Below, piece by piece: positions 1-64,000 of a stretch of DNA of 64,000 nucleotides (its first letter is position 1; each line of letters begins with the position of its first letter). The notes under the pieces are model-generated. The model saw only the letters and a list, made by a program, of their open reading frames with translations, was not told where the DNA came from and did no database searches. Origin of the DNA: Desulfarculaceae bacterium (GTDB lineage Bacteria > Desulfobacterota > Desulfarculia > Desulfarculales > Desulfarculaceae); NCBI GenBank assembly GCA_020444545.1, contig JAHLKT010000002.1, positions 62,001 through 126,000 of the forward strand. The letters run 5' to 3'. A program made the position numbers and the translations under genes.

Positions 1-539
1 AGGAGATCGCCGCCATGATCGCGCCCCTTCCCCTGTCGCTGGAGGTGACCAGCAACGACCCGGCTCAGATGATCGCCCAGGGGCGTGAGTTCGCGGCCCT
101 GGCCGAGAACATCAACATCAAGATCACCATCCACGGCCCCAACGGCGAGGACGACAACATCGCGGTGATTCACGAGCTGGAGACGGTGCATGACGTGCGG
201 GTCAACGCCACGGCCATGATGAGCGCGCAGCAGTGCCTCCTGGCCGCGCTGGCCGGGGCCACCTACGTGTCGCTGTTCGGCGGGCGGGTGAACAACATGG
301 GCTACGACGCCTCCGGCGAGATCGGACGCCTGCGCGAGGTGCTGGAGCTGCAAGGCCTGGAGAGCCAGATCATCATCGGCTCGGTGCGCGAGGTCAACAA
401 CGTCATCACCTGGCTGCACGCCGGGGCGCACATCGTCACCGTTACCCCGGATATCCTGGGCGGCATGCTGGTGCACCCCTACAGCAAGGAAACCGTCAAG
501 ATGTTCCTGGATGACGCCAAGAAATGCGAGACCTGCTGA
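1..539 (+). CDS. Transaldolase / fructose-6-phosphate aldolase family protein (5' truncated)
   Basis: The reading frame is open to the left edge (codons EIAA precede the first visible Met at 15), so the true start lies outside the window. The 174 visible residues match the small transaldolase (TalC/FSA, family 3) TIM barrel. The strand carrying the Schiff-base lysine is visible as NIKITIHGP (Lys36 counted from the visible Met), followed by NATAMMSAQQCLLAALAGA and YVSLFGGRVNN, which align with the family's T-x-A...Q-x-LL-A-AGA-x-YVSP-x-x-R pattern. Family enzymes transfer or cleave dihydroxyacetone units in the cytoplasm, but many deltaproteobacterial members are uncharacterised. The C-terminus is Cys-containing (KKCETC). 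An intrinsic terminator follows at 664. Family assignment is secure; substrate is not. Confidence 0.85.
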   Translation, partial: EIAAMIAPLPLSLEVTSNDPAQMIAQGREFAALAENINIKITIHGPNGEDDNIAVIHELETVHDVRVNATAMMSAQQCLLAALAGATYVSLFGGRVNNMGYDASGEIGRLREVLELQGLESQIIIGSVREVNNVITWLHAGAHIVTVTPDILGGMLVHPYSKETVKMFLDDAKKCETC

Positions 540-663
540 TTCGACGTTCCCGGAACGCCGCTGACGTTGTTGCCGGCGATGCTCAAGCCTCGACACGCCT
601 AGTCAGCGACGCCCAGCCGGCCCCCGGGGCTGTGCCGGATAGATAAAAAGAAAGAAATATGAG

Positions 664-694
664 CCCGGTCCTCCGCCAGGGGGGCCGGGTTTTG
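664..694 (+). terminator. Intrinsic terminator downstream of the transaldolase gene
   Basis: An 8-bp GC stem (CCCGGTCC paired with GGGCCGGG, one G-T wobble) is followed directly by TTTTGCTTT. It lies about 125 bp after the stop codon. A near-identical copy follows the next gene at 1267. The rest of 540-829 shows no ORF with coding signs. Confidence 0.8.
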
Positions 695-829
695 CTTTGG
701 GGAAGCCCATGAAAAAATTTTGGGCAGGTTGACCCGCTAAATTCTAGTGACCTAAGGTGATTGTCAATTGGCCTCGCCGTTTAACGGCCCTGCCCGCGGT
801 CCGCCCTTTGGGAATGAGGAGGTAGTCTT

Positions 830-1219
830 ATGAAAAAGCTGTTTCTCTTGTTAATTTGCGCCGGCTTTTGCTTGGTAGCCGGCCCGGCCCACGCCTATAC
901 GGTTTACAATCACGCCAGCCATTCCGTGTGCGTGATGACCCACCCGGTGCGCAGCATGGGTCACTGCAAATTTTTCGTGGACCCGCATTCCCACCACAAC
1001 GGGTCGCACGGCTCGGGTCTGGATGGCGCCTATTTCCAATTGTGGACCAACAACGGCAAGGTCATCAGCAGCACCACGGTGGAGGCGGATATCCCCAAAG
1101 GCGGGTTCGCACGGGTATATAACGACCGCGTGGAGGTTTGGAAGCATTGCGACCATTGCAAAAAGAGCAGGGACTTGATCGCTGGTTTTCCTCTTGAGAA
1201 GGGCGATCCTTTTGAATAG
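830..1219 (+). CDS. Small secreted His/Cys-rich protein of unknown function
   Basis: This 129-residue protein has a clear Sec signal peptide: KK, then a hydrophobic run, then AHA as the likely cleavage site near residue 22. The mature part is short and rich in His and Cys: an N-terminal NHASHSVC, a cluster DPHSHHNGSHGS, and a late KHCDHCKK with a CxxC. Such clusters suggest metal binding or disulfides in the periplasm, but I recognise no family. The start is supported by GAGGAGGT about 8 nt upstream of the ATG. It appears monocistronic, lying between two near-identical terminators (664 and 1267). Reality of the gene is well supported; function is unknown. Confidence 0.75.
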   Translation: MKKLFLLLICAGFCLVAGPAHAYTVYNHASHSVCVMTHPVRSMGHCKFFVDPHSHHNGSHGSGLDGAYFQLWTNNGKVISSTTVEADIPKGGFARVYNDRVEVWKHCDHCKKSRDLIAGFPLEKGDPFE

Positions 1220-1266
1220 GAGGCCTTGAGGCGGCAGCCTGAGCCGGCCAACCCGCCGCAAATTAA

Positions 1267-1297
1267 CCCGGTCCTCCCTGAGGGGGGCCGGGTTTTG
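1267..1297 (+). terminator. Intrinsic terminator downstream of the His/Cys-rich protein gene
   Basis: CCCGGTCC and GGGCCGGG form the same stem as the terminator at 664, followed by TTTTGCTTTGGGGG. The loop differs slightly, but the stem and the tail are conserved between the two copies. Confidence 0.8.
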
Positions 1298-1630
1298 CTT
1301 TGGGGGCTGAAGTTAAGCGAGAGGGGGGCGCCTACGGGAAAGCAGGTTGGGAAGGGTAAGCGGGGCGGTTCGGTGGCGCGATGGCCGCGCGCTTGGCGGC
1401 GGCGGGAGTATTGTGGCGGGCGGCCCCGCATCCGGTCAGAGCGGGCAGGTAGAGGAGGCTGCGGGATTCTGGGCAGGGCGGTATGTGATGTGAAGGACGG
1501 TGAAGAACCCGACGAGAAGGAGCGCATCCGGTAAGAGTGTCCCGCGCCCGTAACGGGGGTGCCAGACCGGACCGGCGCGAATTTTCTTTCCCTTAACTGC
1601 CTGCTTCTTTTTTTCTTTTATACTGTCGGC
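1298..1630. other. Intergenic stretch without a supported gene
   Basis: Between the terminator at 1267 and the minus-strand terminator at 1631 the sequence is GC-rich and purine-rich. Short open frames exist on both strands, but none has a ribosome binding site or a recognisable protein. I see no RNA gene or repeat here. Confidence 0.5.
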
Positions 1631-1662
1631 AATAAAAGGGGCCGCCCAACCGGGCAGCCCCT
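1631..1662 (-). terminator. Intrinsic terminator ending the 5628-1688 sugar-nucleotide operon
   Basis: On the minus strand GGGGCTGCCC and GGGCGGCCCC pair around a short GGTT loop (one mismatch), followed by TTTTATT. It lies about 25 bp after the stop codon of the FAD oxidoreductase gene. Confidence 0.8.
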
Positions 1663-1687
1663 CTCGCTATTGCAAACTTGGTTTTAC

Positions 1688-2974
1688 TTATTCCTGATTC
1701 AACTTGGCGGCCAGATCGCGGGCTCGCTCCAGGCACTGATCCATGTTCAGGTATTCGAAGGACCCGAAGCGGCCGCAGGTGTGGAGTCCCAGGCCGTCCA
1801 GCCAGTTGTAGACCCGCTCCCGGTTGCTCAGGTAGGCCAGGTCGTAGACCACGTAGGCGTACTTGATCTTCTGCACGTCGCTGGCGGTGACCTCGGCCGG
1901 GGTGATGCCGCAGAGACCGGCCACCTGCTCGGCCACCCGGCCTACCAGCTCGTCCTCGCCGGCGGCCAGGAGCTTGTCGCCCGGCGGCACGGTGATCTCG
2001 GCCACCAGGTGGGAGCTGCCTTGAGGCGCGTTGTGCGGGCTGAAGTAGCTCATGTAGCACACCCGGTGGGGCAGGATGGCCGGGTCCGGAATGTACACGG
2101 CGCTCTTGTCGCTCAGGCCCTCGTGGCCCACCCCCAGCATGACCAGGATGATGCTGTTGTACTGCAAGGCGTCGCAGGCTTGGCGGGCGTCGTCCGGCGC
2201 GCCCTGCAGGCAGGCGGCCAGGTTCATCACCGGGATGGTGGAGATGAGGCGGCGGCAGGCGTAGGTCTCGTTGCCGTCGCTAACCTCCCAGCCCGCACTG
2301 GTCTTTTTGATGCTCGTGGCCCGGAAACCGGTCTTGAGGTTAACCCCCTGGGCCAGGGCGTGGATCAGGGCCTCGATGCCCCCGCGCTGGGGATAGAGGA
2401 AGTTGAGCTGATGGGTGTAGCCCTCGGTCTCGATGCCGATGGCCGCCTTGACCACGTCGGCCGTGGGCGGGGAGGGGATGCGCTCCACCCAGTGCACCGA
2501 GATGTCCTTGGCCGCGCGCTTCCATATCTTGTCGTTGTAGGGGATCAGGTACTTGCCCGCCAGGCCCTCGCCGAAGCGGAAGCGGCACCACTCATCCAGG
2601 TTGGAGGGTTCGGCGTCGCTGCGCTCCAGAAAGCCCATGAGGCAATCGAAAATATCCTGTTTTTCCAGGGCGTAAAGGCCGTTTTCAAAGGGATATTTCA
2701 CGAAGCGGTCGCGGAACCATATCTGGTTGTTGCGCCGCTGCTCCAAGAGGTTGCCCTCCAGCCAGCCGGTGAGCTGGGCCAACAGTTCCGAGTCGCGCGA
2801 AAAGAGGATGTGCCCCCCGATGTCGTAGGTGAAGCCGTCCTTCACGAAGCTGCGGCACAGCCCGCCGGGGCGCTCCTTGGCCTCCAGCACCAGGCTCTCG
2901 TGGTCCAGATATTGGGCCAGGCTCAGGCCGGTGAGGCCGCCGCCCAGGATGATGGTTTCCACTTCCGTGGTCAT
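1688..2974 (-). CDS. FAD-dependent amine-oxidase-family oxidoreductase (UDP-galactopyranose mutase / protoporphyrinogen oxidase-like)
   Basis: A 428-residue protein with an N-terminal dinucleotide fold IILGGGLTGLSLAQYL, then ERPGGLCRSF and YDIGGHILF, the FAD-binding start typical of the amine oxidase / UGM / protoporphyrinogen oxidase superfamily. A C-terminal GLHTCGRFGSFEYLNMDQ segment matches the second FAD contact seen in UGM-like proteins. In polysaccharide clusters such proteins often isomerise or oxidise a nucleotide sugar. The gene overlaps the upstream nucleotidyltransferase by 4 bp (ATGA), placing it last in a four-gene operon. UGM proper is usually shorter, so the exact reaction is left open. 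Confidence 0.8.
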   Translation of the reverse strand: MTTEVETIILGGGLTGLSLAQYLDHESLVLEAKERPGGLCRSFVKDGFTYDIGGHILFSRDSELLAQLTGWLEGNLLEQRRNNQIWFRDRFVKYPFENGLYALEKQDIFDCLMGFLERSDAEPSNLDEWCRFRFGEGLAGKYLIPYNDKIWKRAAKDISVHWVERIPSPPTADVVKAAIGIETEGYTHQLNFLYPQRGGIEALIHALAQGVNLKTGFRATSIKKTSAGWEVSDGNETYACRRLISTIPVMNLAACLQGAPDDARQACDALQYNSIILVMLGVGHEGLSDKSAVYIPDPAILPHRVCYMSYFSPHNAPQGSSHLVAEITVPPGDKLLAAGEDELVGRVAEQVAGLCGITPAEVTASDVQKIKYAYVVYDLAYLSNRERVYNWLDGLGLHTCGRFGSFEYLNMDQCLERARDLAAKLNQE

Positions 2975-3681
2975 GCGGGGGATTGTCCTTCCTGCTCGAT
3001 GATGTGTTGCTCCAGCTCGGCCAGTCCGGTGGGCGAGCCGATCTCAAAGTAGGGGTGCTCCACCACGTAGGCGGCCAGCTGACCCGCTGAGGCCAGCTCG
3101 ACGAACACCTTCTCGATGGCATAGGGCTCGCCCGCGGGGATGCGCTCCAGCACCTCGCGGGAAAAGGCGCTCAGGCCGTAGTCGATGCAATCGTACTCCG
3201 GGCCGGGGGACCACTTGTCATAGGAGGCCACCATGCCGCCCTTGAGGCGCACGTTGGAGGGCTCCTTTTGCCCCTGGTTGCGCCACACCACCATGAGCCC
3301 CGGCGCGGCGGAGGCCAAAAAGCGCTGCCACACCGCGCGGTAGTCCAGGAGCAGATAGGAGTCGCCCCAGATCATGAAAAAGCGCTCCTCCAGCAAGGGG
3401 GCGGCCTTTTTCAGGCTGCCGCCGGTGCCCAGCAGGGTGGGGCCGTCTTCGCTGTATGCCACCTCCAGGCCCCAGCGGGAGCCGTCGCCCACAAAGGCGC
3501 GGATCTGTTCGCCGAAGTGGCCGATGCACAGCACTACCCGCTCCACGCCCTGCCCGGCCAGGAGCCTGAGCTGGTGGTCCATGAAGGGCCGCCCGGCCAC
3601 GGGCACCAGGGGCTTGGGGACCTCTTTGGTCAGGTCGCCCAGGCGGGTGCCCTGGCCCCCGGCTATGATCACCGCCTGCAC
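2971..3681 (-). CDS. Sugar-1-phosphate nucleotidyltransferase
   Basis: 236 residues with a GTG start. The signature IIAGGQGTRLGDLT...PKPLVPVAGRP is the diagnostic nucleotide-binding and catalytic loop of NDP-sugar pyrophosphorylases, and WGDSYLL supplies the metal-binding Asp. It catalyses NTP + sugar-1-phosphate to NDP-sugar + pyrophosphate in the cytoplasm. The length fits the short HddC/RmlA-like class without a hexapeptide domain. It is translationally coupled to the FAD protein and lies 6 bp after the epimerase gene, so it probably activates the sugar that those two enzymes modify. The sugar cannot be read from sequence. Confidence 0.88.
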   Translation of the reverse strand: MQAVIIAGGQGTRLGDLTKEVPKPLVPVAGRPFMDHQLRLLAGQGVERVVLCIGHFGEQIRAFVGDGSRWGLEVAYSEDGPTLLGTGGSLKKAAPLLEERFFMIWGDSYLLLDYRAVWQRFLASAAPGLMVVWRNQGQKEPSNVRLKGGMVASYDKWSPGPEYDCIDYGLSAFSREVLERIPAGEPYAIEKVFVELASAGQLAAYVVEHPYFEIGSPTGLAELEQHIIEQEGQSPA

Positions 3682-3687
3682 GGGCGC

Positions 3688-4629
3688 TTAGTCCCTATCC
3701 TCGGCCAGCATGGCCCGGATGGAGGCGGTGATGGCCTCGGCCGAGTTCATCTTGCTGTACCAGCCCAGGGCGTGAATCTTGTCCAGCACCAGGCGCACCT
3801 GGGGCACGTCGCCCTTCCAGCCCCGGTCGCCGCCGGTGTACTTGAGCTCCACGCCGCTCAGGCCCATCTCGGCGATCACGATCTTGGCGATGCTGGTCAC
3901 GTCCAAAACATCGTCCGTGGCCACGTTGAACACGTTCACCGTGTCGTCGGTTTCAGCCATGATGTAGAGCATGGCCCCGATCACGTCAGTCACGTGCACG
4001 TAGCTTTTTGCCTGGGTGCCATCGCCAAGTATTTCGAGCGATTGAGCATATTTCTTAAGTTTTCGGATGAAGTCGTATCCCACCCCATGGGTCTGGCGTC
4101 CGCCCACCACGTTGCCCATGCGCAGGATGTAGGCCTTCATGCCGTACTGGTGGGCAAAGGCGCTGATCAGCCCCTCTCCGGCCAGCTTGGAGGCCCCGTA
4201 AAAGCTGATGGGCATGAGCGGGCCGAAGTCCTCGGGGGTGGGGAAGGTGCCCACGTCGCCGTAGATACCGGAGCCCGAGGTGTAGAGAATCTCCTTGGCC
4301 CCGTTGAGGCGCATGGCTTCCAGCACGTTGTAGGTGAGAAGGGTGCCTTCGCGCAGGTCCAGGTCGGTCTCCAGCATGCCCCGGGCGATGTCCGGGTTGG
4401 AGGCGTAGTGGATCACCCGCTGGTGCCCGGCCATGGCTTGGCTCACCTGCTCCAGGTCGCCCAGCTCGCCCTTCACGAAGTTGAAGTTGGGGTGCTCCCG
4501 GTGCTCGGCCAAAAAGTCCAGCGAGCCGGAGGAGAGGTTGTCGTACACGGTGAGGGGGCCTTGCTCGATAATGGCGTCCACCATGTGGCTGCCGATGAAG
4601 CCGGCCCCGCCGGTGATGAAAGTGCGCAT
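3688..4629 (-). CDS. NAD-dependent sugar-nucleotide epimerase/dehydratase (extended SDR)
   Basis: 313 residues. The N-terminal FITGGAGFIGSHMVDAI is the GxxGxxG NAD-binding motif of extended SDRs. The catalytic triad is visible as Ser/Thr in YTSGSGIYGD and YGASK (Tyr-x3-Lys). It most resembles UDP-glucose 4-epimerase-like proteins acting on nucleotide sugars. An AAGGAT ribosome binding site precedes the ATG. It sits in the operon between the flippase-like gene and the nucleotidyltransferase, with gaps of only 6 bp. Substrate unknown. Confidence 0.88.
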   Translation of the reverse strand: MRTFITGGAGFIGSHMVDAIIEQGPLTVYDNLSSGSLDFLAEHREHPNFNFVKGELGDLEQVSQAMAGHQRVIHYASNPDIARGMLETDLDLREGTLLTYNVLEAMRLNGAKEILYTSGSGIYGDVGTFPTPEDFGPLMPISFYGASKLAGEGLISAFAHQYGMKAYILRMGNVVGGRQTHGVGYDFIRKLKKYAQSLEILGDGTQAKSYVHVTDVIGAMLYIMAETDDTVNVFNVATDDVLDVTSIAKIVIAEMGLSGVELKYTGGDRGWKGDVPQVRLVLDKIHALGWYSKMNSAEAITASIRAMLAEDRD

Positions 4630-4635
4630 ACGCGG

Positions 4636-5628
4636 TTATCCTTTTGGTTGGCGGCCCGGGGCCATTTGGCCGATCTGGCCGCGCAGGCTGCCCAGGGAGG
4701 AGCCGTAGGAGTGGAGGTAGCCGAGCCCCACCAGGCCGGGCAGATACATCATGGCGTTGATGAAAACAGAGTAGATCAAGGCGCTTGAGCTGTCCACGCC
4801 GAAGTAGCCCAGGCCCAGCACGCAGAAGTATTGCAAGGGGCCGATATTGCCGACGGTGCTGGGGATGGTCATGCCCACGAAGATGAAGCAGAGCACGAAC
4901 AGGGTCTGGGCGTAGCTTATCTCCAGGCCGAAGGCTTGGGCCAAAAGCCAGTAGGCCCCGCCCTCGATGAGATAAACCACCCAGCCCAGGGCGATGATGG
5001 CCGCCAGGCGTCCCGGGCTTTTGACCACCGCCAGGCCGTCCACAAAGGTGCTCAGCCAGCCTTCGGCCTTGGCCCGCACCCCGGGCCAGGGGGCCAGGCC
5101 GGCCAGCTTGACGATCCAGCCGGGGTGGCGCTGCAAAAAGAACAGCCCCAGCATCAGCCCCAGGCAGGCGGCCAGGCCGATGAGGGCCAACTTGTACAGC
5201 TCGCCGTGGCCGGTGTAGGCCACCGCCGCGCAGAGCAACACCAGCAGCGAGAGCAGCTCCAGCACCCGCTCCAAGAGGATGGTGGAGAGCACCGCCGTGG
5301 CCGGGATGTCCTCGCGGCGGCCGCAGATGTAGGCTCGCACCAGCTCGCCCAAACGGGCGGGGAGTAGCGCGTTGCCCGCGCAGCCCACGAAGGTGTAGCC
5401 CAGGGCCCCGCCCAGGCCCACCGGCTTGAGGCGGCCCAGGATGATGCGCCATTTCTGGGCCCGGGGGATGAACCCGGCCAGATACACCGCCACCACCGCG
5501 GGCAACAATGGCCAGTAAAGATCGCTCAGAGCCTGCCACAGACGGTCCGGCTCCACCTTCCTGAGCACCAGGTAGAGGAACAGGGCGGTCACGGCCAGGA
5601 GTATCAGCCGTTTGGCGAGGCTCTTCAT
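4636..5628 (-). CDS. Flippase-like / LPG synthase transmembrane domain protein
   Basis: 330 residues, almost entirely hydrophobic, with about eight predicted membrane helices. Hallmarks of the UPF0104 / AglD / MprF-N-terminal family are present: FIPRAQKWRIIL near residue 55, then NALLPARLGELVRAYICG and ILLERVLELLSLL. Family members act in the inner membrane with polyprenyl-linked sugars or lipid headgroups. It is first in the 5628-1688 operon and is divergent from the GT2 gene at 5773. A second paralogue with the same ARLGELVRAY motif lies at 8790-9827. Confidence 0.8.
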   Translation of the reverse strand: MKSLAKRLILLAVTALFLYLVLRKVEPDRLWQALSDLYWPLLPAVVAVYLAGFIPRAQKWRIILGRLKPVGLGGALGYTFVGCAGNALLPARLGELVRAYICGRREDIPATAVLSTILLERVLELLSLLVLLCAAVAYTGHGELYKLALIGLAACLGLMLGLFFLQRHPGWIVKLAGLAPWPGVRAKAEGWLSTFVDGLAVVKSPGRLAAIIALGWVVYLIEGGAYWLLAQAFGLEISYAQTLFVLCFIFVGMTIPSTVGNIGPLQYFCVLGLGYFGVDSSSALIYSVFINAMMYLPGLVGLGYLHSYGSSLGSLRGQIGQMAPGRQPKG

Positions 5629-5772
5629 GGCATATCCGGCGGCGGGTCGACTGGAGGTTAAGGCCAGGAGAACAGTTCCGTCAACCTATCAGAGGTATTG
5701 GGCTTTGGCAACCGGTCCGCCTGGCGCGGGGAGGCGGGATATGCTAAATGTTGGCCGTCGAAAGGAAGCTAC

Positions 5773-6450
5773 ATGAACCAAGAGCAGCCCCAAATCACCG
5801 TGGCCATGATCTCCATGAACGAGGAGGCGGCCGTGGGCAAGGTAATCGCCGATATCCAGGCGGCCGCGCCCGGCACGCACATCCTTTTGGTGGACTCCAG
5901 CAAGGACCGCACCCCGGAGATCGCCCAGGCGGCCGGGGCCGAGGTGATCCGCCAGTTCCCGCCCAAGGGCTACGGACCGGCCATGATGCGCGCCCTCACC
6001 TCGGCCCGGGGCCAGGTGGTGGTCACCCTAGACTGCGACGATACCTATCCCACGGACCGCATTCTGCCCATGGCCGAAGAAATACTCTTCGGCCGGGCCG
6101 ACCTGGTGGACGCCAGCCGCCTGGAAAAGAAACCCGAGGCCATGCCCTGGATCAACTTCCTGGCCAACTGGGGCTTCGCCTGGCTGGCCAGCATCCTTTT
6201 CCTACGCCGGGTCACGGACCTGCACTCGGGCATGAGGGCCTACCGCACCAGCCTGTTCGACGAGATGAGCTTTCAAGCCCAGGGCTCGGCCCTACCCGTG
6301 GAGCTGCTGCTCAAGCCCATGGCCAAGGGCAAGAAGGTCAAGGCGATCTTCATCCCTTATGACGAGCGCACCGGTGAGAGCACCCTGGATCCGCTGAAGA
6401 GCGCCTGGTGGACCCTGAAACGGATTCTCCGCGTCAGGTTTGGCTTTTAG
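5773..6450 (+). CDS. Family 2 glycosyltransferase
   Basis: The ATG at 5773 is preferred because AAAGGAAG lies just upstream; the frame extends further 5' without support. The 225-residue product begins ITVAMISMNEE and continues ILLVDSSKDRTPE, the GT-A nucleotide-sugar fold of DPM1/GT2 enzymes, with the metal-binding acidic motif LDCDDTYPTD. LHSGMRAYRTSLF is the acceptor-side motif of the polyprenyl-phosphate sugar transferase type. There are no C-terminal membrane helices, so it is probably a peripheral enzyme. It converges on the GT-C gene at 6447 with stop codons overlapping by 4 nt. Confidence 0.85.
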   Translation: MNQEQPQITVAMISMNEEAAVGKVIADIQAAAPGTHILLVDSSKDRTPEIAQAAGAEVIRQFPPKGYGPAMMRALTSARGQVVVTLDCDDTYPTDRILPMAEEILFGRADLVDASRLEKKPEAMPWINFLANWGFAWLASILFLRRVTDLHSGMRAYRTSLFDEMSFQAQGSALPVELLLKPMAKGKKVKAIFIPYDERTGESTLDPLKSAWWTLKRILRVRFGF

Positions 6451-8780
6451 TTAGATTCCCCTACAACCAGCGGCAAGAGTCCGGCCCAATACAAGGGCCG
6501 GGAGGCGTCGCGTGGCTGCACGATGAACAGCACCCAGCCGGGCAGGGGCTTCTCGCTGATGGCGTAGCCGGCCCGGTGGAGCGCCGCGCGGGCGGCCGGG
6601 GCCAGGGAGGCGCGCACCGCCAGGTGCAGCTCATGGCCTTGGGGCAATAGCTGGTCCTGGTTCAAATAGCGCGGCAGCCAGGCCGGGCGGTGGCGGGGAG
6701 AGCGGTCCACCCTGAGGCGGGCGGGCAGCCAGGCGGCCAGGCCTGGCTCGGCCCACACCGGCTGGCGGCCGGGCAGCATCTCGGCCAGGGCCGAGGCCGC
6801 CGCTCTGGGAGTGGCTTGGCGCCCCTCGCCCTGGCTCACCCCCACCAGCAGCTCGTTGAGGGCCCAGTCGCCAGAGGCCTCGCCGCTCTGGGCCAGGCGC
6901 AGATAGCGCAGCTCACGGGGCGCGAAGCGGATCTCCTGCCAGGGCGCGCGGCCGGAGATGGCCAGCTTGCCTCCGGTCCAGAAGAAGGGCAGATAGGGCC
7001 GGGCCTTGGCCAGCTCCTGCCAACTCTCGCCGTCCGCGCTGCCGCTGAGGGTCAGCTCGCGGGGCAGCAAGCGTGGCTCGCCCGGGAAGAGCATCAGCGA
7101 GCACACGCCCTCCTGCGCGCGGCCCAGGTCCAGGGTAATGCTTGCGCCCGGCTCTTGGGCCAGCACCAAGCGGGTGGCCGCGTCGCGGTCCCACAGGGCC
7201 TCGCCCCCGCCGGGCGCGACGCTCCAGCCCTGGGGGCTGAGCCCGGACACGCGCGGGGCGGGCGGCCGGAAGTCGTAGAACAGCCGCCAGCGGGGAGGCG
7301 CCTGCTCCTCGCGGCAAGCCGCCCCCACCGTGGCCAGGGCCTCGCGGGTCACGGCCGCGTTGTGCTCGCCCATCACCGCCAGGCCGTAGCGCGGGGCCCG
7401 GAGCAGGCGCCGCTTGTAGGGCGGGTAGCGCTCGTGGTCAAAGGGCAGGAGGATCACTTTTTCCTTGGCCAGGAAGGTGTTCTTCATGCCGGTCCAGTAA
7501 TCCACCACATAGGCGTAGCGCAGGCCGCGCTCTACCATGGCCTCGGTGAGCGAGGCCTGTTCGGCGGCCATGCCTTCGGCCGCGGCCCGCTGTTCGGGGT
7601 GGTTGAGCGGCGAGAAGGCCACGGCGGTGTAGAGGTTCATGCCCGCCACCAGGGCCAGGAGCAGCCAACCGGCCAGGGCCAGGGGGCCGCCTGCCCGGGT
7701 GAGCCGATCCCAAAGCAGGGCCACGGCCAGGGGCCAGATCAGATACAGGGCCAGCAAATAGCGAAAGGAGCCCGAATCCGCCCCGCCCACCGCGCAGAAC
7801 ACGTAGGCGATGCACAGGAAGGTGAGCAGCAGCACCTCGCCGCCGCCCGCCCCCTCCCAGCGCATGAGCCGCCGCCAAAGGTCCACCCCCCAGCGGGCCA
7901 AGGCCCACAGGGCGGCCAGCCCGGCGGCCGCGGCCAGGGCGGGCCCCAGGCCGGGCAGCACCCAGTCCTTCCTGAACCAGGACGCCCCCACCGTGGCCGG
8001 GAGCCCCTCGCGCACCAGGAAGTGCAAATTGGCCCAAAAGCCCGAGTGGGGCCGGGGCATCTCCATGTAGTGCAGGGTGCCGCCCTGGGTGAGCCAGTTG
8101 TGATAGAGGAGCGGCGAGGCCCCCACCAGTCCGGCCAGGGCCATGCCCCAGAAGCGCCAGCTTATGAGCAGGCGCGGCGCGCGGTAGAGCAGCAGCAGCA
8201 GGGTGGGGGGCAGGAAGTACACGAACAGGGGGTTGGTCCACACCCCCACCCCGGCGGTTAGGCCCCAGGCGATGAGCGCCCCGGCCTGACCCGATGCCAG
8301 AGGTCCGGCCTTGAGCAGGCGCACGGTGAGCCACAGGAGCAGCGCGCCCAGGGGCAGCATCTCCACGTGCAGGCCCCGGGCCACCACCGAGTAGGCCACC
8401 AGCATGTAGGGCCCCAGGGCCGAGAGCAGGGCGGCGGCCAGACCGGCCCGCTGGTTGATCAGTTCCTTGCCCAGGAGATAGAGCAGGGGCAAATAGGCCA
8501 GGGAGATCAGCGCGGCGGTGGCGTTCAAGACCCGGGGGGTGGCCCCGGCCAGGGCGAAGCTCCCGGCCGCCAGGATCGCCTCCAGGCTGCCGCCGTAGTG
8601 GTTGCCCCAGAACAGGGGCGTGAACTCGCCCTCAAGGGCGTGGCGGGCCATGAGCCCCACCACCGCGATGTCGCTGTCCAGATAGGGCCAGGCCAGGTAA
8701 GCCCCGCGCACCAGGGCCCCGGCCAGGAGCACCAACAGCAGGCGGATGGCCACTTGCCCGGCGCTCAGCTCCCCGCGCAC
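6447..8780 (-). CDS. GT-C membrane glycosyltransferase with C-terminal discoidin-like domain
   Basis: 777 residues, GTG start. The first ~480 residues carry about ten membrane helices. An early periplasmic acidic motif LDSDIAVVGLMARH is followed by FWGNHYGGSLEA, typical of PMT/ArnT-like GT-C enzymes that use polyprenyl-phosphate sugars. After a soluble segment (RYAYVVDYWTG, approximately 410-520), residues about 525-647 look like an F5/8 type C (discoidin) fold: ALWDRDAATR, ITLDLGRAQ, LTLSGSADGESW and LRYLRLAQSG. Such domains bind glycans or surfaces. The protein shares its N-terminal signature with the products of 9926-12205 and 13092-14966. It lies 9 bp after the flippase-like gene on the same strand. 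Confidence 0.82.
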   Translation of the reverse strand: MRGELSAGQVAIRLLLVLLAGALVRGAYLAWPYLDSDIAVVGLMARHALEGEFTPLFWGNHYGGSLEAILAAGSFALAGATPRVLNATAALISLAYLPLLYLLGKELINQRAGLAAALLSALGPYMLVAYSVVARGLHVEMLPLGALLLWLTVRLLKAGPLASGQAGALIAWGLTAGVGVWTNPLFVYFLPPTLLLLLYRAPRLLISWRFWGMALAGLVGASPLLYHNWLTQGGTLHYMEMPRPHSGFWANLHFLVREGLPATVGASWFRKDWVLPGLGPALAAAAGLAALWALARWGVDLWRRLMRWEGAGGGEVLLLTFLCIAYVFCAVGGADSGSFRYLLALYLIWPLAVALLWDRLTRAGGPLALAGWLLLALVAGMNLYTAVAFSPLNHPEQRAAAEGMAAEQASLTEAMVERGLRYAYVVDYWTGMKNTFLAKEKVILLPFDHERYPPYKRRLLRAPRYGLAVMGEHNAAVTREALATVGAACREEQAPPRWRLFYDFRPPAPRVSGLSPQGWSVAPGGGEALWDRDAATRLVLAQEPGASITLDLGRAQEGVCSLMLFPGEPRLLPRELTLSGSADGESWQELAKARPYLPFFWTGGKLAISGRAPWQEIRFAPRELRYLRLAQSGEASGDWALNELLVGVSQGEGRQATPRAAASALAEMLPGRQPVWAEPGLAAWLPARLRVDRSPRHRPAWLPRYLNQDQLLPQGHELHLAVRASLAPAARAALHRAGYAISEKPLPGWVLFIVQPRDASRPLYWAGLLPLVVGESN

Positions 8781-8789
8781 CCCGGCCCC

Positions 8790-9827
8790 CTAGCGCCGGC
8801 CCGAGCGCAGGCTGGAAAGGCTCAGGCCCCGCCGGGTCATCTCGATGAGCCCGGCGGCCACCACCGGGAAGTAGAGGCAGGCCCAGAAAAGCAGGCTGTA
8901 GGCCGCGGCACGCTCCTGGTCGGCCCCGGCCATCATCAAGGCCCAGGTCACCGCCAGCTGGGTGGTGCCGATGTAGCCCGGTCCGGCGGGCACCGCCGCG
9001 GCCAGCATACCCCCGGCCAGGACCATGGCCGCCATCAAGAGGCTGTGGGGCAGGCCCACCGCCGGGAGGAAAAGGTAACCGGCCAGGTACATGAGCAGCC
9101 ACAGGGCCACGGACTGGGCCAGCAGCAGGGGCAGGTGACGCCCCCGGCCCAGCAGGGCCAGGCCCTGGGTGAAGTGGGCCAACACCTCGGCCACCTTCTG
9201 GCCCAGCTTGGGCGAGAGCCGCCCGGCCAGCCCGGCCAGCCAGCCCACCGTGGCCGTGGGCCAGCGGTACAGGGCTCCCAGCACGGCCAGCACTCCCAAA
9301 TACGCCGCCAGCAGGCTCAGCCCTGCGGCCCGCAGATAGATCACGTTGAAGGGCCCGGCCTGGGCGGCGGGGTCGGTGAAGATCAGGGCCGCGAAGAAGA
9401 AGGCCAGGATGGTCATGCCGTCCAGGATGCGCTCGATGACCAGGGTGGCCAGGGCGCTGGAGGCCGGGACCCCGCTGATGCGGTCGGCCGCGTAGGCCCT
9501 GACCAGCTCGCCCAAACGGGCGGGCAGGATGTTGTTGGCCATGAAGCCGATGAGGTTGGCCGAATATAGATCGCCCACCAGGCAGCGCTTGACCGGGCCC
9601 AGGAGCACCTGCCAGCGTTGGGAACGCAGATAGAAGATCCAGGCCTGGAGGGCCGTCACCATGAGGACGTAGAGGGGATTGAGGCCCTTGATGAGCATCC
9701 ACATCCCTTCCAGGTCCACCCGGCCCAACAGCCAGATGAGGCAGGCGGCGCTGATGGCCAAGCCCCCCAGGAGCTGCCACTTCACGCGGGTAGCTCCCGG
9801 CGAGGGCGACGCGGCGGCTGGGGGCAT
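8790..9827 (-). CDS. Flippase-like / LPG synthase transmembrane domain protein (second copy)
   Basis: 345 residues with about eight membrane helices. Family motifs are FYLRSQRWQVLL, NNILPARLGELVRAYAADR, ATLVIERILDGM, and a late GPGYIGTTQLAV, matching UPF0104/AglD-type proteins. It is a paralogue of the protein at 4636-5628 and has the same ARLGELVRAY core. It sits directly between two minus-strand GT-C genes that carry discoidin domains, which suggests a role in presenting or flipping the lipid-linked sugar that those enzymes use. That role is an inference from context. Confidence 0.8.
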   Translation of the reverse strand: MPPAAASPSPGATRVKWQLLGGLAISAACLIWLLGRVDLEGMWMLIKGLNPLYVLMVTALQAWIFYLRSQRWQVLLGPVKRCLVGDLYSANLIGFMANNILPARLGELVRAYAADRISGVPASSALATLVIERILDGMTILAFFFAALIFTDPAAQAGPFNVIYLRAAGLSLLAAYLGVLAVLGALYRWPTATVGWLAGLAGRLSPKLGQKVAEVLAHFTQGLALLGRGRHLPLLLAQSVALWLLMYLAGYLFLPAVGLPHSLLMAAMVLAGGMLAAAVPAGPGYIGTTQLAVTWALMMAGADQERAAAYSLLFWACLYFPVVAAGLIEMTRRGLSLSSLRSGRR

Positions 9828-9925
9828 GGATGGGTCATGGGGCTCTCCTGCCTGGGTGGCGGACTTTACTGGAGTGTAAAGGCGGGGTTGCCCGAAAACA
9901 AGGGGTTAGGTTGGGCGAGAGGGGC

Positions 9926-12205
9926 TTAGGTGCTGCTGCCCTTCGGCGAGGGGCGCCCGGGGTGCTTCAGCAGGGCGGCAGCCTTTTCGCGTCCCTTGCG
10001 CACCGCTTCCAGTTGGAGGCGCAGCGGCTCTTCCCACTGGGGGGCGGCTTCGGCGGCGGCCCTTAGGTGCCCCATGAGCACCGGCCAATCTACCTGGGAG
10101 GCCCAGAAGCGGGCAAAGGCGCTGTGCCCGCCCGGGAAGGGCGCGGTGGGACGCTGGTGCCAGGCGGCCAGGGCCTGCCTGCCTCGGGCCAGCTGCTCCA
10201 TGGCCTCGCCGGGCCACGCCTGGGGCTGCTCCGCCGGGCGGTAGACAAAGGCCTCGGCCACCTCCAGGGGCGGCCAGTTGCGCTGGCTGGGCTTGCAGGT
10301 GATGCGCAGCCAGCGGGCCCGGGTGGGCGCGAAGTTGAACTGCAAGGCGGGAACCGGCTCCAGCTTGACCCGGCGGCCCCGCCAGCTCAACCCGGCCATG
10401 CAGGCCTTGCCTCCGGCGATCTTTCGCCAGGTCAGGCCGTCGGTGGAGCCTTCCACCAGCACCTCGTAGTGCATCCCCGGGCGGCCCTTCCATTCGGGGC
10501 CGGGCAACAGCGACAGCCGGGCCAGCTCCCGGGGCTGGCCCAGATCCAAAAACAGCATGGAGTCGTGTTTGGGGCTGGCCTTCCAGACTGTGGCCAGGTC
10601 GCGATCGGCCACGGGCGCGGCCCCCTCGCCGAAGCCCGCCGGCCGCCAGGAGGTGCTGGGCACCGGGGCCAGCACCGGGGCGGGCGGGAAGTCGTGCCAC
10701 ATCACGTAATCGTCCACCTGCAGGGGCTCCTTCCAGGCGCCCAGGCGCTTGAGGGACTGCTCCATGATCCCGGGCGGGGGCACGGCCAGGCGCTGGTGGG
10801 TGACCAGGGCGGGACGAGCCGAGCGGTCCACCCGCTTGAGGTGGGAGCTGTTGCGCGCTCCGAAGAAGTCCGCCGCCAGGATGCGCCCCTCGCTCTCGAA
10901 GGTGAGCGGCAGGGCCACCCGGCCGTGGGCGTAGGCGAAGCTCACCCCCTCGCCGTCAAGCTTGTCCATGGCCGCCTCCACCGGGCGGCGGGGCTGGTCC
11001 TGATGGCGATCCATATAGAGCAGATGGGTGTAGAGATTGAAGGCCATGAGCCCGGTGAGCAACACCGCCCCGGCCGGGGCCCGCCAGGCCCACAGCCGCC
11101 GGAGCCACAGGGCGGCCAGCACGGTCACCGGCACCATAAGGGGCGCGGCGTAGCGCATGATGGCCTTGTGGCCGTAGCCGCTGGAGGCGTGGATGAACAA
11201 TAGGGCCAACAGGGTAAGGGCGATGATGTCGACGGGGCCTTGCCAGGGCCACTGGCGCCGCCAGGCCCGCCGGGCCCAGTTCGCGGCCGTGGCCAGGGCC
11301 AGGACGGCGGCGGGCAGATAGACCAGGAGCAGCACCACCCAGGGCAGGGCCGAGGGCATGTCCCCGGCCACGCTGCGGCCGTCCCACCAGGCCCCGGTGA
11401 GGGCGCGGGTCCAGACGTTTTGCATGAGCATGGCTGCGTTGGAGCCCAGGCGCTCCAAGTGCGAGCCGCCCAGCTGCACCATGGTCAGCCAGTCGTGCTC
11501 CAGGTTCCACAGGATCAGCGGCGAAGCCCCGGCCAGGGCGCCCGCGCCCAAACACCAGGGGCCCGCGCCCAGCAGCCAGGCGGGGCGGGCCAGCACCAGG
11601 CCCAGCCCGGCCGCGGCCAACAGAGGCAGGGCCATGAGGCTGGACCACAGGCCCAAGCCCGCGGCCAGGCCCAGGCCCAAAGAGAACAGGGCGGGACGGC
11701 GGGCCCGGCCCGAGGCCAGGCGCATCACCCCCCAGAGCACCACCGCTCCGGCCACCACCGCCTCCAGATGACCGCCGGTCACGTAAACCCCCTGGAAGCT
11801 CATAAACAGGGGGGGCAGGGACCACAGGGCCCCGGCCAGCACCCCGGTCCACCAACCGCCCACCGCCCGGCCCAGGCCGAACAGGGCCAGGACCCCCAGG
11901 GAGCCGTAGATAAGAAGCACCAGGCGCAGCAGGAAGGTGGAGGGCCCGAAGAGCTGGAACAGCCCGGCGGCCAAATAGGCCTCCATGGTGCCCATGTAGG
12001 GTTGGCCCCAGAAAAGCAGGTGGTGGTTGCCCCGCATGATGTCCAGGGCCATGAGCCCGGTCACCGCCTCGTCGTAGTCCACCTGGCTCAGCGAGGGGCT
12101 GCTGATGAGCCAGAGGCGCACCACCCAATAGAGCAGGACCAGTCCGGCCAGGACCAGCGCGGTGATATGGGAGGATGCGCGGGGGTGGCTTGGGTTAGGG
12201 TGCAT
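9926..12205 (-). CDS. GT-C membrane glycosyltransferase with C-terminal discoidin-like domain (paralogue)
   Basis: 759 residues. The N-terminal membrane region (about ten helices) carries VDYDEAVTGLMALDI and FWGQPYMGTMEAYLA, the same signature as in the 6447 gene. A soluble middle part contains VSFAYAHGR. Residues about 535-652 form a discoidin-like domain (VADRDLATVW, LFLDLGQPREL, LVEGSTDGLTWRKIAGG, RARWLRITCKPS). A short Ala/Lys/Glu-rich tail follows. Its start overlaps the stop of the upstream polyprenol-phosphate sugar synthase gene (TAATG), so the lipid-linked donor made by that enzyme is its likely substrate. Confidence 0.82.
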   Translation of the reverse strand: MHPNPSHPRASSHITALVLAGLVLLYWVVRLWLISSPSLSQVDYDEAVTGLMALDIMRGNHHLLFWGQPYMGTMEAYLAAGLFQLFGPSTFLLRLVLLIYGSLGVLALFGLGRAVGGWWTGVLAGALWSLPPLFMSFQGVYVTGGHLEAVVAGAVVLWGVMRLASGRARRPALFSLGLGLAAGLGLWSSLMALPLLAAAGLGLVLARPAWLLGAGPWCLGAGALAGASPLILWNLEHDWLTMVQLGGSHLERLGSNAAMLMQNVWTRALTGAWWDGRSVAGDMPSALPWVVLLLVYLPAAVLALATAANWARRAWRRQWPWQGPVDIIALTLLALLFIHASSGYGHKAIMRYAAPLMVPVTVLAALWLRRLWAWRAPAGAVLLTGLMAFNLYTHLLYMDRHQDQPRRPVEAAMDKLDGEGVSFAYAHGRVALPLTFESEGRILAADFFGARNSSHLKRVDRSARPALVTHQRLAVPPPGIMEQSLKRLGAWKEPLQVDDYVMWHDFPPAPVLAPVPSTSWRPAGFGEGAAPVADRDLATVWKASPKHDSMLFLDLGQPRELARLSLLPGPEWKGRPGMHYEVLVEGSTDGLTWRKIAGGKACMAGLSWRGRRVKLEPVPALQFNFAPTRARWLRITCKPSQRNWPPLEVAEAFVYRPAEQPQAWPGEAMEQLARGRQALAAWHQRPTAPFPGGHSAFARFWASQVDWPVLMGHLRAAAEAAPQWEEPLRLQLEAVRKGREKAAALLKHPGRPSPKGSST

Positions 12206-12936
12206 TACTCCGGCGGATGTTCCTTGGGGTCGTAGTTCAGGCTGAAGCGCAAACGCCAGACGTTGAGGAATGCCTCCAGGGCGATGCTGCCGGTCAGCTT
12301 GGACTGGCCCACCCGGCGGTCCTCGAAGATGATGGGCACCTCGGCGAAGCGGCAGCCCAAAAGGTGGGCCCTATAGGTCATCTCCGACAGGGCGGCGAAA
12401 CCCCCGGCCTTGAGAGTGGCCAGCTCCAAGCGGGCCAGGATCTCGCGCGGCCAGACCTTGTAGGCCCCGGTGAGGTCGTTGACCGGCAGGCCCAAGACGG
12501 TGCCCACGTAGATGCTGGCCCCCCGCGAGAGGATGCGGCGGCCTAGGCCCCAGTTCTTCACCCCGCCACCGGGCACGTAGCGGCTGCCGATGGCGATGGC
12601 CCCGGTGCGGGCCGCTTCCACCAAGGCGGGCAGGCGGCTGGGATGGTGCGAGAAGTCCGCGTCCATCTGGGCCAGCAAGGGGGCGTCGCTGTTGTTCAGC
12701 GCCCAGGTGAAGCCCTCGCGGTAGGCGGTGCCCAGGCCCTGCTTGCCGGGCCGGTGCAGGACCGTGATGCGGGGGTTCTCCCGGGCCAGCTCGTCGGCCA
12801 GCTCGCCGGTGCCGTCCGGGGAGTTGTCGTCCACCACCAGGATTCCCAGGTCCAGACCCAGACCGAAAAGGGCCTCGCTGAGCGGGCGCAGGTTATCGGC
12901 CTCATTGTAGGTAGGTATTACGACCAGGGTTTCCAT
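12205..12936 (-). CDS. Polyprenol-phosphate mannose (DPM1-like) synthase
   Basis: 243 residues, very close to the DPM1 family: LVVIPTYNEADNL, ILVVDDNSPDGTGELAD, then QMDADFSHHP (DxD metal site), AIGSRYVPGGGVKNW and DLTGAYKVWPR. It transfers mannose or glucose from an NDP-sugar to polyprenyl phosphate on the cytoplasmic face. No membrane helices are visible, as in bacterial Ppm1 catalytic domains. It is coupled by a TAATG overlap to the GT-C gene that probably consumes the product. Confidence 0.92.
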   Translation of the reverse strand: METLVVIPTYNEADNLRPLSEALFGLGLDLGILVVDDNSPDGTGELADELARENPRITVLHRPGKQGLGTAYREGFTWALNNSDAPLLAQMDADFSHHPSRLPALVEAARTGAIAIGSRYVPGGGVKNWGLGRRILSRGASIYVGTVLGLPVNDLTGAYKVWPREILARLELATLKAGGFAALSEMTYRAHLLGCRFAEVPIIFEDRRVGQSKLTGSIALEAFLNVWRLRFSLNYDPKEHPPE

Positions 12937-13091
12937 GGGCAGTGGCGATCATCCAGGAAGGCGGTGAACTTTGATCCGGCAAGTCTATAGAAAAACCGCC
13001 GCCACGCCAAGCATTTCCGGCCTTCGTCTTGACTGGCGAGCCCCCGCGAAAATATAGTTCCTTAGTGAGTTTTCAAAAGCTTAGGAGCTGT

Positions 13092-14966
13092 GTGGTCTCA
13101 TCTCGTCCACTCAAGACCTTCTGGCCCACGGCCGCCTTCCTCCTCGGCCTGGCGTGGTACCTGCGCCTGCCTTGGTTGCTCAAAGCCGACAAATTTTTGG
13201 ACGCGGATCACTCGGTGTGGGGGCTCATGGCCCGTCACATCGCCCAGGGCCTAGCCTGGCCCTACTACATGTACGGCCAGGGCTACATGGGCAGCAGCGA
13301 GGCCATTTTCCTGGCCCCTCTCTTCGCCTGGTTCGGGGCCAGCCCCACGGTAATGGCCTGGGCCATGACCGGCCTGTCCCTGGTGATATTGCTTTTAGCC
13401 GCGCTCCTGGTCCGCCGTCTGGCAGGGCCAAGGATGGCCCTGGCCACCCTGGCCCTGGCCGCCTTGGCTCCGCCCTTTTTCATTCGCCTGGGGCTTTTGT
13501 CCTACGGCGGCTATCACGCGGTGCTCTTGTGGGGGGTCTTGCTCTGGCTGCTGTGGAGCCGGGTGTATCTGCCCCTGGACGACCCCCAACCGGGGCGCTG
13601 GGCCTGGCGCCTGTGGCTCATGGGCGCCCTGTGCGCGGTGGGCTGGTGGACCTGGACCTTCTTCTGGCTGCTGGTGTTCCCCCTGCTGGCCTGCCACGCG
13701 GCCTACCTGGCCGGACGCCTGGGCCGGGTGCGGGCCGGCCGCCCCTTTTGGGCTCCCGCCAGGGGATGGGATCTGGCCGGGGCCATCGCCCTCGGGTTGG
13801 GGCTGGTCTACCTGGCCTATGCCCTGGCCGTGATCAGCGCGGGGCGCGAGGTGAGTTGGCCTCTCCTGCCCGGAGTCAGCCTGCAAAACGACCCCCACCT
13901 GGCTCTGCGCCAGGATTTACCCATCGCCCTGGGCTTCATGGGCCTGGGGCTTTTGCTTTGGCTGGGGCCGCGCCTGCGGCGGGCCCGGCGGCGTCCGCCT
14001 GGCGGGGCCCGCCAACTCCGGCGCGAGCGCCTGGGCCGGGCGGGCCTGGTTCATCTGGGCGGGCTGCTGGCCTTCGGGAGCGGCTTGGTCCTCAAGCAGG
14101 GCGGCGACGTCTGGTACCGGCACAGCGATATGGCCGCCTGGGGCAGCTACGTGCCGCCCCTGCTGCCCGCCGGATCGGAGCGCCTCTGGGCCAACCTGAA
14201 GGTGGTGGCTGGCAGCATGGTGCCCGAGGCCTGGTCGCCCCACCCGCCCCTGGCCGCCGCGTGGCTGGCCTGGATGTTGTTCGGGGCCACTCTGGCCGCC
14301 GCCCTGGCCGCGTTGGGCTCGCGCCTTGTGGCCGCGCGCAAGCGGGGCCTGATCGCGGCCCTGGGCGAGGACTGGCTGGCCTTTGCCTGCGCGGTCTCCT
14401 ATTTGGCCCTCCTGGCCGCTCTGATCTTCAGCACGGCCACGGTGGACCGCAACAATGTGCGCTATTTCTTCGAGAGCATCCTGTGGTGGCCGTTCTTGCT
14501 GGCCTGGGGGGTGCGCGCCCTGTATCGCCGGGCGCGCTGGGCCGGGTGGGTGGGCGGGAGCGCCTTGGCCGGGGTGTTGCTGGCCTCGGCCCTGGTGGTG
14601 TGTTTGCATCCAGCCTTTTGGCGCACCACCTCCTGGCGCGAGCCCTACGGGCCCCTGCTGCGCTATCTGCAACAAGAGAAGGTGACGCGGGGATGGGCCG
14701 ACTATTGGGTGGGCAACCGGCTGACCTTCCTGACCCAGGAAAAGCTCATCTTCGCCATGGACCGGCGCTACGACACCTCTTTACAGCGCTACCATCCCTA
14801 CTACTACGCGGTGAAGGACGCCGCGCGGCAGGCCTATTTGTTCCGTAAGGGCATTGACGACGCGGCCCTGGAGCGGGTGCGCCGCGACCTGAAGAACAAG
14901 CGCGAGCCTTTCACGGAAAAAGACCTGGGCGCCTACCGGGTGATCCTGGTGGAGAACCGGAGCTAG
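13092..14966 (+). CDS. GT-C membrane glycosyltransferase without discoidin domain
   Basis: About 624 residues if translated from GTG 13092, which has AGGAG 4 nt upstream; a TTG at 13029 is possible but lacks a ribosome binding site. The N-terminus has LDADHSVWGLMARHIAQG and MYGQGYMGSSEA, the signature shared with the proteins at 6447 and 9926. Around ten membrane helices follow, and the C-terminal soluble part (WADYWVGNRLTFLTQEK) resembles the post-membrane segment of those proteins but ends before any discoidin domain. Its stop overlaps the stop of the convergent YfhO-like gene by 4 nt (CTAG). Confidence 0.8.
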   Translation: MVSSRPLKTFWPTAAFLLGLAWYLRLPWLLKADKFLDADHSVWGLMARHIAQGLAWPYYMYGQGYMGSSEAIFLAPLFAWFGASPTVMAWAMTGLSLVILLLAALLVRRLAGPRMALATLALAALAPPFFIRLGLLSYGGYHAVLLWGVLLWLLWSRVYLPLDDPQPGRWAWRLWLMGALCAVGWWTWTFFWLLVFPLLACHAAYLAGRLGRVRAGRPFWAPARGWDLAGAIALGLGLVYLAYALAVISAGREVSWPLLPGVSLQNDPHLALRQDLPIALGFMGLGLLLWLGPRLRRARRRPPGGARQLRRERLGRAGLVHLGGLLAFGSGLVLKQGGDVWYRHSDMAAWGSYVPPLLPAGSERLWANLKVVAGSMVPEAWSPHPPLAAAWLAWMLFGATLAAALAALGSRLVAARKRGLIAALGEDWLAFACAVSYLALLAALIFSTATVDRNNVRYFFESILWWPFLLAWGVRALYRRARWAGWVGGSALAGVLLASALVVCLHPAFWRTTSWREPYGPLLRYLQQEKVTRGWADYWVGNRLTFLTQEKLIFAMDRRYDTSLQRYHPYYYAVKDAARQAYLFRKGIDDAALERVRRDLKNKREPFTEKDLGAYRVILVENRS

Positions 14967-17620
14967 GCCCGCTTGGCCTTCCTGCGGCGGCGCAGCCACA
15001 GTCCGCCCCCGACCAGACCCAGCACCAGCAGCGGCGGCACGGCCAGGGAGGCCTTGACCAAAGGCTCGTCGTAGACCAGGGTCACCTGGTGCTCTCCGGC
15101 GGGCACGGCCACGGCCTGCAAGAAGCCGTAGGCCTGGCGGATGGGCGCGGCCTGGCCGTCCACTTGGGCCGACCAGCCGTGGTAGGCGCTCTGGCTGAGC
15201 ACCAGCCAGCCGGGGCGCCGGGCCGAGACCTTGAGCCTGGCGTTCTGGCTGTCCCAGCTCTCCACCGCGACCCTGCCGCCGGGATCGGCTGTCTGACCCT
15301 GGGGAGCCCGCCAGCCGGGCGGGGCCTTGCGGAAGACCACCGTGCGCGAGGGGTCCGCCGACTTGAGCACGTGCAAATACTCCCAGATGGGCTCCACCAC
15401 CGCCGCGCGGGACACGAACCAGGCCCGGCCCAGGTAGTCGCGGTTGACCAGCATCCCCCGGGGGCCGGGCTTCAGGTTGGGCCGGTCGTACTGGAAGCGG
15501 CCGTCGGCCTCCAGGCCATAGAGGCGGATCATGGCCTTGGGATGGGTGGAGCTCAGGATGATGGTGTCGCCCTTGGCCCCGGCCGGAGCAGTCAGCTCCA
15601 GGCTTTGCCCGTTGACCTCCTTGCCAAGGCGCAGGGGCCAGGCGGCGGTTATGCGACCCTGGTCGGCCAGGGCCACCCGGGCCACCTCCTCGCCTGGCCT
15701 GGCCTGGCCTGCCAAGGGGGCCTCGGCCACCAGGCGCAGCTTGGCCACCGGGCCGGGCTGGTCCAGGCGCACCGCCGACTGGCTGTAGCCGCAGAGGAAC
15801 CACTGTTCGCAATGGGAATCGACCATGGGGCTGTCCGGGGCCACCAGCTTCACCGCCCAGAGGTTCAAAAAGCGCGGGTTGCTCTCCGAGCGCCGCCAGG
15901 TCTGCCAGAAGCCCAGGGGCAGGCGGCGGTCCATGTACCCGCCGGGCGGGTTGATGAAGTCGAGATGGGTCAGATAGATGGGGTACTGGTAGCCCATGGC
16001 GTCGGGGCCGCGCCCCGCCAGCACCCGGCCCCGCTCCGGCCCCCCGGCCAGGCGGGCCAGCTCGCGGTAGGCAGCCTCCTGGGCGGGTTTGGGCCGAGTG
16101 GGGTCGCTGCGGCGCACCGGGTCGCCGCCCACCATGACCGGGGTGTGGTAGAAGCCCAGGTCGAGGGCCACCAGGGCCACCAGCACCAGGGCCACCAGGC
16201 GGGGCGAGGCCTCCTGGGAGCGGCGCACCACCGCCCACCAGATAACCCCCAGATTGAACAGCAACCAGGTAAGCAGGCTGGCCAGGGGCAGGGTGTAGCG
16301 CCAAGGGTAGGGCAGCAGGCCGCTGCTCTCCACGGCCATGCTCAGCAAGAGCGTGCCGAAGATGATGGCGGCCATCACCGCCAGCACCCGGCGCAACGCG
16401 GCCAGCTCCGGGGGCCGCGCCTGGGTCATCAGCCAGCGCAGGCCGAAGCCGGCCAGCACCAGCAGGGCCAGGTGCAGCAGGAACATCCAGCGCACCGTTT
16501 CCCGGAACAGGCCGTAGCCGGGCAGAACGTCGACCAACACTTTGTGCAGGCCCAGGTTGTTGCCCATCATCAAGACGATGCCCAACAGGCCCAGGAGCTT
16601 GTAGAAGCCGGCCTCCCGGCCGCGCACCCACACCACGGCCATCATGGCCAGGGCCAGGGGGATGAGGCCCACGTAGGCGGTGTTCTCGGCGTGGCCTTGC
16701 AAAAGGCGCGGGGCCAGGAAATAGAACAGCACCCACCAGTCGCCCGAGCCCTGGGCGATGAAGTCGCGCCGCTGGGCCCCCACCAGGGCCCGGGTGTCGT
16801 GCGCCCCGATGGGGTCGCCCAGGGTCTGGGCCAGGTGCACCAGGTTGGGCAGGGCCCAGATCAGCGAGGCCCCGGCCATTAACAGGAAAGGCAGCGCTCC
16901 CCGGCGCCAGGCCGAGCGCCAGCCGTTGGTTTGCAGCTCGTCGATGGCTGCGTAGAGGCAGTAGATGCTGGCCCCCAGGCCCACATAGTAGAAGATCTGG
17001 GGGATGCCGCCCATGAAGCTCCAGCCCAGGAACAACCCGGCCCAGGCCGCGTTGATGAGGCTCTTGCCATGGCGGGCCCGGTGCAAAAACAACAGCACCA
17101 GGGGCGCCCAGCAGAAGGTCTGGATCATCATGGAGTGTTCGCTGTGGGCGGTTACGACGCCCATGCAGCCCATGACCACGCCCATGACCGTGGCCGCCGC
17201 CCGGCCCAGGCCGAGCTGGAGCCCCAGCATAAAGGCCCCGAAGGCGGCCAGGGAGCAGTAGGCGGTGAGCACCACCTGGAGGTAGTCCGAGCGCAGCAGG
17301 CCGCCTTCCAGGAAGAAGGTGTTGAGCAGCGACAGGGGGTTGAACAGGTCGAACAGATACTCCATGAAGGGCAGGCCGGTGGCCATGAGCGGGTCCCACA
17401 AGAGCAGCTTGCCCTCGGCCAGGCCCCGGTAGAAGTAGGCCCGTTGGGAAGTGAGCTCCAGGAAGTCGCGGCCCAGGAACAGGCGGTAGTCCAGCTCGGG
17501 ATAGATGTATAGCCAGCGTTGCAGCCAAGGAAGGAGAATCACCAAGGCGGCCCCGGCCAGGGTCCACCACAGGGCGGCATTGGCCTGCACGGGGACGATG
17601 GGGCTGCGTTTTGGGGCCAT
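14963..17620 (-). CDS. YfhO-family bacterial membrane protein
   Basis: 885 residues. It starts with one membrane helix and then a periplasmic motif (LGRDFLELTSQRAYFYRGLAEG-like region near residues 50-72, then LLLWDPLMATGLPF), followed by many helices and a large C-terminal soluble region. The C-terminal segment VLSQSAYHGWSAQVDG and the following VPAGEHQVTLVYDEP are the classic YfhO ending. YfhO proteins are linked to glycosylation of teichoic acids or other surface polymers in Gram-positives, and the family is assumed to be GT-C related. AAAGGAG precedes the ATG. A Lys/Arg-rich tail (RRRRKAKRA) ends the protein in the cytoplasm. Confidence 0.82.
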   Translation of the reverse strand: MAPKRSPIVPVQANAALWWTLAGAALVILLPWLQRWLYIYPELDYRLFLGRDFLELTSQRAYFYRGLAEGKLLLWDPLMATGLPFMEYLFDLFNPLSLLNTFFLEGGLLRSDYLQVVLTAYCSLAAFGAFMLGLQLGLGRAAATVMGVVMGCMGVVTAHSEHSMMIQTFCWAPLVLLFLHRARHGKSLINAAWAGLFLGWSFMGGIPQIFYYVGLGASIYCLYAAIDELQTNGWRSAWRRGALPFLLMAGASLIWALPNLVHLAQTLGDPIGAHDTRALVGAQRRDFIAQGSGDWWVLFYFLAPRLLQGHAENTAYVGLIPLALAMMAVVWVRGREAGFYKLLGLLGIVLMMGNNLGLHKVLVDVLPGYGLFRETVRWMFLLHLALLVLAGFGLRWLMTQARPPELAALRRVLAVMAAIIFGTLLLSMAVESSGLLPYPWRYTLPLASLLTWLLFNLGVIWWAVVRRSQEASPRLVALVLVALVALDLGFYHTPVMVGGDPVRRSDPTRPKPAQEAAYRELARLAGGPERGRVLAGRGPDAMGYQYPIYLTHLDFINPPGGYMDRRLPLGFWQTWRRSESNPRFLNLWAVKLVAPDSPMVDSHCEQWFLCGYSQSAVRLDQPGPVAKLRLVAEAPLAGQARPGEEVARVALADQGRITAAWPLRLGKEVNGQSLELTAPAGAKGDTIILSSTHPKAMIRLYGLEADGRFQYDRPNLKPGPRGMLVNRDYLGRAWFVSRAAVVEPIWEYLHVLKSADPSRTVVFRKAPPGWRAPQGQTADPGGRVAVESWDSQNARLKVSARRPGWLVLSQSAYHGWSAQVDGQAAPIRQAYGFLQAVAVPAGEHQVTLVYDEPLVKASLAVPPLLVLGLVGGGLWLRRRRKAKRA

Positions 17621-17891
17621 GGGCAGATTTCTCCTTTGCGGACACCAGGAGGATCAATTCCCAGTTAAACCCTTAGGTGGGGGCTATGTCAATAATGCCA
17701 AGGCATTGATTGTGCGGTCTAAAACTCCTGCGGTCTCTTGTGGGGCAAGCGGGGCTGGGCTAAGATGGGCCCCTAGGCGGCGGCCCCCTCCGTGGCTGCC
17801 CCTTGGCGAAGGGCTTCCCTGGACGGGCCGCCTCTGCCAAGATAGGCTTTCAGACAGGGCCGATGGGGCCGGGCGCGGGAGGGAGGATCAC

Positions 17892-20882
17892 TTGGCCATC
17901 TGGCGGCGGTGCAACGAGATCGGGCGGCGCGTCCCCTGGGCGGGGATGCTCCTGGGTCTGGTCATGCTGTTGGGCCTGGGCCTCCGGTTGTGGGGCCTCG
18001 ACTGGCCCGGGGACATGCACCCCGACGAATGGACCAGCCGCATGGTGGCCGCCTTTGCGGGCGGCAGCCTCTACTACCCCCATCCCGTGATCTGGCACCA
18101 GGCCTTCTACCTGCTGGCCGGGTGGAGCTACGCGCCGGCCCAGTTCCTGGTGGGCAAGCTCTCCCTGCTCCTGGGGCCCTCCTACGCCGAGGTGGCGGTG
18201 ATCCCCCACCTGCTCTGGGGCCGCCTGGTGGTGGCCCTGCTGGGCACTCTGAACATCTGGGCCCTATACCGCCTCATATTGGCCTGCAACCTGGGCCGCG
18301 CCGCCGCCCTGACCGGCGCGCTCTTGTTGGCCGTGAGCCCCCTGTTGGTGGTGCATAGCCATTACCTAACCGTGGACGCGCCCCTGGCCCTGGCGGTCAC
18401 CCTGAGCCTGTGGGCCGGGGTGCGCCTCATTGCCGATCCCCGCTGGTGGCGCTACGCGGTGGCCGGGCTGGCCATGGGCCTCACCCTTACCACCAAGGCC
18501 AACGGCGGCCTGGTGCTGGCCAGCCTGGTCTTGGCCCACCTGCTGGTGGTGCTGCGCGACCGGCCCCCCAAGCTGCGCTGGCTCCTGGCCTGGCCGGCGG
18601 CCTTCGCCGGAGCCATGGCCGGGGGCATGATCCTGGGCTATCCCGGCTTCGTGCTGGGCCACGAGAACCCCATCCTCAAGTACGCCGAGCAGGTGCACAA
18701 CTTCACCCGCCCCCACTTCGCGGAGAAGATAAGCCTGCTCAACAGCCCCATCGGCGACCGCCTCACCTGGTCGGCCCATACCTTTGGCGACGCCATCGGC
18801 TGGGAGCTGGTGGCCTTGTTCGCGGTGGGCCTGGCCATCGCCCTGTGGCAGCGGCGGCGCTCCCTGTGGGTGGTGGCCTCTTATCCGCTGTTCTACTACC
18901 TGGTGGTGCTGGTGTTCTCCCACCGCCTGGCCGAGCGCGACCTGACCTCCCTGGTGCCGCCCCTGATCTGCCTGGGCCTGTACACCCTGGCTTGGGGCTG
19001 GGGCCGCCTGCCCGGCGGATGGCGGCGGGCCCTGTGGGTGGGCGCGGCCATCGCCCTGGCCCTGATTCCCTTGGGGCACAGCATCTCCGGGGCCTATCTC
19101 TTCTGGCAGGAGGAGACCCGCATCTCGGCCCAGCACTGGCTCAAGGCCAACTTCGCGCCGGGCGACAAGCTCTACCTGGGCGGCTACGGTCCGCCCCAGA
19201 CCCCGCCCCAAGCCGAGTTCCTGCACTCCCACGACCCGGAGGCCTACGCGGGCCCCAAAAACTACGTGTTGTTCTCCTCTAGCGCCGAGGACCGCCACTG
19301 GTTCCAGTGGGGGCATGTGCCGCGCAACGAAATGGGCCGCCTGATGCAGGGCATTGACCAGCGATTTTTACTGATCAAGGAGTTCGACCTGGGCTACGAC
19401 CGCCCGGCGGACAAGCAGCCCGGCCGCTTCAAGTTCCCGGTGTTCGTGGACCCCCTGCTAAAGCTCTACGCCGCCCGGCCTAACCTGGCCCAAAAGGAGC
19501 GCCTGGGCCTGGAACGGCCTCCGGCCGATTCGGGCGCGGGCTATGCCGTGGTCTACACCAACCATCCGGCCTACAGCGCCCAGGGGGCAGACGCCCTGGT
19601 GCGGGGGCCGGGCAGGGCGGTGCGAGTGCTGCGCCCGCCGCGGGAGCTCATCGCCGCCGAGGTGGAGCTGATCAACTTGGGCCGGCAGGCGGTGGAGGTC
19701 AAGATGGTGCAGGGGCCGGGGCGCAGGCGGGTTCGCCTGGAGCCGGGCCAGACCTGGCGCTGGCAGGGCAGGCCGGTCAGCTGGCCTCTGCCCCTGAAGC
19801 GGGTCTATCCCTTCACCCTGTGGCTGGAGAGCCCGGGCGAAGTGTATATGCGGGTGCACGCCGACCCCCTCAAGCTGGGCCTCAGCTGCCTGGAGCGGGG
19901 GGAATGGGAACTGGCCGGGCGTCTGCTGACCCAGGCCCAGGCCCAGATGCCCGGCGCGGTACTGCCCCGGGCCCTGGCCGCGGCCGCCTTGCTGAACCAG
20001 GGCCTGACCTCTCAAGCCGCGCCCCTGCTGGCCGGGCAGGAGACGGCCCTGGAGCGGCTGGCCCGGCTGGTGCTGCGCGAGGATGATCCCCGGCAGCGGC
20101 CCGCCCGTTTGGCCGCCTGGGCCGGGCTCTACCCGGACCTGTTGGCCAAGTCCCTGACCCGGCGCTATGTGCCGGAACCATATTCTTTTAAGGCGGGCCT
20201 GGGCCTGAACCAAAAGCATCCGGCTTTCGATTTCGCGGCCCGGCCCGGGGACAAGAAAAGCCCACCCTCCTACCGCCTGGCGGTGCGCGAGCTGCTGCCC
20301 GCCTATGACCAGGTGGCGCGGGTGCGCCTGACCTGGGACCAGCTTCCCCTCATGGCCGAGGGGCCGCTGGGGGTCATCACGGCCCAGGCGAAGGGGCCGC
20401 TGGGGCAAAAGGGACCGCTGCTCAAGCGCGAGCTAAAACTGGCCGACCTGGCCGCCGGGCCGGGGAGCAAGGCCATCGCCCTGGAGCTGCCCGCCGCCGC
20501 GCCGGACGCCCGCTGGGAAATAAGCCTGACCCCCTTGGCCGGGTCGCCGCTCAGTCTGAAAGGGGTGGAGCTGACCACCTCGGCCCTGGACCAGGTGGCG
20601 GTTGCCGCCCGCTGGGCTTTCTGGGCCCAAGGAGAGCTGATGCGCCGCCAGGGACGCCCCGGCCCGGCCGCCTCTATCCTGGCTTGGCTGGGCCGCCTGG
20701 ACCCGGCCTTCGCGCCGGGGCTGAGGAGCCAGGTGGAGGCCCTGGTGGCCAGCGGCCAGCCCAAGGCGGCCCGCGCCCGCCTGGAAGCGGCCCTGCCTTT
20801 GCTAAAAGCACAGCCCCAGGCCTCGGATTGGGCGGCCAAGCGCCTGCAAAAGCTGGAGGGCTCCGCCTCGGTCCCGCGTTGA
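17892..20882 (+). CDS. Large GT-C (PMT family) glycosyltransferase with C-terminal helical-repeat region
   Basis: Start chosen at TTG 17892 because GGAGGGAGGAT lies just upstream; the frame is open further 5' but overlaps the divergent gene. The product has 996 residues. After the first helix comes WPGDMHPDEWTSRM, the Asp/Glu pair typical of GT-C catalytic loops, then about ten helices (GLTLTTKANG near residue 200 is a frequent PMT motif). Residues after about 480 are soluble. Two Ala/Leu-rich segments (around 655-740 and 900-995, for example LERGEWELAGRLLTQAQAQ) look like TPR-type repeats. It probably works on surface polymer assembly. It is followed by glpD, which has its own promoter. Confidence 0.75.
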   Translation: MAIWRRCNEIGRRVPWAGMLLGLVMLLGLGLRLWGLDWPGDMHPDEWTSRMVAAFAGGSLYYPHPVIWHQAFYLLAGWSYAPAQFLVGKLSLLLGPSYAEVAVIPHLLWGRLVVALLGTLNIWALYRLILACNLGRAAALTGALLLAVSPLLVVHSHYLTVDAPLALAVTLSLWAGVRLIADPRWWRYAVAGLAMGLTLTTKANGGLVLASLVLAHLLVVLRDRPPKLRWLLAWPAAFAGAMAGGMILGYPGFVLGHENPILKYAEQVHNFTRPHFAEKISLLNSPIGDRLTWSAHTFGDAIGWELVALFAVGLAIALWQRRRSLWVVASYPLFYYLVVLVFSHRLAERDLTSLVPPLICLGLYTLAWGWGRLPGGWRRALWVGAAIALALIPLGHSISGAYLFWQEETRISAQHWLKANFAPGDKLYLGGYGPPQTPPQAEFLHSHDPEAYAGPKNYVLFSSSAEDRHWFQWGHVPRNEMGRLMQGIDQRFLLIKEFDLGYDRPADKQPGRFKFPVFVDPLLKLYAARPNLAQKERLGLERPPADSGAGYAVVYTNHPAYSAQGADALVRGPGRAVRVLRPPRELIAAEVELINLGRQAVEVKMVQGPGRRRVRLEPGQTWRWQGRPVSWPLPLKRVYPFTLWLESPGEVYMRVHADPLKLGLSCLERGEWELAGRLLTQAQAQMPGAVLPRALAAAALLNQGLTSQAAPLLAGQETALERLARLVLREDDPRQRPARLAAWAGLYPDLLAKSLTRRYVPEPYSFKAGLGLNQKHPAFDFAARPGDKKSPPSYRLAVRELLPAYDQVARVRLTWDQLPLMAEGPLGVITAQAKGPLGQKGPLLKRELKLADLAAGPGSKAIALELPAAAPDARWEISLTPLAGSPLSLKGVELTTSALDQVAVAARWAFWAQGELMRRQGRPGPAASILAWLGRLDPAFAPGLRSQVEALVASGQPKAARARLEAALPLLKAQPQASDWAAKRLQKLEGSASVPR

Positions 20883-20901
20883 GTCTCCTAAGCGGGGCGC
20901 A

Positions 20902-20930
20902 TTGCCAACGCCCCGCCAACTCTATATAAT
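20902..20930 (+). promoter_or_regulatory. Sigma-70 type promoter of the glpD-like gene
   Basis: TTGCCA (20902-20907) and TATAAT (20925-20930) are separated by exactly 17 nt. The -10 box ends only 7 nt before the ATG at 20938, so transcription would be expected to start at or next to the start codon, giving a leaderless mRNA. No Shine-Dalgarno sequence is present. Confidence 0.7.
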
Positions 20931-20937
20931 CCGACCC

Positions 20938-22524
20938 ATGCAACGCGCAATCGACAGCCTGGCCAGGGAGCGATTCGACCTGGTGGTGGTGGGCGGGGGC
21001 ATCTACGGCGCGGCCGCGGCCTGGGAGGCCGCCCGCCGGGGCCTGAAGACCGCCCTGATCGAATCCGGCGACTTCGGGGCTCTGGCCAGCGCCAACAGCC
21101 TCAAGACTATTCACAGCGGGTTCCGCTACTTGCAGAACCTGGACCTGGCCCGGCTGCGGGTCTCCTCTGGCGAACTGACCAACCTGCTGGGCATGGCCCC
21201 TCACCTGGTGCAGGCGGTGCCCTGCCTGGTGCCCACCAAGGGTTTGGGCAAGCAGGGGCGCCCGGCCTTCGCTGTGGCGCTCACTCTGTACAACCACCTG
21301 ATAAACAACCACAAACTGCGCGGTCGCCTCTTGGGCAAGCACGAGGCCCGCGCCCTGCTGGGGCCTTGCCCCCTGGAGGGCGTGACCGGCGCGGCGATGT
21401 GGTACGAGGGCGTGTCGGCCGACTCGGAGCGCCTCACCTTGGCCTATGTGCAATCGGCTGCGGCGGAGGGCGCGAGCGCGGCCAACTACGCGCGGGCCCT
21501 GGACCTGCTGCGCGAGGATGGCCACGTGACCGGGGTGCGGGTGCGCGACGAGCTGAGCGGGGCCGAGTTCGCGGTGCAAGGCTCGGTGGTGCTGCTCTGC
21601 GCCGGGGTCTTCAACGACGCCCTTCTGGGGCGCGAGGCTCCCCGGCCCGCCCTGGCCTCGGCCATCAATGTGGTGCTCAAGGACAGCCTGGGCTCGGCCC
21701 TCATGGGGGTGCGCTCGCCGCGCACGGCGGCGCAAGACCCGGTGTGCGGGGCGCATCGCTTCATGTTCATGGTGCCCTGGCAGGGGCGCACCATGCTGGG
21801 CACCGCCTACCGCCCCTGGCCGGAACAGGCCCGCCCGGCCGGGCCCAAGGCGGCGGAGCTGTTGGACCTCCTGGTGGAGTTCAACCAGGGCTGCCCGGGC
21901 CTGAACCTGGGGCCCGAGGACATAAGTTTCTATCACTGGGGCCTGGTGCCCCTGGCCGAGCCGGGCCGCGCGCCGGGCGGAGGCGGCTTGGCCACCAAGC
22001 GGCTCGTCGAGGAGGAGTCCGGCCTGGTGGCGGTGAGCGGAGCCAAGTACACAACCGCCCGCGCGGTGGCCGCCGAGGCGGTGAGCCGGGCCGCCGGCCA
22101 GATGGGCAAGGCCGCGCCCGAGCTGGCCGTGACCCCCTTGTGGGGCGGCGATCCCAACGGGGAGGCCCTGCCCGCCGATATGCCGCCCGCCACGGCCAAG
22201 CATTTGCGGGCCCGCTACGGCTCCCGCGCGGCCGAGGTGGCCGCTGTGGGCCAGGCCGACGCCGCGCTGCTGGAGCCATTGGCCGAGAGCCCCACGGTGC
22301 TGGGCTGCGAAGTGGCCTGGGCGGTGGAGCAGGAAATGGCCCTGAGCCTGGCCGATGTCAGTTTGCGCCGCACCATGCTGGGCAAGGTGCAGCGGCCCAG
22401 CGACGCGGCCCTGAGCGCGGCCGCCGGGATCATGGCCGCGCGCCTGGCTTGGGACGCGGCCCGGCAAGAGGCCGAGATCACCCGGGCCCTGGAGCCCTAC
22501 GCGGTGCTGGAGGAGCTCAAGTGA
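20938..22524 (+). CDS. glpD: FAD-dependent glycerol-3-phosphate dehydrogenase (GlpD family)
   Basis: 528 residues from the ATG at 20938. FDLVVVGGGIYGAAAAWEAA is the FAD-binding motif, IHSGFRYLQNLDL matches the conserved GlpD R-Y-L-Q region, and VSGAKYTTARAVA is the second FAD contact of the DAO fold. The C-terminal ~110 residues match the helical DAO_C domain (CEVAWAVEQEMALSLADV and RRTMLG). GlpD oxidises sn-glycerol-3-phosphate to DHAP and reduces the quinone pool at the inner membrane. In this setting it may serve lipid or glycerol-phosphate polymer turnover. It starts an operon with the methyltransferase and glycosyltransferases downstream. Confidence 0.87.
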   Translation: MQRAIDSLARERFDLVVVGGGIYGAAAAWEAARRGLKTALIESGDFGALASANSLKTIHSGFRYLQNLDLARLRVSSGELTNLLGMAPHLVQAVPCLVPTKGLGKQGRPAFAVALTLYNHLINNHKLRGRLLGKHEARALLGPCPLEGVTGAAMWYEGVSADSERLTLAYVQSAAAEGASAANYARALDLLREDGHVTGVRVRDELSGAEFAVQGSVVLLCAGVFNDALLGREAPRPALASAINVVLKDSLGSALMGVRSPRTAAQDPVCGAHRFMFMVPWQGRTMLGTAYRPWPEQARPAGPKAAELLDLLVEFNQGCPGLNLGPEDISFYHWGLVPLAEPGRAPGGGGLATKRLVEEESGLVAVSGAKYTTARAVAAEAVSRAAGQMGKAAPELAVTPLWGGDPNGEALPADMPPATAKHLRARYGSRAAEVAAVGQADAALLEPLAESPTVLGCEVAWAVEQEMALSLADVSLRRTMLGKVQRPSDAALSAAAGIMAARLAWDAARQEAEITRALEPYAVLEELK

Positions 22525-23252
22525 GCGGGGCCATGCGCGAGGACGCCGATCAGGTCACGGCCACCCACGAATACGCCCAGCGCTTCGCCGGGCCGGTGGG
22601 GGCCTACTTTCTCACCGTGCAGGGCGCCCGCACCCTGGAGCTGGCCGCGCCCTGGCCGGGAGCGCGGGTGTTGGACGTTGGCGGCGGCCACGCCCAACTG
22701 GCCCCGCCGCTCATCGCGGCGGGCTATCAGGTCACCGTGGCGGGCAGCGACCCCAGCTGCGAGACCCTGCTCAAGGAGCGCCTGAAGCCGGGCTCTTATG
22801 AGTTCGTGGCTTGCGACCTCATGGACCTGCCTTTTGAGCCACGCTCCTTTGACCTGGTGCTCAGCTACCGGATGCTCACCCACGTGGCCGATCCTGCCGG
22901 TTTCGCGGCCCAGCTCTGCCGGGTGGCCGATCGCGCCGTGATCGTGGACTACCCGGCCAAGCGGAGCTTCAACATCCTGGGCGAGAGCCTGTTCAAGGCC
23001 AAGGAGTCCCTGGACGACAACGTCCACACCAGGCATTACGTGAGCTTCTGGGACCGCGAGGTGAGCGAGCTTTTCGCGGCCCGGGGCTTTGGCAAGCCCG
23101 TGCGGCGGCGGCAGCACTTCTGGCCCATGGCCCTGCACCGCAAGCTCAAGTCCTCCGGCTTCACCAGCGCGGCCGAGGGCGTGGCCCTGGGCATGGGCCT
23201 CACCGCTCTCCTGGGTTCGCCGGTGATCCTGCGCATGGAGCGGGCATCGTGA
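22521..23252 (+). CDS. Class I SAM-dependent methyltransferase
   Basis: About 243 residues from GTG 22521, whose GTGA overlaps the glpD stop and has GGAGGAG upstream; ATG 22533 is an alternative. Motif I is RVLDVGGGHAQLAPPL, followed by the acidic end of the second strand in TVAGSDPSCE and by DLVLSYRMLTHVADP (motif III region), typical of Methyltransf_11/25 proteins. The C-terminal part SLDDNVHTRHYVSFWDR and KPVRRRQHFWPMALHRKL may bind the acceptor. It lies in a run of 4-bp overlapping genes with two glycosyltransferases, so it probably methylates a sugar or a lipid-linked intermediate. Confidence 0.82.
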   Translation: MSGAMREDADQVTATHEYAQRFAGPVGAYFLTVQGARTLELAAPWPGARVLDVGGGHAQLAPPLIAAGYQVTVAGSDPSCETLLKERLKPGSYEFVACDLMDLPFEPRSFDLVLSYRMLTHVADPAGFAAQLCRVADRAVIVDYPAKRSFNILGESLFKAKESLDDNVHTRHYVSFWDREVSELFAARGFGKPVRRRQHFWPMALHRKLKSSGFTSAAEGVALGMGLTALLGSPVILRMERAS

Positions 23253-24415
23253 AGATTCTTCTGCTCGCGCCGCATCCCTTCTATCAGGAGCGGGGCACCC
23301 CTATCGCGGTGCGCCTGTTGGCCACCACCCTGGCGAGCCAAGGCCACGCGGTGGAGATGCTCTGCTACCACGAGGGCCGCGAGGTGGCGCTGCCCGGCGT
23401 GACCCTGCACCGCATCAGCCCGCCGGGTTGGGTGAAAAACGTGCCGCCCGGGCCGTCCTGGCAAAAGATCGTGTGCGATCTGTACATGTGGCCCGCCGCC
23501 CGGCGGCTGGCGGCCTCTGGCGGCTTCGACCTAGTGCACGCGGTGGAGGAGGCGGCCTTCATGGCCCTGCGCCTGCACAAGCTTTTCGGCCTGCCCTATG
23601 TCTATGACATGGACTCCTGCATGTCGGCCCAGATCGCGGACAAGTTCCCCGCGGCCAAGCCCCTGGCCGGGCTGCTGGCCCGCTTGGAGGGCGCGGCGGT
23701 ACGGGGCAGCGCTGGGGTGGTGGCGGTGTGCCAATCCCTGGCCGACACCGCCCTGGCCCACGGCCCCAAGGCCCCGGTGTGCCGTTTGGAGGACGTGAGC
23801 CTCTTGGAGGAGCCCGGGGCCGAGCCGCCCGAGGAGCGCTTGACCTACCACGGCCCGGTGATCATGTACGTGGGCAACTTGGAGTCCTACCAGGGCATCG
23901 ACCTCTTGCTGAAGGGCTTCGCCCTGGCCGCGCAAAAACACCCCCAAGCCCATCTGGCGGTGATCGGGGGCAGCGACAGCGCGGTGGCCGCTTACCAGGC
24001 CAAGGCCGAGGCCATGGGCATCGGAGCGCACGCCCATTTCCTGGGGCCGCGCCCGCCCGCCCAGCTGGGGCATTATCTCTACCAGGCCAACATCCTGGTG
24101 AGCCCGCGCATTCAGGGCGAGAACACACCCATGAAGATATATTCCTACCTCGACGCGGGGCGGCCCCTGGTGGCCACCCGTCTGCCCACCCACACCCAGG
24201 TGCTGGACGACGAGATCAGCCTGCTGGTGGACCCCACTCCCGGCGACATGGCCCGGGGCCTGGGCGAGCTCTTGGCCGACCCGGAGCGGGGCCGGGCCCT
24301 GGCCCGCGCGGCCAAGCAGCGTGTGGCAGCCGAGTACAGCCTGGCCGCCTACCGCAGGAAGCTCCTGGACTTCTACGCCCAGGTTGAGGCGGGCTGCTTG
24401 GGAGGGCGGGCATGA
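23249..24415 (+). CDS. Family 4 glycosyltransferase
   Basis: 388 residues, GTG start overlapping the previous stop (GTGA). The N-terminal KILLLAPHPFYQERGTPIA is the GT-B acceptor-domain start with the glycine-rich loop. VIMYVGNLESYQGIDLLL begins the C-terminal donor domain, and GENTPMKIYSYLDAGRPLV is the nucleotide-sugar binding region of GT4 enzymes. It is a retaining, cytoplasmic transferase that would add a sugar to a lipid-linked glycan. It is coupled to methyltransferase genes on both sides. Confidence 0.87.
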   Translation: MKILLLAPHPFYQERGTPIAVRLLATTLASQGHAVEMLCYHEGREVALPGVTLHRISPPGWVKNVPPGPSWQKIVCDLYMWPAARRLAASGGFDLVHAVEEAAFMALRLHKLFGLPYVYDMDSCMSAQIADKFPAAKPLAGLLARLEGAAVRGSAGVVAVCQSLADTALAHGPKAPVCRLEDVSLLEEPGAEPPEERLTYHGPVIMYVGNLESYQGIDLLLKGFALAAQKHPQAHLAVIGGSDSAVAAYQAKAEAMGIGAHAHFLGPRPPAQLGHYLYQANILVSPRIQGENTPMKIYSYLDAGRPLVATRLPTHTQVLDDEISLLVDPTPGDMARGLGELLADPERGRALARAAKQRVAAEYSLAAYRRKLLDFYAQVEAGCLGGRA

Positions 24416-25203
24416 GCGCCAGCCGCGAGAACTGGGCCCTGAGCCTGTACCGGCGCTCGGTGCTCAAGCAGCAGAAGTTCGCGGCCATCCAGGGGCTCTT
24501 GGAGCCCACCCAAGGCAAGCGCTGCCTGGACATCGGCGCGGACAACGGGGTGATCAGCCTGCTGCTCCGCCAGGGCGGGGGCGATTGGGCCAGCGCGGAC
24601 CTGGCGCCCGAGGCAGTGGAGTCCATCCGCTCCCTGGTGGGCGGCCGCGTGGAGCGCATCGACGGCGGGCCGCTGCCTTTCAAAGACGCCGAGTTCGACT
24701 GCGTGGTGGTGGTGGACTTTTTGGAGCACATCCCCGACGACCAGGGTTTTGCCGCAGAGTTGGGGCGCATCCTCAAGCCCGGCGGCCAGCTCATCGTCAA
24801 CGTGCCCCGGGAGCCCCGCTGGTCTCTGGTCTGGCCCCTGCGCCACGCCATCGGGCTCACCGACCAGTGGCACGGCCATCTGCGCCCCGGCTACCGCCGC
24901 GACAGCCTTCCGGCCCTCTTGGCGCCCTGGTTCGAGCTGAGCCAGGCGCGCACCTATTGCAAAACTTTCTCCGAGCTGTTGGACACGGCGCTCAACTTCG
25001 GGTATGTGATCAAAAAAGGTTCGGCCCATGGCCAGGCCGCCACCGCCAAGGGGACGGTGGTGACCCAGGCTGATTGGCAACAGGGCGGCAAGGGTCTGGT
25101 GGACGTGGCCTACCCGATTATGAAGGCCTGGGTCTGGCTGGACAATTTGCTGCCCTTTTTTCGGGGATACCGATTGATCGTCTCCACGAGACGCAGAGGA
25201 TAG
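24412..25203 (+). CDS. Class I SAM-dependent methyltransferase
   Basis: 263 residues, ATGA overlap with the previous stop. Motif I is RCLDIGADNGVISLLL, then WASADLAPEAVESI for the adenosyl-ribose contact and VVVDFLEHIPDDQGF for the catalytic-face strand, matching Methyltransf_11-like enzymes. The last 40 residues (AYPIMKAWVWLDNLLPFFRGYR) are hydrophobic and may associate with the membrane, which suits a lipid-linked sugar substrate. The acceptor is unknown. Confidence 0.82.
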   Translation: MSASRENWALSLYRRSVLKQQKFAAIQGLLEPTQGKRCLDIGADNGVISLLLRQGGGDWASADLAPEAVESIRSLVGGRVERIDGGPLPFKDAEFDCVVVVDFLEHIPDDQGFAAELGRILKPGGQLIVNVPREPRWSLVWPLRHAIGLTDQWHGHLRPGYRRDSLPALLAPWFELSQARTYCKTFSELLDTALNFGYVIKKGSAHGQAATAKGTVVTQADWQQGGKGLVDVAYPIMKAWVWLDNLLPFFRGYRLIVSTRRRG

Positions 25204-25206
25204 AGC

Positions 25207-26193
25207 ATGAAGATTTTGGTTACCGGCGGCACCGGTTTCACCGGCTCGGCCCTGGTCAAGCGGCTCATCGGCCTGGGGCACCAGGTGGTGGCCCTGGACT
25301 ACAAGGAGGGCCTGATCCCCCAGAACCTGCGCGACGCCGGGGCCGAGGTGCACATCGGCTCGGTCACCGACGCGGCCCTGGTGGACCGCTGCACCCAGGG
25401 GGTGGAGATCGTGCACCACCTGGCCGCCGCCTTCCGCGAGCTAAACGTGCCCGAGAGCTACTACGATGAGGTGAACACCGGGGGCACCCAGAACGTATTC
25501 ACCGCCGCCGCCAAGCACGGGGTGAAGAAGGTCGTCTACTGCTCCACCTGCGGGGTGCACGGCAACGTGGATCACCCGCCTGGCGGCGAGGACGCGCCCA
25601 TCCAGCCGGCCGACTACTACCAGCAGACCAAGTACAACGGCGAGGTGGTGGCCCAAAAGTGGTTCGCCAAGGGCATGAAGACCACCATCCTCCGGCCCGC
25701 GGCCATCTACGGCCCCGGCGACCCGGAACGCTTCTACATGATCTACAGCCGGGTGGCCAAGGGCGTGTTCCCCATGTTCGGCTCGGGCAAGACGCTCTAC
25801 CACCCCTTGTACATCGACAACCTGGTGGACGCCTTCCTCCTGGCCCAGGAGGAGGACAAGGGCCTGGGCGAGGCGTACCTCATCGCGGACGAGCACTTTT
25901 ATCCCATCGAGGAGCTGGTCAAGCGGGTGGCTCAGGCCATGAACATGAAGGTGCGCATCCCCCACTACCCGGTGTGGCCCCTGGTGGCGGCCGGGCACGT
26001 GTTCGAGAAGCTCTACAAGCCCTTCAACGCCACCCCGCCCATCTTCCCCCGCCGGGTGGACTGGTACCGCCAGAACCGGGCCTTCAAGATCGACAAGGCC
26101 AAGGCCGAGCTGGGCTACGCCCCCAAGGTGGGCATCGACGAGGGCCTGAGCGCCACCTACCGCTGGTACCAGGAGATGGGCCTGCTCAAATGA
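25207..26193 (+). CDS. NAD-dependent epimerase/dehydratase or 3-beta-HSD-like reductase (extended SDR)
   Basis: 328 residues. KILVTGGTGFTGSALVKRLI is the NAD-binding GxxGxxG motif. YCSTCGVHGNVDHPP supplies the Ser/Thr and YYQQTKYNGE the Tyr-x3-Lys pair. The later part (DNLVDAFLLA and a hydrophobic stretch YPVWPLVAAGHVFEKLY) is like the 3-beta-hydroxysteroid dehydrogenase / NAD-dependent epimerase subgroup frequent in lipid and glycan clusters. It lies 3 bp after the methyltransferase gene. Substrate unknown. Confidence 0.82.
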   Translation: MKILVTGGTGFTGSALVKRLIGLGHQVVALDYKEGLIPQNLRDAGAEVHIGSVTDAALVDRCTQGVEIVHHLAAAFRELNVPESYYDEVNTGGTQNVFTAAAKHGVKKVVYCSTCGVHGNVDHPPGGEDAPIQPADYYQQTKYNGEVVAQKWFAKGMKTTILRPAAIYGPGDPERFYMIYSRVAKGVFPMFGSGKTLYHPLYIDNLVDAFLLAQEEDKGLGEAYLIADEHFYPIEELVKRVAQAMNMKVRIPHYPVWPLVAAGHVFEKLYKPFNATPPIFPRRVDWYRQNRAFKIDKAKAELGYAPKVGIDEGLSATYRWYQEMGLLK

Positions 26194-26207
26194 GCGGGGC
26201 CTGAGCC

Positions 26208-26756
26208 ATGCCCACGCCGATCGGCCATGCCCTGGCCGGGCTGGCCGCGGGCACCGCGGCCACCGGAGGCCGCACCCTGCTGGGGCCGGTCAAGGACGTG
26301 GTGTTCTTCTGCGGGGTGGGCGTGGTGGCGGACCTGGACTTTTTGCCCGGGCTCCTCAGCGGCAACGGCGCGGTCTGGCACCGGGGCATCAGCCACTCTA
26401 TCGGCGCGGTGATCGCGGTGGGGCTGGTCGCCTGGCTCTGGGGCCGGGGGCGGGGTTTGGGCAAATGGCTGGCCGTGGGAGCCCTGGCCGCCTATGCCAG
26501 CCACGTGCTGCTCGACTTTCTCAACGTGGACACCAGGCCGCCCTTTGGGATACCCTTGCTGTGGCCCTTTTCCGGCGAGTATATGCTTTCCCACCATGCT
26601 ATATTCCCGGATGTGAAGCGCGAGGGCTTCACCTGGGCCATCGTGCTCCACGACCTCAAGGCCGTGGGGTGGGAGACGCTGCTCTTGGGGCCCCTGGCCT
26701 TGGCCGCCTTGTGGTGGCGCCGGGCGCGCCGGACGCGGGAACAAGGAAGCATCTAA
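26208..26756 (+). CDS. YdjM/DUF457-family membrane-bound metal-dependent hydrolase
   Basis: 182 residues with about four membrane helices. MPTPIGHALAGLAAG is the family's N-terminal His motif, DLDFLPG (residues ~44-50) and WHRGISHSIGAV follow, and YASHVLLDFLN completes the set of His/Asp residues proposed to bind metal. Family members are inner-membrane proteins of poorly known activity; YdjM of E. coli is LexA regulated. Here it sits between an epimerase gene and a GT2 gene, so a phospholipid or lipid-carrier substrate is possible. Confidence 0.78.
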   Translation: MPTPIGHALAGLAAGTAATGGRTLLGPVKDVVFFCGVGVVADLDFLPGLLSGNGAVWHRGISHSIGAVIAVGLVAWLWGRGRGLGKWLAVGALAAYASHVLLDFLNVDTRPPFGIPLLWPFSGEYMLSHHAIFPDVKREGFTWAIVLHDLKAVGWETLLLGPLALAALWWRRARRTREQGSI

Positions 26757-27716
26757 GTGGATTTATCAGTCGTCATACCGATCTATAACGAGAGCGCCAA
26801 CCTGGAGGCCCTGCACCAGGAGGTCCACGCGGCCCTGATCCCCACCGGCCTGGACTACGAGGTCATCTTCGTGGACGACGGCTCCCGGGACGACAGCTTC
26901 GCCATCCTGGCCCGTTTGGCCGAGGGCGAGCCCCGCGACGTGGTGGTCAGGCTGCGCAAGAACTTCGGCCAGACCGCTGCCATGAGCGCGGGCTTCGACC
27001 ACGCCACCGGCAAGATCGTGGTCACCATGGACGGCGACCTGCAAAACGACCCCCGCGACATCCCCAAGCTGATCGAAAAGATCACTGAGGGCTATGACCT
27101 CGTGGCCGGCTGGCGCCACGACCGCCAGGACAAATACCTCTCGCGCAAGCTGCCCTCCAAGCTGGCCAACGGACTGATCAGCAAGATCACCGGGGTCAAG
27201 CTGCACGACTACGGCTGCACCCTCAAGGCCTTCAAGGCCGAGGTGATCCAGAACGTGCGCCTCTACGGTGAGCTGCACCGCTTCATCCCGGCCATCGCCT
27301 CGCTCATGGGGGTGAACATCGCCGAGGTAAAGGTGAACCACCGCCCCCGCACGGCGGGCAAGAGCAAGTACGGCATCGGCCGCACCCCCCGGGTGCTCCT
27401 GGACCTGATCACCGTTAAGTTCCTGCTCTCTTATGCCACGCGGCCCATTCAGATCTTCGGCCTGTGGGGGCTCTTCGCCTTTGGGGCGGGCTTCCTTTTG
27501 GGCCTGTATTACACCTGCCTCAAGTTCTTCGCCGGGGTGCCGCTCTGGGGCAAGCCGGGCCTGTTTTTGGCCATCCTGCTGCTGTTCATCGGGGTGCAGC
27601 TCATCTGCATCGGCCTGCTGGGCGAGATGCAGGTGCGCACCTATTACGAGGCCCAGGCCAAGCCCATCTACGCGGTGCGCCAGGTGATAAACCACCCCAA
27701 GGACCGGCAGGACTGA
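26757..27716 (+). CDS. Family 2 glycosyltransferase, GtrB/ArnC-like polyprenyl-phosphate sugar transferase
   Basis: 319 residues, GTG start directly after the previous stop, with AAGGAAG upstream. DLSVVIPIYNESANLEAL, VIFVDDGSRDDS and VTMDGDLQNDPRD (DxD) define the GT-A fold. KLHDYGCTLKAFKAEV and NHRPRTAGKSKYG are the conserved acceptor-loop motifs of GtrB/ArnC. Two membrane helices at the C-terminus (approximately 230-300) anchor it. It would load a sugar on polyprenyl phosphate for use by the GT-C enzymes. Confidence 0.9.
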   Translation: MDLSVVIPIYNESANLEALHQEVHAALIPTGLDYEVIFVDDGSRDDSFAILARLAEGEPRDVVVRLRKNFGQTAAMSAGFDHATGKIVVTMDGDLQNDPRDIPKLIEKITEGYDLVAGWRHDRQDKYLSRKLPSKLANGLISKITGVKLHDYGCTLKAFKAEVIQNVRLYGELHRFIPAIASLMGVNIAEVKVNHRPRTAGKSKYGIGRTPRVLLDLITVKFLLSYATRPIQIFGLWGLFAFGAGFLLGLYYTCLKFFAGVPLWGKPGLFLAILLLFIGVQLICIGLLGEMQVRTYYEAQAKPIYAVRQVINHPKDRQD

Positions 27717-27753
27717 TCGCCGGGGGGAGCGCCCCCGGTCCGAGGACCGCGCC

Positions 27754-28848
27754 TTGAAACTCATCTACGACCTAAGGCTTTTGACCGGCCAGATGCACGG
27801 CATGGCCCGCTATGCCCTGGAGCTGCTCCAAGCCATGCTGGCCGAGGACCCCGACTTGCAGGTCGGGGCTCTGATCCGAAAGCCCGAGCACGCGGCCATG
27901 CTGCCCCCCGACAAGCGGGTGCTGGCCATGGCCTGCAAGCTGTCCCCCTACGGCATCAGCGCCCAGCTCAGCCTGCGCAAGCTCCTGGACGGCCTCAGGC
28001 CCGAGGTCTACCACTGCCCCTTCTATGCCCCGCCCGCCAAGTTTCAGGGGCCCATGGTCTTCACCATCCACGACCTGATCCATCTGCGCTTCCCCAAGGA
28101 CCACGGCCTCAAGTACCGGCTTTTCTATTTGTGGGTGGTGGCCCCGGCGGCCAAGCGGGCCCAGTTCGTCTTCACCCCCAGCGAGCACAGCAAGCGTGAC
28201 CTCATCGAGCTGATGGGGGTGCCCGAGGAAAAGATCGTCATCACCCCCAACGCGGCGGGCGAAGCCTTCCGGCCCGTTCAGGGCGCGGTGGAGGCCCCGG
28301 CTGGCCTGCCCGCCCGCTACATCCTGGGTGTGGGCAACCCCAAGCCCCACAAGAACCTGGGCGGCCTGGTGGCGGCGCATAAGCTGCTTAGCGAGCAAGC
28401 GCCCGCCGGAGTCGAGGTGCCGCCCCTGGTGATCGTGGGTGCCAAGGCGGGCGCGGCGGACTGGGCCAAGCCCAGCGAGCGCCTGGTGCTGCTGCCCTCT
28501 CTGGAAGACGCGGAGCTGGCCAGGGCCTATCAGGCGGCCTCAACGGTGGTCATGCCCTCGCTCTACGAAGGCTTCGGCCTCCCGGCCCTGGAGGCCATGG
28601 CCTGCGGCGTGCCGGTGGTGGCCGCGCGGCGGGCCTCCCTGCCCGAGGTCGTGGGCGACGCGGGCCTGCTGGTGGAGCCCGAGCCCGAGGCCCTGGCCAA
28701 GGGCATGGAAACGGTGCTGGCCGACCCCGCCCTGGCCGCGCGCCTCCGGGAAGCGGGCCCCCAGCAGGCGTCCCGCTTCTCCTGGCAAAAGACCGCGCTC
28801 ACCACCCTGCGCATCTACCGCCGGGTGGCCAAGAGGTTCGGGGCGTGA
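27754..28848 (+). CDS. Family 4 glycosyltransferase
   Basis: 364 residues starting at TTG 27754, supported by CGAGGA 7 nt upstream. GQMHGMARYALELLQAML is the N-terminal glycine-rich loop, VFTIHDLIHLRFP a common GT4 motif, and YILGVGNPKPHKNLGGLV starts the donor domain. SLYEGFGLPALEAMACG is the E-x7-E donor site of GT4 enzymes such as mannosyltransferases of O-antigen clusters. It overlaps the next GT4 gene by 4 nt. Confidence 0.88.
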   Translation: MKLIYDLRLLTGQMHGMARYALELLQAMLAEDPDLQVGALIRKPEHAAMLPPDKRVLAMACKLSPYGISAQLSLRKLLDGLRPEVYHCPFYAPPAKFQGPMVFTIHDLIHLRFPKDHGLKYRLFYLWVVAPAAKRAQFVFTPSEHSKRDLIELMGVPEEKIVITPNAAGEAFRPVQGAVEAPAGLPARYILGVGNPKPHKNLGGLVAAHKLLSEQAPAGVEVPPLVIVGAKAGAADWAKPSERLVLLPSLEDAELARAYQAASTVVMPSLYEGFGLPALEAMACGVPVVAARRASLPEVVGDAGLLVEPEPEALAKGMETVLADPALAARLREAGPQQASRFSWQKTALTTLRIYRRVAKRFGA

Positions 28849-30014
28849 GCCCGGCCGCGCCCGCCCTGGCCGGAGCCAAGGTGGTGCTGGTGCACGACTG
28901 GCTCACCGGGATGCGCGGCGGCGAAAAGGTCCTGGAGGCCATGTGCCGCCTGTTCCCGGACGCGCCGCTCTACACCCTGCTGCACATTCCCGGCTCGGTG
29001 AGCCCCATCATCGAGGACCGTCCCATCCACACCAGCTTTGTGCAGAAGATGCCCCTGGCCGCCAAGCGCTACCGGCACTATTTGCCCCTGTTCCCCCGGG
29101 CCATGGAGGGGCTGAGCATGCCCTCCTGCGACCTGGTGCTCTCCACCAGCCACTGCGTGGCCAAGGCGGCCAGCGCGCCCTCCGGGGCCTTGCACGTGAG
29201 CTACGTGCACACGCCCATGCGCTACATCTGGGACATGTATCCCGAGTACTTCGGCCCGGGCCGGGGCGGCGCGGCGCGCTACGTCATGCCGCTGCTCAGG
29301 CGCCGTATGCAGCGCTGGGACGTGGCCACCTGCCAGCGGGTGGATCACTTCATCGCCAACAGCCGCCACGTGGCCCGGCGCATCCGGCGCAACTACGGCC
29401 GGGGCGCGGTGGTCATTCCTCCGCCGGTGGAGGCCGAACGCTTCGCCCCGGCGGCCAAACCCGAGGGTTACTACCTGGTGGTCAGCGCCCTGGTGCCCTA
29501 CAAGCGGGTGGAGCTGGCCGTGGAGGCCTGCACCAGGGCCAACAAGCGGCTCAAGGTGGTGGGGCGAGGACCGGAGGAGGCCCGCCTCAAGGCCATGGCC
29601 GGGCCCACGGTGGAGTTCCTGGGCTGGGTGGGCGACGAGCATTTGGCCGGGCTCTACGCCCGGGCCAAGGCCTTCCTCTTCCCCGGGGAGGAGGACTTCG
29701 GCATCACCCCCCTGGAGTCCATGGCCTCGGGCCGCCCGGTGATCGCCTTCGCCCGGGGCGGGGCCCTGGAAACGGTGGTGGGGCCCGGCGATCCCGCCGG
29801 CCGCGCGCCCACGGGCCTGTTTTTCCATCACCAGCACGCCGGGGCCCTCTTGGCCGCCATGCAGGAGCTGGAGGCCATGCTGGAGCGCTTCGATCCCCAG
29901 GCCCTGGCCGACCACGCGGCGAGCTTTGACACCGCCCATTTCATGGAGCGTTTGGCCGCCCATCTGGACGCCCTGGCTCGGGGCCAAGGCGTTGCCAGCC
30001 ACGCGGGGCAATGA
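28845..30014 (+). CDS. Family 4 glycosyltransferase (WbaZ/MtfB-like)
   Basis: 389 residues, GTG start in a GTGA overlap. VVLVHDWLTGMRGGEKVLEA and LSTSHCVAKAA followed by HTPMRYIWDMYPEYF are typical of mannosyltransferases of the WbaZ/MtfB type. GEEDFGITPLESMASGRPV is the donor-site E-x7-E motif. It is the last gene of the 20938-30014 run and is followed by an intrinsic terminator at 30029. It probably adds a hexose such as mannose to a repeat unit. Confidence 0.88.
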   Translation: MSPAAPALAGAKVVLVHDWLTGMRGGEKVLEAMCRLFPDAPLYTLLHIPGSVSPIIEDRPIHTSFVQKMPLAAKRYRHYLPLFPRAMEGLSMPSCDLVLSTSHCVAKAASAPSGALHVSYVHTPMRYIWDMYPEYFGPGRGGAARYVMPLLRRRMQRWDVATCQRVDHFIANSRHVARRIRRNYGRGAVVIPPPVEAERFAPAAKPEGYYLVVSALVPYKRVELAVEACTRANKRLKVVGRGPEEARLKAMAGPTVEFLGWVGDEHLAGLYARAKAFLFPGEEDFGITPLESMASGRPVIAFARGGALETVVGPGDPAGRAPTGLFFHHQHAGALLAAMQELEAMLERFDPQALADHAASFDTAHFMERLAAHLDALARGQGVASHAGQ

Positions 30015-30028
30015 TAGAGTTTAGGCGT

Positions 30029-30060
30029 CGGGCCGCTGTGATAGGCGGCCCGGAGTTGTT
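30029..30060 (+). terminator. Intrinsic terminator after the glycan operon
   Basis: A perfect 8-bp stem CGGGCCGC / GCGGCCCG with an 8-nt loop is followed by a moderately U-rich tract (GTTGTTT). It lies between the last glycosyltransferase gene and trkA. Confidence 0.55.
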
Positions 30061-30083
30061 TGGCTAAACGCCCGGAGGGGTCC

Positions 30084-31445
30084 GTGCAGATTCTGATCAT
30101 CGGCGCAGGCGAGGTAGGCTTCCACACCGCGCTCCGGCTGTCCCACGAGGGGCACCGGGTGGTGGTGGTGGACCGTCAGCCCGAGCGGGTGCGCCAGATT
30201 TCCGAGCAGATGGACGTGCAGACCCTGGTGGGCACCGGCTCCAGCCCGGCGGTGCTCCGCGCGGCGGGGGTGGATCAGTGCGACCTGGTGCTGGTGGTCA
30301 CCAACAGCGACGAGGTGAACCTGACCGCCTGCCGTTTCGCCCGTCTGCTGGCCCCGGCCGCCACCCTAATCGCCCGCATCCGGTCGGCCGATTATCTGGC
30401 CTTCTTCGAGGAAGTGGGCACGGCCAGCCTGGACGTGGACACGGTGATCAACCCCGAGCGCGAGGTGGCCAACCAGATTCTCGAATTCCTGGCAGTGCCC
30501 GCGGCCAGCAGCGTCACCGACTTCGCGGGCGGCAAGGTGAAGATGCTGGGGCTCAAGATCCCGCCCACCTGCCCCCACGTGGGCCGCCCCCTGCACGAGC
30601 TGCGCATTGCCGGCGGCCCGCGCTATCTGGTGGTGGCCATTGAGCGCGGCGGCCAGGTGATCATCCCCGGCGGCGGCGACGTGATCCTGTCCGAAGACCT
30701 GGCCTACGTGGTCACCCGGCGGGAGAACACCGACCAGGTGGTGGCCCACTTCGGCCTGTCCAACCAGCCAGTGCGGAACCTGGTGGTGGTGGGCGGCGGG
30801 GCCATCGGCCGCTTGGTGGCCGCCGGGGCGCGCGAGATGGGCATCAAGATGCGCATCATCGAAAAGAGCGCCGAGCGCTGCGAGGCCCTGGTGGACGAGC
30901 TGGAGGACGTGACCATCTTGAACGGCGACGGCACCGACCTCTCGCTCTTGGAGGAAGAGAACGTGGGCGCGGCCGACGTGTTCGCGTCGGTCACCGACGA
31001 CGAGGAAAACAACGTGCTCATCGCCCTGCTGGGCCGCAAGATGGGCGCGCGCCGTACCATCGCCCGGGTGGCCCACCTTGGCTACGTGCCCCTGGTCAGC
31101 TCCCTGGGCCTGGATTTGGTGGTGAGCCCCCGCTTCGCGGCGGTGGGCGCCATCCTGCGCCACCTGCGGGCGGGCAAGGTGTTGGCCGTGGCTCCGCTCA
31201 AGGACGAGGACACCGAGGTCATCGAGGTGGAGGCCCAGGACACTTCGGCCCTGGTGAACAAGCCGCTCTCCGAGGTCAAGCTGCCCCAGGGCTCGCTGGT
31301 GGCGGCGGTTATCCGGGATGGCGAGGTGGAGATCGCCACCGGCGACACGGTGGTGCGTCCCGGCAATCAGTTAGTCATCTTCGTAACCCGCCAGGTGCTG
31401 AAAAAGGTCGAGAAGCTTTTGACCGTGCGCCTGGAGTTCTTCTAG
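30084..31445 (+). CDS. trkA: Trk potassium uptake regulatory subunit TrkA
   Basis: The GTG at 30084 is preferred, with CGGAGGGG upstream; the frame opens at a TTG at 30060. The 453-residue product has two tandem RCK units. The first begins VQILIIGAGEVGFHTALRL and the second NLVVVGGGAIGRLVAAGA, both NAD/ATP-binding Rossmann folds with a following acidic strand end (VVVDRQPERV, RIIEKSAERC). Each is followed by a TrkA_C-type beta domain. TrkA gates the TrkH channel from the cytoplasm. trkH follows 21 bp downstream, so the two form an operon. Confidence 0.93.
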   Translation: MQILIIGAGEVGFHTALRLSHEGHRVVVVDRQPERVRQISEQMDVQTLVGTGSSPAVLRAAGVDQCDLVLVVTNSDEVNLTACRFARLLAPAATLIARIRSADYLAFFEEVGTASLDVDTVINPEREVANQILEFLAVPAASSVTDFAGGKVKMLGLKIPPTCPHVGRPLHELRIAGGPRYLVVAIERGGQVIIPGGGDVILSEDLAYVVTRRENTDQVVAHFGLSNQPVRNLVVVGGGAIGRLVAAGAREMGIKMRIIEKSAERCEALVDELEDVTILNGDGTDLSLLEEENVGAADVFASVTDDEENNVLIALLGRKMGARRTIARVAHLGYVPLVSSLGLDLVVSPRFAAVGAILRHLRAGKVLAVAPLKDEDTEVIEVEAQDTSALVNKPLSEVKLPQGSLVAAVIRDGEVEIATGDTVVRPGNQLVIFVTRQVLKKVEKLLTVRLEFF

Positions 31446-31466
31446 GCCGCGCGAGGGGGTTGGCCC

Positions 31467-32918
31467 GTGGGTTTTGCCTACGTCCTGTCCTTGACCGGGG
31501 TGCTGTGCGTGGGCACGGGGCTGTTCATGCTCATGCCCATGGGCATTGCTCTGCTCTATGGCGAGCCAGGCTGGCGCGCCTTTGCCATCGGCACCGGGCT
31601 TAGCCTGCTGTTGGGCACGGTGCTCTTCTTCCTGTTCCGCGACAAAAAGACCCGCGAGCTCAACCACCGTCAGGGCATGGCCATCGTGGGCATTTCCTGG
31701 CTGGTGGCCGGGCTGTTGGGCGGCATACCCTTCGCACTGTCCGGCGACTTCAGCGGCTTCACCGACGGCGTTTTCGAGTCCATAAGCGGCTTCACCACCA
31801 CCGGGGCCAGCATCCTCACCAACGTGGAGGCCAGCCAGAAATGCGTGCTCTTCTGGCGGGCCCTCACCCACTGGCTGGGCGGCATGGGCTTCATCGTGCT
31901 CTCGGTGGCCATCCTGCCCTTCGTGGGGGTGGGCGGCATGCAGCTGTTCAAGGCCGAGGTGCCCAGCCCCACCCCGGACCGCCTGGCCCCGCGCATCACC
32001 GACACGGCCAGCGTGCTCTGGAAGGTCTACGCCGCGCTCACCGCCGCGGAGGTGGTGCTCTTAATGTTCGGGGGCATGGACTGGTTCGACGCGGTGTGCC
32101 AGGCCTTCGCCACCATGGCCACGGGAGGCTTCTCCACCAAGAACGCCTCCATCGCGGGCTTCCACAGCGACTACATCGACGTGGTGGTGACGGTCTTCAT
32201 GCTCCTGGCGGGCATGAACTTCACCCTGCATTTCCAGATGTTCTGGCAGCGCCGCTGGAGCGCCTTCTGGCGCAACGAGGAATGGCGCTTCTACATGTAC
32301 CTCTGGGCGGCGGCCACCCTGGTGGCGGTGTTGGCCCTGGACTGGGAGGCGGGCGACGGCCTGTGGGAGGCCATTCGCCTCTCGGCTTTCCAGGCGGCCA
32401 CCATCCTCACCACCACCGGCTTCGCCACCACCGACTACTCCCTGTGGCAGCCCGTGGCCATCGGGGTGCTGGTGGTGTTGATGTTCGTGGGCGGCTCGGC
32501 GGGCAGCACCGGCGGCGGGCCCAAGGTCATGCGCATCATGGTGGTGTTCAAGCAGGTCTCGGCCGAGCTCAAGCGCCTGGTGCATCCCCGGGTGGTGGCC
32601 CCGGTGCGTTTGGAACATCACACCGTGGACCGCTCCATCGTGGCCTCGGTGTGGGGCTTCATGGGCGCCTACGTGGCCTGCTTCATCGTGGTGGGCCTGA
32701 TCCTCAGCGTCATGGAGCTGGACCTGGTCACCTCATTCACCGCTTCCATCGCCTGCCTGGGCAACATCGGCCCGGGCTTGGGCTCGGTAGGCCCGGCGGA
32801 CAACTACGCCCACCTCCCCGCGGCCGCCAAATGGCTTTTGAGCTTGGCCATGATTGTCGGGAGGCTCGAGGTCTATACCGTTCTCGTCTTGTTCCTACCC
32901 GAGTTCTGGAGGGACTAG
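31467..32918 (+). CDS. trkH: Trk potassium uptake channel subunit TrkH
   Basis: 483 residues, GTG start. Four pore segments are visible: [38 protein letters not shown] and [14 protein letters not shown], each with the selectivity-filter glycine of the TrkH/KtrB superfamily. About ten helices (M1-P-M2 repeats plus two N-terminal helices) are predicted. It imports K+ (possibly with H+ or Na+) together with TrkA. Its stop overlaps by 4 nt with the stop of the convergent SRPBCC gene (CTAG). Confidence 0.92.
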
Positions 32919-33439
32919 GCCCCCAGGCTGCGCCGCACCAGGCGAAAGGCTTCCTTGCGGATCAGGCCGCTGAAGGGCCCGATCAGGCTCCAATAAAAGC
33001 GGAAGTAGCGGCGGGCGCGGGAGTCCAGGCACAGCACCCTGGTTTCGGTGCTCAAAAGGCATTTGCCGTTGTCCATGGGCTCGGCCAAGAAGTTCATGGC
33101 CATCTTGGCATAACCGGGGCGGTCGAAATCCACGAACTCGTCAGGGCTCACCCGGAGCAATTCGGCAGTGGGCAGCCAGAAGCGCCCCACCATTCCCACC
33201 ACCAGCTCCCGGCCCGGTTCCTCGTCCAAGACCGTAAACCCAGGTTTTTGCGGATCAGTCGGAATGAGCTTGATCTTGGCCTGGCCCAGGCCGCGCAGCA
33301 GGACCAGCCAGCGGACCAGGGGCGAGCGGCTCCAGTCCAGGTCCAGGAGCAGGGAATAAACCCTCTCCGGCGGGGCTGGCAAAAAAGTCTGGTAGCGGGC
33401 GTGTACGTCAAAAGCGGGCAGGAATTTGTCCAACAGCAT
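32915..33439 (-). CDS. SRPBCC/START-like domain protein of unknown function
   Basis: 174 residues without signal peptide. The order YQTFLPAPPERVYSLLLDL (N-terminal strand and helix), ILRP-like core strands, LVVGMVGRFWLP, CLLSTETRVLCL and a C-terminal long helix FRFYWSLIGPFSGLIRKEAF is the helix-grip pattern of SRPBCC proteins, which bind hydrophobic ligands. No catalytic residues can be named. The start overlaps the 3' end of bioD by 32 bp, so it is probably expressed with the biotin operon, though a link to biotin is not established. Confidence 0.7.
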   Translation of the reverse strand: MLLDKFLPAFDVHARYQTFLPAPPERVYSLLLDLDWSRSPLVRWLVLLRGLGQAKIKLIPTDPQKPGFTVLDEEPGRELVVGMVGRFWLPTAELLRVSPDEFVDFDRPGYAKMAMNFLAEPMDNGKCLLSTETRVLCLDSRARRYFRFYWSLIGPFSGLIRKEAFRLVRRSLGA

Positions 33440-34169
33440 GGTGTTGCCTGGCCATTTCCACCAGCGGTGTGAGCTCCAGATGCTCGCGCACCGCCTGGTT
33501 CAGGGACACGCCGTCGATGGATTCGCGCGGGCCCAGATATGGCAGGGTGCCCAGGAAGGGGACGCCGCTGTACTCCACGATCAAGGCGTGGTTCTGATTC
33601 ACCGAAGGGTCGTGCGGATCGGCAGGCTGGGTGCTACTGAAAATGAAGCCTATCACGTGCAGGCCCTCGCGGGCCAGGGCCTGGATGGTGAGCAGGCTGT
33701 GGTTGATGGTGCCCAGGCCGGGCCGGGCGGCCAGCACCACCGGCAACCCCAGCTCCACGGCCAGGTCAAGGAAGGTGGCTCCCGCCGCGATGGGCACCAG
33801 CAGGCCGCCCACCCCTTCGATCACCCCGAACTCCTGGCCGGCCAGAAACTCGCGGCACACGGCGGCCGAGGCTTCCAGCGACAGTTCCACCTCTTCCTCG
33901 CGGGCGGCGGCCAGGGGCGAAAGCGGCGCGCGCAAGCACACCGGGTTCAGGCTGTGCAGCGGTTCCCTTAGCCCCACCAGGCGGTGCAGCAAGAACACGT
34001 CCGGGCTCACCGGCAGGCCCTCGGGCCCGGGGGTGCACTCGCTGGCCAGGGGCTTGAAGTATCCCGCCGCAATGCCCGCCTGCCGCAGCCCCGCCACCAG
34101 GGCGGCCGAGACCATGGTCTTGCCCGCGTCGGTGTCCGTGCCGATTACCACCACCCCGCGCCCGCTCAA
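33408..34169 (-). CDS. bioD: Dethiobiotin synthetase BioD
   Basis: 253 residues, TTG start in a TTGA overlap with bioF and preceded by a strong AAGGAGGTG. VVVIGTDTDAGKTMVSAAL is the P-loop of BioD, YFKPLASEC holds the next substrate contact, and VIEGVGGLLVPIAAG is the conserved EGxGG motif. It closes the ureido ring using ATP and CO2 with 7,8-diaminopelargonate. It is the last biotin enzyme in the minus-strand bioBAFD operon. Confidence 0.93.
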   Translation of the reverse strand: MSGRGVVVIGTDTDAGKTMVSAALVAGLRQAGIAAGYFKPLASECTPGPEGLPVSPDVFLLHRLVGLREPLHSLNPVCLRAPLSPLAAAREEEVELSLEASAAVCREFLAGQEFGVIEGVGGLLVPIAAGATFLDLAVELGLPVVLAARPGLGTINHSLLTIQALAREGLHVIGFIFSSTQPADPHDPSVNQNHALIVEYSGVPFLGTLPYLGPRESIDGVSLNQAVREHLELTPLVEMARQHHAVGQIPARF

Positions 34170-35350
34170 ATCCCCACCTCCTTGGCCGCCTCGGCAAAGG
34201 CGTACGCGGCCATCCGCATGTCCTCGGGTTCGTGGGCCGCGGTCACCGTAAGGCGGATGCGGCTGGAGCCGGGAGGCACCGTGGGGGGGCGCACCGCCGG
34301 GGCGTATATGCCCCGCGCGGTGAGGGCGTGGCCCATGGCCACGGTCTTGGCGGGCTCGCCCACCAGCACCGGCACGATGGGCCCTTCCTGGCTGAGCACC
34401 GTGTGCCCGGCCTGGGTCAGCTCGGTCCGCAGCAGAGCCGAGAGCTCCCTGAGCTTGTCGCGCCGCCAGGGCTCGGCGTCCACCAGTTCCAGCCCGGCCC
34501 GGGCCACGGCCACCTGGCTGGGCGGCGGCGCGGTGGAGTAGATGAAGGGGCGGCTGTAATTGACCAGGGCGTCGATCACCGCGCGATCCCCGGCCACGTA
34601 GCCTCCCAGCCCGCCCAGGGCCTTGCTGAAGGTGCCCACCATGACCACCTCGGGGCTGGGCTCCAGACCCAAATGCTCCAGGCTGCCCCGGCCGGTGTCG
34701 CCGTAGACCCCGGTGGCGTGGGCGTCGTCGATGATCAGCAGCGCGCCCGCCTGGCGGGCCGCCTCGCGCAGCTCCCGGAGCGGGGCCACGTCACCGTCCA
34801 TGGAAAACACCCCGTCGGTGACCAGCAGCTTGAGACCGTGGCCATCGCCGCCGGCCAGCAGCTCGGCCGCCGCGCCCGCGTCGCTGTGCGGGTAGATGCG
34901 CACCTCGCCGCGCGACAAACGGCAGGCGTCGATGAGGCTGGCGTGGTTCAGCCGGTCGCTGACGATGAGGTCGCCCTCCCGCGCCAGGCCGCAGATCACC
35001 CCCAGGTTGGTGGTGTAGCCGGTGGGGAAGAACAGGGCGGCCTCGGCGTGCTTGAAGGCGGCGATGGTCTTTTCCAGCTCCAGATGGCTGTCCAGGGTGC
35101 CGGAGATGAGGCGGCTGGCCCCGGAGCCGGTGCCGCAGGACCCGGCGGCCTCCACCGCCGCCTGGGCCAAACGCGGGTGCCCGGCCAGGCCCAGGTAGTC
35201 GTTACTGGCCATGAGCAAACAGCGCCGCCCCTGGACCACCACCCAGCGGCCGCAGGAGGGGCCCATGGACACCAGGCCCCGCGCCAGGCCCGAGGCCTGG
35301 TTTTGCGCGGCCCGCGAGGCCAGGGCCTCCATGGCGGGGTAGGGGCTCAT
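34166..35350 (-). CDS. bioF: 8-amino-7-oxononanoate synthase BioF
   Basis: 394 residues from the ATG at 35350, in an ATGA overlap with bioA. The PLP-dependent alpha-oxoamine synthase pattern is clear: SNDYLGLAGHPRL near the N-terminus, GSGASRLISGTLDSH, FPTGYTTNLGV, LIIDDAHATGVYG, and the PLP lysine in VGTFSKALGGLGGY. It condenses L-alanine with pimeloyl-ACP/CoA to give KAPA. The C-terminal SRIRLTVTAAHE motif is also family typical. Confidence 0.94.
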   Translation of the reverse strand: MSPYPAMEALASRAAQNQASGLARGLVSMGPSCGRWVVVQGRRCLLMASNDYLGLAGHPRLAQAAVEAAGSCGTGSGASRLISGTLDSHLELEKTIAAFKHAEAALFFPTGYTTNLGVICGLAREGDLIVSDRLNHASLIDACRLSRGEVRIYPHSDAGAAAELLAGGDGHGLKLLVTDGVFSMDGDVAPLRELREAARQAGALLIIDDAHATGVYGDTGRGSLEHLGLEPSPEVVMVGTFSKALGGLGGYVAGDRAVIDALVNYSRPFIYSTAPPPSQVAVARAGLELVDAEPWRRDKLRELSALLRTELTQAGHTVLSQEGPIVPVLVGEPAKTVAMGHALTARGIYAPAVRPPTVPPGSSRIRLTVTAAHEPEDMRMAAYAFAEAAKEVGI

Positions 35351-36705
35351 GCGGCCGCCCCGGTGGCCTCGGCAATGCCCTTGCCCGTGGCCTCCAGCAG
35401 GAGGTCGATCTCTTCCAGGCTGCTGGCCAGGGTCGGCATGAGGATCACCGTGTCGCCCAGGGGCCGGATGATCACCCCGTGTTGGCGCGCGGCCATGATG
35501 GCCCGGTGGCCCATGCGCGCCTCGGGCGGGTAGGGCGTGTCGGTGGCTTTGTCCTGGCTCAGCTCGATGCCCACCATCATGCCCTGCTGACGCACCTGGA
35601 CCACATGCTCCTGGGCGGCGATCCCGGCCAGGCCCTCGCTCAGGCGGGCAATCAGGGGGGCGGTGTTCTCCACGACGTTGTTGGCGCGCATCAGCTCCAG
35701 GTTGGCCAGGGCCGCCGCGCTGGTGAGGGGGTTGCCGGTGTAGGTGTGGCCGTGGAAAAAGGTCTTGAATTCGTCGAACTCGCCCAGGAAGCCGCCGTAC
35801 ACCTGGTCCGTGGCCATGGTGGCGGCCAGGGGCAACACCCCGCCGGTGATGCCCTTGCCCAGGCACATCAGGTCGGGCTCCACCCCTTCCAGCTCGCAGG
35901 CGAAGAGCTTGCCCGTGCGGCCGAAGCCGGTGGCCACCTCGTCGGCGATGAACAACACGTCGTGGGCCTGGCATATCTCCCACAGCCGCCGGAGGTAGCC
36001 CTCGGGCTGGATGATCATCCCGGCGGCGCCCTGCACCCGGGGCTCCACGATCAGGGCCCCGATCTCATCCGCCTTTTCGGCCAGCATGGTCTCCAGGGCC
36101 TCGGCGCAGGCCAGGCCGCACTCCGGATGCTTCAAGCCCAGGGGGCAGCGGCGACAGAAGGGCTGGGGCAAGCGGTGCACCGGGAAGAGCAGGGGACCGT
36201 AGACCTGGTGGAACAGGTCGATGCCGCCTACGCTCACCGCGCCGATGGTGTCGCCGTGGTAGGCCTCGCCCAGGGCCACGAAGCTTTTCTTTTCAGGCCT
36301 GCCGCTCTGCTGCCAATACTGGAAGGCGATCTTGAGCGCGATCTCCACCGCCGTGGAGCCGCTCTCGGAGTAAAAGGCCTTGTTCAAATCGCCGGGGCAT
36401 ATCTTGGCCAGCTCGGCGGCCAGGCGGGCGGCCGGGGGATGGCTCAGGCCTAGCAGGGTGGAGTGGTCCAGAAGGTCCAGCTGGTCGCGGATGGCCTGGT
36501 TGATGGCCGGCACCTTGTGGCCGTGCACCGTGACCCACAGGGAGCTCACCCCGTCGTAGTAACGGTTGCCGTCAATGTCGATGAGCCAGTTGCCCTCGCC
36601 GCGCTCTATGACCAGGGGCGGCTCGCCGGGCCAGAGCTGCATCTGGGTGAAGGGGTGCCAGAGGTGCTCGATGTCCTGCTTGAGAATGTCGTTTGTCTTG
36701 CTCAT
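35347..36705 (-). CDS. bioA: Adenosylmethionine--8-amino-7-oxononanoate aminotransferase BioA
   Basis: 452 residues. HLWHPFTQMQLWPGEPPLVI is the characteristic BioA N-terminus, ALGEAYHGDTIGAVSVGG, LFIADEVATGFGRTG and CLGKGITGGVLPLAA (PLP lysine) follow the class III aminotransferase order, and FFHGHTYTGNPLTSAAAL is the C-terminal substrate loop. It uses SAM as amino donor to make 7,8-diaminopelargonate. It overlaps bioB upstream and bioF downstream by 4 nt each. Confidence 0.95.
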   Translation of the reverse strand: MSKTNDILKQDIEHLWHPFTQMQLWPGEPPLVIERGEGNWLIDIDGNRYYDGVSSLWVTVHGHKVPAINQAIRDQLDLLDHSTLLGLSHPPAARLAAELAKICPGDLNKAFYSESGSTAVEIALKIAFQYWQQSGRPEKKSFVALGEAYHGDTIGAVSVGGIDLFHQVYGPLLFPVHRLPQPFCRRCPLGLKHPECGLACAEALETMLAEKADEIGALIVEPRVQGAAGMIIQPEGYLRRLWEICQAHDVLFIADEVATGFGRTGKLFACELEGVEPDLMCLGKGITGGVLPLAATMATDQVYGGFLGEFDEFKTFFHGHTYTGNPLTSAAALANLELMRANNVVENTAPLIARLSEGLAGIAAQEHVVQVRQQGMMVGIELSQDKATDTPYPPEARMGHRAIMAARQHGVIIRPLGDTVILMPTLASSLEEIDLLLEATGKGIAEATGAAA

Positions 36706-37718
36706 GATGCCTCTCTCACCAGCTTGTCGGAGGGCCTGAGGCCCAGGGCGGCCAGGTCGGCCAGGTCCTCGGAGGGCTGGCGGCCCTCGGTGGTCAGGTA
36801 ATTGCCTACCATGGTGGCTCCGGCCCCGGCCAGATACATCAGCGGGGCCAGGTTGCCCAGGACCTGCTGGCGGCCGCCGCAGGTGCGGATGGTGGCCTGG
36901 GAGTTGAACAGCTTGAACACCGCCACCGCGGCCAGGGCCTGGGTGGGGCTCAGGGGTTCGACGTGGGACAAGGGGGTGCCGGGGATGGGGTTGAGGAAGT
37001 TGAGCGGCACGCTCTCGGGCCTCAGCTCGGCCACGGCCTGGGCCAGCTCCACCCGCTCGGCCGGGCTCTCGCCCAGGCCCACGATGCCTCCCACGCAGAC
37101 CTCCAGGCCCGCGTCCTGGGCCGTGCGCACCGTGTCCACCCGGTCCTGATAGGCGTGGGTGGTGCAGATGCGCGCGAAGTGGGTCGGGCCCGCTTCCAGG
37201 TTGTGGTGGTAGCGCACCAGGCCCGCCGCGCGCAGGCGCTGGGCCTGCTCGGGCTCCAGGAGCCCCAGGCTGGCGCAGGGCGCGATGATCCCCTCGTTGG
37301 TGAGCACCTCGATGGCCCGGCAGATCTCGTCCAGGGCCTCGCCCTCGGGGCAGCCCCGGCCGCTGGTCACGATGCCGAAGCGCTGGGCCCCGGCCTCGGC
37401 CGCCGCGCGGCCCCGGCGTACCATCTCTTCAGCGCTCAGCAGGGGGTACACCTCGGCCTTGCCGGGATAGTGGGCGCTCTGGGCGCAAAAGGAGCAGTTC
37501 TCCGAACAGCGGCCCGAGCGGGCGTTGACGATGGCGCAGAACTCCACCATGTCGCCCTCGGCCGTGGCCCGCAAGGAGCTGGCCGCGGCCATAAGCGCGC
37601 TCAGCTCACTCAGGCTCTGGGGCTCGATCCAACCGGCGGCTTGGGAGGGGTCGGGCAGGCGGCCATGACGGGCGTCGTCGGCGGCCTGATTCACTTGGCT
37701 TGCAAAGCTGTCGCTCAT
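36702..37718 (-). CDS. bioB: Biotin synthase BioB
   Basis: 338 residues from the ATG at 37718; the longer frame begins at a TTG inside the operator and is not needed. RSGRCSENCSFCAQSAHY contains the radical-SAM C-x3-C-x2-C motif with the Ala-Gln-Ser that follows in BioB. RYHHNLEAGPTHF and CVGGIVGLGES are conserved core motifs, and FLNPIPGTPL follows. BioB inserts sulfur into dethiobiotin using two Fe-S clusters. It is the first gene of the operon and lies directly behind the BirA-type operator at 37721. Confidence 0.96.
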   Translation of the reverse strand: MSDSFASQVNQAADDARHGRLPDPSQAAGWIEPQSLSELSALMAAASSLRATAEGDMVEFCAIVNARSGRCSENCSFCAQSAHYPGKAEVYPLLSAEEMVRRGRAAAEAGAQRFGIVTSGRGCPEGEALDEICRAIEVLTNEGIIAPCASLGLLEPEQAQRLRAAGLVRYHHNLEAGPTHFARICTTHAYQDRVDTVRTAQDAGLEVCVGGIVGLGESPAERVELAQAVAELRPESVPLNFLNPIPGTPLSHVEPLSPTQALAAVAVFKLFNSQATIRTCGGRQQVLGNLAPLMYLAGAGATMVGNYLTTEGRQPSEDLADLAALGLRPSDKLVREAS

Positions 37719-37720
37719 GA

Positions 37721-37750
37721 TTGTCAACCTCGTGTAAATCAGGTTGACAA
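37721..37750 (-). promoter_or_regulatory. BirA-type bio operator overlapping the bioB translation start region
   Basis: TTGTCAACCT at 37721-37730 and AGGTTGACAA at 37741-37750 form a perfect 10-bp inverted repeat with a 10-nt spacer. This matches the known BirA box form TTGTnAACC-spacer-GGTTnACAA. Its distal edge is 2 nt from the bioB ATG, and the AGG in the promoter-distal half-site is the only candidate Shine-Dalgarno sequence. A possible -10 (TAGATT) lies just upstream on the minus strand. Bifunctional BirA with an HTH is encoded next door at 37819. Confidence 0.85.
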
Positions 37751-37818
37751 TCTATCAGCCAGGCGGGATGGGCGCAAGCGGTGAGTGGCTGTTTTGGGGC
37801 GGAAAAAGCGGGGCCGGG

Positions 37819-38811
37819 CTAGGACTTGCCCTCCCAGGCCAGAAGGCTCACGTCCCCGTGATGGATGGGCGAGACCGTGCCGTTCTCCTCCAAGAGCAGG
37901 GCCCCGCTGGGTGCGAAGCCGGTGGCCCGGCCCTGGCGCACCAGCTTACCCTCGCGCACCGAGACCTCCAGGCCCAGGATCAGGGAGCGCCCGGCGTACT
38001 CGGCGGCCAGCTCCTCGGCCCCGCCGCCCACGAACTGCTCGTAGAGCGCGCTCATCTCGGCCAGCACCCAGGCCAAAAGCTCGGCCCTATGCCAGGCATG
38101 GCCCGTGGCCGCCCGCAGGCTGATGCCCGGCTGGTCCAGCCCGGCCAGCCACTTGGCCTCCTGGTTCACGTTGAGCCCCACCCCCACCACGGCGTGGTCC
38201 ACCGTTTCGGCCCGGCTGGTGAACTCGGTGAGCACCCCGGCCAGCTTGCGGCCTTCCAGATACACGTCGTTGGGCCACTTGATGGCCGGGGCCAGGCCGC
38301 CGTGCTTTTCCAGTGCGCGGCACAGGGCCAGGGAGACCAGGTTGTTCAGGGCGAAGATGCGGCTCAGGCCCAGGTCGGGCCGCAGGATCAGGGAGAAGAG
38401 CAGGGCGGTGTTCGGCGGCGAGACCCAGCGGCGCTCCAGGCGGCCCCGGCCGTGGGTCTGGTGCTCGGCCACCAGGCAGGCGCCGTGGGGAGCGCCCGCC
38501 TCGGCCCGGCGGCGGGCCTCCAGATTGGTGGAGTCTATCTCCGGGAAGTAGTACAGCGGCAGGCCCATGGAGCCCGCGCCCAAACGGGCCTCCACCATGG
38601 CCGGCAACACCAGGGGCGGCTCGCCTTGCAAGAGATAGCCCCGCCGGGTGGCTGCGCTGATGTCCACCCCCTGCTCGCGCAGCACGCCCACCGCCTTGGC
38701 CACCGCCGCGCGGCTGCAGCCCAGGAGTTCGGCCATCTCCTGGCCCGAGCGCTCGCCGCCCGCCTCCAGCAAGAGGCGCAGCACCTGGCCCGCGCGGGAG
38801 GGTTCCACCAA
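37819..38811 (-). CDS. birA: Bifunctional biotin--protein ligase / bio operon repressor BirA
   Basis: About 330 residues; TTG 38811 or GTG 38808 could be the start. The N-terminal ~65 residues form a winged HTH (GQEMAELLGCSRAAVAKAVGVL), so this is the class II, DNA-binding form. The ligase core shows IDSTNLEARR, HQTHGRGRLERRW (biotinoyl-AMP loop) and KWPNDVYLEGRKLAGVLTE, then the C-terminal domain. It attaches biotin to carboxylase carrier proteins and, as the holorepressor, should bind the 37721 operator. It begins 2 bp after the phosphatase gene stop. Confidence 0.94.
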   Translation of the reverse strand: MVEPSRAGQVLRLLLEAGGERSGQEMAELLGCSRAAVAKAVGVLREQGVDISAATRRGYLLQGEPPLVLPAMVEARLGAGSMGLPLYYFPEIDSTNLEARRRAEAGAPHGACLVAEHQTHGRGRLERRWVSPPNTALLFSLILRPDLGLSRIFALNNLVSLALCRALEKHGGLAPAIKWPNDVYLEGRKLAGVLTEFTSRAETVDHAVVGVGLNVNQEAKWLAGLDQPGISLRAATGHAWHRAELLAWVLAEMSALYEQFVGGGAEELAAEYAGRSLILGLEVSVREGKLVRQGRATGFAPSGALLLEENGTVSPIHHGDVSLLAWEGKS

Positions 38812-38813
38812 GA

Positions 38814-39620
38814 TCAGGCCCCTTCGCCCAGGACGGCCAGCACCGCGTGATTGAAGCCCGCCGGTCCGGCCAGGGGCTCTCGGGTCAGGCCCTCCAGCTC
38901 CAGGGACGCGTGGCTGCCGTCGGGCCGGGCCACCAACACCGGGTGGTCCACCGCCTCCAGCATGGACAGGTCATTCTGCGCGTCGCCCAGGGCCATGGTG
39001 CTCAGCACCGGGTCGCGCTTGGCGTAGAGCACCTTGAGCAGGCGCACCGCCTTGCCCTTGTCCCCGCCGCCCAGCAGATGCCAGAAGCGGCCCCCCCGCG
39101 TGACTTGCAGGCCAGCCTGCTCGGCCGCCGCGATGAGCGCCTGGCCCTGCTCCTCGCTGGTGGGGGGCATTATGGGCTCGTTGAACTCGCGGGCGCGGGC
39201 CTTGGCCGCCTGCTCCTTGCTCAGGCCGGTGAGCTTGGCCACCTGGCGGTCGCTCATTTCGCCGAAGCCGGTGAGGCCCAGCTCGGCCAAAAAGCCCTTG
39301 GCCCGCTCGCGCACCTCGGCAATGGGCAGGCCGATTTCGTGCACCCGCCAGCCGCCGCCCGCGTCGATCCAGGTCTCGCCCTTGGCCACCACGCAATCAG
39401 GCGGCGCGAAGACGCCCCCGCCGTTCTCGGCGATGAAGGGGCCGCTCAGGCCCAGCTCGGCGTGCAGGGGGATCATCTCGGCCCGGGTCTTGGAGGAGCA
39501 GAGCACCAGGGGGGTTCCCCCGGCGGAGAGAGCCTCCAGGGCCGGACGCGCCGCCTCCCAGGAGTAGGTGTGGTGATCCAGCAGGGTTCCGTCCAGATCG
39601 CTGAAGACCACCAGTCCCAT
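38814..39620 (-). CDS. mpgP: Mannosyl-3-phosphoglycerate phosphatase family HAD hydrolase
   Basis: 268 residues, HAD class IIB. Motif I is VFSDLDGTLLDH, motif II is LVLCSSKTR, motif III/IV is GGDKGKAV (Lys) with ALGDAQNDLSML. The specific pattern AENGGGVF and MPPTSEEQGQALI matches the MpgP/YedP subfamily, which dephosphorylates mannosyl-3-phosphoglycerate to the compatible solute mannosylglycerate, or related glucosyl compounds. The partner synthase MpgS is not in this window. It lies between thiC and birA on the same strand, which gives no functional hint. Confidence 0.82.
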   Translation of the reverse strand: MGLVVFSDLDGTLLDHHTYSWEAARPALEALSAGGTPLVLCSSKTRAEMIPLHAELGLSGPFIAENGGGVFAPPDCVVAKGETWIDAGGGWRVHEIGLPIAEVRERAKGFLAELGLTGFGEMSDRQVAKLTGLSKEQAAKARAREFNEPIMPPTSEEQGQALIAAAEQAGLQVTRGGRFWHLLGGGDKGKAVRLLKVLYAKRDPVLSTMALGDAQNDLSMLEAVDHPVLVARPDGSHASLELEGLTREPLAGPAGFNHAVLAVLGEGA

Positions 39621-39644
39621 GTCTCTCCCCCTCGCTCGCCCTGC

Positions 39645-40940
39645 CTAGCCCTTGCCGTGCAGGTGTTCGTTCACCAGCTTCATGGCGCAATACTTGCCGC
39701 ACATGGTGCAGACTTCCTCCTCGCCCGGAGGGGAGCCCGCCCGCATGGCCCGCGCGGTCTTGGGGTCCAGGCACAGGCCGAACATGGCCTCCCAGTCCAT
39801 GGCCTTGCGGGCCTGGGCCATGGCCCGGTCGCGGGCGATAGCCTCCTGGTTGCCCTTGGCGATGTCCGCCGCGTGGGCCGCGATGCGCGTGACTATCACC
39901 CCTTCGTATACCTCATCCGGGCCGGGTAAGGCCAGGTGTTCGCTGGGGGTCACGTAGCACAGGAAGTCCGCCCCGGCCCAACCGGCCAGGGCCCCGCCGA
40001 TGGCGCAGGCCACGTGGTCGTGCCCGGCGGCCACATCGGTCACCAACGGCCCGAGCACATAGAAGGGCGCATTGTGGCACAGGCGCTTTTGCAGCTGGAT
40101 GTTGGCCTGCACCTGGTCCAGGGGCACGTGGCCCGGACCCTCGATCATCACCTGCACCCCCGCGTCCCAGGCCCGGTCGGTCAGCTCGCCCAGGGTGATC
40201 AGCTCGGTGATCTGGGCCCGGTCCGTGGCGTCGGCCAGGCAGCCGGGCCTCAGGCCGTCGCCCAGGGAGAGGGTCACGTCGTGCTTCTGGCAGATCTCAA
40301 GCAGCCGGTCGTACTGCTCGTAGAGCGGGTTCTCCTTCTCGTTGGCCAGCATCCAGCAGGTGAGGAAGGAGCCGCCCCGGCTCACCACGTCGGTGATGCG
40401 CCCCTCGGTCCGTAGCCGCTGCACCGCCTGCTGGGTCACCCCGCAGTGCACGGTCATGAAGTCCACGCCCTCTTCGGCCTGCTGCTCGATGACCCGGAAC
40501 ACGTCGTCCGCGGTGATGTCGATGATGCCCCGGCCCTCGCCGGTCACCTCCACCGCCGCCTGGTAGATGGGCACCGTGCCCACCGGGGCGTGGCTCAGCT
40601 CCAAGACCTGGCGGCGCATCTGGGTCAAATCTCCGCCGGTAGAGAGATCCATCACCGCGTCGGCCCCGGCCTCCAGGGCGGCGTGGAGCTTGGCGGCCTC
40701 CTCGGCCGGATCGCAGCGGTCCGGGCTGGAGCCCAGGTTGGCGTTCACCTTGACCCTGAGTCCCTGGCCCACGCCGCAGGGCTTGAGGCTGGTGTGGGCC
40801 GGGTTGGCCGGAATGGCCACCTTGCCTTCGGCCACCAGGGCCATCAGGGTGTCCAGCGCCATGCCCTCGGCCGCGGCCACGGTCTCCATGGCCGGGGTGG
40901 CCTGGCCCGCGCGGGCCGCTTGCAACTGGGTCTGTGCCAT
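39645..40940 (-). CDS. thiC: Phosphomethylpyrimidine synthase ThiC (short form)
   Basis: 431 residues. NANLGSSPD, AVMDLSTGGDL, GTVPIYQAAVEV, MTVHCGVTQQAV, SRGGSFLTCWM, EGPGHVPLDQV and YVLGPLVTDVAAGHDHV are consecutive ThiC signatures. The C-terminal Fe-S motif is CTMCGKYCAMK, a C-x2-C-x3-C arrangement rather than the C-x2-C-x4-C of E. coli-type ThiC; it fits the short archaeal/anaerobe form lacking the N-terminal extension. It rearranges aminoimidazole ribotide to HMP phosphate by radical SAM chemistry. It is downstream of thiDN by 4 bp, within the TPP-riboswitch operon. Confidence 0.96.
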   Translation of the reverse strand: MAQTQLQAARAGQATPAMETVAAAEGMALDTLMALVAEGKVAIPANPAHTSLKPCGVGQGLRVKVNANLGSSPDRCDPAEEAAKLHAALEAGADAVMDLSTGGDLTQMRRQVLELSHAPVGTVPIYQAAVEVTGEGRGIIDITADDVFRVIEQQAEEGVDFMTVHCGVTQQAVQRLRTEGRITDVVSRGGSFLTCWMLANEKENPLYEQYDRLLEICQKHDVTLSLGDGLRPGCLADATDRAQITELITLGELTDRAWDAGVQVMIEGPGHVPLDQVQANIQLQKRLCHNAPFYVLGPLVTDVAAGHDHVACAIGGALAGWAGADFLCYVTPSEHLALPGPDEVYEGVIVTRIAAHAADIAKGNQEAIARDRAMAQARKAMDWEAMFGLCLDPKTARAMRAGSPPGEEEVCTMCGKYCAMKLVNEHLHGKG

Positions 40941-40944
40941 CTGC

Positions 40945-42288
40945 TTAACCTTCCTTGCCGGCCAAGAGCAGCAGGCGATCCACGATCTCGCCGGGGCTCT
41001 GGGCCAAAAGACGCAGCACCGGCTCCTTGCCGTTTTCGCCGCGGTCGAATATTACCTCGGGAACCTTGCCCATGACCTCGATGGCCCGGGTGGTGCCCCA
41101 TTCCAGAGTGGAGCCTTCCATGCGTTTGACCTCGGGCGGCTCCTCGGCCCGGGAAAACTCGCCTACGCTCCAGCCCAAGGCCTTGGCCCGCTCCACCAGC
41201 TCCTCGGAGAAGTTGCAGGCCATGGCCGCGCGCATGGCCGGGTCCTTGGCCATGGCCGCCAAAACGATCTTGGCCACGTGGCTGGAGGCGCCAAGACGGG
41301 CCGGGCCCACCGCCTTGAGGCGGGTGCCGATGTGGCTGATGCGCCCGGCCACGGCCAACACCTCGGCGGCCGAGGAGGCGCCGGGCAGGCCGTAGCCCAA
41401 CTGGCCGCGCACCTCGGGGATCATGGAGGCCAGGCCGTCCACCGTCTCCAGGCGCTCGAGGGCCGCGTCCATCTCGGCCAAACACTCGCCCAGGGCCAGG
41501 CGCGGGGCCAGGTCGGCCAGGGCGTGCACCGGGCCGTGGCCTTGGCCGATGGCCAACCCGGACGCGATGGCGCGGCGCACCAGCAGGCGGGCCCGCTCAA
41601 CCGCCGGGGCCAGCTCCCACCCCTGGGCCAACAGGGCCGCGATGGCCGAGGCCAGGGTGCAGCCGGTGCCGTGGGTGTGGGGGGTGTCGATGCGCGGGGC
41701 GGAGAAGAAATAGGTCTGGCTGCCGTCGAAGAGCAGGTCGCCGGGCTCGCCTTGCAGATGGCCGCCCTTTATCAAGGCCGCCTGAGCCCCCAGGCCCACC
41801 AGCTCCTTGGCGGCCAGCTCCATGCCCGCCCGGTCGGTGATGGGCCGTCCCAGCAGCTCGGCCGCCTCGTCCAGGTTGGGGGTGATCAGCGTGGCCCGGG
41901 GCAGGAGCATGGAGCGCACCGCTTGCACCGCCTCGGCGGCCAGCAGGCGGCTGCCGCCCTTGGCCACCATCACCGGGTCCACCACCACCGGAGCCTTGAC
42001 CCCGGCCAGCAGGCCGGAGACCAGCTCCACCAGCTCGGCCGAGTGCAACATGCCGGTCTTCACCGCGTCGGTGCCGATGTCCTCGATCACCGCGGCGAAC
42101 TGCTGCTCCACGAAGTCCAGGGGCACCGGGTGCACCGCGCGCACCCCAATGGTGTTTTGGGCGGTCAGCGCGGTGATCACCGTGCTGGCGTGTCCGCCCA
42201 GGGCGCCCACGGCCTTCAGGTCGGCCTGGATGCCCGCTCCCCCGCCGGAGTCGGAACCGGCGATGATCAACACCCGCGAGATGCTCAT
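40945..42288 (-). CDS. thiDN: Bifunctional HMP(-P) kinase / thiamine-phosphate synthase, ThiD-ThiN fusion
   Basis: 447 residues from the ATG at 42288, which has AGAGGA 9 nt upstream; the frame extends 5' into the riboswitch terminator and is not used. Residues 1-260 are ThiD: LIIAGSDSGGGAGIQADLKA, DPVMVAKGGSRLL, ITPNLDEAAELLG and HGTGCTLASAIAALLAQG. The remaining ~180 residues (YGLPGASSAAEVLAVAGRI, SHVAKIVLAAMAKDP, FDRGENGKEPVLRLLA) are a ThiN domain, which replaces ThiE in archaea and some anaerobes. Together they phosphorylate HMP-P and join it to the thiazole. First gene of the thiamin operon with thiC. Confidence 0.94.
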   Translation of the reverse strand: MSISRVLIIAGSDSGGGAGIQADLKAVGALGGHASTVITALTAQNTIGVRAVHPVPLDFVEQQFAAVIEDIGTDAVKTGMLHSAELVELVSGLLAGVKAPVVVDPVMVAKGGSRLLAAEAVQAVRSMLLPRATLITPNLDEAAELLGRPITDRAGMELAAKELVGLGAQAALIKGGHLQGEPGDLLFDGSQTYFFSAPRIDTPHTHGTGCTLASAIAALLAQGWELAPAVERARLLVRRAIASGLAIGQGHGPVHALADLAPRLALGECLAEMDAALERLETVDGLASMIPEVRGQLGYGLPGASSAAEVLAVAGRISHIGTRLKAVGPARLGASSHVAKIVLAAMAKDPAMRAAMACNFSEELVERAKALGWSVGEFSRAEEPPEVKRMEGSTLEWGTTRAIEVMGKVPEVIFDRGENGKEPVLRLLAQSPGEIVDRLLLLAGKEG

Positions 42289-42308
42289 GGGGCCATTTCC
42301 TCTTCGCC

Positions 42309-42342
42309 AAAAAAAATCGGGGCCGCCGTGGTAGGCGGCCCC
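42309..42342 (-). terminator. Intrinsic terminator of the TPP riboswitch expression platform
   Basis: On the minus strand, GGGGCCGCC and GGCGGCCCC form a perfect 9-bp stem with a 6-nt loop, followed by GA and a run of eight T. It lies between the TPP aptamer and the thiDN ribosome binding site, as expected for transcriptional attenuation. Confidence 0.88.
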
Positions 42343-42384
42343 GCTCGTATAGTTTGCCATGGGCTTACTTTATCGGGCGAGCCG

Positions 42385-42480
42385 TTCCCTACGCCGGCAC
42401 TAACCGGATCAGGTTCAAGGGGTCGCTCCGCCCTGGGCGGAAGCTCTCAGCCACCGATGGGGCACCCCCCGGCCTCTATA
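42385..42480 (-). promoter_or_regulatory. TPP riboswitch (THI element) controlling thiDN-thiC
   Basis: Read on the minus strand, the aptamer shows GGGGTGCC, then CTGAGAG, then ACCCCTTGAACCTGATCCGG and finally TAGTGCCGGCGTAGGGAA, the canonical THI-box blocks in order. The stem insert between CTGAGAG and the ACC block is a GC hairpin. The aptamer ends about 45 nt before the terminator at 42342. A weak promoter (TTGACG, 17 nt, TAGGTT; plus-strand positions 42515-42487) would start transcription close to the first aptamer stem. Confidence 0.93.
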
Positions 42481-42554
42481 GACGAAAACCTATCAAGGGA
42501 TTGCCCTATCGTCAAGCGTACACGGCACATAGCTCATCATAAGCTTATCGTTTC

Positions 42555-42583
42555 TTGACGGACCCCAGCCCGCCCCCTATAGT
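42555..42583 (+). promoter_or_regulatory. Sigma-70 type promoter of the mla operon
   Basis: TTGACG (42555-42560) and TATAGT (42578-42583) are 17 nt apart, each a 5/6 match to consensus. The mlaE ATG is 62 nt beyond the -10 box. The thiamin operon is transcribed divergently from the same intergenic region. Confidence 0.65.
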
Positions 42584-42644
42584 GATTAAGGACTGATCAC
42601 CGCCGGCGGGAGCTTAACTATCTTCCCTTCTTGGAGAGTCGGCC

Positions 42645-43421
42645 ATGCACCTGTTGCGCCCCTTTGAGTATGTAGGGGCTAAGTTCCTGGGTATGCTGGA
42701 TGAAGCGGGAGAGCTGCTCCTGCTTTTTCTGCAGACGGTGCTGTGGTTTTTCCGGCCGCCTTTCCGCTTCCATCTCCTGTTCAAGCAGTTCGAGTTCGTG
42801 GGAGTGGGCTCCATCAACGTGACCCTGCTCACCGGCGCTTTCACCGGCGGCGTGTTCGCCTTGCAGAGCTACCACGGCTTTTCCCTGTTCGGGGCCGAGA
42901 GCCTGGTGGGCTCCACCGTGGCCCTGGCCCTCACCCGCGAGCTGGGCCCGGTGCTCACCTCGCTCATGGTCACCGGCCGGGCGGGCAGCGCCATGGCCGC
43001 CGAGCTGGGAACCATGCGGGTCACCGAACAGGTGGACGCCCTCTATGTCATGGCGGTCAACCCGGTGCAGTACCTGGTGGTGCCCCGGGTGCTGGCCGGG
43101 GTGGTCATGCTCCCGGTGCTCACCATCATCGCCGACTTCGTGGGCATCGTGGGGTCTTATATCGTGGGGGTGCACCTGCTGGGCATCAACCACGGCATCT
43201 TCATCAGCAAGATCATCGAATATCTCGAGTTTTCCGACATATCCATGGGCATGACCAAGGCGGCCTTTTTCGGCCTGATCCTGTCCATGGTGGGTTGTTT
43301 CAAGGGTTTCTACACCACCGGCGGCGCCGAGGGGGTGGGCCGCGCCACCACCCAGGCGGTGGTCCTGGCCAGCGTACTCATCCTGGCCTCGGACTACGTG
43401 CTCACCGCGATCATGTTCTAG
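42645..43421 (+). CDS. mlaE: MlaE-family phospholipid ABC transporter permease
   Basis: 258 residues with about five to six membrane helices. FTGGVFALQSYHGF, ALTRELGPVLTSLMVTGRAGSA and AAELGTMRVTEQVDAL are the MlaE/YrbE signature, the last being the coupling helix that contacts MlaF. Y-x-VVPRVLAGVVMLPVLT follows. It forms the inner-membrane core of an MCE lipid transporter. It is first in a three-gene mlaE-mlaF-mlaD operon; mlaA, mlaB and mlaC are not in the window. Confidence 0.93.
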   Translation: MHLLRPFEYVGAKFLGMLDEAGELLLLFLQTVLWFFRPPFRFHLLFKQFEFVGVGSINVTLLTGAFTGGVFALQSYHGFSLFGAESLVGSTVALALTRELGPVLTSLMVTGRAGSAMAAELGTMRVTEQVDALYVMAVNPVQYLVVPRVLAGVVMLPVLTIIADFVGIVGSYIVGVHLLGINHGIFISKIIEYLEFSDISMGMTKAAFFGLILSMVGCFKGFYTTGGAEGVGRATTQAVVLASVLILASDYVLTAIMF

Positions 43422-43430
43422 GGACGCTCC

Positions 43431-44195
43431 ATGGGCACCAACGGCAACATCATAGAGCTGGTCGACATCCACAAGGCCTTCGGCTCGTTCAAGGTGCTCA
43501 AGGGCGTGAACCTGAGCATTCCCCAGGGCAAGACCACGGTGATCATCGGGCGCAGCGGCGGCGGCAAGAGCGTGATGCTCAAGCACATGATCGGCCTGAT
43601 CAAGCCCGACCAGGGCCAGGTGCTGGTCAAGGGCAATGACATCGTGCGCATGGGCGACCACCAGCTGAACCAGGTGCGCCACAGTTTCGGCATGCTCTTT
43701 CAGGACGCGGCCCTGTTCGATTCCATGAACGTGATGGACAACGTGGCCTTTCCTCTCCGGGAGCACAGCAAGCTCTCGGAAAAAGAGATCATGGAAGCGG
43801 TGTCCCAAAAGCTGGCCATGGTGGGGCTGCCCGGGGTGGAGGAAAAGCTGCCCAGCGAGCTGAGCGGCGGCATGCGCAAGCGGGTCGGCCTGGCCAGGGC
43901 CATCGCCCTGGAGCCGGAGATCATCCTCTTCGACGAGCCCACCACCGGCCTGGACCCGCCCCTGTCGGCGGCGATCAACCGCCTGATCAAGGACACCCAG
44001 GAGCGCCTGGGCATTACCGCGGTGGTGATCAGCCACGACATCGAGGGGGCCTATGACGTGGGGCACAACATCGCCATGCTCTACCTGGGCGAGATAATCG
44101 CCCAGGGCACCCCGGACGAGATCAGAAACAGCGACAACGCGGTGGTGCAGCAGTTCGTGCATGGCCGGGCCGAAGGGCCCATAGAGGTTATATAA
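43431..44195 (+). CDS. mlaF: MlaF-family phospholipid ABC transporter ATP-binding protein
   Basis: 254 residues. Walker A is IIGRSGGGKSVMLKH, the Q-loop is in GMLFQDAALFDSMNV, the ABC signature is LSGGMRKRVGLARAI, Walker B is IILFDEPTTGLDPPLS, and the switch His is in VVISHDIEGAYDV. LSGGMRKR with Met-Arg-Lys is typical of the MlaF subfamily. It energises MlaE from the cytoplasm. Confidence 0.95.
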   Translation: MGTNGNIIELVDIHKAFGSFKVLKGVNLSIPQGKTTVIIGRSGGGKSVMLKHMIGLIKPDQGQVLVKGNDIVRMGDHQLNQVRHSFGMLFQDAALFDSMNVMDNVAFPLREHSKLSEKEIMEAVSQKLAMVGLPGVEEKLPSELSGGMRKRVGLARAIALEPEIILFDEPTTGLDPPLSAAINRLIKDTQERLGITAVVISHDIEGAYDVGHNIAMLYLGEIIAQGTPDEIRNSDNAVVQQFVHGRAEGPIEVI

Positions 44196-44251
44196 ACCGG
44201 CGTCCGGCGCCGGATGGGTTATACTAGGGAGCCGAAGGGACCGGAGGCATC

Positions 44252-45757
44252 ATGGCCGGAGTTTCCACAGAGGCCAAAGTCGGCATTTTCGTTCTGGTGG
44301 GCGTGGCCATCCTCGCCTACATGACTATCCGCCTGGGCGATTTCAAGCTCGGCGGCCCGGAGGGCTATAAGGTCTACGCCGTTTTCGACCAGGCTTCGGG
44401 CCTTAAGAAAATGGCTCCGGTGGAGATGGCCGGCATCCAGATCGGGCAGGTGCAGCAGATCGCCCTGGACCGGGGCAAGGCCCGGGTGACCATGCTTATC
44501 AGCAAGGACGTGCCCCTGGCCGAGGACGTCACCGCCCTGATCCGCACCCGCGGCGTGTTGGGCGACAAGTTCATCGCCCTGGAGCCGGGCAGCCCCGGCG
44601 CCCCCAAGCTCAAGCAAGGCGAGCAGATCACGCGGGCCGAAGTGCCCACGGACCTGGACCGGGTGATGAGCCGCATCGGCGAGGTTGCCGACAACATCAA
44701 GGACATCACCGATTCGCTCAAGGTCTCCATCGCCTCGCCCGAGTCGGCCCAGAACATCAGCGAGGCCCTGGCCAATCTCCGGGAGCTCACCGGCAGCCTC
44801 AAGACGGTGGTGGCCGACAACCAGCAGCGCCTCAACCGCATCGTGGTCAACATGGACCGCTTCACCGGCGACCTGAGCGACATCAGCACCCAGAACAAGG
44901 CCGCCCTCAACGACACCATCAAGAACTTCCAGGTGGCCAGCCGCCAGATGCAGACCACCATCGCCGCGCTCACCTCGGTCATGCAAAAGGTGGACAAGGG
45001 CGAGGGCACCATCGGCCAGTTGGTCAACAACAAGCAGACCATCGAGGACCTGAACTCCACCCTGGCCTCGCTCAAGGACGTGAGCAACAAGATCGCCAAG
45101 GGCGAAGGCACCATCGGCAAGCTGATCAACGACGACACCACGGTGACCAAGATCGACGACGCCCTGACCTCCATCAACGACTACCTGGCCCGGGCCGACG
45201 CCTGGCGGGTGTTCGTGGAGTATCGCGGCGAGTACATGTTCAAGGAGGAGTCGCTACGTAGCGAGCTGAACGTGCGCCTGCAACCCAAGGCGGACAAGTT
45301 CTTCCTCATCGGCGTGGTGGACGACCCCCGGGGCAAGCGGGCCGAGACCGACTCCTACAAGACCGTGGACCAGGACGGGCATGTCACCACCACCCACTCC
45401 AACACGGTCAACTACAACCGCGACGACCTGACCTTCAACGCCCAGTTCGGCAAGCGCTTCTGGGATCTGGTGCTCCGCGCGGGCATCTTCTCCAGCACCG
45501 GCGGCATCGGGGCCGACTACTACCTCTGGGACGACAAAATCCGGCTGACCGCCGAGGCCTTCGAGTGGCGCATGGACACCGCGCCCCGGGTGCGCTTCTC
45601 GGCCAACTACGATTTCTGGAACTACTTCTACATGTCGGCGGGCGTGGACGACATATTCAGCAAGAGCGGGGACACCAGCTTCTTCCTGGGAGGCGGCATC
45701 TACTTCTCGGACGACGACCTGCGCTTCCTGCTGACCAAGGCGCCCACCTCGCCCTAG
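44252..45757 (+). CDS. mlaD: MlaD-family MCE protein with C-terminal beta-barrel-like extension
   Basis: 501 residues, far longer than E. coli MlaD (about 180). Residues 8-28 are an N-terminal membrane anchor (VGIFVLVGVAILAYM). The MCE domain follows (YKVYAVFDQASGLKKMAPV, GIQIGQVQQIAL, GVLGDKFIALEPG). Residues about 130-310 are helical/coiled, with repeated KGEGTIGKL-like units at about 248 and 284. From about 315 to the end the sequence alternates aromatic and polar residues (VEYRGEYMF, LVLRAGIFSSTGG, FFLGGGIYFSDDDLRF), as in outer-membrane beta-strands. This matches the trans-envelope MlaD described in Veillonella-type MlaEFD systems. Confidence 0.88.
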   Translation: MAGVSTEAKVGIFVLVGVAILAYMTIRLGDFKLGGPEGYKVYAVFDQASGLKKMAPVEMAGIQIGQVQQIALDRGKARVTMLISKDVPLAEDVTALIRTRGVLGDKFIALEPGSPGAPKLKQGEQITRAEVPTDLDRVMSRIGEVADNIKDITDSLKVSIASPESAQNISEALANLRELTGSLKTVVADNQQRLNRIVVNMDRFTGDLSDISTQNKAALNDTIKNFQVASRQMQTTIAALTSVMQKVDKGEGTIGQLVNNKQTIEDLNSTLASLKDVSNKIAKGEGTIGKLINDDTTVTKIDDALTSINDYLARADAWRVFVEYRGEYMFKEESLRSELNVRLQPKADKFFLIGVVDDPRGKRAETDSYKTVDQDGHVTTTHSNTVNYNRDDLTFNAQFGKRFWDLVLRAGIFSSTGGIGADYYLWDDKIRLTAEAFEWRMDTAPRVRFSANYDFWNYFYMSAGVDDIFSKSGDTSFFLGGGIYFSDDDLRFLLTKAPTSP

Positions 45758-45767
45758 GCCGGAGGTC

Positions 45768-46235
45768 ATGGCTTTCGATCTGATCATAGCCGCCACCGAT
45801 TTCTCCCCCGGCGCGGGGGAGGCCTTTGCCCAGGCCCTGGCCCTGGCCAAGCGCCAGGGCGCGCGCCTGCTCCTGGTCCACGTATTGCCCCCTCTCATGC
45901 CGCCCAGCCCGCTGATGGACGAGGTGGCGGTCACCCAGACCACCATGGCCCTGCGCGAGGGCCTGCGCGCCTCCAGCCTGCAAGAGCTGGAGGCCCTGGC
46001 TTCCCAGGCCGAGGAGGTTACACTGGAGACCCGCCTCATCGAAGGCGACCCGGCCCGCGAGCTGGCCGCCCTGGCCAAAGGGACCGGGGCCGGGCTCCTG
46101 GTCCTGGGCCACACCGGGGTCAGCGGCCTGGCCGAGGCGGTGTTCGGCTCGGTGGCCCAGAAGCTGGTGCGCCGGGCCCCCTGCTCGGTGCTGGTGGCCC
46201 GCCCCATGCTCCCAGAGCCCGCATCGGATATGTAA
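45768..46235 (+). CDS. Universal stress protein (UspA family)
   Basis: 155 residues. DLIIAATDFSPGAGEAFAQAL is the N-terminal strand and helix, LLLVHVLPP the second strand, and GHTGVSGLAEAVFGSVAQKL the ATP-binding G-x2-G-x9-G-(S/T) type motif, ending in CSVLVARP. It is a cytoplasmic nucleotide-binding stress protein, 10 bp downstream of mlaD and possibly cotranscribed. Its target is unknown. Confidence 0.9.
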   Translation: MAFDLIIAATDFSPGAGEAFAQALALAKRQGARLLLVHVLPPLMPPSPLMDEVAVTQTTMALREGLRASSLQELEALASQAEEVTLETRLIEGDPARELAALAKGTGAGLLVLGHTGVSGLAEAVFGSVAQKLVRRAPCSVLVARPMLPEPASDM

Positions 46236-46321
46236 CCAGCGAAAATCCCTCCGATGGTTTATAGTTAGGGCAGGAGAATCTTCAACCGGGCGGCCGATGG
46301 CCGGCCCGCGGATTATTGGAT

Positions 46322-47389
46322 ATGCGCGAATTTCTGGCAGCTGTGTGTGAACATCTGGCCTCGGGCTCGAATTTGTGCCTGGCCACCATTGTCGAGGCGA
46401 CCGGATCGGCTCCCCGCTCGCGGGGCAGCCAGTTTTTCGTTTATGACTCTGGATTTTACGGCACCATCGGCGGCGGACGCTTCGAGGCGGACATCATCGC
46501 CCAGGCCCGTGCCTGCCTGAGCCAGGGGAGGGCCGATCTGGCCCACCATCGCTTGCAGGGCAAGGACGTGGCCGACATGGAGATGATCTGCGGCGGCGAC
46601 GTCAGCGTGTACCTGGAGCCCCTGACCGCGGGCGACCAGGAGGCCCTGGCCATCTACCGGGCCGCGGCCTCGGCGGCGGCGCGGGGGCGGCGCAGCCTGC
46701 TGGCCACCCTGGTGGCTCCGGGGCCCATGGACGCGGTGGGCGGGCGCAAGCTCCTGTTGGGCGCGGACGGCGGCGCGGTGGGCTCCCTGGGCGACAACGG
46801 GTTGGTCCCGGCCCTGGGCCAAGAGCTGGAGCGCCTGAGCGGGGCCGACGGCCCCCAACTCTGGCTGAGCCCGGAGGTCCCGGCCCAGCGGCTGCTCCTG
46901 GAGCCCATCATCGAGCGGCCCACGGTGTACATCTTCGGCGGCGGGCATGTGAGCCAGAAGCTGGCCCCCCTGGTGTCCATGGCGGGCTTCAGCCTGGTGG
47001 TGGCCGACGACCGGCCCGAGTGGGCCAACCGGCAGCGCTTCCCCCAGGCGGCGGAGATATGGAACGATCCCCTGGACGCGGTCCTGGCGGATCACGAGCT
47101 GGGCTCCGAGGCCTACGTGGTCATCGTCACCCGGGGCCACCTCTACGACAAGGAGGTCCTGGGCCAGGCCCTGAGGCACAAGGCGGCCTACGTGGGCATG
47201 ATCGGCAGCCGCCGCAAGCGCGAGATGATCTACCGGGCCCTGGCCGAGGAGGGCGTGTCGTCCGAGACCCTGGCCTGGGTGCACTCACCCATCGGATTGG
47301 ACATCGGGGCCGAGACCCCGGAGGAGATAGCCATCAGCATCATCGCCGAGCTGGTGGCGGTGCGGGCCGGCAAGAGCGCCGGACGCTAA
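46322..47389 (+). CDS. XdhC/CoxI family protein (molybdenum-enzyme maturation)
   Basis: 355 residues from the ATG at 46322; a TTG 6 nt upstream is the alternative. The N-terminal XdhC_CoxI domain shows CLATIVEATGSAPRSRGSQF and GTIGGGRFEADI. The C-terminal Rossmann domain shows VYIFGGGHVSQKLAPLVSMA, VVADDRPEWAN, VVIVTRGHLYDKEVL and YVGMIGSRRKREMI, the full XdhC pattern. Members insert sulfurated molybdenum cofactor into xanthine dehydrogenase-type enzymes. No such molybdenum enzyme is encoded in this window. Confidence 0.92.
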   Translation: MREFLAAVCEHLASGSNLCLATIVEATGSAPRSRGSQFFVYDSGFYGTIGGGRFEADIIAQARACLSQGRADLAHHRLQGKDVADMEMICGGDVSVYLEPLTAGDQEALAIYRAAASAAARGRRSLLATLVAPGPMDAVGGRKLLLGADGGAVGSLGDNGLVPALGQELERLSGADGPQLWLSPEVPAQRLLLEPIIERPTVYIFGGGHVSQKLAPLVSMAGFSLVVADDRPEWANRQRFPQAAEIWNDPLDAVLADHELGSEAYVVIVTRGHLYDKEVLGQALRHKAAYVGMIGSRRKREMIYRALAEEGVSSETLAWVHSPIGLDIGAETPEEIAISIIAELVAVRAGKSAGR

Positions 47390-47410
47390 CGGCGCAAGAG
47401 GAGACAGACG

Positions 47411-47833
47411 ATGCGGCAAGGTGTGTGGTTCATTCTATTGGCCATAGCCTTGATAGCCGGCTGCGCTCATGAGGCGGCCGAGGAAATGGCCAAGGTGCAG
47501 GTGGGCATGACCCCCAAGCAGGTGGAGGCCAAACTGGGCCAGCCCGAGGCCGTCAAGCGAGTGCGCTTTCCGGGCCACCAGCGAGATTATCTGGTATTGC
47601 AGTACGAGCTAATCCCCCAGTCCCAGGTATGCCTAAGCGAAGGCACCGGCCGGGTGCTCACCGGCATGTTCACCCTGGGCCTGAGCGAGGTGGCCTGGAC
47701 CAATGCCAAGGCCACGCCGCACTGGGTGTACTTTCTGGACAACAAGATGGTTTACTTCTCCGAGGCGGTGGATTGCGAAAAGACCGGATGCCGCACTTGG
47801 CTGGATATAAGAGACAAGAATTACACGCGCTGA
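47411..47833 (+). CDS. Lipoprotein with SmpA/OmlA (BamE)-like domain
   Basis: 140 residues. The N-terminal hydrophobic run ends in a lipobox LIAGC with Cys18, so the mature protein should be lipid anchored. KVQVGMTPKQVEAKLGQPEAV is the helix-helix start of the BamE/SmpA fold, and YLVLQYELIP and HWVYFLDNKMV fit the following strands. Two further Cys in CEKTGC could form a disulfide. It may be involved in envelope maintenance, but the exact role is not known. Confidence 0.78.
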   Translation: MRQGVWFILLAIALIAGCAHEAAEEMAKVQVGMTPKQVEAKLGQPEAVKRVRFPGHQRDYLVLQYELIPQSQVCLSEGTGRVLTGMFTLGLSEVAWTNAKATPHWVYFLDNKMVYFSEAVDCEKTGCRTWLDIRDKNYTR

Positions 47834-47869
47834 TAGCGCCACCGTCACGGATTGGAATTATTGACAAAT

Positions 47870-49279
47870 ATGATCAAGGACGAAAGCCCCGCAAAGCAGA
47901 CCCAACCCCAGGAGCCCCGCACCCCCGAGGCCCCGGTGGGCACCCCCTTTTCCGACTTCGACCTGCCCCCCGAGCTGCTCAAGGGCCTGTCCGATTCGGG
48001 TTATGAACGCTGCACCCTGATCCAGGAGAAAGCCATTCCCCTGGGCCTGGAAGGCAGGGATGTGGCCGGCGAGGCCAAGACCGGCACCGGCAAGACCGCG
48101 GCCTTCCTGGTGCCCATCTTCGCCCACCTGGCCCGCGACAAAGAGCGCAAGCCCGGCGAAATCAGCGTGCTCATCGTTTCGCCCACCCGCGAGCTGGCCC
48201 TGCAGATTTTGCAGGACGCCCAGGCCATCGGGCGGCACATGGACCTGAAGATGCTGGCCGTGTTCGGCGGGGTGGACTACAAGAAGCAAGCCGACGCCCT
48301 GCGCGAGGGGGTTGATCTGGTGGCGGCCACGCCCGGCCGGCTCATCGACTACATGAAGCAGCGCATCCTGGACTACCGCAAGGTCAAGTTCCTGGTCATC
48401 GACGAGGCGGACCGCCTGTTCGACATGGGCTTCGTGGACGACCTGCGCTGGGTTCTCCGCCGCCTGCCCAAGTACGACCAGCGCCAGACCATGCTCTTCT
48501 CGGCCACCCTGGGCTGGCGGGTGATGGAGCTCACCTACGAGTACATGAACCCGGTGGCCAAGATCTCGGTGGTCTCCAACACCAAGACGGTCAGCCAAGT
48601 GACCCAGGAGATGTACCACTGCTCGGCCTATGAGAAGCTCAACCTGCTTCTGGGCCTCCTCAAAAAAGAGGACTGGGAGCGGGTGATGATCTTCACCAAC
48701 ACCAAGCGGGTGGTGGACATGCTGACCTTCAAGCTGAAGGCCCACGGCCTGCCCGCCGAGGGCATCAGCGGGGACATCACCCAGCCCAAGCGCCTCAAGC
48801 TCATGGAGGCCTTCAAGAAGGGCGAGCTCAAGATCCTGGTGGCCACCAACGTGGCCGCCCGCGGCCTGCACATCGACAACGTGAGCCACGTGATCAACTA
48901 CGACGTGCCCGCCGATCCCGAGGACTACGTGCACCGCATCGGGCGCACGGCCCGGGCCGGCGCGGTGGGCAAGGCCATCACCATCTGCTGCGACGAATAC
49001 GCCACCCATCTTCCCTACGTGGAGGAGTATCTCGGTGACAAGATTCCCGTGGTATTCGCCGAGGAAGACATGTTCCTGCCCGACGACACCCCGGCCTACC
49101 GGCGGCCTCCCCGCCGCAATGACGGGCGCGGCCGCCCCGGCGGCGGCGGGGGAGGGGGCCGTGGCCGGAGCCGCTCCGGCGGCGGCGGCAAGCCTTCTGG
49201 CGGCCAGCGCCGCGGCCGGAGCTCCGGCCGGGGCAGGGGCGGCGGCAAGTCCTCCGGCGGCGGGGGCAGGAGCTCCTGA
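47870..49279 (+). CDS. DEAD-box ATP-dependent RNA helicase with Gly/Arg/Ser-rich tail
   Basis: About 469 residues from the ATG at 47870; TTG codons upstream in frame are possible. Motifs in order: [14 protein letters not shown] (I), SPTRELALQ (Ia), [10 protein letters not shown] (Ib), [14 protein letters not shown] (II), LFSATLGWR (III), [17 protein letters not shown] (V) and [10 protein letters not shown] (VI). F[16 protein letters not shown] is the Q-motif region. It resembles RhlB/RhlE. The last ~60 residues, after [13 protein letters not shown], are an RGG-like tail made of Gly, Arg and Ser that likely binds RNA. Confidence 0.94.
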
Positions 49280-49314
49280 TCCCCGCCGGACGGCCATGAA
49301 CATGGGGGGCGGGC

Positions 49315-50304
49315 ATGGCGCCTAGGGCCGCCGCTCCCAGCCGGGCCCAGCGCCTGACGGGCCTGGCCGTGCTCATTGCCTTGGCCTTGGTGGCCCTGGG
49401 GGTGCTATACACTCAGGGCCGCTACGACCCGGCCTCCTGGGGCTGGGGCTCGGCCGCGCCCGGCGGCGACGCCGGTCCCCTGGCCGCCCTGGCCGTGCCC
49501 GGCCTGGAGCCCCGCGAGGCGGGCGCTTCCTTTGACCCGGCCACCCTCTCCGACAAGATCGACGGCAAGGCCGAGCTTTACCTGGCCGCCGGGTTCCAGC
49601 GCCTCTACACCCGGCGCTACGCCCTGAAGGGCAACCCGGCCGCCTGGCTGGAGCTGATGCTCTACCGCATGAAAGACCCCCGCGCCGCCTTCAGCGTGTT
49701 CAGCAACCAGCGCCGCCCCGGACCCACCCCGCCCGGCCTGGGGCCCAACGCCTACGCCACCAGCAACGCCCTGTATTTGGCCGACGGCCCCTGGTATCTG
49801 GAGGCCGTGGCCTCGGCCCCGGACGCCGGGCTCATCAAGGGCCTGGACGCGGCGGCGCGGGCCATCGTGGCCGCCCTGCCCAAGGACCAGGCCGCCGCCG
49901 TGCCCGGCGAGGCGGCGCTCTTCCCGCCCCAGGGCCTCAAGCCCGGCTCGGTGGTGCTCCTGGCCAAGGACGCCTTTGGCATGGCCGGGCTGAACCAGAT
50001 ATTCATCGCCTCCTATCCCCAGGGAGCGCCCGAGCGCATCGCCTGGCTGGCCCGACGGGCCGGCCCCGAGGCGGCGGAGCAGGAGGCGGCCGCCTATGCC
50101 CGCTTCCTGGAGACCAACGGCGGGCGCATGGCCCCGGCCCCCAGAGCGATTCGCGGCGCGCGCCTCACCGAGCTCTTGGGCGTGTGGGAGCTGGTGTGGC
50201 CCCAGGGGTCGTATGTGGCCGGGGTGCGCGGGGCCGAGAGCCAGGAGGCCACCCTGGAGCTGGCCATGCGCCTGCATAAGCGCCTGAGCGAGGTGAAGCC
50301 GTGA
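49315..50304 (+). CDS. DUF6599-like exported protein
   Basis: 329 residues. A hydrophobic helix near residues 13-33 (LTGLAVLIALALVALGVLYT) acts as signal anchor. The rest is soluble, with KIDGKAELYLAAGFQRLY, ELMLYRMKDPRAAFSVF and LYLADGPWYLEAVA, which fits DUF6599 proteins found beside periplasmic Fe-S proteins in Desulfobacterota. It overlaps the DUF362 gene by 4 nt, suggesting a functional unit with it and the polyferredoxin gene. No function is known. Confidence 0.65.
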   Translation: MAPRAAAPSRAQRLTGLAVLIALALVALGVLYTQGRYDPASWGWGSAAPGGDAGPLAALAVPGLEPREAGASFDPATLSDKIDGKAELYLAAGFQRLYTRRYALKGNPAAWLELMLYRMKDPRAAFSVFSNQRRPGPTPPGLGPNAYATSNALYLADGPWYLEAVASAPDAGLIKGLDAAARAIVAALPKDQAAAVPGEAALFPPQGLKPGSVVLLAKDAFGMAGLNQIFIASYPQGAPERIAWLARRAGPEAAEQEAAAYARFLETNGGRMAPAPRAIRGARLTELLGVWELVWPQGSYVAGVRGAESQEATLELAMRLHKRLSEVKP

Positions 50305-51290
50305 GCGGCCAGGGCAAGGATCTTGACCGCCGCGAGTTCATTGGGCGCGCGGCCAAGGCGGGCCTGGGCGTGGCCGCTGTGGGGGCTTTGGCCTGGTGGG
50401 GCTATGACGGCAAAGGCCCGGACGCCACCAGCGGCGCGGCCCCCTCGGTGAAGCTGCCCTCCTATGCCGTGAGAGGCCGTGAGAGGCGCCTGGCCATCGT
50501 CAAAAGCAGCCACCGGGTTCCCGCCCTGCGGGCCGGCCTGGAGGCGCTGGGCGGCCTGGGAGCCTTCGTGGGCGCGGGGCAGCGGGTGCTAATCAAAGTC
50601 AACGCGGCCTTTGCCAGCCCCCCGGCGCTCTGCGCCACCTCCAACCCCGAGCTGGTGGCCGAGCTGGTGCGCCTGTGCAAAAAGGCCGGGGCTCGGGAAG
50701 TCATCGTCACTGACAACCCCATCAACGACCCGGCCTCCTGCTTTGAGCTTTCGGGCATCGGCCCGGCCGCCCGGGCCGCCGGGGCGCGGGTGATGCTGCC
50801 CCATCCGGCTGCCTTCGCGTCCTACAGCCTGCCCGGCGGGCGGCTCATCCAGAACTGGCCCCTGCTCTGGGGGCCGCTGGAGGGGGTGGACCGTGTCATC
50901 GGCCTGGCCCCGGTCAAGGACCACCACCGCTCCCAGGCCTCGGCCACCATGAAAAACTGGTACGGCCTGCTGGGAGGCCGCCGCAACGTGTTTCACCAGG
51001 ACATCAACGGCATTATCTCCGAGCTGGGGCGCATGGTGACCCCCAGCCTGGTCATCGCCGACGGGGTGGTCTCCCTGGCCCGCAACGGCCCCACCGGAGG
51101 CTCCCTGGAGGACCTGAAGCCCACGGGCACCATGATCTTGGGTACCGACCAGGTGGCCGTGGACAGCGTGGCCGTGGGCCTGCTGGGCCTCAGCCCCTCG
51201 CAGGTGGCCTGGCTGGGCCTGGCCCAAAAGGCCGGGGTGGGCACGACCGATTACCAAGCGCTCAAGCCGCGCCTGGTGGAGCTGGGCTGA
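50301..51290 (+). CDS. Tat-exported DUF362 domain protein
   Basis: 329 residues, GTG start. LDRREFIGRAAKAGLGVAAV is a twin-arginine signal. The DUF362 domain shows RVLIKVNAAFASPP, CATSNPELVAELVRLCKKAG, VIVTDNPINDP, APVKDHHRSQASATMKNWYG and PSLVIADGVVSL. DUF362 proteins often occur with ferredoxins; the conserved Lys-Asn and His residues may form a cofactor or metal site, but the reaction is unknown. It is flanked by 4-nt and 1-nt overlaps to its operon partners. Confidence 0.82.
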   Translation: MSGQGKDLDRREFIGRAAKAGLGVAAVGALAWWGYDGKGPDATSGAAPSVKLPSYAVRGRERRLAIVKSSHRVPALRAGLEALGGLGAFVGAGQRVLIKVNAAFASPPALCATSNPELVAELVRLCKKAGAREVIVTDNPINDPASCFELSGIGPAARAAGARVMLPHPAAFASYSLPGGRLIQNWPLLWGPLEGVDRVIGLAPVKDHHRSQASATMKNWYGLLGGRRNVFHQDINGIISELGRMVTPSLVIADGVVSLARNGPTGGSLEDLKPTGTMILGTDQVAVDSVAVGLLGLSPSQVAWLGLAQKAGVGTTDYQALKPRLVELG

Positions 51291-53200
51291 TGAAGATCAC
51301 CACGGCCCGCCGCATAAGCCAGGCCTTTTTCCTGGCCCTGTTCCTGTGGTTCTGTGTGGTGGCCACGGTGGGCGAGCGCTTGTGGCAACTCCGGGGCTGG
51401 CCGGTGAACTGGTTCCTGGAGCTGGACCCGCTCACCGGCCTGACCACCCTCATCGCCGGGGGCTCGCTCTACAGCGGCCTGCTCTGGGGCGCGGCCACCC
51501 TGGCCCTTACCCTGCTGCTGGGCCGCTTCTTCTGCGGCTGGGTCTGCCCCTTTGGGGCCATGCACCATTTCATCGGCTGGCTGGGCAACCACAGCAAGGA
51601 CCCCAAGGAACGCGCCCGGCGCAACGCCCCCCATCCGGCCCAACAGATCAAGTACTTCCTCTTGGCCTTTTTCCTGGGCGCGGCGGCCAGCGACCTGGCC
51701 GCGCGGCTTCTGCTGGGGCAGGGCGCGGCCTTCGCGGCCGGGGCAATAGCCATCGCCTTGGTGCTGGCCGCCACCCGTAAGGGGCAGGGCAGGGACTTCT
51801 ACTTCATCGCGGTGGGCGTGCTGCTGGCCCTGTGGGCGGTGTGGAGCATGGCCGCGCCCCGGGGCGGGGCCTCGTTGCTGGCGGGCCTGCTGGACCCCAT
51901 CCCCCTAGCCAGCCGCTCGGTGAACCTGGCCCTGCTGCCCCTGGCCGACATGCCCCTGCGCATCGCCTGGCCCGAGCCCCGCTTCTACCAAGGCGCGGCC
52001 ATGATCGGGGCCATCTTCCTGGCCTTCTTGCTGCTCAATCTGTGGCGGCCCCGTTTCTTTTGCCGCTACGTCTGCCCCACCGGAGCGCTCTTCGGCCTTC
52101 TGGCCCGCTTCTCGCTGTACAAGGTGGGCAAGCGCGAGGCGCGCTGCGGCGGGTGTATGGACTGCGAGGCGCTCTGCGAAGGGGCCTGCCGCCCGGCCGG
52201 GCGTCTGCGCCCCCAGGAGTGCGTTCTCTGCCTCAACTGCCTTAGCGAATGCCCCGAGAGCGCCATCACTTACCGGCCCAAGCCCTCGGCCGCGGGCGAG
52301 GTGGCCCCGGACCTGAGCCGCCGCCGGGTCTTGGCCGGGCTGGGCGTGGGCCTGGCCGCGCCGCCGCTCTTGGGCCTGGGCGGGCTGCTGGGGCCCAACT
52401 GGGACCCGCGCCTCATCCGGCCGCCCGGCTCCCTGCCCGAGGGCGAGTTCCTGCGCCGCTGCCTGCGCTGCGGCCAGTGCATGCGCGTGTGCCCCACCGG
52501 CGTGTTGCAGCCCGCCGGGCCATCCTTCGGCCTGGAGGCGCTGTGGACCCCGGTGCTTAACAACACCATCGGCACCAGCGGGTGCCAGCCCCGCTGCGTG
52601 GCCTGCTCCCACATCTGCCCCAGCGCGGCCATCCGGCCCATATCCCTGGCCGAAAAGCTGGGCCAGGGCGAGTACGCCGCGCAAGGCCCCATCCGCCTGG
52701 GCACCGCCTTTGTGGACCGGGGGCGCTGTCTGCCCTGGGCCATGGACCGGCCCTGCATCGTGTGCCAGGAGAACTGCCCGGTGAGCCCCAAGGCCATCTT
52801 TACGAGGGTGGCCTATCAGACCGTGATCAGCGGCCTTAGCGCGGGCGAGGCTGGCGGCGGCGAGTTGGCGGTGAGCGGCCGGGCGCTACGGCCCGGGGCC
52901 TTGGCCACGGGCGACTACTATCTGGTCGCGGGCGAGGTCCGGGCGCGCATCCGGGCCAACACCAACGCGGCGCTCTCCCTGGAGCCCGGCCCGGGCTGGC
53001 ATACCCCGACGCCCGGCAGCCCGGTGGCGGTGCAGGTGCGTTTGCAGCGGCCCTATGTGGACCCGGCCCGCTGCATCGGTTGCGGCATCTGCCAGCACGA
53101 ATGCCCGGTGAGCGGCAAGCGGGCCATCCGGGTTAGCGCGGAGAACGCCACCCGCGAGCCCAGGCACTCCCTGTTGCTCAAAGGCGCGGGCCCCCACTGA
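51290..53200 (+). CDS. NapH/NapG-like membrane polyferredoxin fusion
   Basis: 636 residues. The N-terminal half (about five helices) has the NapH/NosR motifs FFCGWVCPFGAMH (~residue 81) and FFCRYVCPTGALFG (~255), followed by two ferredoxin-like clusters CGGCMDCEALCEGAC (~286) and CVLCLNCLSECP. An internal twin-arginine segment SRRRVLAGLG (~343) precedes a periplasmic NapG-like half with CLRCGQCMRVCP, CQPRCVACSHICP, CIVCQENCPVSP and CIGCGICQHECPVSG. The order implies electron flow from the membrane through multiple [4Fe-4S] clusters to a periplasmic partner, perhaps the DUF362 protein. NapG and NapH are usually separate genes. Confidence 0.82.
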   Translation: MKITTARRISQAFFLALFLWFCVVATVGERLWQLRGWPVNWFLELDPLTGLTTLIAGGSLYSGLLWGAATLALTLLLGRFFCGWVCPFGAMHHFIGWLGNHSKDPKERARRNAPHPAQQIKYFLLAFFLGAAASDLAARLLLGQGAAFAAGAIAIALVLAATRKGQGRDFYFIAVGVLLALWAVWSMAAPRGGASLLAGLLDPIPLASRSVNLALLPLADMPLRIAWPEPRFYQGAAMIGAIFLAFLLLNLWRPRFFCRYVCPTGALFGLLARFSLYKVGKREARCGGCMDCEALCEGACRPAGRLRPQECVLCLNCLSECPESAITYRPKPSAAGEVAPDLSRRRVLAGLGVGLAAPPLLGLGGLLGPNWDPRLIRPPGSLPEGEFLRRCLRCGQCMRVCPTGVLQPAGPSFGLEALWTPVLNNTIGTSGCQPRCVACSHICPSAAIRPISLAEKLGQGEYAAQGPIRLGTAFVDRGRCLPWAMDRPCIVCQENCPVSPKAIFTRVAYQTVISGLSAGEAGGGELAVSGRALRPGALATGDYYLVAGEVRARIRANTNAALSLEPGPGWHTPTPGSPVAVQVRLQRPYVDPARCIGCGICQHECPVSGKRAIRVSAENATREPRHSLLLKGAGPH

Positions 53201-53328
53201 GCCACCGGCTTCGTCAGACGGCGGGATACCGCGTTGCCGACGGCGCTCCAGCCCCGACACATTTTTAGCTCTTCTTTGAATGTCACTGGCTTGTGCTCTT
53301 GTCCCGCGCCAAATGATTGCCAGGTTCC

Positions 53329-53337
53329 TGCTATAAT
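53329..53337 (+). promoter_or_regulatory. Extended -10 promoter candidate upstream of the aldo/keto reductase
   Basis: TGCTATAAT is a consensus extended -10 element 67 nt before the ATG at 53404. No good -35 box is present, as is common for extended -10 promoters. The preceding gene ends at 53200, so an independent start is plausible. Confidence 0.45.
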
Positions 53338-53403
53338 TAAAGGAATTGAAATGCCGCCGCGAAGGTGGCTGAACGGGGCGAACCCTCACTGAAGGCGGGA
53401 AGC

Positions 53404-54606
53404 ATGGCCGAGAAAAAGGGCGGCAACAGCCGTAGGGATTTCTTCAAGACCGTGGGCGCGGCAGGGGCGGCATCCCTGCTTTTGGGGCCGGGCGCGGCCC
53501 TGGCCGCCGCACCGATGACCGTGCCCCGGCGGCCTTTCGGCCGCACCGGGGTGGAGGTCGCCGCCTTGTCCCTGGGCGGCATCTTCGACATCGTGACCAA
53601 CCAACTGGTGCTGCACCAGGCGCTCAAGCTGGGCATCGACTACTGGGACACCGCCTACTCCTACACCGGAGGGCGCAGCGAGGAGGGCATCGGCCGCTAC
53701 TTCGCCCGCTTCCCTCAGGTGCGTGAGCGCATCTTCCTGGTCACCAAGGCCCACCGCCGCACGCCCGAAGATTTGCAGTCCAACCTGGAGGAGTCCCTCA
53801 AACGGCTCCAGACCAACTACGTGGACCTGTTCTTCGTGCACGCCATCAGCGAGCCAAGCGAGGTGGACCGCCCGGAGATCAAGGCCTGGGCAGCCAAGAT
53901 GAAGAAGGAGGGCAAGATAAAGCTCTTCGGCTTCTCCACCCACCGCAACATGGCCGATTGCCTGGCCGCCGCGCCCAAGATGGGCTTCATCGACGGCATC
54001 ATGATGACCTACAACTACCGCATCATGCACGGCCAGGACATGAACCAGGCGGTGGAGGCCTGCCACCGGGCAGGCATCGGTCTGACCGCCATGAAGACCC
54101 AGGGCGGCGGCCCGGTGGCCGACGACACCGAGGGTGAGGTGCAGCTGGGCGGCCGCTTCCTCAAGAAGGGCTTCAGCCCCTTCCAGGCCAAGCTCATGGC
54201 CATTTGGGAGGACAAGCGCATCGCGGCCATCTGCTCCCAGATGGCCAACGTGACCATCCTGCAAGCCAACGCGGCCGCGGCCATGAGCCGCACCGCGCTC
54301 AGCGCGGCCGATCGCCGCGCCCTGGCCGCCTATGCCCAGGCCACGGCGGGCTGCTATTGCGCGGGCTGCGCGGGCATCTGCGAGGATGCCCTGGCGGGCG
54401 CCGCGCCCGTGGCCGATGTGATGCGCGGGCTCATGTACGCCCGCAGCCACCGCGACCTGGAGCTGGCCCGGGCCACCCTGGCCGAGGCCCTGCCCGGCGG
54501 GTCCGATGCGCTGCTCAACACGGACTTTGGCCCGGCCCAGGCGGCCTGTCCCCAGGGGCTGCCCATCGCCCGGCTCATGCGCGAGGCGGCGGAGGAATTG
54601 GCCTAG
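53404..54606 (+). CDS. Tat-exported aldo/keto reductase with C-terminal cysteine cluster
   Basis: 400 residues from the ATG at 53404 (GGCGGGA upstream); a GTG at 53365 in frame is also possible. NSRRDFFKTVGAAGAASLLL is a twin-arginine signal with an AAA-type cleavage site. The AKR tetrad is visible: Asp and Tyr in GIDYWDTAYSYTG, Lys in LVTKAHRR and His in DLFFVHAIS. A late CYCAGCAGICED holds four closely spaced Cys, as in AKRs fused to Fe-S or redox segments. It probably works in the periplasm, where NADPH is absent, so its electron donor may be unusual. Confidence 0.82.
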   Translation: MAEKKGGNSRRDFFKTVGAAGAASLLLGPGAALAAAPMTVPRRPFGRTGVEVAALSLGGIFDIVTNQLVLHQALKLGIDYWDTAYSYTGGRSEEGIGRYFARFPQVRERIFLVTKAHRRTPEDLQSNLEESLKRLQTNYVDLFFVHAISEPSEVDRPEIKAWAAKMKKEGKIKLFGFSTHRNMADCLAAAPKMGFIDGIMMTYNYRIMHGQDMNQAVEACHRAGIGLTAMKTQGGGPVADDTEGEVQLGGRFLKKGFSPFQAKLMAIWEDKRIAAICSQMANVTILQANAAAAMSRTALSAADRRALAAYAQATAGCYCAGCAGICEDALAGAAPVADVMRGLMYARSHRDLELARATLAEALPGGSDALLNTDFGPAQAACPQGLPIARLMREAAEELA

Positions 54607-54629
54607 GCAAGATAAAGGTCGATTGCGGC

Positions 54630-54657
54630 TTGCCAATTCGGCGGTTTTTGTTATAAT
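54630..54657 (+). promoter_or_regulatory. Sigma-70 type promoter of tRNA-Arg
   Basis: TTGCCA (54630-54635) and TATAAT (54652-54657) are 16 nt apart, and the tRNA starts 31 nt beyond the -10 box. Confidence 0.7.
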
Positions 54658-54688
54658 CCGCTTTCGTCGCCCTAGGCGGCAAAACAAC

Positions 54689-54765
54689 GCGCCCGTAGCT
54701 CAGCTGGATAGAGCGCCGGACTACGAATCCGTAGGCCGCCTGTTCGAATCAGGCCGGGCGCACCA
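54689..54765 (+). tRNA. tRNA-Arg (anticodon ACG)
   Basis: Acceptor arms GCGCCCG (54689-54695) and CGGGCGC (54755-54761) pair fully, with discriminator A and a genomically encoded CCA to 54765. TAGCTCAGCTGGATAGAGC is the D arm, CTACGAA the anticodon loop with ACG, and GTTCGAATC the T loop. The ACG anticodon, usually deaminated to ICG, reads CGU, CGC and CGA. tRNA-Arg 3' ends are frequent integration sites, and the sequence beyond is compositionally different. Confidence 0.95.
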
Positions 54766-54773
54766 AAAGTAAC

Positions 54774-54812
54774 GAGGGGCTGGCCCGGAAGGGCTGGCCC
54801 CTTTCCCTTTTG
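54774..54812 (+). terminator. Intrinsic terminator after tRNA-Arg
   Basis: AGGGGC...GCCC pairs with GGGC...GCCCCT (two central mismatches) around a GGAA loop and is followed by TTTCCCTTTT. It begins 9 nt after the CCA end. Confidence 0.6.
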
Positions 54813-54933
54813 ATCAAGCACGTTGTCCCCATTTTTTTTCGTATGAAGAATGGAATCAGCGCCTTTAGTTTGTGTGTAGCTAACATAGTTGATGCAATAC
54901 TAAACAAGCGTATGTGTTGTGCTGGGTGAAAAT

Positions 54934-55054
54934 ATGCCGGGTAGATCAAACAAACCCTCGAACAGAATCGACCTGGCCGAAGCCCTGCGTTTCCGGCTCT
55001 AGCGCGGGCTTACTTACCAGGAGATCGCCGAATGCTTAGATAGTAGGCCAAATC
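54934..55054 (+). pseudogene. Remnant of an HTH protein gene with in-frame stop, next to tRNA-Arg
   Basis: From ATG 54934 the frame reads MPGRSNKPSNRIDLAEALRF and then RL, an in-frame TAG at about 55000, and then RGLTYQEIAECLDSRP. The second part looks like a recognition helix of an HTH (L-T-Y-Q-E-I-A-x-x-L), as in phage terminase small subunits or sigma-like proteins, and the first part would be its N-terminus. The stop replaces what is commonly an acidic residue before RGLTYQEIA. It seems a broken gene, perhaps from an element once inserted at the tRNA. The surrounding 54813-55299 is AT-richer than the window and holds no other supported gene. Confidence 0.45.
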
Positions 55055-55299
55055 CACGGGGGGATAAGGGGGGAATCCCTTTTTCAATTAATTACGGTTC
55101 GGCCCCTGGGTACGAATTTTCTAAAAGCACCCCACGCAACAAATTTCTTTCGATCTTGGTCATGCAAGGCACAACCCTGCTTGCTGGCGTCCAAGTTAAT
55201 GGTGCTTAGAATTAGTATGCACTCCCCTCTTCACGGCGGAGACCGACGCCGCGCGCAAACTGGGCTCAACCAGGCGGCATTGGCGCGAACCGTGGCCGG

Positions 55300-56232
55300 C
55301 TACTTGCCATGCGGTGCCAGGAAACCGTATTTGCGGTACACCGCCTGCCCCTCTTGGCTTACCAGAAAATCCAGGAAGTCCTGGGCCGCCTGGGGATGAG
55401 GCGCCTTTTTCAAGGCCGCGGCGGTGTAGGTTACGTACTGGTTTTGCGCGTCGGGAATCTGGACCATGGCGATGGGGTTTTTTATCATGCCCTGAAAATA
55501 GGCTTCGGTGTACCAGACGGGCCCGGCATCGGCTCTCTTTTGCATGATGCGCATGGGCGTTTGGCGGTGGTGCATGCGGGTCAGCCAGGTGGTGCCGGCC
55601 TTTTTTTTGGCCTGCATGATCTTTTCTTTCAGGGCCTGGCCGCCGGCGGCCACGTATGCTTTTTGTATGGGCGTGGCAATGCCTTCCCATTGGGGGTTGG
55701 GCATGGACACCTTCACGTCGTCGCGGCCAAGGTCTTTGAGTCCCTTGATGTGCTTAGGGTTGCCCTTGTAAACCATGATGGCCAGGCGGTTGCGGGCGTA
55801 GTCCACCGTGCGGCCGAACCAGCCCTTCTCCTTCTGCATCTTCATGATGCGGCCGCGCCCCCGGGTATAGACGTCCGGTTGCAGGGCTATGCGCAGGGAG
55901 CCCACGACCAGGGATCCCTGCTCTATCTGTTGGGCCTCAATGCCCGGCGGCAGGGTTTGCCAATAAATGCGTTTGTATTGGGGATACTTCTTCTGGAAGG
56001 CCTTCATCAAGTCATGGGTGACCATGAACTGGTTCCCGGCGAAGAAAACCACCAGTTGCGGATCAACCACGTCGCCGTGCAGGTCGGCCATGTCGTTGAC
56101 GCATCGGAGATGGAATTTCTTGCCGTTGGCGGGCGTGCCGGCCCAGGGGGGATAAACCTGGGTGGCCAGGGCGGAGGAAGCCGCCAGCAGGGCCAGGGTC
56201 AGGGTGCACAAAAAAACCAGTTTCCGTAACAT
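55300..56232 (-). CDS. Periplasmic solute-binding protein (ModA/SBP type II-like), orphan
   Basis: 310 residues. A Sec signal (LVFLCTLTLALLAASSALA) ends near residue 23. The mature part has VVFFAGNQFMVTHDLMKAF, ARNRLAIMVYKGNPKHIKGL and a C-terminal AAQDFLDFLVSQEGQAVYRKYGFL, the usual closing motif of bacterial extracellular solute-binding proteins (SBP_bac_11/ModA-like). It probably captures an oxyanion or small ligand in the periplasm. No permease or ATPase gene is adjacent. It is the last gene of the cytochrome cluster and lies 67 bp after the tetraheme fusion gene. Confidence 0.78.
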   Translation of the reverse strand: MLRKLVFLCTLTLALLAASSALATQVYPPWAGTPANGKKFHLRCVNDMADLHGDVVDPQLVVFFAGNQFMVTHDLMKAFQKKYPQYKRIYWQTLPPGIEAQQIEQGSLVVGSLRIALQPDVYTRGRGRIMKMQKEKGWFGRTVDYARNRLAIMVYKGNPKHIKGLKDLGRDDVKVSMPNPQWEGIATPIQKAYVAAGGQALKEKIMQAKKKAGTTWLTRMHHRQTPMRIMQKRADAGPVWYTEAYFQGMIKNPIAMVQIPDAQNQYVTYTAAALKKAPHPQAAQDFLDFLVSQEGQAVYRKYGFLAPHGK

Positions 56233-56299
56233 ACGCCCTCTCCTTTTAGGTCAGCGGCGATCCCGGATTTGGGGCCGGGACCGCCGCTGCTTGGTTCAC

Positions 56300-58210
56300 T
56301 TACTTGGCCTTGCTCTTGTCATGGGCCTTGATGATGGGCTGGAAGGGCCCCAAACGATGCTGTTCGGCCGAGAATCCGTCATCCCAGGGAGGATAGGGCG
56401 AATCCACCGGTTTCTGCTTCTTGTCGGGGTAGTCCGTGCTCAGCTTGGCCGGGCTCATGAGGGGCCGGGGCAGGCTGTTGAAGTAGGCGGCGATGTCATA
56501 GGCCTGGCCGGTGGTGAGCACCGGATGCTGGTAAGTGGCTCCCAGGGGCATGTTGGCCCGGATGAAAGCCGCCGCGGTCCTCAGGCGGTTCATACCCGCG
56601 CCGTTGTTGTAGGCGCCCGGCCCGGCCAGGGGTGGCACCACGTACTTGGGCTGGTAGGTGTACAGGCCCTGATAGCCCATCCCCTGAACACCGTGGCAGG
56701 TCAGGCAATAGGTGGCGTAGGTTTCCTTGCCCGCGGCCAGGTTGGCCTTGCGGTCGGGGAACTTCAGCTTGGGCGTGCCCTTGCCCAACATCTTCTTGGG
56801 TGCGCCTTCGCTCAGCCAGGTCAGATAGGCCACCATGGCCTTCATTTCCGGGCTGTCCTTGGGCAGGGGCCGGCCGTTCATGCTGCGCTGGAAGCACCCG
56901 TCGATCCGGTCCTGTATGTCGCCCATGCCGCCCTTGCGGGCGCGGTAGCTGGGATAGCGCTTGGTGACTCCCACCCAGGGGTTGCCGAAACGCTGCGTCC
57001 CCATGTTCAAGTGACAGTTGGCGCAGTCCAGGGTGTTGCCCGAGTAGCGTTTGTCAAGGTGGGGCTGTCCCGAGCCCAGATGAAGGTTGGTGCGATTGAG
57101 CAGCTCAAAGCCACGGCGCACCTGCTCGCCCTCGGGGCCCTGGGGCAGATGGTTGGGGTCGCGGGGTTTCCACCAGCTGCCGGCCAAGGCCACCTTCACC
57201 GGCGGAGCCTGGTAGCGGGCCGGGGCGGTGAGGCTGTTCAGGAATAGAAGCACGGCGTGGATATCGCTCCGCTGCCATTGCTGATCCAGTTGCAGCCAAG
57301 CCATCAGGTCCACCGCCTCGCCGATGGTCCCCACTCTCCCGTCGTGGAAATAGGGCCCCGTGATGGCCACGTTCCTGAGCACCGGTACCTTGAAGACGTA
57401 GCGGTCCGCCGGGTTTTTGGTGACGCTGTAGCGGCCCAGGTCATTTTGGTCGAAGTAGGGATGGTAAACCCCAATCTTCTGGAAGAGCATGCCGCCCAAC
57501 ACCGGCCCCTCGTGGCAGCGCACGCAGCCTTGATTCATGAACAGCCGCAAGCCCTTTTTCTGCTTGGCCGAGAGGGCCGAGGCGTCCCCGGCCAGGAAGC
57601 GGTCGAAATTGCTTTTGGTGATCAGGGTGCGCTCAAAGGCCGCCACCGCGTGGGCGAAGTTCTTGGCGTTCACGGGCTCCTTGTCCTTGGGGAAGGCCTT
57701 GGCAAAGGCCTCGCGGTAGCCCTTCATCTTTTTGAGGCGTGCCATGGCCTCCACCACGTCGGGCATGCCCATCTCCATGGGGTTGAGCATGGGGCCGGTG
57801 GCCTGGGCCTCCAGGGTGGGGGCTCTGCCGTCCCAGAACTGAGCGATTTGGAAACCGGCGTTTAGGGTGCTGGGGGCGTTGCGCGGCCCGAAGTGACCCA
57901 TGGCCCCCTTGGAGGTGGGCAGATAGTCAACCCCGCCCTTGCTCTGATCCAAACGGTGACAGGTGTTGCAACTCTCGCTACGGTTCAGGGACAGTTCGGT
58001 TTCGAAATACAGCCGCTTGCCCAGGGCGGCCATCTCCGGAGTGTCGGTATCCGCTCCGGGCATCTTGTCCGGCAGTGTGCCGAAGACCGCTTTGGCCTGG
58101 CGCAGCAACATCTGATCGTCAGCGCCGGTGGCGGACATCACCTGGCCGGCCAATAGGGCGGTCAAGGCCACGGCCAGCAGCACCAAACAGGTTTTCCTCA
58201 ATCGATTCAT
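56300..58210 (-). CDS. Tetraheme fusion: diheme cytochrome c peroxidase domain + TsdA-like diheme cytochrome domain
   Basis: 636 residues with a signal peptide (cleavage near residue 26). The first ~335 residues are a MauG/CcpA-type peroxidase: haem 1 C81-x2-C84-H85 in SESCNTCHRLD, haem 2 C229-x2-C232-H233 in GCVRCHEGP, plus LGKRLYFETELSLNRS and FKVPVLRNVAITGPYFHDG. Residues ~355-585 match the TsdA family, with C396-x2-C399-H400 (LDCANCHLNMG), RIDGCFQRSMNGRPLP carrying Cys439, and C502-x2-C505-H506 (YCLTCHGVQG). The C-terminal half is paralogous to the neighbouring protein at 61853. It is periplasmic and probably joins peroxide reduction to oxidation of a sulfur compound. Confidence 0.85.
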   Translation of the reverse strand: MNRLRKTCLVLLAVALTALLAGQVMSATGADDQMLLRQAKAVFGTLPDKMPGADTDTPEMAALGKRLYFETELSLNRSESCNTCHRLDQSKGGVDYLPTSKGAMGHFGPRNAPSTLNAGFQIAQFWDGRAPTLEAQATGPMLNPMEMGMPDVVEAMARLKKMKGYREAFAKAFPKDKEPVNAKNFAHAVAAFERTLITKSNFDRFLAGDASALSAKQKKGLRLFMNQGCVRCHEGPVLGGMLFQKIGVYHPYFDQNDLGRYSVTKNPADRYVFKVPVLRNVAITGPYFHDGRVGTIGEAVDLMAWLQLDQQWQRSDIHAVLLFLNSLTAPARYQAPPVKVALAGSWWKPRDPNHLPQGPEGEQVRRGFELLNRTNLHLGSGQPHLDKRYSGNTLDCANCHLNMGTQRFGNPWVGVTKRYPSYRARKGGMGDIQDRIDGCFQRSMNGRPLPKDSPEMKAMVAYLTWLSEGAPKKMLGKGTPKLKFPDRKANLAAGKETYATYCLTCHGVQGMGYQGLYTYQPKYVVPPLAGPGAYNNGAGMNRLRTAAAFIRANMPLGATYQHPVLTTGQAYDIAAYFNSLPRPLMSPAKLSTDYPDKKQKPVDSPYPPWDDGFSAEQHRLGPFQPIIKAHDKSKAK

Positions 58211-58300
58211 CTTGGGTCATCTCCTCCCCTATGGGTCATTTACTCCCCCTCGGCTCATCCGCCGCCCGAAGCCGCCATAACGGCCGGACGGCCGCAGCGG

Positions 58301-58852
58301 CTAGAAGGGCAAGAAGGCATAGCCCCGGAGCTGGTAGGTGGGCAGCACGGTAAGGGCCGAAAGGGCGATCTCTATCTGGGGGTTCACGTCCCGGTGGGCG
58401 ATGTCGTGCTCCTTGAGCCCCTGGCCGCATACATACAGTTTGACCCCCGCCTGCTTGAGCTGATCAAGCAGCGCCAAGCTGGGGTTGGCAAAGCCGTGCT
58501 TCTTTTCATAGGCCGCGGGGGCCAGCGCCGCCTCGGTGGCCGGGCCGTGCATCACCAGCACCAAGTGCAGCTTGTCGGGCTTCACCCCGGCCGAGGCGAA
58601 AACGTTGATCAGGCGGGCCACCTTGGCCAGACCGGGAATCAGCTTGCCCTTTTCCGCCTTGCCCTTGGTTATGTCGAACACGATCTTGTAGCTGAGGGCG
58701 GGGTCGGGCTGCACCTCGGCCTTGGGCAAAGACACGATCTCGCCGGCCGCCTTGATCACAGGATGCTCCCAGGGCCTTGCGGCCAGGGCGGTCCCGGCCA
58801 TCAGCAGGCACAGGCCCGCGGCCAGGGCCAGGATGAAAAACAAGTGCTTCAT
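58301..58852 (-). CDS. Secreted DsrE/DsrF-like protein
   Basis: 183 residues from the ATG at 58852, which has GGAG upstream on the minus strand. The N-terminus KHLFFILALAAGLCLLMAG is a signal peptide cleaved near ALA (residue 24). The mature domain shows YKIVFDITKGKAEKGKLIPG, KLHLVLVMHGPATEAAL and GVKLYVCGQGLKEHDI, the DsrE fold with a conserved Cys in YVCGQGL that in DsrE/TusD proteins carries sulfane sulfur. Most DsrE proteins are cytoplasmic; export here suggests a periplasmic sulfur carrier or sensor beside the TsdA-type cytochromes. Confidence 0.8.
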   Translation of the reverse strand: MKHLFFILALAAGLCLLMAGTALAARPWEHPVIKAAGEIVSLPKAEVQPDPALSYKIVFDITKGKAEKGKLIPGLAKVARLINVFASAGVKPDKLHLVLVMHGPATEAALAPAAYEKKHGFANPSLALLDQLKQAGVKLYVCGQGLKEHDIAHRDVNPQIEIALSALTVLPTYQLRGYAFLPF

Positions 58853-58917
58853 GATCTCCTCCCTTGGAGACGAGGTTGAATATCCAATGGCAGGCAAACT
58901 GAATCGAACTTCTCTCA

Positions 58918-60489
58918 TCAATCCGGGCCGGACCCAGGCCGCCGCAGCTTTTGCACCAGGCTCACCAGGCCCCAGCGGGTGGCCTCCGGCAACTGGGCAA
59001 AGGGTTGCATCACGGTGCCGTCGTAGCCGTTGCTGATCACCGCAAAGGCCCTTTCGGGAGTCAGGCCATAGCGGGTCAGGTCGGGCGGTGCCGGGCGCAA
59101 GCCCCGGCCAAAGGCGCTCCCCTTGCCGTTGGTGCCGTGGCAGGTGGCGCAGGTGCCGGCAAAGACTCGGGCCGCCGCGGCCGGGTCGCTGGCGTGCGTT
59201 TGGGCGGGAGGCGGCGAAACCATCCCGAATTGCCGGTTCATGTAATCCAACAGCCGCTCCAGCTTGGCCCGGTCGAAAACGGTGAAGTAGGGCATGCCCG
59301 AGCCGGGGATGCCCCTGGCCACCACTTGGTACAGATAGGACCGTTGGGCGCGCACCGCGTTGATGCGCTCGGGGGGAATGATCAGGGACGCGGCCTCGGG
59401 GCCGTCGCCCCCGCCGCCGTCGCCGTGGCAAAAGGCGCAGGAGTTGGCGTAGATGGTCTCGCCGTCGTCGTAGACCGTGGCCAGGTGGGCCTGGAAGCCT
59501 TGCAGGGCCGAGGCCTTCCAGGGGGCCAGCAGGGCGCGCTGGGTCTGGGCCCGCGCCTCCAGGGTGGCCTGCACCGGGGCCACGGCCTGGTGTTGCAAAA
59601 ACTGCCTGGCCAACAGCATGGAAACCAGGATGATGGGCAAGAGCACCAGGGCGATCTTCATGCGCCCCTCCCGGGCCTCGGAGCCGCGGTAAAAGGCCAG
59701 GCCCACCAAGACCATGGCCGCGGCCACCCCCACGCTCACCGCCGCGATGATGGCCGGGGTCAGCCGGTCCAGCAGACTGCCCAGCAGCAGCACCCCCACC
59801 ACCACCTGGAACAGCACCGCCACCACCATCCAATGGGAAAGGTGATAGTGACGATCCTCGGCGCCCTTGGTGGAAAAGAAGAAGTGAAAGGCCCCGCCGA
59901 ACAGGGCGGCCGCGCCCAGAATATGCAGGTAGCGCATGAGCCAGTGGAACACCAGGACCGGTTCCTCGGCCAAGCCCCGGGCGGCCACCCGGGCCCACTT
60001 GTCCGGATTCTCCATTAGGGTGAGCACCGCGGTGAACACCGCCGGCACGGCCATGAGGGCAGCCAGGCCCAGCACCCCGAAAATAAGGTGCCTGACCGGG
60101 CGCACCTCGATCTTGTGGCCAATGGTGTCCAGGGAGAGGAAGGCGGTGATCATCAACACCAGCAGGCCCAGCCAGTAGGGGGCCAACAGCGCGGCGGCGG
60201 TGAGGAAGGGTACGCTCCAGAGCACCTGGATGATCAGCAGTGGCGCCACCCCCAGCACCACGGCCAGGCTTTTCAGGGCCAGGTGGATGCGCAGCACCCG
60301 CTTGTCCCAGCGCAACTCGAAGCGGTAGCCGGTCAGCCAGGAATGGGCGAAGAAGAACACCGCGATCATGGCCGTGCCCAGCATCAGGAGCACGAACAAC
60401 AGGTGCAAGGCAAAGGAGCCGAACAGGAGCAGCTCCATTGCCCCATCGCCAAAGGGCTTGGCCAAAAGAAGGTCGTGCAGGTTATTCAT
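58918..60489 (-). CDS. Cytochrome bd-superfamily-like membrane subunit with C-terminal diheme cytochrome c
   Basis: 523 residues. About eight helices fill residues 20-310, with His residues in SFALHLLFVLLMLG and in VFHWLMRYLHILGAAALFGG, which aligns by eye with the haem-ligand helix of CydA. Residues ~335-515 form two cytochrome c domains with CAFCH (351-355) and CATCH (447-451), each followed by G-x-G type class I cytochrome c sequence and a distal Met candidate (GMPYFTVF, TVMQPFAQ). The C-terminal domains should face the periplasm. It overlaps the upstream CydA-like gene by 8 nt and is likely its partner subunit. The bd assignment of this subunit is tentative. Confidence 0.65.
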   Translation of the reverse strand: MNNLHDLLLAKPFGDGAMELLLFGSFALHLLFVLLMLGTAMIAVFFFAHSWLTGYRFELRWDKRVLRIHLALKSLAVVLGVAPLLIIQVLWSVPFLTAAALLAPYWLGLLVLMITAFLSLDTIGHKIEVRPVRHLIFGVLGLAALMAVPAVFTAVLTLMENPDKWARVAARGLAEEPVLVFHWLMRYLHILGAAALFGGAFHFFFSTKGAEDRHYHLSHWMVVAVLFQVVVGVLLLGSLLDRLTPAIIAAVSVGVAAAMVLVGLAFYRGSEAREGRMKIALVLLPIILVSMLLARQFLQHQAVAPVQATLEARAQTQRALLAPWKASALQGFQAHLATVYDDGETIYANSCAFCHGDGGGGDGPEAASLIIPPERINAVRAQRSYLYQVVARGIPGSGMPYFTVFDRAKLERLLDYMNRQFGMVSPPPAQTHASDPAAAARVFAGTCATCHGTNGKGSAFGRGLRPAPPDLTRYGLTPERAFAVISNGYDGTVMQPFAQLPEATRWGLVSLVQKLRRPGSGPD

Positions 60490-61849
60490 GCCGCCCCGCC
60501 TTCCGGCCGATGGGCGGCACCGCTTCCATGGAGCGGCGCGAGCCGGACAGCTCGTAGAGGTAGGCGGCCATGGTCAGCGCCTCGTCCGGGGTGCCCGCGA
60601 AGGCGGGCATGAAGGGCACCATCTGCTCGGTGCGGCGCACAATTACCCCAACCGAGGGCTGGGTGCGCCCAGCCAGGCGGTCGCGGATGTCGTTGAGGCC
60701 TCCGATGCTGTGGCACACCCCGCAGTTGGCCATGAACAGGGCGTGCCCGGCCGGGGCGCGCGGCTCCAGGCCCGGCGGTTGGGCCGCGTACCAGGCGGCC
60801 TGGGAGAGCATGCCCTGGCGGCGGACCTGCTCCGCGCGGGTCAGGGGGACCTGGCTGGCGTACATGTAGCCTGGCATGAGGTAGGGGCCCCTAATGAACT
60901 CGCGGGCCCGCTCGAACTCTATGACCAGGCCCACCGCCAGGATCATGGCCGGGATTATCAAGAGGCGGGCGGCCAGCCGCAGGCGGAAAAGGGCGGCCGC
61001 CGCCGCGCCGGCGATAATCACCACGGCAAGCAGGTTGCCCAGCCAGAGCAGCCAGCCTTCCTGAGACAGGTGCGAGGTGAGCACCGCGAAAACCTTGTGC
61101 ACCGAATAGGTGCGAGGCACCGCGCTGAAATAAAGCCAGCCCGCCAGCGCGGCCAGGGCGCCTCCGGCCAATATCCAGCCGCCCAGCAGGCGCATCACCC
61201 GCCGGCGCAGCTCGGCGCCGGGCTTGCGGCTGAAAAGCACCATGCCCAGGCAAAACAGCCCGCCCAGGGCCAGTCCTCCCAGGAAACGCAGGGCCAGCTG
61301 GGGCCAGAAGGTGGGGTTGAAAAAGGCCGATACCAGGCGCTGGTTCTGCACCCAGCCGTCCGGGGTGAGCATGAAGCCCAGGATGCCGGAGATGAGGAAG
61401 GCCGAGCAGAAGGCGATGGCCACGTAGGACCAGCCCAAGGCCACGTGCAGTCCGGCCCGCCTGGCGCGCATGCGCTCCCACAAAAAATAGTAGGGCAGCA
61501 GCACCAGGACCTCCAGGGTGAAGGCGATCCATTCGATGAACCAGGGCCAGAAAAATACCCGCAGCATGGAGCCGATGCCCTGAGGGGCCAGCACGCTCAC
61601 CGTGAACCAGATGCCTGCCCCGGTCACCGCGCCCACCGCGGTGATGATGATCACCGCCGGCTTGAGCAGATGCTTGGCTAGATCCTCCAGCTCGCCGTCG
61701 CCCCTGCGCAGGGCCAGCTGCTCCATGAGCACGATGAGAGTCAACAGGCCTATGGCGAATCCGTGGCTGATCAGCACATGCACCACCGCCACCAGTGCGA
61801 TGCTCATGCCTTGCCCCAAAGCAGGCATGTAGAAGGTTGGGAACAGCAC
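60482..61849 (-). CDS. CydA-like cytochrome bd-superfamily subunit with C-terminal cytochrome c domain
   Basis: 455 residues, about nine helices. AVVHVLISHGFAIGLLTLIV holds the N-terminal His (24 or 29) corresponding to the CydA high-spin haem ligand, GAVTGAGIWFTVSVLAP matches the CydA G-x-T-G-x2-x-x-F region, WFIEWIAFTLE carries a Glu pair (106 and 113), and DGWVQNQ matches CydA GWMQNP. The helix where CydA has its b558 ligand His shows Arg188 (PQLALRFLGG) instead. No quinol-binding Q-loop is evident. Residues ~360-440 are a cytochrome c domain with CGVCH (376-380) and a Met-rich VPFMPAFAG. It is likely a c-type cytochrome-linked oxygen reductase subunit. Confidence 0.72.
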   Translation of the reverse strand: MLFPTFYMPALGQGMSIALVAVVHVLISHGFAIGLLTLIVLMEQLALRRGDGELEDLAKHLLKPAVIIITAVGAVTGAGIWFTVSVLAPQGIGSMLRVFFWPWFIEWIAFTLEVLVLLPYYFLWERMRARRAGLHVALGWSYVAIAFCSAFLISGILGFMLTPDGWVQNQRLVSAFFNPTFWPQLALRFLGGLALGGLFCLGMVLFSRKPGAELRRRVMRLLGGWILAGGALAALAGWLYFSAVPRTYSVHKVFAVLTSHLSQEGWLLWLGNLLAVVIIAGAAAAALFRLRLAARLLIIPAMILAVGLVIEFERAREFIRGPYLMPGYMYASQVPLTRAEQVRRQGMLSQAAWYAAQPPGLEPRAPAGHALFMANCGVCHSIGGLNDIRDRLAGRTQPSVGVIVRRTEQMVPFMPAFAGTPDEALTMAAYLYELSGSRRSMEAVPPIGRKAGRHE

Positions 61850-61852
61850 GGC

Positions 61853-62686
61853 CTACTTCCCCGCCTCGAAGTGTGGGCGCGGCTGGCTGGTGGCATAGGC
61901 GGCCACGTCCAGGGCCTGGGCCACGCTCAGGGTGGGGTTGTTCTTAGGCATGAAATGATGGGTGAAGGCCGAGAAGTTCTTCATCTTGTGCATGCCGGCT
62001 CCGTCGTTGAAAGACTGGGGGCCCCACAGGGGCGGGGCGATCGGGGTGCCCTGGCCGCCGTCCCCGTGGCAGCGGGAGCAGACCTGGGCGAAGACGGCCT
62101 GGCCCTGGGCTTTGTCCGGCTTGTGGTCGCTCTTGAGCTTCTTCAGGCCCAGCCAGGGGATGTCGGCGTAGATGGGCAGCCCCTTGGAGATCCAGTGGTA
62201 GTAGGCCATGATGGCCTGCATGTGCCTGCCTTCGGGCGGCAGGGTCTTCCCGTTCATGCTGCGCTGGAAGCAGCCCTGGGTGCGGGTCACCAAGTCGGTG
62301 ACGTATTTGCGGCGCTTGCGGTACTTGGGGTACTTGGCCGCCACCCCCACCAGGGACAGGGTGTTGCGCTCCCGCCCGGCGTTGAAGTGGCAGTTGCGGC
62401 AGTTGAGCTGGTTGCCCACGTACTCTTTGGCGTAGGTCTGGGTGTCCATGAGGATGTTGTAGCCCAGCATGACCCCCTCCCGGATGTCGGCCGGGGCGTC
62501 CTGGGGCCGGGGCGGGGCAAAGACCACCGCCGAGGCCTTGAGGCTTTCCCCCGGCGAGCCGCCCGCCATCAGCGCGCGCTGGACCGGGGGACCGGCCATG
62601 CTGCCCATCATGGCGTATAGGCCGGCGCCTCCGACTATGAGCACTAGGGCCAGCACAAGGGCGAAAAGGATGCCGCGAGAGTTCAA
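61853..62686 (-). CDS. TsdA-like diheme cytochrome c (thiosulfate dehydrogenase family)
   Basis: 277 residues with an N-terminal membrane anchor or uncleaved signal (residues 7-27). Haem 1 is C96-x2-C99-H100 (NCRNCHFNAG), then LVGVAAKYPKYRKR and QGCFQRSMNGKTLPP with Cys139, the position of the Cys that in TsdA is an axial haem ligand. Haem 2 is C203-x2-C206-H207 (CSRCHGDGGQG). The block NDGAGMHKMKNFSAF repeats in the fusion protein at 56300. TsdA oxidises thiosulfate to tetrathionate, or the reverse, in the periplasm. It is the first gene of the six-gene cluster, 3 bp before the CydA-like gene. Confidence 0.83.
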   Translation of the reverse strand: MNSRGILFALVLALVLIVGGAGLYAMMGSMAGPPVQRALMAGGSPGESLKASAVVFAPPRPQDAPADIREGVMLGYNILMDTQTYAKEYVGNQLNCRNCHFNAGRERNTLSLVGVAAKYPKYRKRRKYVTDLVTRTQGCFQRSMNGKTLPPEGRHMQAIMAYYHWISKGLPIYADIPWLGLKKLKSDHKPDKAQGQAVFAQVCSRCHGDGGQGTPIAPPLWGPQSFNDGAGMHKMKNFSAFTHHFMPKNNPTLSVAQALDVAAYATSQPRPHFEAGK

Positions 62687-62779
62687 GGGTTCCTCCCGAA
62701 TGAGTGAGAATGAAGAGCAGAAACCGTTTAACTAGGTCGGAGAGAAAAAACTGGTGGGGATGGCGTCTGCCTAGTTTCA

Positions 62780-62808
62780 ATTATGCGCGGGTAGGAATTC
62801 CCAACCAA
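62780..62808 (-). promoter_or_regulatory. Promoter candidate of the cytochrome cluster
   Basis: On the minus strand TTGGTT and CATAAT are separated by 17 nt (plus positions 62808-62803 and 62785-62780). It lies about 95 nt before the TsdA-like start codon, in an AT-richer part of the 62687-63021 intergenic region. The spacer contains the palindrome GGAATTCC. Confidence 0.4.
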
Positions 62809-62950
62809 TACGAATTGTCATAAATCTTGTACTGAAATACTACTATTCTTGTCGGATAGATGGCAGTTTGGCCTCTAATGCCCGGCAAATCAAAGATATA
62901 TCCCGGCACCGGCTCGCAGAGACGTAGCCAAACAAGACGCCCAGTGTCCG

Positions 62951-62980
62951 CCGAATCCGATTCGGCAAGGCTGCTAGAAT
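62951..62980 (+). promoter_or_regulatory. Palindromic operator-like site overlapping a promoter upstream of the DUF302 gene
   Basis: CCGAATC-C-GATTCGG (62951-62965) is a perfect 7-bp inverted repeat with one central base. An extended -10 element TGCTAGAAT follows at 62972-62980, so the palindrome covers the -35 position. The DUF302 ATG is 41 nt further. The remainder of 62809-62950 holds no gene. Confidence 0.5.
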
Positions 62981-63021
62981 AGGTTCAAGGCCTATTTGAC
63001 GGGGTGAATTTAGGAGGAAAC

Positions 63022-63426
63022 ATGGAAAACCTGAAAAAGCTAGCCTTCCGCGCCAGCGTGCAGGCCTCTTTTGATGAGGCGCTGCAAATGGCCAAGGATG
63101 CCCTCGGAGAAGAGGGCTTTGGCGTCCTGACCGAGATAGACATTCAGGCCGCTCTCAAGAAAAAACTGGATCAGGATTTCCGAAAATACATCATCCTTGG
63201 CGCCTGCAACCCACCCTTTGCGCTGAGGGCCTTGCAGGCCGATCTGGAGGTCGGCCTGCTTCTGCCCTGCAATCTCATTGTTTATCAGGACGATCAGGGG
63301 GGCATCCAGGTGGCTGCCCTTAACCCGGTCGCGGCACTGGGGGTGATGGATATTCCGGAGCTGGATCAGGTGGCTCAGGAAGTCTCGGAACGGCTGCGGC
63401 GGGTGATTGGGCGCATCGCTGCTTAG
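63022..63426 (+). CDS. DUF302 domain protein
   Basis: 134 residues from the ATG at 63022, supported by a strong AGGAGGAAA. VQASFDEALQMAKDALGEEGFGVLTEIDI and YIILGACNPPFALRALQAD, followed by LLPCNLIVY, are the three conserved DUF302 blocks; the cysteines in GACNPP and LLPCN are typical. DUF302 proteins are small cytoplasmic proteins that often sit beside sulfur-oxidation or metal-resistance genes. Here it is divergent from the TsdA-containing cluster. Confidence 0.88.
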   Translation: MENLKKLAFRASVQASFDEALQMAKDALGEEGFGVLTEIDIQAALKKKLDQDFRKYIILGACNPPFALRALQADLEVGLLLPCNLIVYQDDQGGIQVAALNPVAALGVMDIPELDQVAQEVSERLRRVIGRIAA

Positions 63427-63486
63427 CCCCCAAGGTGGACACGGGAGGGATTTAGTCAGTCACGGCATTGATCGGAGTGTAGGGTT

Positions 63487-64000
63487 TTGAATGTTGAGAC
63501 GGTACTGATCCTGTTATTTTCGGTGGCGGCCGGGGTGGCTGTCGCGGTGCGCCAGTTGCACCTGCCCTATACCGTGGCTCTGGTCCTGGGCGGCCTGCTC
63601 CTGGGCATATTCAACTTTTTTACGCCTCCTCATCTGACCAAGGAGCTGCTCTTTTCGGTATTCCTGCCGGGTTTGCTGTTCGAAGCCGCATTCCACATAG
63701 AGTTTCGTGAGTTTTGGCGCAACCGCTCGGCCGTGGTTTCCCTGGCCGTACCGGGGGTGGCCGCGGCCGTGGCCTTGACCACGATCATCCTGGTCCCCGT
63801 GGTCAACACCCTGCATTTGGAGCAGGACTTCATATGGCAGTATGCCTTGGTGTTCGGCGCCCTCATCGCGGCCACCGACCCCATTGCCGTGGTGTCGGTT
63901 TTCCGAAGCCTCGGGGCGCCCCGGCGTTTGTCCATGCTGCTGGACAGCGAGAGCCTGTTCAATGACGGCACGGCCATCGTTTGTTTTACCCTGAGCATTT
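63487..64000 (+). CDS. CPA1-family Na+/H+ antiporter (3' truncated by the window end)
   Basis: An open frame starts at TTG 63487, with CGGAG 9 nt upstream, and runs off the window. The visible ~171 residues begin LNVETVLILLFSVAAGVAVA and show LPYTVALVLGGLLLG, FLPGLLFEAAFHIEF, GALIAATDPIAVVSVF and SMLLDSESLFNDGTAIV, the core NhaP/CPA1 motifs including the transport Asp in ATDPIA and the E-S-L-F-N-D-G helix. It exchanges Na+ or K+ for protons at the inner membrane. It lies 60 bp after the DUF302 stop and may share its transcript. Confidence 0.88.
   Translation, partial: MNVETVLILLFSVAAGVAVAVRQLHLPYTVALVLGGLLLGIFNFFTPPHLTKELLFSVFLPGLLFEAAFHIEFREFWRNRSAVVSLAVPGVAAAVALTTIILVPVVNTLHLEQDFIWQYALVFGALIAATDPIAVVSVFRSLGAPRRLSMLLDSESLFNDGTAIVCFTLSI

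Follow-up and report, generated by a model that had tools for sequence, protein, structure and literature searches.

Members of the bd oxidase superfamily that do not use quinol are widespread, and to our knowledge their electron donor has not been established. The OR-C and OR-N families reportedly go back to Murali, Gennis and Hemp in 2021. Passages of several papers cite both as bd-superfamily families without a quinol site (PMC10839748, PMC13189123, PMC11707229). TsdA enzymes are reversible, and passages of one study describe the Campylobacter jejuni enzyme, in which Asn precedes the haem-2 Met, as a tetrathionate reductase that is left virtually inactive when its haem-1 Cys is exchanged (PMC5146829). 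A TsdA-SoxB thiosulfate pathway is described for Erythrobacter flavus in passages of PMC7608252, and sulfate reducers can respire O2 and form sulfur on O2 exposure, as stated in passages of a review (PMC6355691).

Here we describe a locus in which three genes, g1-g2-g3, would encode a single periplasm-facing, membrane-bound oxygen reductase of the bd superfamily that is driven by thiosulfate, a reading to which we give a probability of roughly 0.58. A literature search covering titles, abstracts and passages, mostly of papers outside subscription, returned no description of an operon joining TsdA to a bd oxidase or to a peroxidase, in line with the original prediction, which knew of no described system with this gene set.

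A six-gene cluster in a sulfate reducer

The window (the whole 64,000-nucleotide stretch of Desulfarculaceae contig JAHLKT010000002.1 that we analysed) contains six minus-strand genes, g1 to g6, with nine CXXCH motifs (2, 1, 2, 0, 4 and 0 per gene, in order); open reading frame and motif counts both bear out what had been claimed from the sequence. The features are as follows.

61853-62686, minus strand: g1 (277 aa, TTG start), a dihaem cytochrome c resembling TsdA, whose N-terminus forms a membrane anchor or signal
60482-61849, minus strand: g2 (455 aa), a membrane subunit of the CydA superfamily that carries a single cytochrome c at its C-terminus
58918-60489, minus strand: g3 (523 aa), a second membrane subunit of predicted CydA fold (CydA'), ending in two cytochromes c
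58301-58852, minus strand: g4 (183 aa; PF02635, 1.6e-11), an exported sulfur carrier resembling DsrE
56300-58210, minus strand: g5, bacterial dihaem cytochrome c peroxidase (CCP; residues about 31-330) followed by a TsdA-like dihaem module (about 355-586)
55300-56232, minus strand: g6 (310 aa; SBP_bac_11, 8.9e-44), an orphan solute-binding protein of the periplasm that falls in the ModA/CysP-like group
62687-63003, no strand assigned: intergenic region between g1 and a divergent DUF302 gene, presumed from its position to hold the cluster promoter

The spacers from g1 to g6 are +3, -8 (the g2/g3 overlap), +65, +90 and +67 bp, and a simple scan of 62687-63003 found no sigma-70-like site upstream of g1. 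The sole long repeat around the cluster is the TsdA motif common to g1 and g5. An island at the tRNA-Arg gene (54689-54765) was considered and rejected, as flanking direct repeats were absent.

The host is a sulfate reducer, a kind of bacterium that normally avoids oxygen, and a search of its genome found dsrA and no haem-copper oxidase; this agrees with the anaerobic lifestyle proposed for it. The genome also encodes two canonical bd oxidases and one cytochrome b6-like gene.

The conserved unit comprises three genes

Two other species of the genus have the identical six-gene order (g5 75-94% identical, g2 79-91%), and the g1-g2-g3 set occurs in about 35 other genomes, which excludes chance or an assembly artefact as its origin. 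Among distinct members of the g2 clade, 36 of 38 have an abutting TsdA-like gene followed by the g2-like and g3-like genes, compared with 0 of 25 in sister clades. In this arrangement a CydA-like protein with one terminal cytochrome c is followed by a second CydA-fold protein with two; in the sister clades the g3-like partner lacks c haems. At two loci (L047 and L052) g2-g3 stand without an adjoining TsdA. Clade members come from Desulfobacterota, Nitrospirota, Planctomycetota and metagenome-assembled genomes labelled otherwise, and among the carriers is Desulfogranum japonicum DSM 18378, a strain from a culture collection.

The link to TsdA also held across genomes. Of 395 genomes of Desulfobacterota, all 12 clade carriers and only 4 others had a member of this TsdA family (Fisher p = 7e-20; 5e-7 at the genus level), and pairwise distances of g1, g2 and g3 correlate (r 0.92-0.94). 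The six genes as an ancient unit were rejected: outside this genus g4, g5 and g6 do not all accompany the module but occur there one at a time, each of them near at least one distant copy. Of the six-gene module originally predicted, the co-occurrence of g1 with g2 and g3 is very strongly upheld, but g4-g6 proved to be lineage-specific. The conserved unit is g1-g2-g3; g4, g5 and g6 are additions of the genus with scattered parallels. The three-gene pairing suggests that sulfur compounds are wired to oxygen by a route of their own.

g1 retains the ligands of TsdA

Matches of g1 to the SoxA-TsdA cytochrome c domain (7e-12) and a second cytochrome c domain were found in Pfam, and its best PDB match was Allochromatium vinosum TsdA (4wq7, 1.3e-40), aligned over residues 67-274 and both domains. 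Both distal ligands of TsdA, the Cys on haem 1 (CFxRS motif) and the Met on haem 2, are present. In an alignment of g1 homologues these residues, Cys139 and Met246, occur in 27 of 27 sequences; both CXXC pairs are invariant, and the haem histidines are found in 27/27 and 26/27. No separate TsdB-like gene adjoins g1 in the window, where g2-g3 occupy that place, although a TsdB neighbour is not universal in the TsdA family.

Further sulfur genes surround the module at other loci. SoxB-like genes lie nearby at six (L028, L029, L031, L041, L044 and L046), scoring 352-360 bits where the SoxB cut-off is 550; DsrC was found at L047, and TauE at L027, L044 and L058.

These observations bear on a different reading, that the complex is a general cytochrome c:O2 oxidase in which sulfur is not a substrate and g1, like CccC, is just the point of entry for electrons that come from quinol via a b-type complex or from hydrogenase or cytochrome pools in the periplasm. 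CccC is a TsdA relative and an efficient donor to the cb-oxidase, according to passages of PMC5146829. The bd oxidases and the cytochrome b6-like gene of the host mean that quinol could feed the complex through cytochromes, and at L050 the region upstream of the module encodes a cytochrome b along with cytochromes c joined to a TsdA-like domain, a possible sign of a quinol route at that locus. However, the haem-1 Cys is replaced by Met in CccC, yet is retained in every g1 homologue aligned, and sulfur genes cluster with the module. We consider a general oxidase unlikely, if still worth weighing.

Both membrane subunits resemble CydA

Residues 17-238 of g2 match Cyt_bd_oxida_I in Pfam (2e-18), ahead of the C-terminal cytochrome c, and a profile search matched bd oxidase subunit I (5doq) at 2e-18. 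Its AlphaFold2 model aligns to CydA chains with Z up to 28, well above other folds. From alignment to 5doq and E. coli CydA, H24, E106, E113 and E313 of g2 are the equivalents of E. coli H19, E99, E107 and E445, the match of E313 resting on a weak second segment; all four are invariant (33/33). The b558 histidine H186 is missing, its position being taken by an invariant R188, and the profile alignment skips the Q-loop region of 5doq.

In g3, Pfam recognizes the two C-terminal cytochromes c and has no match for the membrane part. Its AlphaFold2 model (pLDDT 86) retrieved only bd oxidase chains at Foldseek ranks 1-17 and only CydA at VIA-align ranks 1-10 (Z 25.6, again well above other folds), and a profile match links it to g2 (Prob 96, partly via the cytochrome c domains). 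That g3 might be CydB was rejected: Foldseek lists both subunits, but VIA-align places ten CydA chains first, so g3 appears to be a CydA-type paralogue. The models thus give both proteins a CydA fold, as their proposed bd-superfamily membership implies, and with g3 standing in for CydB the membrane part is predicted to be of the CydAA' type. Both g2 and g3 lack a quinol site and carry attached c-type haem, features that we take, on the basis of secondary sources, to define OR-C. The g1-g2-g3 oxidase probably belongs to this uncharacterised kind.

Electrons could also run the other way, from quinol or a cytochrome pool through the membrane pair to g1, making the complex a quinol:tetrathionate reductase whose bd haems are only wires. 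The residue before the haem-2 Met in g1 homologues is Phe (14) or Asn (13), the latter as in the C. jejuni tetrathionate reductase (passages of PMC5146829), and never the Lys of A. vinosum; sulfate reducers, moreover, mostly live without O2. Against such a flow, the quinol-site Q-loop and the b558 ligand are absent while the O2-site residues are invariant, and we regard it as quite unlikely.

Additions in the window's genus

The matches of g4 to DsrE in Pfam (2e-11, after a signal-like N-terminus), of g5 to CCP_MauG (1e-51), SoxA-TsdA and cytochrome c, and of g6 to solute-binding proteins agree with the exported DsrE, peroxidase-TsdA fusion and orphan binding protein that the cluster had been predicted to encode. 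C142 of g4 is invariant in six homologues, and DsrE genes lie near the module at L027, L031 and L041. The g6 scores to modA (2.5e-10) and CysP (2e-8) are both under the curated cut-offs; homologues occur near the module at L028, L029 and L058.

The single g5 chain matches both a CCP (6qkn, 3.4e-76) and TsdA (4wqc, 4.4e-43) and keeps the TsdA motif GCFQRSMNG; like g1, its C-terminus is by sequence a TsdA relative with the catalytic cysteine, as had been proposed. Both checks set beforehand for the prediction, on co-occurrence in related genomes and on the family placement of the membrane proteins and TsdA-like modules, thus left it unrefuted. Residues 31-330 align to the CCPs 6qkn and 3o5c, with the Met of the EAVDLMAWLQL stretch, which we presume to be the high-potential haem ligand, paired with a CCP Met. 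A MauG/MbnH role was rejected: with about 260 bits to CCP and about 92 to MauG, the peroxidase half comes closest to the classical CCPs of bacteria.

A fusion of this kind was found in five sampled genomes and at L048, and in one further genome (G184) TsdA adjoins a separate CCP. Such cases favour a periplasmic detoxification module in which the terminal acceptor is H2O2 or NO instead of O2, and we know of no assay of bd-like sites this divergent. Most module carriers, however, have no CCP-TsdA fusion alongside, and the bd active-site residues are complete; this alternative seems to us highly improbable.

A proposed thiosulfate-driven oxygen reductase

For the thiosulfate-driven oxygen reductase, the direction of electron flow and the reduction of O2 would be as follows. 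Held by its anchor on the outer side of the membrane, g1 would use its Cys-ligated haem to oxidise thiosulfate or a similar sulfane compound, with tetrathionate as the likely product given the family and the conserved ligands. From the architecture, electrons would pass from the His/Met haem of g1 to the c haems on the tails of g3 (two) and g2 (one), and on to the bd-type site of g2 with its two haems and conserved ligands, where O2 would be reduced with cytoplasmic protons. Quinol would not be needed, which agrees with the missing Q-loop and b558 histidine. In this genus g5 would wire a second TsdA module to a peroxidase in one chain, and thiosulfate could then supply the electrons for removing H2O2 as well; g4 and g6 might perhaps bind or handle sulfur products or substrate. 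The likely benefit to a sulfate reducer would be O2 removal or micro-oxic energy conservation, with the menaquinol pool spared. That the module is dedicated to reducing O2 and H2O2, and that its TsdA part runs in the oxidative direction, are inferences, given that TsdA is reversible and that the host has two canonical bd oxidases.

The near-invariant genetic lock of one non-quinol bd clade to TsdA reduces the donor question to a single assay, and the module would provide genes to account for the oxidation of sulfur compounds that sulfate reducers carry out in an O2-dependent manner. A broader proposal, which we hold tentatively and at somewhat under even odds, is a thiosulfate:O2 oxidoreductase with TsdA as an obligate bd-superfamily subunit: a quinone-free, copper-free periplasmic short circuit that has spread through strict anaerobes, explains that oxidation, names the missing OR-C donor and is doubled in this genus by a single-chain thiosulfate peroxidase.

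Comparison with known systems

The E. flavus pathway combines TsdA with a SoxB-type hydrolase, as do the surroundings of several module copies, but the SoxB-like genes here score below the SoxB cut-off, and in the window's genus the module has no such neighbour. The C. jejuni protein CccC (Cj0037) is likewise a TsdA relative feeding a terminal oxidase; it differs in having Met for the catalytic Cys, and its cb-oxidase is of the haem-copper kind. The N-terminal half of g5 resembles the bacterial dihaem CCPs (6qkn, 3o5c); what sets g5 apart is the TsdA-like dihaem module at its C-terminus, a possible built-in donor.

With TsdA of A. vinosum and C. jejuni (4wq7, 4v2k) and Marichromatium TsdBA (5lo9), g1 shares two haems, the Cys and Met distal ligands, sequence similarity (E 1e-40) and the idea of a dedicated haem partner, but that partner is a bd-type membrane pair, not TsdB, and in g5 a TsdA module is fused to a peroxidase. 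Canonical CydAB quinol oxidase has the fold and O2-site residues of g2; in g2-g3, by contrast, the Q-loop, the b558 histidine and CydB are absent and c haems are added. Closest to g2-g3 are OR-C and OR-N, with a CydA core that keeps two active-site haem ligands and no quinol site, two paired CydA-type paralogues (CydAA') and a supposed cytochrome c donor; in the present case, by contrast, c haems are fused to g2 and g3 alike, and the operon is firmly tied to a TsdA gene.

The conserved unit is a three-gene module

From 62686 down to 55300 runs a series of six minus-strand genes separated by short spacers:

62686-61853, minus: g1, TsdA-like dihaem cytochrome
61849-60482, minus: g2, CydA-like membrane protein, a single c haem at its C-terminus
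60489-58918, minus: g3, membrane protein, two c haems at its C-terminus
58852-58301, minus: g4, exported DsrE
58210-56300, minus: g5, peroxidase-TsdA fusion with four CXXCH
56232-55300, minus: g6, solute-binding protein (SBP)

A recount returned the nine CXXCH sites originally reported for this run. A divergent DUF302 gene (63004-63426) lies upstream of the cluster; at L028, a locus in another genome, a DUF302 gene also comes after a SoxB-like gene. Elsewhere, the window contains a TPP riboswitch (42368-42479, minus strand, 71 bits). The host genome is 100% complete with 0.65% contamination, and the named genomes closest to it are Desulfarculaceae MAGs. It encodes dsrA, two canonical CydA genes in addition to g2 and one cytochrome b6-like gene, and a search of it for a haem-copper oxidase found none.

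The conserved unit of this cluster is three genes, g1-g2-g3 (the module). Searching genome contigs with g2 alone recovered 35 loci, a selection biased to g2-like sequences in which g1 and g3 played no part. In nearly all loci with sufficient flanks, a TsdA-like gene ends 3-21 bp upstream of g2 and g3 follows directly; one TsdA-like gene/g2 pair overlaps by 1 base. Binning errors may account for some of the MAG contig labels (Bacteroidetes, Methanoperedens, Planctomycetota), and these hosts are possibly mislabelled.

By profile score, the g2 family splits into clade 1, which contains the g2 of the window (about 600-780 for intact genes), and other clades (below about 275). In a phylogeny of 63 g2 proteins, TsdA was encoded immediately 5' of g2 in 36 of 38 clade 1 members compared with 0 of 25 members of other clades, a few of the latter having under 1 kb of upstream sequence. 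This adjacency required a minimum of three changes on the tree, versus a mean of 20.6 when shuffled. As g3-like partners outside clade 1 lack c haems, the TsdA association tracks the presence of two c haems on g3.

Several variant loci were also observed. In another g2-family clade (L017, L018, L020, L021 and L022), a multihaem C-terminus is fused to the g2 relative (8 CXXCH in ~880 aa), and at L019 (7099-8595) a separate 8-CXXCH cytochrome gene adjoins an unfused g2. At L050 (4262-7717), a 1152-aa ORF that fuses cytochrome b and several cytochromes c to a SoxA/TsdA domain immediately precedes a second TsdA-like gene, which is in turn followed by g2-g3. At L040 (5481-9266; also genome G346), from a Desulfobaccales MAG, g1 carries a frameshift, and a single in-frame TAG interrupts each of the other two genes (codons 239 and 298 for g2 and g3) although their sequence is otherwise conserved, reflecting decay, assembly error or a recoded TAG.

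Co-occurrence across Desulfobacterota

We searched g1 and g2 profiles each against a same-sized sample of 395 Desulfobacterota genomes. The g1 profile matched 16 genomes, including all 12 carriers of clade 1 g2, a co-occurrence significant by genome (Fisher p = 7e-20) and by genus (p = 5e-7). The remaining matches were in genomes G173 and G225, where the match was solely a fusion of dihaem cytochrome c peroxidase (CCP) to TsdA, and in G184 and G006. For g1, g2 and g3, pairwise distances are correlated (0.92-0.94, shared ancestry included), as expected of genes that moved as a group. G006, a single-contig genome of a sister species in the same genus, retains a g1 relic (L128:9526-9843; 106 residues, 71% identical); the rest of the cluster was not seen in the surrounding 19 kb, and neither g2 nor full-length g5 was detected in the genome. 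This species appears to have lost the cluster.

Predicted functions of the module proteins

Alignment of g1 to Allochromatium vinosum TsdA covers both domains (1.3e-40). Before the haem-2 Met, g1 sequences have Phe or Asn, whereas A. vinosum TsdA has Lys; in TsdA enzymes, the environment of haem 2 affects which way the reaction runs. The haem-1 catalytic Cys, both CXXC pairs and the haem-2 Met are invariant among 27 g1 sequences. Because this Cys is required for activity of Campylobacter jejuni TsdA and is replaced by Met in CccC, a related electron donor of that species (PMC5146829), g1 looks, by its residues, more like an enzyme than a mere carrier.

As originally predicted, the models of both membrane proteins fall inside the bd superfamily. 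The g2 sequence aligns to bd oxidase subunit I (5doq, 2e-18), and superposing its model on CydA chains gave Z values as high as 28. Across 33 sequences, equivalents of H19, E99, E107 and E445 are invariant, as is an Arg where the b558 ligand H186 would stand; the Q-loop is absent. The membrane part of g3 had no Pfam match. Its model (pLDDT 86) retrieved bd oxidase chains in Foldseek rows 1-17 and CydA chains in VIA-align rows 1-10 (Z 23-26, versus 15-17 for membrane subunits of alternative complex III and polysulfide reductase), and H29, R186, H189, Q88 and R295 of g3 are invariant. Given these fold matches, g2 and g3 together are most plausibly a CydAA'-type pair whose tails bear c haems.

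Accessory genes and sulfur neighbours

In g5, a classical CCP (6qkn, 3e-76) and a TsdA module (4e-43) share one chain. The originally predicted co-occurrence of g1, g2 and g5 homologues held for g1-g2 adjacency in clade 1 but was not general for g5. Of the 395 genomes, five encode a full-length CCP-TsdA fusion: three belong to the genus of the window and have it within the cluster, and two lie elsewhere. A fusion also lies close to the module at the distant locus L048. G184 encodes TsdA, CCP and a probable SBP (judged by eye) as separate adjacent genes (L129:5872-9330), a parallel to g5-g6; its genome had no g2-family match.

Other neighbours recur. A DsrE related to g4 (1e-51) is immediately upstream of g1 at L027, and one Cys is invariant in 6 of 6 g4 homologues. 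Near the module are g6-related SBPs (L028, L029 and L058), DsrC (L047), TauE (L027, L044 and L058) and, in six loci, SoxB-like proteins whose best NCBIfam match is SoxB, two full-length examples scoring 352-360 bits, below the cut-off of 550. No SoxB-like, DsrC or TauE genes were seen around the examined clade-2 loci, which had fewer and shorter flanks than module loci. Collectively, these neighbours point to sulfur chemistry, in agreement with the TsdA-SoxB pathway known in Erythrobacter (PMC7608252).

Proposed mechanism and relation to known systems

The analysis establishes which genes are present, how they are ordered and conserved, the families to which g1 and g5 belong, a predicted CydA fold for both membrane proteins, and the ligand residues kept or lost. 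Beyond this, we propose that thiosulfate would give electrons to g1, which would pass them through the c haems of g3 and g2 to a bd-type haem pair where O2 would be reduced; g5 may take the same route from thiosulfate to H2O2. With a potential of about +0.2 V, the thiosulfate/tetrathionate couple can donate electrons to O2 but scarcely to menaquinone, consistent with a route that bypasses quinone. If this mechanism holds, O2 removal without menaquinol cost would be a gain for a sulfate reducer.

The bd superfamily includes families that lack a quinol site, OR-C and OR-N (named in PMC13189123), which go back to a 2021 definition by Murali and colleagues; OR-N enzymes are thought to use cytochrome c (as cited in PMC10839748). 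We tentatively assign clade 1 to OR-C. None of the papers found in a literature search described a TsdA-bd operon or a CCP-TsdA fusion. Each protein family is already known, and it is their locked combination that appears to be new.
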